From Holdemanella sp. (GTDB taxonomy: Bacteria > Bacillota_I > Bacilli_A > Erysipelotrichales > Erysipelotrichaceae), in the NCBI GenBank assembly GCA_021442845.1, contig JABUSD010000216.1:1-14132 (forward strand): a stretch of DNA of 14,132 nt, in the 5' to 3' direction. The position numbers were made by a program, and so were the translations under genes. Positions 1 to 14,132 of the stretch are shown in pieces. The notes under the pieces were generated by a model. That model searched no databases, had not been told where the DNA came from, and was given only the letters and a program-made list of their open reading frames with translations. The first letter of the stretch is position 1, and each line of letters starts with the position of its first letter.

Positions 1-5
1 GGAGA

Positions 6-827
6 TTATACATCTTCTGTTCCTGCTTCACCCAATAGGCGAACAGTTCTAGAACAGTAGTCTTTATCAAAGATGATGATTTCAAAGATATATTCAAAAT
101 TACCATCCAATTTTGCGGATGCTGCATAGCTGATACATGGATAATTTCCTAGTTTAGTCTTGTTGAAATACAACATAGTAACTTCTGTCCATCCTGCATC
201 TTCTGTATAAGAATCTCTGATGTCACTTTCTTTTGTATTTGTATACGATACATTATTTTCTGGCTGTGACATTACATAGAAGATAGAAGTTACTTCATCA
301 CCATCATTTACTAGATAATACTGTGTACCTGAACCATCATTTGGTTCCATTGTCTCTAAATGATATCCTGGAAGTGTCATGCTTGCTGGTCCATATTGAA
401 CAACATCACCCTGGTACAATGCACCAAATGAATATCCTTCAAACAATTCATCAATTGTTGCTGGTTTAGTTTCTTCCTCTTCCTTCTTTTCTTCTTCTTT
501 CTTTTCTTCTTCCTTCTTTTCTTCTTTCTTCTCTTCTGTATCATCGGATCCAAACAAGCTGCAAGCTACACATCCTGTAAATAATGTGCATCCTCCAAAC
601 AATACACCACAGATGATTAAGATGATAATTAATACCTTTCCAATTCCACTTTTCTTTGGTGGTTCTGGCTGTGCGTTAAAAGTAGGCGCTTCTTCTTTGT
701 GTGGTGGAGGTGTTACTGGTTGTACTGGCGTAGGTTCTTCTTCTACAACCGCTTCTACCTTAGCACCACAATTGTTACAAAACTTAGCATCATCGGCTAA
801 TTCATTTCCACAATGTTGACATCTCAT
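6..827 (-). CDS. Zinc-ribbon, single-pass membrane protein with Lys/Glu-rich stalk
   Basis: A 273-residue protein of unknown function. The N-terminus is a zinc ribbon with two CxxC pairs (C3/C6 and C17/C20), the short ribbon often found at the N-terminus of Firmicutes membrane proteins. A Pro/Glu-rich linker follows (about 28-60), then one hydrophobic segment (about 63-92) that holds four further cysteines (C73, C80, C86, C89). Next comes a highly charged Lys/Glu repeat (about 97-120) and a C-terminal domain of about 150 residues that I do not recognise. By the positive-inside rule the ribbon is probably cytoplasmic and the C-terminal domain outside; this is inferred. The start is supported by AAAGGAG at 837-843 (minus). 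It is divergent from the riboswitch-controlled SPFH gene. The nearest description is a zinc-ribbon domain-containing protein; the binding partner is unknown. Confidence 0.85.
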   Translation of the reverse strand: MRCQHCGNELADDAKFCNNCGAKVEAVVEEEPTPVQPVTPPPHKEEAPTFNAQPEPPKKSGIGKVLIIILIICGVLFGGCTLFTGCVACSLFGSDDTEEKKEEKKEEEKKEEEKKEEEETKPATIDELFEGYSFGALYQGDVVQYGPASMTLPGYHLETMEPNDGSGTQYYLVNDGDEVTSIFYVMSQPENNVSYTNTKESDIRDSYTEDAGWTEVTMLYFNKTKLGNYPCISYAASAKLDGNFEYIFEIIIFDKDYCSRTVRLLGEAGTEDV

Positions 828-856
828 AATTATTAACTCCTTTATCTATCACATCC

Positions 857-862
857 ATTATA
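857..862 (-). promoter_or_regulatory. Probable -10 box of the zinc-ribbon gene
   Basis: A perfect TATAAT reads on the minus strand at 862 to 857, about 30 bases upstream of the start codon and just upstream of the AAAGGAG site. No good -35 hexamer lies at 16-18 bases upstream (the best there is GTGTAT), so the promoter is weak or activator-dependent. Confidence 0.4.
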
Positions 863-898
863 CATGAATAGTAGTTAATATACACTAACAAAATCATA

Positions 899-926
899 TT
901 GACACTCTATTGAAACATGGTATTAT
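899..926 (+). promoter_or_regulatory. Sigma-A type promoter for the riboswitch-SPFH unit
   Basis: TTGACA at 899-904 and TATTAT at 921-926 are separated by 16 bases. The predicted transcription start is at about 933, exactly where the first strand of the riboswitch P1 helix begins (934). This agreement supports both the promoter and the riboswitch call. Confidence 0.75.
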
Positions 927-933
927 TATCTAA

Positions 934-1026
934 ACAAAAGAGAGTAGTTAAAGAATAGATGAACGTCATCACAGCTTATAAGCTCGGCTCTATTCGTCAT
1001 GAAAATGATCAACAAGACTTTTGTCC
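934..1026 (+). promoter_or_regulatory. yybP-ykoY family (Mn2+) riboswitch aptamer
   Basis: The leader matches the yybP-ykoY class as I remember its consensus. An AAAAGAGAGTAG block (936-947) corresponds to AAAGGGGAGUAG, a CGTCATCAC block lies at 964-972, CGGC lies at 985-988, and AACAAGACTTTTGTCC (1011-1026) corresponds to the conserved 3' end. The helices fit: P1 934-940 with 1018-1024 (7 bp, perfect), P2 953-959 with 989-995 (7 bp), P3 973-976 with 981-984 (TATA loop), and P4 996-1000 with 1005-1009 closed by a GAAA tetraloop (one G-U pair). P1 has A-U pairs where the remembered consensus has G-C, which fits covariation. The family binds Mn2+ and usually switches genes on. It overlaps the terminator at 1014-1048. 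Confidence 0.85.
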
Positions 1027-1048
1027 TATCTGGATGGAAGTCTTTTTT
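1014..1048 (+). terminator. Riboswitch expression platform: leader terminator
   Basis: AAGACTT (1014-1020) pairs with AAGTCTT (1038-1044). The stem is extended inward by three G-U pairs and TCC/GGA (1024-1026 with 1032-1034), and a run of six T ends at 1048. Its 5' arm includes 1018-1024, the 3' strand of aptamer helix P1, so aptamer and terminator exclude each other. Mn2+ binding should stabilise P1 and allow read-through: an ON transcriptional switch. Confidence 0.8.
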
Positions 1049-1089
1049 CATACAGATAGATCAATTAGAAAGAACAGGAGGTAAATAGT

Positions 1090-2067
1090 ATGCGTTTTTT
1101 TCTAATTCCATTATTTTTTATTATTGTGATTGTATTGGTAATTTCATTCTTAGCAAGCATGCTTCGAATTGTACGAGAATCTGAAGCATATGTCGTTGAA
1201 CGTCTAGGTTCTTACCATGCAACATGGAACACTGGTTTCCACTTTAAAGCTCCTTTTATTGATCGAATTGCAGAAGTTGTCACATTGAAAGAAATTGTAG
1301 CGGATTTTGAACCACAGCCAGTTATCACAAAAGACAATGTTACCATGCAGATTGATACCGTTGTGTATTTAAAGGTAACAGAACCAAAGCTATATGCTTA
1401 TGGTGTTGTCAATCCAATGCGTGCTTTGGAAAACTTAACCGCTACAACATTAAGAAATATCATTGGTGATTTAGAGTTAGACCAGACATTAACATCAAGA
1501 GATGTCATCAATGCGGAAATGCGAAACATTTTAGATGTTGCCACAGATCCATGGGGAATTAAAGTAACACGTGTTGAATTAAAGAACATCCTTCCACCAA
1601 AGGATATTCAGGAAGCCATGGAAAAACAGATGCGTGCAGAACGTAATCGTCGTGAAACAATTCTGGAAGCAGAAGGACACAAACAAGCCATCATCACTCG
1701 TAAAGAGGGGGATAAGCAAGCTATGATTCTGGAAGCAGAAGCAGCCAAAGCCGTAAAGATTGCCCAGGCAGAAGCCGAAGCTAAATCCATTCAATTAGTC
1801 AATGAAGCAACCGCAAAAGGTTTACAGATGATTATTGATGTTGCAGGTAAAGATGGACTTCTAGTGTTAAAACAATTAGAATCCCTTGAAAAGGTAGCCA
1901 ATGGGAATTCCACTAAGTTAATCATTCCTAGCCAGTTAACAGAAAGCACTTCTGGTTTAGTATCAACCGCAACACTTCTTAAAGAAGGATTTACAGATGC
2001 CAGCCTTAAGTTAGAACAGCCACCGCTTCCAGAAGAAGATCCTTGTTGTGATAAACCACTGAAATAA
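1090..2067 (+). CDS. SPFH/Band 7 (stomatin/prohibitin-like) membrane protein
   Basis: A 325-residue membrane-scaffold protein of the SPFH superfamily (QmcA/stomatin-like). An N-terminal hydrophobic anchor (about 2-25) is followed by the Band 7 domain (about 28-190, opening VRESEAYVVERLGSYH). A long Ala/Glu-rich coiled coil (about 185-245, many EAE/AEA units) then drives oligomerisation in this family, and the C-terminal tail is acidic and Pro-rich and ends with a Cys pair (PCC). Length is normal for the family. The start is fixed by AGGAGGT at 1076-1082, 7 bases before ATG. Family members form ring or cage assemblies in the inner membrane and often regulate membrane proteases; an NfeD partner is common, but none is encoded in this window. 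It is monocistronic, with promoter, Mn2+-type riboswitch and terminator of its own. The link to manganese is inferred from the leader. Confidence 0.92.
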   Translation: MRFFLIPLFFIIVIVLVISFLASMLRIVRESEAYVVERLGSYHATWNTGFHFKAPFIDRIAEVVTLKEIVADFEPQPVITKDNVTMQIDTVVYLKVTEPKLYAYGVVNPMRALENLTATTLRNIIGDLELDQTLTSRDVINAEMRNILDVATDPWGIKVTRVELKNILPPKDIQEAMEKQMRAERNRRETILEAEGHKQAIITRKEGDKQAMILEAEAAKAVKIAQAEAEAKSIQLVNEATAKGLQMIIDVAGKDGLLVLKQLESLEKVANGNSTKLIIPSQLTESTSGLVSTATLLKEGFTDASLKLEQPPLPEEDPCCDKPLK

Positions 2068-2077
2068 TGGGTATACG

Positions 2078-2113
2078 AAAAGACAGATTCACGTAAGTGA
2101 TGCCTGTCTTTTT
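2078..2113 (+). terminator. Intrinsic terminator of the SPFH gene
   Basis: AAAAGACAG (2078-2086) pairs with CTGTCTTTT (2104-2112), an inner TCAC/GTGA stem has a GTAA loop, and the 3' side is T-rich. It begins 11 bases after the stop codon. Confidence 0.85.
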
Positions 2114-2178
2114 CTCCATTTACACCCTGATAAACGCATAACATATACCATCAATAATGTATATGCAATAATTTGATT

Positions 2179-2211
2179 TAAAAAGACTGGGTCTATTTTA
2201 TAGACCCAGTC
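2179..2211 (-). terminator. Intrinsic terminator at the end of the PTS operon
   Basis: GACTGGGTCTA (2185-2195) and TAGACCCAGTC (2201-2211) form a perfect 11-bp stem with a 5-base loop. Read on the minus strand, it is followed by TTTTTAAA (from 2184 down), a U-tract. No T-run follows on the plus strand, so it serves the leftward operon ending with the IIA gene. Confidence 0.88.
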
Positions 2212-2236
2212 CCAATATATAGGAAGAGATTAACTT

Positions 2237-2623
2237 TTATTCAATCATGCTATTTACATTCATAATAGCTTCACGAGATGCTTCAATTAATTCATCATAG
2301 TCATAGTTATCAGATAAACGATTGCATAATAACTGAAGAACCATAGCTAGATTCATACCTGCGATTACCTGTACTTTATCTGATACTAACCCTGTACAGC
2401 ATAGACAAGGTGTACCTCCTAGTAAATCAACGATTAATACAACACCTTCTCCTGTATCTACTTCTGCAATTTTATCCTCAATTCTTTTTTTATAACTTTC
2501 TGGTGATTCCTGGTTTTCTAGGCATAAGTATCCATATTGTTCACTTTCCCCTATAAACCAGCCTGAAGTTTCATACATTCCTTTGGCTAATGGACCATGG
2601 CTAAGCAAAATAATACCTTTCAT
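2237..2623 (-). CDS. PTS mannose/fructose/sorbose-family subunit IIA
   Basis: A 128-residue EIIA domain of the mannose-type PTS. It accepts phosphate from HPr on a histidine and passes it to IIB. H9 in LLSHGPLAKGM is the phosphorylation site by family comparison. VDLLGGTPC (about 65-73) and AGMNLAMVLQ match the conserved DLxGGTP and NLPM-like motifs. Length is that of a stand-alone IIA. AGGAG lies 8 bases before the ATG. It is the last gene of the operon, far from IIB and IIC-IID, with the alcohol dehydrogenase 32 bases upstream and a strong terminator downstream. The distance from its partners is unusual but not exceptional. Substrate cannot be read from this subunit. Confidence 0.93.
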   Translation of the reverse strand: MKGIILLSHGPLAKGMYETSGWFIGESEQYGYLCLENQESPESYKKRIEDKIAEVDTGEGVVLIVDLLGGTPCLCCTGLVSDKVQVIAGMNLAMVLQLLCNRLSDNYDYDELIEASREAIMNVNSMIE

Positions 2624-2655
2624 ATCATTTCTCCTGTTTCGTAATTATTACAAAT

Positions 2656-3858
2656 TTATTTTCTCACAATTTCTAATAATTCGCGAATCTCTTCTTTATT
2701 CAACTTACAATAATAGAATGGCCCTTCTGGTACACGTGACATGATATTATCCATATCTTCATCTGTAATTTCTCTTCGAGCTAACTCTGTCAATGTTGCT
2801 GGCATTCCCAATTCATCCTTTAACCAATGACGGAAACGATTGATTCCTAATTGACATGTTAGTTTTAAATCCTTAGGATCTACAACAACATCAAATACTC
2901 TATTTGAAAATTGAGCAATTTTTGGCCATGTTTCTTCTTTATGATCCAATCCATATTGTAGTAATGCAGGCATTAATACAGCTAATCCAGCACCATGAGC
3001 TGTATCAAATACAGCTGTCATATGTGCTTCAATCAAATGAGCTCCTCCACTTGGGAAACCATCTCTACCAATACGGCATGTATCATTATGTGCAAAAGAT
3101 GCATCCAATAACATTTCTGCTCGGTATTCATAATTTGTTGGTTCTTTTATACATAAAGGACCATATTTAACAGCTGTTCTCATTGCACTTTCTGCAAAAC
3201 TGTCACCTAAATAGGATGTTGAATAACACATATAAGAATCAAAAGCATGGGCAAAGATATCCGCCGATCCGGCTCCTGTCTGGAATGCTGGAACTGTATA
3301 TGTAATCTCTGGATTTAATATTGCGAATGAACAACGAATATGATTGAACATGAAAGATAGTTTTGTCTTTGTATCTATGTCATCATAGATAACAGCAGAA
3401 CCTGAACTTTCCGAACCTGTTGCTGCAATCGTTGCGATTGATCCAACTGGAATCATCTTTTCTGGAACTGATCCTGTATAGAAATCCATTACATCACCAT
3501 CATATGCCAACTGCAAAGCGATTGTCTTAGCTGTATCAATGGTAGATCCTCCACCTATTGCCAATACAAAATCCACACCAAATTCTTGTGATTTCTTAAT
3601 TCCTTCTAAAGCAAGGGTTAGTCTTGGATTTGGTTGTACACCTTCTAACTCGATATATGGTAGTCCTTCTTCATCCAATGTTTTAGCAACTTTATCAAAC
3701 AATCCGCTGCTTTTGATGAATCCTCCTCCATCTGTAACGATGATGACTTTTGTTCCACCATACTTTTTAATCATCTTTCCTGTTTTTAGTTCTGCATCTT
3801 TACCAAAAACTAATTCTGTTCCCATTTTATAATTAAAATCTTGAAAAATTTTATCCAT
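2656..3858 (-). CDS. Iron-containing alcohol dehydrogenase (butanol dehydrogenase-like)
   Basis: A 400-residue group III (Fe-type) NAD(P)H-dependent alcohol dehydrogenase. The N-terminal nucleotide-binding half contains GGGSTIDTAK (102-111). The metal site is visible as D200, H204, H274 and H288 (ADIFAHAF; GGAHLIEAHM; TAHGAGLAVLMP). The closest family by opening and layout is the BdhA/YugJ-type butanol dehydrogenase. The likely role is reduction of an aldehyde released by the operon's aldolase, or redox balance; this is inferred from context. It lies after an intergenic gap of about 100 bases with two inverted repeats, and its ribosome site (AGAAAGAG) is weak, so it may be controlled separately from the genes upstream. 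IIA follows at once. No key residue is missing. Confidence 0.9.
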   Translation of the reverse strand: MDKIFQDFNYKMGTELVFGKDAELKTGKMIKKYGGTKVIIVTDGGGFIKSSGLFDKVAKTLDEEGLPYIELEGVQPNPRLTLALEGIKKSQEFGVDFVLAIGGGSTIDTAKTIALQLAYDGDVMDFYTGSVPEKMIPVGSIATIAATGSESSGSAVIYDDIDTKTKLSFMFNHIRCSFAILNPEITYTVPAFQTGAGSADIFAHAFDSYMCYSTSYLGDSFAESAMRTAVKYGPLCIKEPTNYEYRAEMLLDASFAHNDTCRIGRDGFPSGGAHLIEAHMTAVFDTAHGAGLAVLMPALLQYGLDHKEETWPKIAQFSNRVFDVVVDPKDLKLTCQLGINRFRHWLKDELGMPATLTELARREITDEDMDNIMSRVPEGPFYYCKLNKEEIRELLEIVRK

Positions 3859-3873
3859 ATTATGCTCTTTCTA

Positions 3874-3912
3874 GGCCAATTGTTCTACATATACCTATTG
3901 GCCATCGGTATA
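3874..3912 (-). promoter_or_regulatory. Two mutually exclusive hairpins in the alcohol dehydrogenase leader
   Basis: GGCCAAT (3874-3880) can pair with ATTGGCC (3897-3903). TATACC (3890-3895) can instead pair with GGTATA (3907-3912). The first stem's 3' arm lies in the second's loop and the two cannot form together. The region ends about 15 bases before the start codon. No known riboswitch class is recognised. Confidence 0.4.
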
Positions 3913-3917
3913 CATAG

Positions 3918-3955
3918 TTTGCACTGTGAATACGGCTCATTATTCACAGTGCAAA
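3918..3955. repeat. Perfect 15-bp inverted repeat between the YczE-like and alcohol dehydrogenase genes
   Basis: TTTGCACTGTGAATA (3918-3932) and TATTCACAGTGCAAA (3941-3955) are perfect inverse complements around an 8-base loop. The repeat begins (minus strand) 6 bases after the YczE-like stop. No T-tract follows on either strand, so it is not a standard terminator. It could be an mRNA 3'-end stabiliser, a processing site or an operator. Confidence 0.9.
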
Positions 3956-3960
3956 TCTAG

Positions 3961-4560
3961 CTAATTATAGCCAACTCCTTTATTTATCATTTTTCTAAAC
4001 ATATCGATAAGCGGTGCCATCAAAGCAAAACTTAATACGGTTCCCATTCCAATCTGTCCATGCAGCAAAACCCCTAAGAAAAGGGCTGTACCATCACAGA
4101 TAAAACGAACTGTACGGAATGATAGTTTTGTTCTATCCGTAAGAATCAATGTGATTCCATCATAAACAGTGGCTCCCATTTTTGATTCAATCATTAAGGC
4201 AGCACCAAATGCAAATATCGACAGCGATAATACATCACTTAAAAATCCTACAAAAATATTTGGACTAGCAGGATAGATACTCATAGCAAAATCAATTGGA
4301 AACTTTAGAATAAATACACTTAGTATCATTCCAATACCAACAAGCTTTCGATCAACAAAGAAAATAACAATAATAAATACAGCATTGAATATAGTGTTTA
4401 TTGTTCCTAAGGATAAGTTTGTTTTTGCGGAAATACCAGTAAAAGCTGCATTTAATGTATCTGCGCCATAGCCAGTCTTCGTCAACATGCCAGCCCCAAA
4501 ACCGACTAATAGAATACCGATAATTCCTAGGAGGATGCTCTTTAAATGGATATTTTTCAT
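3961..4560 (-). CDS. YczE/YitT-like multi-pass membrane protein
   Basis: A 199-residue integral membrane protein with five or six hydrophobic segments (about 8-27, 48-68, 73-93, 103-125, 148-165, 168-186). The N-terminal GFGAGMLTKTGYGADTLN and the later MIESKMGATVYDGITLIL are related half-repeats (small-residue-rich helix, then G-x-D/Y-G), as in the YczE/YyaS/YitT family. The biochemical function of the family is not established; a transport role is often assumed. The start follows the stop of the upstream gene by one base, so the two are probably translated together. Its position inside a catabolic operon suggests export or exchange of a product, but this is inference. Confidence 0.75.
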   Translation of the reverse strand: MKNIHLKSILLGIIGILLVGFGAGMLTKTGYGADTLNAAFTGISAKTNLSLGTINTIFNAVFIIVIFFVDRKLVGIGMILSVFILKFPIDFAMSIYPASPNIFVGFLSDVLSLSIFAFGAALMIESKMGATVYDGITLILTDRTKLSFRTVRFICDGTALFLGVLLHGQIGMGTVLSFALMAPLIDMFRKMINKGVGYN

Positions 4561-4561
4561 A

Positions 4562-5107
4562 TTATTTCTTCTTTGTTACCTTCTGAATGTCTTTATGTTT
4601 CTTTCTGAAAAAGCTATGAATATCTCTTACTAGCCTTTCCTCAATATCCAAATGGACGATTGCTGAATTAATTGGAATATTTGATTTACAATAGATGGTC
4701 ATTTTCTGATCGTTTTCTGTATTCTTTTTATTAAAATCAATAGTATATTTTTTCATATGTGCATATTCCATAATACCTTCATATCCCACTACTGCATTTT
4801 CATAAATTCCTAGTTTATCTTTATTTCTTGCATAAAAGAACAAAGGGAAAATCACTCTTGCAGCATATAAAGAAAGAAGAGCAACAAAGAAATATAAACC
4901 TATCTTGTTTTTAATAAACTGTATATAGATTACGCACCCAGCTAGCAATAAGCTAGCTGCTCCTCGCATAAGAAACTGTATCTTTTCTCTTTTTTGCAAC
5001 ACTGATTTTGTAACAAAAATGCAATTACCAAGATTTTTCATCTTTCTTTCATTTATAATCAGCATCACAACTATATACCCAACCAAACATATAATTCCTA
5101 CTATCAT
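4562..5107 (-). CDS. Small membrane protein of unknown function (DUF5673-like tail)
   Basis: A 181-residue protein. It has a hydrophobic N-terminal segment (about 2-18), a basic loop (about 20-46), a second and third hydrophobic segment (about 49-64 and 68-92), and a soluble C-terminal domain (about 95-181) beginning KLGIYENAVVGYEG, ending in a Lys-rich tail. The IYENAV start followed by alternating strands recalls the small DUF5673-type domain, at low confidence. AGGAG lies 9 bases before the ATG and immediately follows the U-tract of the hairpin at 5121-5162, so expression depends on read-through. It is one base from the YczE-like gene, and the pair may form a membrane unit. No function is assigned. 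Confidence 0.65.
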   Translation of the reverse strand: MIVGIICLVGYIVVMLIINERKMKNLGNCIFVTKSVLQKREKIQFLMRGAASLLLAGCVIYIQFIKNKIGLYFFVALLSLYAARVIFPLFFYARNKDKLGIYENAVVGYEGIMEYAHMKKYTIDFNKKNTENDQKMTIYCKSNIPINSAIVHLDIEERLVRDIHSFFRKKHKDIQKVTKKK

Positions 5108-5120
5108 AAATCCACTCTCC

Positions 5121-5162
5121 TAAAAATTAAACTCACCAGAAAAACTTATTCCAGTGAGTTTA
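5121..5162 (-). terminator. Intrinsic terminator inside the operon
   Basis: On the minus strand TAAACTCACT (5162 to 5153) pairs with GGTGAGTTTA (5137 to 5128), 10 bp including one terminal G-U pair, followed by ATTTTT (5127 to 5122). The mismatch it would make on the plus strand (A opposite C) becomes a G-U pair only in the leftward RNA. It lies just after the hydroxyacid dehydrogenase stop and likely reduces expression of the four downstream genes. Confidence 0.75.
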
Positions 5163-5171
5163 CATCATTCT

Positions 5172-6233
5172 TTAAGCTTTTCTACTAGCAACTGGTTTTC
5201 CATCAAGATAATCTTCGATGTAACCAGCTATAATCTGTGCTGAAACAACATCCATATCCCCAGCCATACCAGCCAGGTGTGGAGTTAAAATAACATTATC
5301 TAACGTTCTTAAAATGTGATCATCTGGTAATGGTTCTGTCTGCAATACATCTAGAGCAGCACCGCGAATCTTGCGTTCTTTTAATGCTTCGATCAAGGCT
5401 TCTTCTTCAATCAATCCACCTCTTGCAGTATTAATAATAAACGCTGTTGGTTTCATGCATGCAATCTGTTTTTTACCAACTAGATTCTTTGTTTCTGGTA
5501 ACAATCTTGCATGAACTGTAATCGTATCTGCCTTAGCCATCACTTCGTTTAATGGTAACATTGTTACCCCATATTCATCTGCCTGTTCCTGTGTTACAAA
5601 TGGATCATAGGCAATGAATTTGAATCCAAAATTCTTCAATCGATTAACCACTTTCTTACCAATGATTCCAAACCCAACCAATCCGATTGTCAAATCACGA
5701 TATAGTTCTGGATAGAAATAAGGTTGTAATTCTTCTTCAAGTCCTGGTTTCCACCATTTATTAACATATGTCACACCACGGTTTGCATCTAAGATTAAAG
5801 CACATGTAAAGTCAGCAACTGGTTCTGAAACTCGTCCAGGCGCGCAACATACTTGAACTCCTTTTTCCTTAGCATAAGCTAAGTCAATATTTTCAACACC
5901 ACTTCGCATTGCAGCCACTAATTCTAATTTTTCACCTGCATCCATCAATGCTTTTCCTACTGCTGAAAAACCAACGACTACAACACTCGCTTCTTTTACC
6001 TTTGCTAAATATTCTTCTGAATGCTTAACCCAGTTTGGCCCTCTTGTTTCCACTTTTAATGCAGCTGATCGCCAGTCATCTCCTTCGCAATATAGACCAT
6101 CATCATGAACAAATTCCACTTCATAATCGTGTCTTTCTGCTAAATCGGTAAAGATTTTCTTTACGGCTGGTTTGCCTTGTCCGATGACTTCGAATTCAAG
6201 ACCATTTACTACAAGCATTTTCTTTTTCATCAT
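5172..6233 (-). CDS. D-isomer-specific 2-hydroxyacid dehydrogenase
   Basis: An NAD-dependent dehydrogenase of the phosphoglycerate dehydrogenase/glyoxylate-hydroxypyruvate reductase family, 353 residues. The nucleotide-binding domain has GLVGFGIIG (about 184-192). The catalytic triad is visible: R271 (NTARGG), E300 (DVLQTEP) and H319 (LTPHLAG). The sugar-acid end product is not evident; reduction or oxidation of a keto or hydroxy acid from the pathway is inferred. Three in-frame starts exist: TTG at 6236, ATG at 6233 and ATG at 6230. ATG 6233 is chosen because it overlaps the IIB stop as TGATG and AAAGGA lies 5 bases before it; ATG 6230 is also possible. A terminator-like hairpin follows. Confidence 0.9.
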   Translation of the reverse strand: MMKKKMLVVNGLEFEVIGQGKPAVKKIFTDLAERHDYEVEFVHDDGLYCEGDDWRSAALKVETRGPNWVKHSEEYLAKVKEASVVVVGFSAVGKALMDAGEKLELVAAMRSGVENIDLAYAKEKGVQVCCAPGRVSEPVADFTCALILDANRGVTYVNKWWKPGLEEELQPYFYPELYRDLTIGLVGFGIIGKKVVNRLKNFGFKFIAYDPFVTQEQADEYGVTMLPLNEVMAKADTITVHARLLPETKNLVGKKQIACMKPTAFIINTARGGLIEEEALIEALKERKIRGAALDVLQTEPLPDDHILRTLDNVILTPHLAGMAGDMDVVSAQIIAGYIEDYLDGKPVASRKA

Positions 6234-6724
6234 CAATTTCCTTTCAATCCTTTTTCAATCTGTTCAAAAGTATACTTTGGATTCACTGGTGTCTGATGAC
6301 AATATACATTTACACCAGCATCTACCATTTCCTTTAGCATTTTATACTCTTCATCTGAAAGACATACAGTAGCACATGCTAGTTTTCTTCCTTCTTCCAT
6401 TGGAACCTGTGCAACATTTAAATGTCCTACATTAAATCCTAATTTCCATGCTTCATATGCGCTTTTTACAGTTCGATAGATGACTATGATATTTCCTTTA
6501 CCAAATTTAGTTTCCATATATTTGTTAACTCCATCTGGAATATCATACGCTTCAACTTTTGAACCTCTTAAACTTGCTCTCATCATCGCAAGTGCTAATT
6601 TATCATTTACTGTAGCCTTATCTAAAATTACAATCTTGTTTGCTTTTGTTGATGTTACCCACGCATAAGCGACTTGTCCGTGTGCCAATCTGTAATCAAC
6701 ACGATTTAATACTATTTTTCCCAT
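6233..6724 (-). CDS. PTS mannose/fructose/sorbose-family subunit IIB
   Basis: A 163-residue EIIB domain of the mannose-type PTS, full length for the family. It takes phosphate from IIA and phosphorylates the incoming sugar. H15 in VDYRLAHGQV is the phosphorylation site (family form DDRLIHGQV). VGHLNVAQVP (about 97-106) is the second conserved block. It begins one base after the epimerase stop, with GAGG upstream, and its TGA stop overlaps the dehydrogenase start. That TGA ends a family-normal protein, which is evidence that TGA is a normal stop in this genome. Confidence 0.94.
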   Translation of the reverse strand: MGKIVLNRVDYRLAHGQVAYAWVTSTKANKIVILDKATVNDKLALAMMRASLRGSKVEAYDIPDGVNKYMETKFGKGNIIVIYRTVKSAYEAWKLGFNVGHLNVAQVPMEEGRKLACATVCLSDEEYKMLKEMVDAGVNVYCHQTPVNPKYTFEQIEKGLKGN

Positions 6725-6725
6725 T

Positions 6726-7391
6726 TTAAATTTCCTCGTTTTTTCTTATAATTTCGAAAGATTCAGCATAAGTATGATCTTTTCTAAATAAACAGTTTGT
6801 ACCCATCGCATAACCATCTACTCCCATCTTCCAAGTTTCTTCAATGACTTCATATGATACTCCACCATCTAATAGAATCTTGAAATCATAGCCTTGATCT
6901 CTTAGCTTTATTAATTTCTTTAATCTTGGATAAAAGTCCTTTTCAATCTTTCCAGTAAATGAATTTGTACAGTTGACCATTACATAATCCACTAAAGGAT
7001 ATAAAGCCATATAGTTTTCAACAGTAGCATTCCATCCTATGCATAATCCCGGATGTTTTCCTAATCCTCTTATTTTATATAACGTGTGCGCAATAACTTT
7101 TTCAGATTCAGCAAATACATAGATAATATCAACACCTGCATCAATCATCTGATCAATTATTCTTGAAGGCTCCGTAACATACAGATGTGCATCTACTAAA
7201 GTCTTCGTGTTTTTGCGTATAGCTTGCACATCTCTTAATCCCATTGACCATCCAGGAAAGATTGTGCCATCGCTAATATCGCAATGATATCCATCTGCTC
7301 CTGCAGCATCCAATTGTAAAACTTCATCTTTTAGGCTCTCAAAGTTTGCACAATTCATGCTTGGAAACAGAAGCATTTTTCTTTTATTCAT
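6726..7391 (-). CDS. Ribulose-phosphate 3-epimerase family protein
   Basis: A 221-residue TIM-barrel enzyme of the RPE family, which epimerises C3 of ketose phosphates (ribulose-5-P, or allulose-6-P in AlsE-type members). Metal and catalytic residues are present: S11 (FPSMN), H36 and D38 (GYHCDISDG), H69 (VDAHLYV) and D175 (LLDGGV). The usual DVMDGxFVPN is here DISDGTIFPG, so it is a divergent paralogue rather than a clear housekeeping Rpe. In this operon it most likely acts on the phosphorylated PTS substrate or its SDR product. It starts 3 bases after the SDR stop, with an AGGA site inside the SDR's last codons. Confidence 0.87.
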   Translation of the reverse strand: MNKRKMLLFPSMNCANFESLKDEVLQLDAAGADGYHCDISDGTIFPGWSMGLRDVQAIRKNTKTLVDAHLYVTEPSRIIDQMIDAGVDIIYVFAESEKVIAHTLYKIRGLGKHPGLCIGWNATVENYMALYPLVDYVMVNCTNSFTGKIEKDFYPRLKKLIKLRDQGYDFKILLDGGVSYEVIEETWKMGVDGYAMGTNCLFRKDHTYAESFEIIRKNEEI

Positions 7392-7394
7392 ATC

Positions 7395-8162
7395 TTAGAA
7401 TCCTAACATCATACCACCAGTGTTATCGACTGGAGCTCCTACCGATAATGTGTTTTGCTCGGAAGCAAGGAATGCAACCATCTTACCAAATTCATATGGT
7501 TGTCCTAATCGCTTGATTGGAGATCTCTGTGCTCTAGCTTCAAGCTGTTCTGGCGTGTAATCCTTCATCAATTCATTCATAACCGAACCTGGCATAATAC
7601 CATTACAGATAATTCCTCGATCTCCTAAATCAACAGCTAACTGCTTTGTCAATCCCATTTCAGCCGCTTTATTTGTTACATAACAAGCTCTTCCTTTTGT
7701 CGTTGTTGTTAAAGAAGCTTTACTTAACAAGTTAACGATATATCCTTTTTTATTCTGTGGAAGAAGTCTTCTTGCGAATTCTCTACACATTAAGAACTGT
7801 CCTGTAACATTATTAGCTAATGCATCATTCCATTCTTCTAAAGAGATATCTTCAATCATAGTTGTTTTTCCAGAACCTGCATTATTAATCAATACATCAA
7901 TTCTGCCAAATTTTTCTTCAGCAAAATCAAAGATTCTACCAATATCTTCTGGAATAGAAACATCGGCTTGAATACCATATGCTTCAACATTGTATTTTTT
8001 AACAATTTCAGCAATAAAGTTTTCCGAACTATTATCTCTGTTTGAACGATAGTCAATAATTAGATTTGCCCCTTCTTCTGCAAATACTTCGGTAATACCT
8101 GCACCGATTCCTTTTGTACCACCAGTAATAATGACTGTTTTCCCTTTAAAACCTAAATCCAT
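7395..8162 (-). CDS. Short-chain dehydrogenase/reductase, FabG-like
   Basis: A 255-residue classical SDR. The cofactor motif TGGTKGIG (13-20), NNAG (93-96), and catalytic S147, Y161 and K165 (YVTNK) are all present. Length and motifs fit FabG-like or sugar-(phosphate) dehydrogenases such as SorD-like and gluconate 5-dehydrogenase proteins. Context favours oxidation or reduction of a sugar or sugar phosphate over fatty-acid synthesis; this is inferred. AGGAGGT (8167-8173) overlaps the aldolase stop TAG, so expression is coupled. Confidence 0.9.
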   Translation of the reverse strand: MDLGFKGKTVIITGGTKGIGAGITEVFAEEGANLIIDYRSNRDNSSENFIAEIVKKYNVEAYGIQADVSIPEDIGRIFDFAEEKFGRIDVLINNAGSGKTTMIEDISLEEWNDALANNVTGQFLMCREFARRLLPQNKKGYIVNLLSKASLTTTTKGRACYVTNKAAEMGLTKQLAVDLGDRGIICNGIMPGSVMNELMKDYTPEQLEARAQRSPIKRLGQPYEFGKMVAFLASEQNTLSVGAPVDNTGGMMLGF

Positions 8163-8171
8163 ACATACCTC

Positions 8172-9074
8172 CTACATTGATTGTTTAAATTCATCTTGTG
8201 TAAAAACAATTTTCTTATTTGAAATTCCTTCTGTATTTTCCTTTGTCCAGGCTTTTCCTTTAGAACCACTGAATTCAATAAATTCTTTTAATCTTGTCTT
8301 ATATCCACCAAGGAAAATCTTATAGAATTCAAGCATAGAATCTTTTTCAAAATCAAAGCCTTGTGCAGCCTTGATAGATGCTGTTAAAAGGTCTGTATAA
8401 ACATTCATTTTATTGATACCCAATTCACAGCATTTTCTTAATTGGTCATCTCCTGTTCCCGATGATCCATGCAATACGAGAGGAACATTGACTGTATCTC
8501 GGATCGCTTCCAATACATCAAAGCGTAAGTGCGGAGCTATCTTATATGTTCCATGTGCTGTACCAATAGAAATAGCCAACTGATCGACACCTGTTTCTTC
8601 TACATATCTTTTTGCTTGTAATGGATCTGTAAATAGCGATTGGTCTTCAATTGTTTCATCATTTGCACCAACATGTCCCAATTCTCCTTCAACACCAATT
8701 CCAAGTGAATGGCAGATTTCAGCAACTTCTCTAACCTGTTTAATATTTTCTTCTAATGGAAGTGTTGATCTATCAACCATGATTCCTGTAAATCCAGCGC
8801 GAATAGCTGCCATATTGTGAGCTAAACATCCACCATGATCCTGGTTGACACATACTGGAACTGTTGCATCTTCCGCAATCTTTGTTGCAATTCTTCCTAA
8901 TTCAATAATGTCTGGGTGACATCCATATACAAAGTCCAAAATGATTGGACAATTCATTTCTTCCGCTACTTCTACAGCAGCTCTTGCTTCGCTTTCATTA
9001 TTAAAGTTTGGAGCCATTACACAATAATGACCTTCATATGCTTTCGTAATGATTTCTTTCATTGAAACTAACAT
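8172..9074 (-). CDS. Class II fructose-bisphosphate aldolase family protein
   Basis: A 300-residue zinc-dependent ketose-(bis)phosphate aldolase (FbaA/KbaY/GatY family). Zinc ligands are H80 (QDHGG), H175 (GTAHGTYK) and H202 (LVLHGSSG); D79 and E131 (GVEGELG) are also conserved. Cleavage would give dihydroxyacetone phosphate and an aldehyde. The usual MIDGS or MIDAS block is MVDRS here (R102), and LDHG is NQDHG, so substrate range may differ from fructose- or tagatose-bisphosphate. No tagatose-6-P or fructose kinase is in the window. AAAGGAG lies 6 bases before the chosen ATG, better than the second Met at residue 5. A stable RNA hairpin lies upstream. Confidence 0.9.
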   Translation of the reverse strand: MLVSMKEIITKAYEGHYCVMAPNFNNESEARAAVEVAEEMNCPIILDFVYGCHPDIIELGRIATKIAEDATVPVCVNQDHGGCLAHNMAAIRAGFTGIMVDRSTLPLEENIKQVREVAEICHSLGIGVEGELGHVGANDETIEDQSLFTDPLQAKRYVEETGVDQLAISIGTAHGTYKIAPHLRFDVLEAIRDTVNVPLVLHGSSGTGDDQLRKCCELGINKMNVYTDLLTASIKAAQGFDFEKDSMLEFYKIFLGGYKTRLKEFIEFSGSKGKAWTKENTEGISNKKIVFTQDEFKQSM

Positions 9075-9091
9075 TCTATTCTCCTTTAATA

Positions 9092-9119
9092 TGAAAGCGG
9101 ATTATACAATCCACTTTCA
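9092..9119 (-). other. Intercistronic RNA hairpin between IID and aldolase genes
   Basis: On the minus strand TGAAAGTGGATT (9119 to 9108) pairs with AATCCGCTTTCA (9103 to 9092) around a 4-base GTAT loop, a 12-bp helix with one G-U pair. The same sites would give a C-A mismatch in the opposite transcript, so the structure favours the leftward RNA. No U-tract follows; instead AAAGGAG and the aldolase start come next. This resembles a processing or stabilising hairpin rather than a terminator. Confidence 0.75.
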
Positions 9120-9149
9120 CATTTTCTAATCTTTAAAAAGTTATTATTT

Positions 9150-9854
9150 TTATACGATACCAATTAATGCACCAACTAAACCGAATATAACAACACCAAT
9201 CATAATCTTAGTGAATGAAACACCTTTGTTTAGAAGTAGATATACAAATCCTAAGTATGCTAATGTTGAGAATCCTGGAATTAAGCTATTTAACATAGCA
9301 TTGATATTTGTTTCAACACCTAATGCATTTGTCCATGAAATTGTGAAATCCAAGTGACAATATGAAGCACACATAGCACCCATCAACAAGATTCCAAGAA
9401 TACCTGCACCATATAATAATTTAGTGATAATGGATGAAGACAATAATTTAGTTAATCCTTTTTGTCCTTGTTCGTAACCAATTCGACCTGTTACATAAGA
9501 AGGAACTAACTGCCAAGCAAACCAATAAGTGAATGGGAATGCACCAGCAATATTACCAGCAGCAGCTAGTGGATAACAAATTGACTTGAAGATTGGCATA
9601 AAGATTGCAACTTCAATTGTGTCACCTAAACCAGCCATAGGACCCATTAAACCAGTCTTAAATGATTCAATAGCTTGTCCTTTTAATCCATCAGGGTCAC
9701 CGTTCTTAGCAATGTCTTCTTCCATTACTAATGCGATTGTTGTTAATTCAGTACCCCAAGCCATGTTTGTGATGAATGGTTTTAATTCACGTTTATAAGC
9801 AACTTTTAATCCTTCTTCATTATCACCATATACACGTTTCATCTGTGCATACAT
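9150..9854 (-). CDS. PTS mannose-family subunit IID, C-terminal main part
   Basis: 234 residues of EIID, which with IIC forms the membrane channel. Family blocks are clear: GLMGPMAGLGDTIEVAIF (about 88-105) and the hydrophobic C-terminal helices (about 146-165 and 190-234). A complete IID has about 270-280 residues; the first 30-35 (opening amphipathic helix, FFYRISQCLEYFYGTG) are missing here and encoded in the same frame at the end of the upstream IIC reading frame, across TGA-ACA-ATG. There is no ribosome binding site before this ATG (9852-9854), so translation would need re-initiation after the TGA three bases upstream, or read-through. It may be a real split protein, a broken gene or a sequencing error. 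Confidence 0.8.
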   Translation of the reverse strand: MYAQMKRVYGDNEEGLKVAYKRELKPFITNMAWGTELTTIALVMEEDIAKNGDPDGLKGQAIESFKTGLMGPMAGLGDTIEVAIFMPIFKSICYPLAAAGNIAGAFPFTYWFAWQLVPSYVTGRIGYEQGQKGLTKLLSSSIITKLLYGAGILGILLMGAMCASYCHLDFTISWTNALGVETNINAMLNSLIPGFSTLAYLGFVYLLLNKGVSFTKIMIGVVIFGLVGALIGIV

Positions 9855-9860
9855 TGTTCA
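9852..9860 (-). other. In-frame TGA splitting the IIC-IID reading frame
   Basis: Minus-strand codons run ACT-GCA-TGA-ACA-ATG-TAT in one frame. The upstream frame already contains IID sequence (about 30 residues) and the downstream frame continues the same IID domain, so a single base change such as TGG to TGA would explain it. Trp is TGG elsewhere, including two adjacent TGG codons in this gene. Confidence 0.85.
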
Positions 9861-10781
9861 TGCAGTACCAGTTCCATAGAAGTATTCAAGACACTGAGAA
9901 ATTCTATAGAAGAAGTTAAATTTCATAACCCACCAGAAATAAGCTGTCTTTGATGGGAAAATCGCATCTGGTCTATAAGGATTACGAATTTCTGTTTCTT
10001 CTTCCTCTTCGTCATCATCATAATCATCTTCAAATTTATACTCTATAAACTGTATATGCAGGAATGCTAAACAAACACCGATTAAAGCGATAAATACAGT
10101 TGAAGTCTGTCCTAATAATACGGCAAAGAATCCAACTAGGAAGTAAGGCAATAATTCCTGTTTTCCAATGAACTGAACACAAAGAACCAATCCTAAACCT
10201 GGAAGCAATCCAGCAATTACACCAAATCCATTTGTTAACCAAGCTGGAAGTGTTGAAACAACTTCACCAGCAGCATCACCAAATAAATACAGCAACAAGG
10301 CTAATGGAACGATACGTAATACAGCGGATACGATAGATGGACCAATGATTGAGTCAAATGTCAACATGTTCCATTTACCTTCATCAACATGTTTCTGTGC
10401 CTGTCTATTCCATACACCGTTGATCATTCTTCTTGCGTTGTCAACAAATGTACCTAATACACCAAATGGTGCTGCAATACCCATTGCTGTAGCAACTGGG
10501 ATATTGTACTTAATCGATAACGGCACTACGATACAAGCTGCAAGCACGGCATCTGTTGGTAAGTTTCCACCAACCTGTGCACCAGCATTAAAGAACATCA
10601 AACCAATTCCAACACCAATTTCCATACCAAGCTTATAATCACCAAATAAGAAACCGATGATTAAACCTGAAGTAACAGGGTCCTGTAAACCAGCACCAAG
10701 CAATGGCATTGAAACTTCACAATACGCTAGATAGTAAACCAATCCGACCATCAAAGCTTCAACCAATGTAAAACCTGTCAT
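9858..10781 (-). CDS. PTS mannose-family subunit IIC joined to the start of IID
   Basis: 307 residues. Residues 1-245 are a full IIC with several membrane helices and family blocks such as MPLLGAGLQDPVTSGLIIG (about 25-43) and QVGGNLPTDAV (about 69-79). An unusually acidic linker (about 250-264, Asp/Glu-rich) leads to residues 275-307, which are the beginning of IID (FFYRISQCLEYFYGTG). No separate IID start codon with a ribosome site exists between the two domains, so the ancestral product is inferred to be one IIC-IID fusion of about 543 residues. It is the first gene of the operon, with two overlapping purine-rich ribosome sites upstream of ATG 10781. Confidence 0.87.
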   Translation of the reverse strand: MTGFTLVEALMVGLVYYLAYCEVSMPLLGAGLQDPVTSGLIIGFLFGDYKLGMEIGVGIGLMFFNAGAQVGGNLPTDAVLAACIVVPLSIKYNIPVATAMGIAAPFGVLGTFVDNARRMINGVWNRQAQKHVDEGKWNMLTFDSIIGPSIVSAVLRIVPLALLLYLFGDAAGEVVSTLPAWLTNGFGVIAGLLPGLGLVLCVQFIGKQELLPYFLVGFFAVLLGQTSTVFIALIGVCLAFLHIQFIEYKFEDDYDDDEEEEETEIRNPYRPDAIFPSKTAYFWWVMKFNFFYRISQCLEYFYGTGTA

Positions 10782-10849
10782 AAATTTCTCCTCTCCTTTA
10801 CTATAAAATTATGAACAAGATGGGAATTTCACCCATATTTGATAATTTT

Positions 10850-10878
10850 ATTATGATTTAATCATTTTATGTTGTCAA
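10850..10878 (-). promoter_or_regulatory. Promoter of the PTS operon
   Basis: On the minus strand TTGACA (10878 to 10873) and CATAAT (10855 to 10850) are 17 bases apart, a near-ideal sigma-A promoter. A 13-base palindrome ATGATT-T-AATCAT (10853-10865) overlaps the -10 box and spacer and is a candidate operator. Transcription would start at about 10843, leaving a leader of about 60 bases. Confidence 0.75.
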
Positions 10879-10900
10879 TTGTTTTTTTCATTTGATTATA

Positions 10901-10931
10901 TTGACTGTATTATGATTGTTTATGTTATAAT
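10901..10931 (+). promoter_or_regulatory. Probable promoter of the HAD phosphatase gene
   Basis: TTGACT (10901-10906) and TATAAT (10926-10931) are separated by 19 bases, slightly long. It is back-to-back with the PTS operon promoter, so one regulator could control both. A triple CAAT repeat (10940-10951) lies between the promoter and the ribosome site. Confidence 0.5.
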
Positions 10932-10975
10932 AAAAATGCCAATCAATCAATTATTAAATATATGGAGGACTATTT

Positions 10976-11809
10976 ATGAAATTCAAATTAATATCAACAG
11001 ACATCGATGACACCCTTGTTCCTTTTGGAAGACCTTTTGCCGATGATTATGTAGTTCAAAAGTTAAGAGAACTTCAACAGAAAGGAATCTATGTTGTTCC
11101 AAATACAGGAAGAGGAATTCACAACCTACCTAAAAATATATCTAAAGCTAATATTCAATATGCAATCTGTGCAAACGGATCAAAAGTTTATGATTTACAA
11201 AAAGAAAAAGTAATCTATGATGCTTCCATAGATTACAAGCTTGCTGCTTCTATTTTTAAGGAATTAAAAGAATTGAAAGTACCTTTTTTCTGTTTTGCAG
11301 AAAAAGGAGCTTATGCAGATACTTATATAAGAGATCATTTATTAAATTATGCATTGCATAAAGATTTAGCCGATATGTTAATTACATATGATAATCTTAT
11401 GGAAACTTTCTATGATAACCAAATGCCCGTACAAAAAATAATTGCCATCTTTTTAGAAGACACACCTATAAAAAGAGAACAAGTTGTCACAATTATTAAA
11501 GAAAAGTTCCCTTCCATCGCTACATGTCATTCCAATACATTTAATTTAGAAATCAACAATAAAAAAGCCAACAAACAAGTTGGTTTAAAAACACTCTGTG
11601 ATTATCTAAATATAGATTTATCAGAGGTAATTGTATGTGGTGATAATGATAATGATATTCCTGTACTAAGCATGGGATGTTTTAACTTAGTACCAGAAAA
11701 TGGTACCGATAATGCAAAAAAATATGCAAATGTTATCACTGAATCCTGCGAAAACAATGGTATTGTAAAGTATTTACACCAGTTATTAAAAGAAGAATCC
11801 CACCAATAA
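10976..11809 (+). CDS. HAD-IIB (Cof-type) sugar-phosphate phosphatase
   Basis: A 277-residue HAD hydrolase of the Cof/YidA type, full length. Motif I DIDDTL (D9, D11), motif II NTGRG (T44), motif III lysine K200 (KKANKQVGLKTL) and motif IV GDNDND (222-227) are intact, with the C2-type cap between motifs II and III. Members dephosphorylate sugar phosphates; here it may relieve accumulation of pathway intermediates, an inference from its divergent position next to the PTS operon. GGAGG (10964-10968) lies 7 bases before ATG. The terminator hairpin at 11796-11819 overlaps its last codons and stop. Confidence 0.9.
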   Translation: MKFKLISTDIDDTLVPFGRPFADDYVVQKLRELQQKGIYVVPNTGRGIHNLPKNISKANIQYAICANGSKVYDLQKEKVIYDASIDYKLAASIFKELKELKVPFFCFAEKGAYADTYIRDHLLNYALHKDLADMLITYDNLMETFYDNQMPVQKIIAIFLEDTPIKREQVVTIIKEKFPSIATCHSNTFNLEINNKKANKQVGLKTLCDYLNIDLSEVIVCGDNDNDIPVLSMGCFNLVPENGTDNAKKYANVITESCENNGIVKYLHQLLKEESHQ

Positions 11810-11820
11810 AGGTGGGATTT
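11796..11820. terminator. Bidirectional terminator between phosphatase and DeoR genes
   Basis: AATCCCACC (11796-11804) pairs with GGTGGGATT (11811-11819), 9 bp with a 6-base loop. A short T-run follows on the plus strand and a T-rich TCTTCTTTT on the minus strand. The hairpin contains the phosphatase stop codon (11807-11809) in its loop, and the DeoR stop is 4 bases beyond its edge. Confidence 0.8.
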
Positions 11821-11823
11821 AAC

Positions 11824-12561
11824 TTATTCAGCGATAATAATATCTGCGTCTTCGAATCCTTCTTCTTCTGGCATTTTATCTGTAATAATTGTACATTCAT
11901 TTAAATTGGCAAATGTATAACGATTTAAAACACCAAACTTCGTATGATCAGCCAGAATATATGTCTTTTTAGCTCTTGAAACCATTTTTCTAAGTATAGC
12001 AGCATGAGATGCCGTCTGTGATGCAAAAGCTAACGAAGGATGAATGGAATTTGTTCCAATAAATGCGACATCAAATGTAAAATTATCCAGATAATCTAAA
12101 TTCTGAACAAAATCAATGTAAGTAGAAGATACCTGTACAATCTGCCCAGGTGGAACGTTCACATGATATTTCTTTTTAACAAGAGGTTTTATAATCTCTA
12201 TACCATTGGTAAATACCAATAAATTTTTAGCTGTCAAATAATCAACAATATAAGCGACAGTTGTTCCTGTATCAATTAATACAATGGAATTGTCTTTAAC
12301 AAAAGAGGCTGCTTTCTTTGCTATTTTGCATTTTTCTTCCTTATATAAATCAACTCTTTGTTTAAATGGTAACGGCTGATTATCCTGTGAAATTTTAATA
12401 CCCCCGTGATATCTTTCAACTAATCCATCTTCTGCTAATCGTTTAATCTCCCTTCTGATAGTTGCAGGTGATAAATCAAGGATATCCACAAGTTCATCAA
12501 CAGATACCTTTCCTCGATTTTGACATGCATTCAAAATCGACAAGTAATTATTATTTCTCAT
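11824..12561 (-). CDS. DeoR/GlpR-family transcriptional repressor
   Basis: A 245-residue DeoR-family regulator. The N-terminal helix-turn-helix (about 5-54) contains LSPATIRREIKRLAEDGLVE and ends in YHGG, the family signature. The C-terminal sugar-phosphate-binding domain has DTGTT (97-101) and ADHTKFG (about 205-211). It most likely represses the adjacent PTS operon and is released by a phosphorylated intermediate, as is usual in the family; the effector is not known. The start fits the family's N-terminus exactly. There is no ribosome binding site: the promoter at 12568-12596 places the transcription start on the A of the ATG, so the mRNA is predicted to be leaderless. Confidence 0.9.
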   Translation of the reverse strand: MRNNNYLSILNACQNRGKVSVDELVDILDLSPATIRREIKRLAEDGLVERYHGGIKISQDNQPLPFKQRVDLYKEEKCKIAKKAASFVKDNSIVLIDTGTTVAYIVDYLTAKNLLVFTNGIEIIKPLVKKKYHVNVPPGQIVQVSSTYIDFVQNLDYLDNFTFDVAFIGTNSIHPSLAFASQTASHAAILRKMVSRAKKTYILADHTKFGVLNRYTFANLNECTIITDKMPEEEGFEDADIIIAE

Positions 12562-12567
12562 ATAAAG

Positions 12568-12596
12568 ATTATAGCATTGAGCATATTTTCACACAA
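12568..12596 (-). promoter_or_regulatory. Promoter of the DeoR gene, predicting a leaderless mRNA
   Basis: On the minus strand TTGTGT (12596 to 12591), a 17-base spacer, and TATAAT (12573 to 12568). Only six bases (12567-12562) separate the -10 box from the ATG at 12561, so +1 falls on or next to the start codon. Confidence 0.7.
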
Positions 12597-12648
12597 GGAT
12601 GATTATATGCACTTTTAGCAATCATATTATAATCAGTATAATCATTTA

Positions 12649-12673
12649 ATATAATTATATGATATAATTATAT
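12649..12673. repeat. Two tandem 12-bp palindromes upstream of the membrane protein-sirtuin pair
   Basis: ATATAATTATAT occurs at 12649-12660 and again at 12662-12673, each a perfect palindrome, 13 bases apart centre to centre. Each contains TATAAT on both strands, so they could act as promoter -10 boxes, as an operator for a dimeric regulator, or both. They lie just before the ribosome site. No convincing -35 hexamer is seen upstream. Confidence 0.6.
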
Positions 12674-12694
12674 TGTAATTTGGAGGATTGTATT

Positions 12695-13396
12695 ATGAAT
12701 GGTGGTTATTTCATATTTGGTGCTGTTGTTTTATTTGTTATTGCGATTATCATAACGAGAAAACAGACAGCCAAATATAATTATCAAAAAGAATATGCGG
12801 AATGCTATAACTTATTATTAAGCAACAAGAACATCTCAAAACGATTAGAAAGCAGAATCGAACAATGCGAAAAACAAAAGAATCATGAATATTCAACAAA
12901 GTTTGCTATTTTAAAGCTCTATCAGGACTGTAAAGAAAATAGATCTATTACATATTCTATGAATAAAATTAAAATAGATAGTTTATTATTCAAGAATGGT
13001 AAATTTGATAAATCCATGGTTTCTTTCAATGGAGATGCCTTGTATTTCCTATGTGTTGATTTAGTATCTTTAAAAAAGAACAAACATAGTAAAGAAATGG
13101 ATCTATTATCCAAGGATTTAAATACATATGCAGAACAATTGCATATGTATTTAGAATTCCATTTGTTTAATCTTGTATATAATGCATTAAAAGAAAAAAA
13201 ATTCAGTGAAGAATTCTATAATCTATTAATTAATGAGAAGAATACACAGTATAATAAAGATGTATTGGAAATCTACCAGGGTACAGCTTTATTAATAAAG
13301 AAGTATACAAGAAATCCATTATCATCCGATGAAAAAGAAAAAGCTGATCACTTTGCAAAGACAGTAATAGGAAGAAAGATAGTTGATAATCTATGA
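12695..13396 (+). CDS. Membrane-anchored protein of unknown function
   Basis: 233 residues from ATG 12695, chosen because GGAGG (12682-12686) lies 8 bases before it; an in-frame TTG at 12680 overlaps that site and is rejected. One N-terminal hydrophobic segment (about residues 4-21), then a basic stop-transfer (TRKQTAKYNYQKEY) and a soluble, Lys/Glu/Tyr-rich, mostly helical domain of about 200 residues, probably cytoplasmic. I recognise no family. Its TGA stop overlaps the next start as ATGA, so the two proteins are made together and may interact. It is very AT-rich and contains no apparent frameshift. Confidence 0.8.
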   Translation: MNGGYFIFGAVVLFVIAIIITRKQTAKYNYQKEYAECYNLLLSNKNISKRLESRIEQCEKQKNHEYSTKFAILKLYQDCKENRSITYSMNKIKIDSLLFKNGKFDKSMVSFNGDALYFLCVDLVSLKKNKHSKEMDLLSKDLNTYAEQLHMYLEFHLFNLVYNALKEKKFSEEFYNLLINEKNTQYNKDVLEIYQGTALLIKKYTRNPLSSDEKEKADHFAKTVIGRKIVDNL

Positions 13397-14022
13397 TTGA
13401 TAAAATAAAAAAAGCAAATCATATTGTATTTCTAACCGGATATGAAATAAGTGCCTATAGCAATTTTCCAGATATAAGGAAAAGTACTTATATGATCCAT
13501 GATTTCTATATACAGAAACCAGAAGAATTCTTTACATATCTAAGAACAGAAGTTGTTAATAGATACTATGTTCCAAATATCATCCATCAGTTTATAGCCA
13601 AATTACAGATAGAAAAAGATGTTACGGTCATCACAGAAAATGTAGATGGATTGCATAAAAAAGCAGGAAGTATGAACTGTATAGAATTATATGGTTCTAT
13701 TGAAGAAAACATCTGTCAATCCTGTTTCAAAGAATATAGTGCTAATACAATTTTATATTCAAAGAATAGACCAACATGTTCCTGTAAAGGATTTATTAAA
13801 CCATCTATTACATTAAGTGGTGAACCAGTAAATGGAGAAAAGGTTATGGAAGCAGTAAATGCACTATTAGTTGCAGATTTACTAATCATAGTCGGATCTA
13901 ATCTATCCATTCACCCTACGCCTTATCTTCTACAGTTCTATCATGGTAATAACATCATTACATTAAACAATAGCACACATAACCTAGAAGATTTATTCAA
14001 AGACCTTTATGAGAAAATATAG
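13393..14022 (+). CDS. Sirtuin-fold (Sir2-like) protein with altered active site
   Basis: 209 residues, shorter than the usual 230-250. The sirtuin order is recognisable: FLTGYEIS (13-20) for the family TGAGIS, SNFPDIR (23-29) for SGIPDFR, ITENVDGLHKKAGS (80-93) for TQNIDGLHxxAG, IELYGS (97-102) for IELHGS, Cys pairs C108/C111 and C129/C131 (CxC instead of CxxC), LSGE (141-144) for FGE, and IIVGSNLSIHP for GTSLxVxP. The catalytic His is Tyr (Y100), and the Gln of TQN is Glu (E82). Normal NAD-dependent deacetylase activity is therefore doubtful; an NAD or ADP-ribose sensor, or another activity, is possible. It overlaps the upstream gene by 4 bases and has no good ribosome site of its own. Confidence 0.8.
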   Translation: MIDKIKKANHIVFLTGYEISAYSNFPDIRKSTYMIHDFYIQKPEEFFTYLRTEVVNRYYVPNIIHQFIAKLQIEKDVTVITENVDGLHKKAGSMNCIELYGSIEENICQSCFKEYSANTILYSKNRPTCSCKGFIKPSITLSGEPVNGEKVMEAVNALLVADLLIIVGSNLSIHPTPYLLQFYHGNNIITLNNSTHNLEDLFKDLYEKI

Positions 14023-14025
14023 ATA

Positions 14026-14050
14026 AGAGGACCCATTTTAGGGGTCCTCT
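14026..14050. terminator. Probable terminator between convergent genes
   Basis: AGAGGACCC (14026-14034) pairs with GGGTCCTCT (14042-14050), 9 bp with a 7-base loop. The plus strand lacks a T-run; the minus strand continues TATCTATATTTTC, which is T-rich. It starts just after the sirtuin-like stop and may serve both directions. Confidence 0.6.
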
Positions 14051-14132
14051 CAAGGCGTATACATATTGTGTATAAACCTTGATTTATCGACTTGTTTGAC
14101 GAAATTAACAAATTCATTTATCATTTCCTCCG
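14050..14132 (-). CDS. Probable C-terminal end of a gene running in from beyond the window
   Basis: Minus-strand frame open from the window edge to a TGA at 14052-14050: 26 residues starting EEMINEFVNFVKQVDK. The stop lies against the hairpin at 14026-14050, as expected for a gene end. Too short to identify. An alternative is non-coding sequence, since a short AT-rich open frame can occur by chance. Confidence 0.4.
   Translation of the reverse strand, partial: EEMINEFVNFVKQVDKSRFIHNMYTP

Follow-up and report, generated by a model that had tools for sequence, protein, structure and literature searches.

In the Mn2+-type riboswitch of L. lactis, Mn2+ stabilizes helix P1.1, the 3′ strand of which otherwise joins a terminator (described in a section of PMC11087558), and the N7 of an invariant adenosine in loop L3 (A41 in L. 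lactis, A48 in X. oryzae) contacts the metal (as set out in passages of PMC6754395). Proteins of the SPFH/Band 7 type meet manganese export in B. subtilis: the TerC proteins MeeF and MeeY, which have manganese efflux activity, co-purified with a set of proteins that included FloA and FloT; meeY is under a manganese riboswitch, and FtsH becomes essential when MeeF and MeeY are both absent (passages of PMC10550928). In E. coli, qmcA and the iron exporter operon fetAB are divergently arranged, and overexpression of qmcA gave no tolerance in the assay reported in the relevant section of PMC10874397. These published facts on FloA/FloT with MeeF/MeeY and on qmcA with fetAB make a link between SPFH proteins and manganese plausible. 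Among the matches listed from the open-licence PMC literature, none joins a yybP-ykoY riboswitch to an SPFH-type protein, which does not establish absence from print; the closest of them is PMC10550928, in parts of which flotillins co-purify with a riboswitch-controlled TerC protein. The terms 'band 7', 'prohibitin' and 'nfeD' do not occur in the main text of PMC3766115, a survey that includes the yybP-ykoY motif.

Here we analyze a leader upstream of an SPFH gene in Holdemanella sp., located in a stretch of 14,132 bases (the window). The original prediction was that the leader is a manganese riboswitch with the SPFH gene as its only target. We consider it probable that the leader is a divergent yybP-ykoY Mn2+ riboswitch that switches transcription ON and drives a lone SPFH gene, with Mn2+ as the presumed ligand, ON as the predicted direction and a proposed physiological role under manganese excess.

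Locus Architecture

The features of the locus, all on the + strand, are as follows.

899–904 and 921–926, + strand: sigma-70-type promoter, TTGACA and TATTAT with a 16-nt spacer and TG before the −10 (extended −10); 11/12 in a consensus scan
934–1024, + strand: putative Mn2+-type (yybP-ykoY) riboswitch aptamer, P2-less variant; matched at 933–1024 by lineage model R1 (see below)
934–940/1018–1024, + strand: P1.1 switch helix, 5′ strand ACAAAAG; 7/7 standard pairs
941–946, + strand: L1, AGAGTA; family consensus GGAGTA
947–949/1011–1013, + strand: P1.2, GTT/AAC; 3/3 pairs, and the helix covaries in family alignments
953–959/989–995, + strand: P3.1, GAATAGA/TCTATTC; 7/7 standard pairs
963–973, + strand: L3, ACGTCATCACA, opposite 984–987 (TCGG)
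973–976/981–984, + strand: P3.2 hairpin, AGCTTATAAGCT; 4/4 standard pairs
997–1000/1005–1008, + strand: P4, TCAT-GAAA-ATGA with a GAAA loop; 4/4 pairs, pairing probability 0.95–0.97
1014–1026/1032–1044, + strand: intrinsic terminator with T1043–1048; terminator scan, hairpin −15.2 kcal/mol
1090–2067, + strand: SPFH/Band 7 gene, QmcA/stomatin-like, 325 aa; Pfam PF01145, 1.3e-40
2075–2115, + strand: terminator-like hairpin 3′ of the SPFH gene, −15.4 kcal/mol, followed by a T run

The leader spans 934–1048, and P1.1, which begins at its 5′ end, lies approximately where transcription from the strong promoter at 899–926 is expected to start, as had been predicted. Translation of the SPFH gene is served by a Shine-Dalgarno sequence (AGGAGG from 1076) ahead of an ATG at 1090. 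The open reading frame taken as the next gene (2237–2623, EIIA-man) lies on the opposite strand; this and the hairpin at 2075–2115 make the SPFH gene look like the sole target, so that this part of the prediction was borne out. The predicted mutual exclusion of helix and terminator also held: P1.1 and the 5′ arm of the terminator both use 1018–1024, therefore either structure excludes the other. This sharing of seven bases parallels the published L. lactis mechanism. At the far end of the window, a SIR2-family protein (PF02146) is encoded at 13393–14022, beside an open reading frame at 12680–13396. Because the window comes from a draft assembly (430 contigs, 90.41% complete, 4.99% estimated contamination), its placement in the genus is somewhat doubtful; the RNA-gene pair itself is unaffected.

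The SPFH protein matches PF01145 (Band_7) at 139.7 bits against a cut-off of 23.6, and among proteins of solved structure its closest relative is E. coli QmcA (8z5g, 1e-55, residues 9–300 of 325). The NCBIfam equivalog cut-offs for HflK/HflC were not reached (TIGR01933, 122.2 vs. 159.4; TIGR01932, 59.9 vs. 134.4). An SPFH gene is present in four of the five genomes of the genus, and an NfeD partner was found in none of the five.

Assignment to the yybP-ykoY Class

The Rfam model of the class, RF00080, gave no match across the window at its gathering score, within 850–1150 at E ≤ 10, or anywhere in the window's genome at E ≤ 0.001. A score below threshold runs against the original prediction, yet at the curated threshold RF00080 also finds nothing in any of the 140 genomes of the window's family; the model detects the class poorly in this lineage, where its test has little power, and since no family genome passes the cut-off the miss is not taken as a refutation. 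Full consensus was seen at 21 of the 26 sub-threshold RF00080 places inspected (32 rows, 30 of them with loci; four matches of 21–35 bases omitted). Twenty such places, counted after omission of L116, which is near-identical to L115, and of the five without full consensus, precede mntP-like (13) or P-type-ATPase-like (7) genes; these exporter targets were named by eye from N-termini, with Pfam run on samples only and a Mntp search of the genus. Surveys based on Rfam may undercount manganese riboswitches, as the RF00080 threshold can miss those of a whole lineage.

A covariance model of the lineage, R1, was trained on 17 riboswitches from other genera, located upstream of mntP-like or P-type-ATPase-like genes and with none from the window's genus. 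With filters off, R1 scored window positions 933–1024 at 33.4 bits vs. 9.6 bits for the runner-up in the 14,132 bases; the E-value of the match is 4.7e-7, a figure that is rough for lineage models of this kind. A second model, R2, gave 42.5 bits, but its training includes the window. Across the five genomes of the genus, with 150 first-look candidates scored per genome, R1 found 11 matches from 64.9 bits down to the 33.4 bits of the window; below 33 bits there were one at 23.1 (L159, at a contig end, with L1 and L3 kept and the GAGAC block missing) and five at 13.7–14.8. At E ≤ 0.01, R1 has matches in 99 of the 140 genomes of the family; for R2 at E ≤ 0.001 the figure is 260 of the 315 genomes of the order.

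The structure of the model shows covariation in alignments of the family. In alignment A2 (33 rows), 18 of 19 pairs have double-sided changes and none of 500 shuffles attained the covariation score; alignment A4 (60 chosen loci, 59 distinct rows) behaved likewise, with 3 of 500 shuffles reaching the count of double-change pairs, although the fitting of both alignments to the model tilts them towards its structure. RNAalifold on alignment A1 (n = 17; L122, L138 and L141, near relatives of retained rows, omitted) returned P1.1 and P1.2 only. A snoRNA match on the other strand (16.9 bits vs. a cut-off of 44) was rejected.

The assignment of the leader to the yybP-ykoY class, as a transcriptional ON switch, is thus supported on two counts, an independent covariance model of the lineage and a match helix by helix. 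Judged by its sequence, the leader is very probably a real, divergent Mn2+-type riboswitch. That it is an ordinary leader and terminator with a chance resemblance to the class is close to refuted, since the missing RF00080 match and a folding z-score of only −1.65 are set against the gap between the window and its runner-up under a model never trained on the genus, and against the lesser matches in the five genomes, which apart from L159 do not rise above 14.8 bits.

Aptamer Anatomy and Its Deviations

In the window RNA, L1 reads AGAGUA: AGUA is retained and the initial G is replaced by A941, a position that is G in 59 of 60 aligned members. Helix P2, present in 58 of the 60, is missing, and an internal loop (TGA/C) separates P3.1 from L3. 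L3, ACGTCATCACA, was aligned by eye with TCGTCATCACG and CCGTCATCACG of L115 and L120, the covariance model's own alignment having gaps there; L115 is a P-type-ATPase-like leader. In this by-eye alignment A968 matches the invariant Mn-binding adenosine of the L. lactis and X. oryzae riboswitches.

These deviations could mark decay: a descendant of a Mn2+ riboswitch, copied for example from an exporter gene, would have lost Mn2+ binding and now act as a constitutive attenuator before the SPFH gene. Although A941, the lost P2 and the looped P3 fit such a history, as do an R1 score that is second-lowest among the 33 aligned members and an aptamer fold that is not the thermodynamic optimum (see below), all of the remaining helices can form, including the GAAA-capped P4 and the 7-bp P1.1, the invariant A968 is kept, and the terminator and its overlap with P1.1 are exact. 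Moreover, another member, L275, is likewise without P2 but retains L1, an L3 block and P3.1 (the last as judged by eye), so that loss of P2 need not imply decay; L275 stands before a deoxyribosyltransferase-like gene in a genome of the family of L006 (see below). On balance we regard decay as unlikely.

Less likely still, and in our judgment improbable, is that the leader is a yybP-type variant sensing another divalent metal, to which the SPFH gene would respond. The A941 change does sit in L1, one of the two loops of the metal site, and a review states in one of its sections that certain yybP variants are probably sensors of divalent ions other than Mn2+, by which unusual target genes would be explained (PMC7266159); however, the L3 block is kept, as is the Mn-discriminating A968, and the same genome has a canonical-looking Mn2+-type riboswitch (L149) and also an mntP gene. 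The divergent Mn2+ riboswitch is the preferred reading; if it is functional, its P2-less aptamer would mean that the four-way junction is not essential.

Folding and Proposed Switching

When the whole leader was folded without metal, the terminator state reached −33.0 kcal/mol vs. −29.6 kcal/mol when P1.1, P3.1 and P4 were set as constraints, with P1.2 left open; the greater stability of the terminator state fits a default OFF. In the truncated RNA, pairing probabilities were 0.80–0.98 for P1.1 and 0.95–0.97 for P4, with 0.00 for P1.2, 0.02–0.03 for P3.1 and 0.19–0.22 for P3.2, and the aptamer as drawn (−9.9 kcal/mol) lay 7.5 kcal/mol above the optimum (−17.4 kcal/mol). Folding weighs little either way, because several members at exporter genes also fold poorly (P3.1 = 0.00 in L118 and L155).

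The DNA itself shows the sequence, the helices as potential pairings, the overlap of P1.1 with the terminator and the order of the genes; Mn2+ binding, switching and any role in manganese tolerance are inferred, along the following lines. Without metal, 1014–1044 would form the terminator and transcription would end near 1048. Mn2+ bound in the L1–L3 site around A968 would hold P1.1 (934–940/1018–1024), which would block the terminator and allow transcription of the single downstream QmcA-type SPFH gene; the SPFH cage would probably act in membrane quality control or exporter scaffolding under manganese excess. The arrangement suggests that output of the SPFH protein goes up at high manganese in Holdemanella sp. 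A Mn2+ switch with an SPFH gene as its only target would give a specific condition for testing SPFH function.

Distribution and History of the Pairing

Conservation of the leader upstream of SPFH homologs, which the original prediction would lead one to look for, is weak. SPFH matches at E ≤ 1e-60 occur in 262 of 315 order genomes, and 177 SPFH upstream regions (33 + 80 + 64, the 64 being part of a set of 77 sources; mostly 1,000–1,500 bases, a few shorter) were scanned, the first 113 with R1, 111 of these (100 + 11) also with R2, and the last 64 with R2 alone. The RNA was found upstream of two of the 177 genes, those of the window (genome G000) and of genome G002, and the other 175 were without it; R2, which includes the window and G002, added no SPFH case. 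The two cases are both in the genus, where the RNA thus lies directly upstream of SPFH in two of the four genomes that bear the gene, with 33.8 bits for the RNA directly ahead of the G002 gene. Among the best 80 homologs in genome contigs, which partly overlap the 177, L006 alone has the RNA, not directly upstream. There the riboswitch (54.4 bits) lies upstream of NfeD-SPFH, and L006 was not counted as a third SPFH case: a four-codon mini-ORF and, by eye, a possible promoter intervene. The order riboswitch, four-codon ORF, NfeD, SPFH (L006, 2308–2954) represents either a lost target gene or real control of NfeD-SPFH. A further candidate, L024 (16.8 bits), overlaps the SPFH start, was not found by R2 and was rejected.

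In the SPFH tree, the proteins of G001, G002 and G004 form a clade (support 100/100), and the window's protein lies outside it on a long branch. An exclusive sister relationship of the window and G002 proteins was rejected (AU p 0.00019) and a genus-wide SPFH clade was not (p 0.378), both groupings having been named after the tree was seen. Over 277 residues the SPFH proteins of G004 and G002 share 95.7% identity; G004 also has upstream DNA in common with G002, and it lacks the RNA. As the SPFH proteins of the two cases are not exclusive sisters and the near relative G004 is without the RNA, and as two gains require fewer steps than a single gain followed by two losses, two independent recruitments are the simplest reading; this is our own parsimony on few taxa and not proof.

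A broader proposal can be advanced only tentatively, and we lean against it as a whole: that the QmcA-type SPFH genes of one genus acquired Mn2+ riboswitches in two or more independent events, in one case with a P2-less aptamer built on a three-way junction, that SPFH cages would be a genuine arm of the response to manganese excess, for instance by guarding the translocon or FtsH or by scaffolding exporters, and that P2 would be dispensable for Mn2+ sensing.

Other Mn2+-Type Riboswitches in the Lineage

Elsewhere in the genus and in the family, the riboswitches precede MntP, Na/Ca-exchanger-type and P-type ATPase genes; targets in the genus also comprise mntP together with an exchanger-like gene, and exchanger-type genes alone (L151, Pfam PF01699; L155, by eye). 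The window's genome has two R1 matches besides the SPFH leader. L149 (55.1 bits) lies at a contig end, and it and the mntP gene at the start of another contig may be neighbors. L152 (G000:C147, 1599–1501, minus strand; 40.2 bits) has a terminator and lies directly before a 45-aa His-rich open reading frame with one hydrophobic stretch and no Pfam match at E ≤ 0.01, which from its sequence is a candidate manganese-controlled small membrane protein.

Also in the genus, L145 (G003:C102, 1501–1586; 64.9 bits) lies directly before a TetR-type regulator. Mn2+-type riboswitches are rare in the family of L006 (4 of 98 genomes at E ≤ 0.01). L273, L274 and L275 precede genes unlike transporters, one of them the deoxyribosyltransferase-like gene behind the P2-less aptamer; the other two targets had no Pfam match in their first 80 residues. 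In G001 (L083, contig C3), a gene above the NCBIfam cut-off for a putative Mn-dependent inorganic diphosphatase (NF011443, 338 vs. 335) precedes the SPFH gene by 13 bases, an adjacency that offers a thin independent link to manganese.

Comparison with Known Systems

The G002 SPFH leader (L084, 1839–1941) matches RF02617 SSRC10 (Streptococcus sRNA 10, filed as an sRNA) at 36.5 bits, below the threshold of 56, and this model is not among the matches listed for the window at E ≤ 10; the Streptococcus 'sRNA' may itself be a Mn2+ riboswitch leader. Compared with known SPFH proteins of the QmcA/stomatin type, that of the window is encoded behind a predicted metal riboswitch, in a genus without a detected NfeD. 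The window leader shares its architecture and expression platform with the mntP, Na/Ca-exchanger-type and P-type ATPase leaders of the family and genus, but those have targets of exporter type and, in nearly all aligned members, P2. In comparison with the yybP-ykoY class as defined by RF00080, the absence of P2 turns the four-way junction into a three-way junction, A replaces the first G of L1, a loop lies between P3.1 and L3, the target is an SPFH gene and the score is sub-threshold. Like RF00080 and the L. lactis yoaB and X. oryzae structures, however, the window leader has the AGUA of L1, the invariant A of L3 and helices P1.1, P1.2, P3 and P4, and, as in the class to which those structures belong, its P1.1 competes with the terminator.
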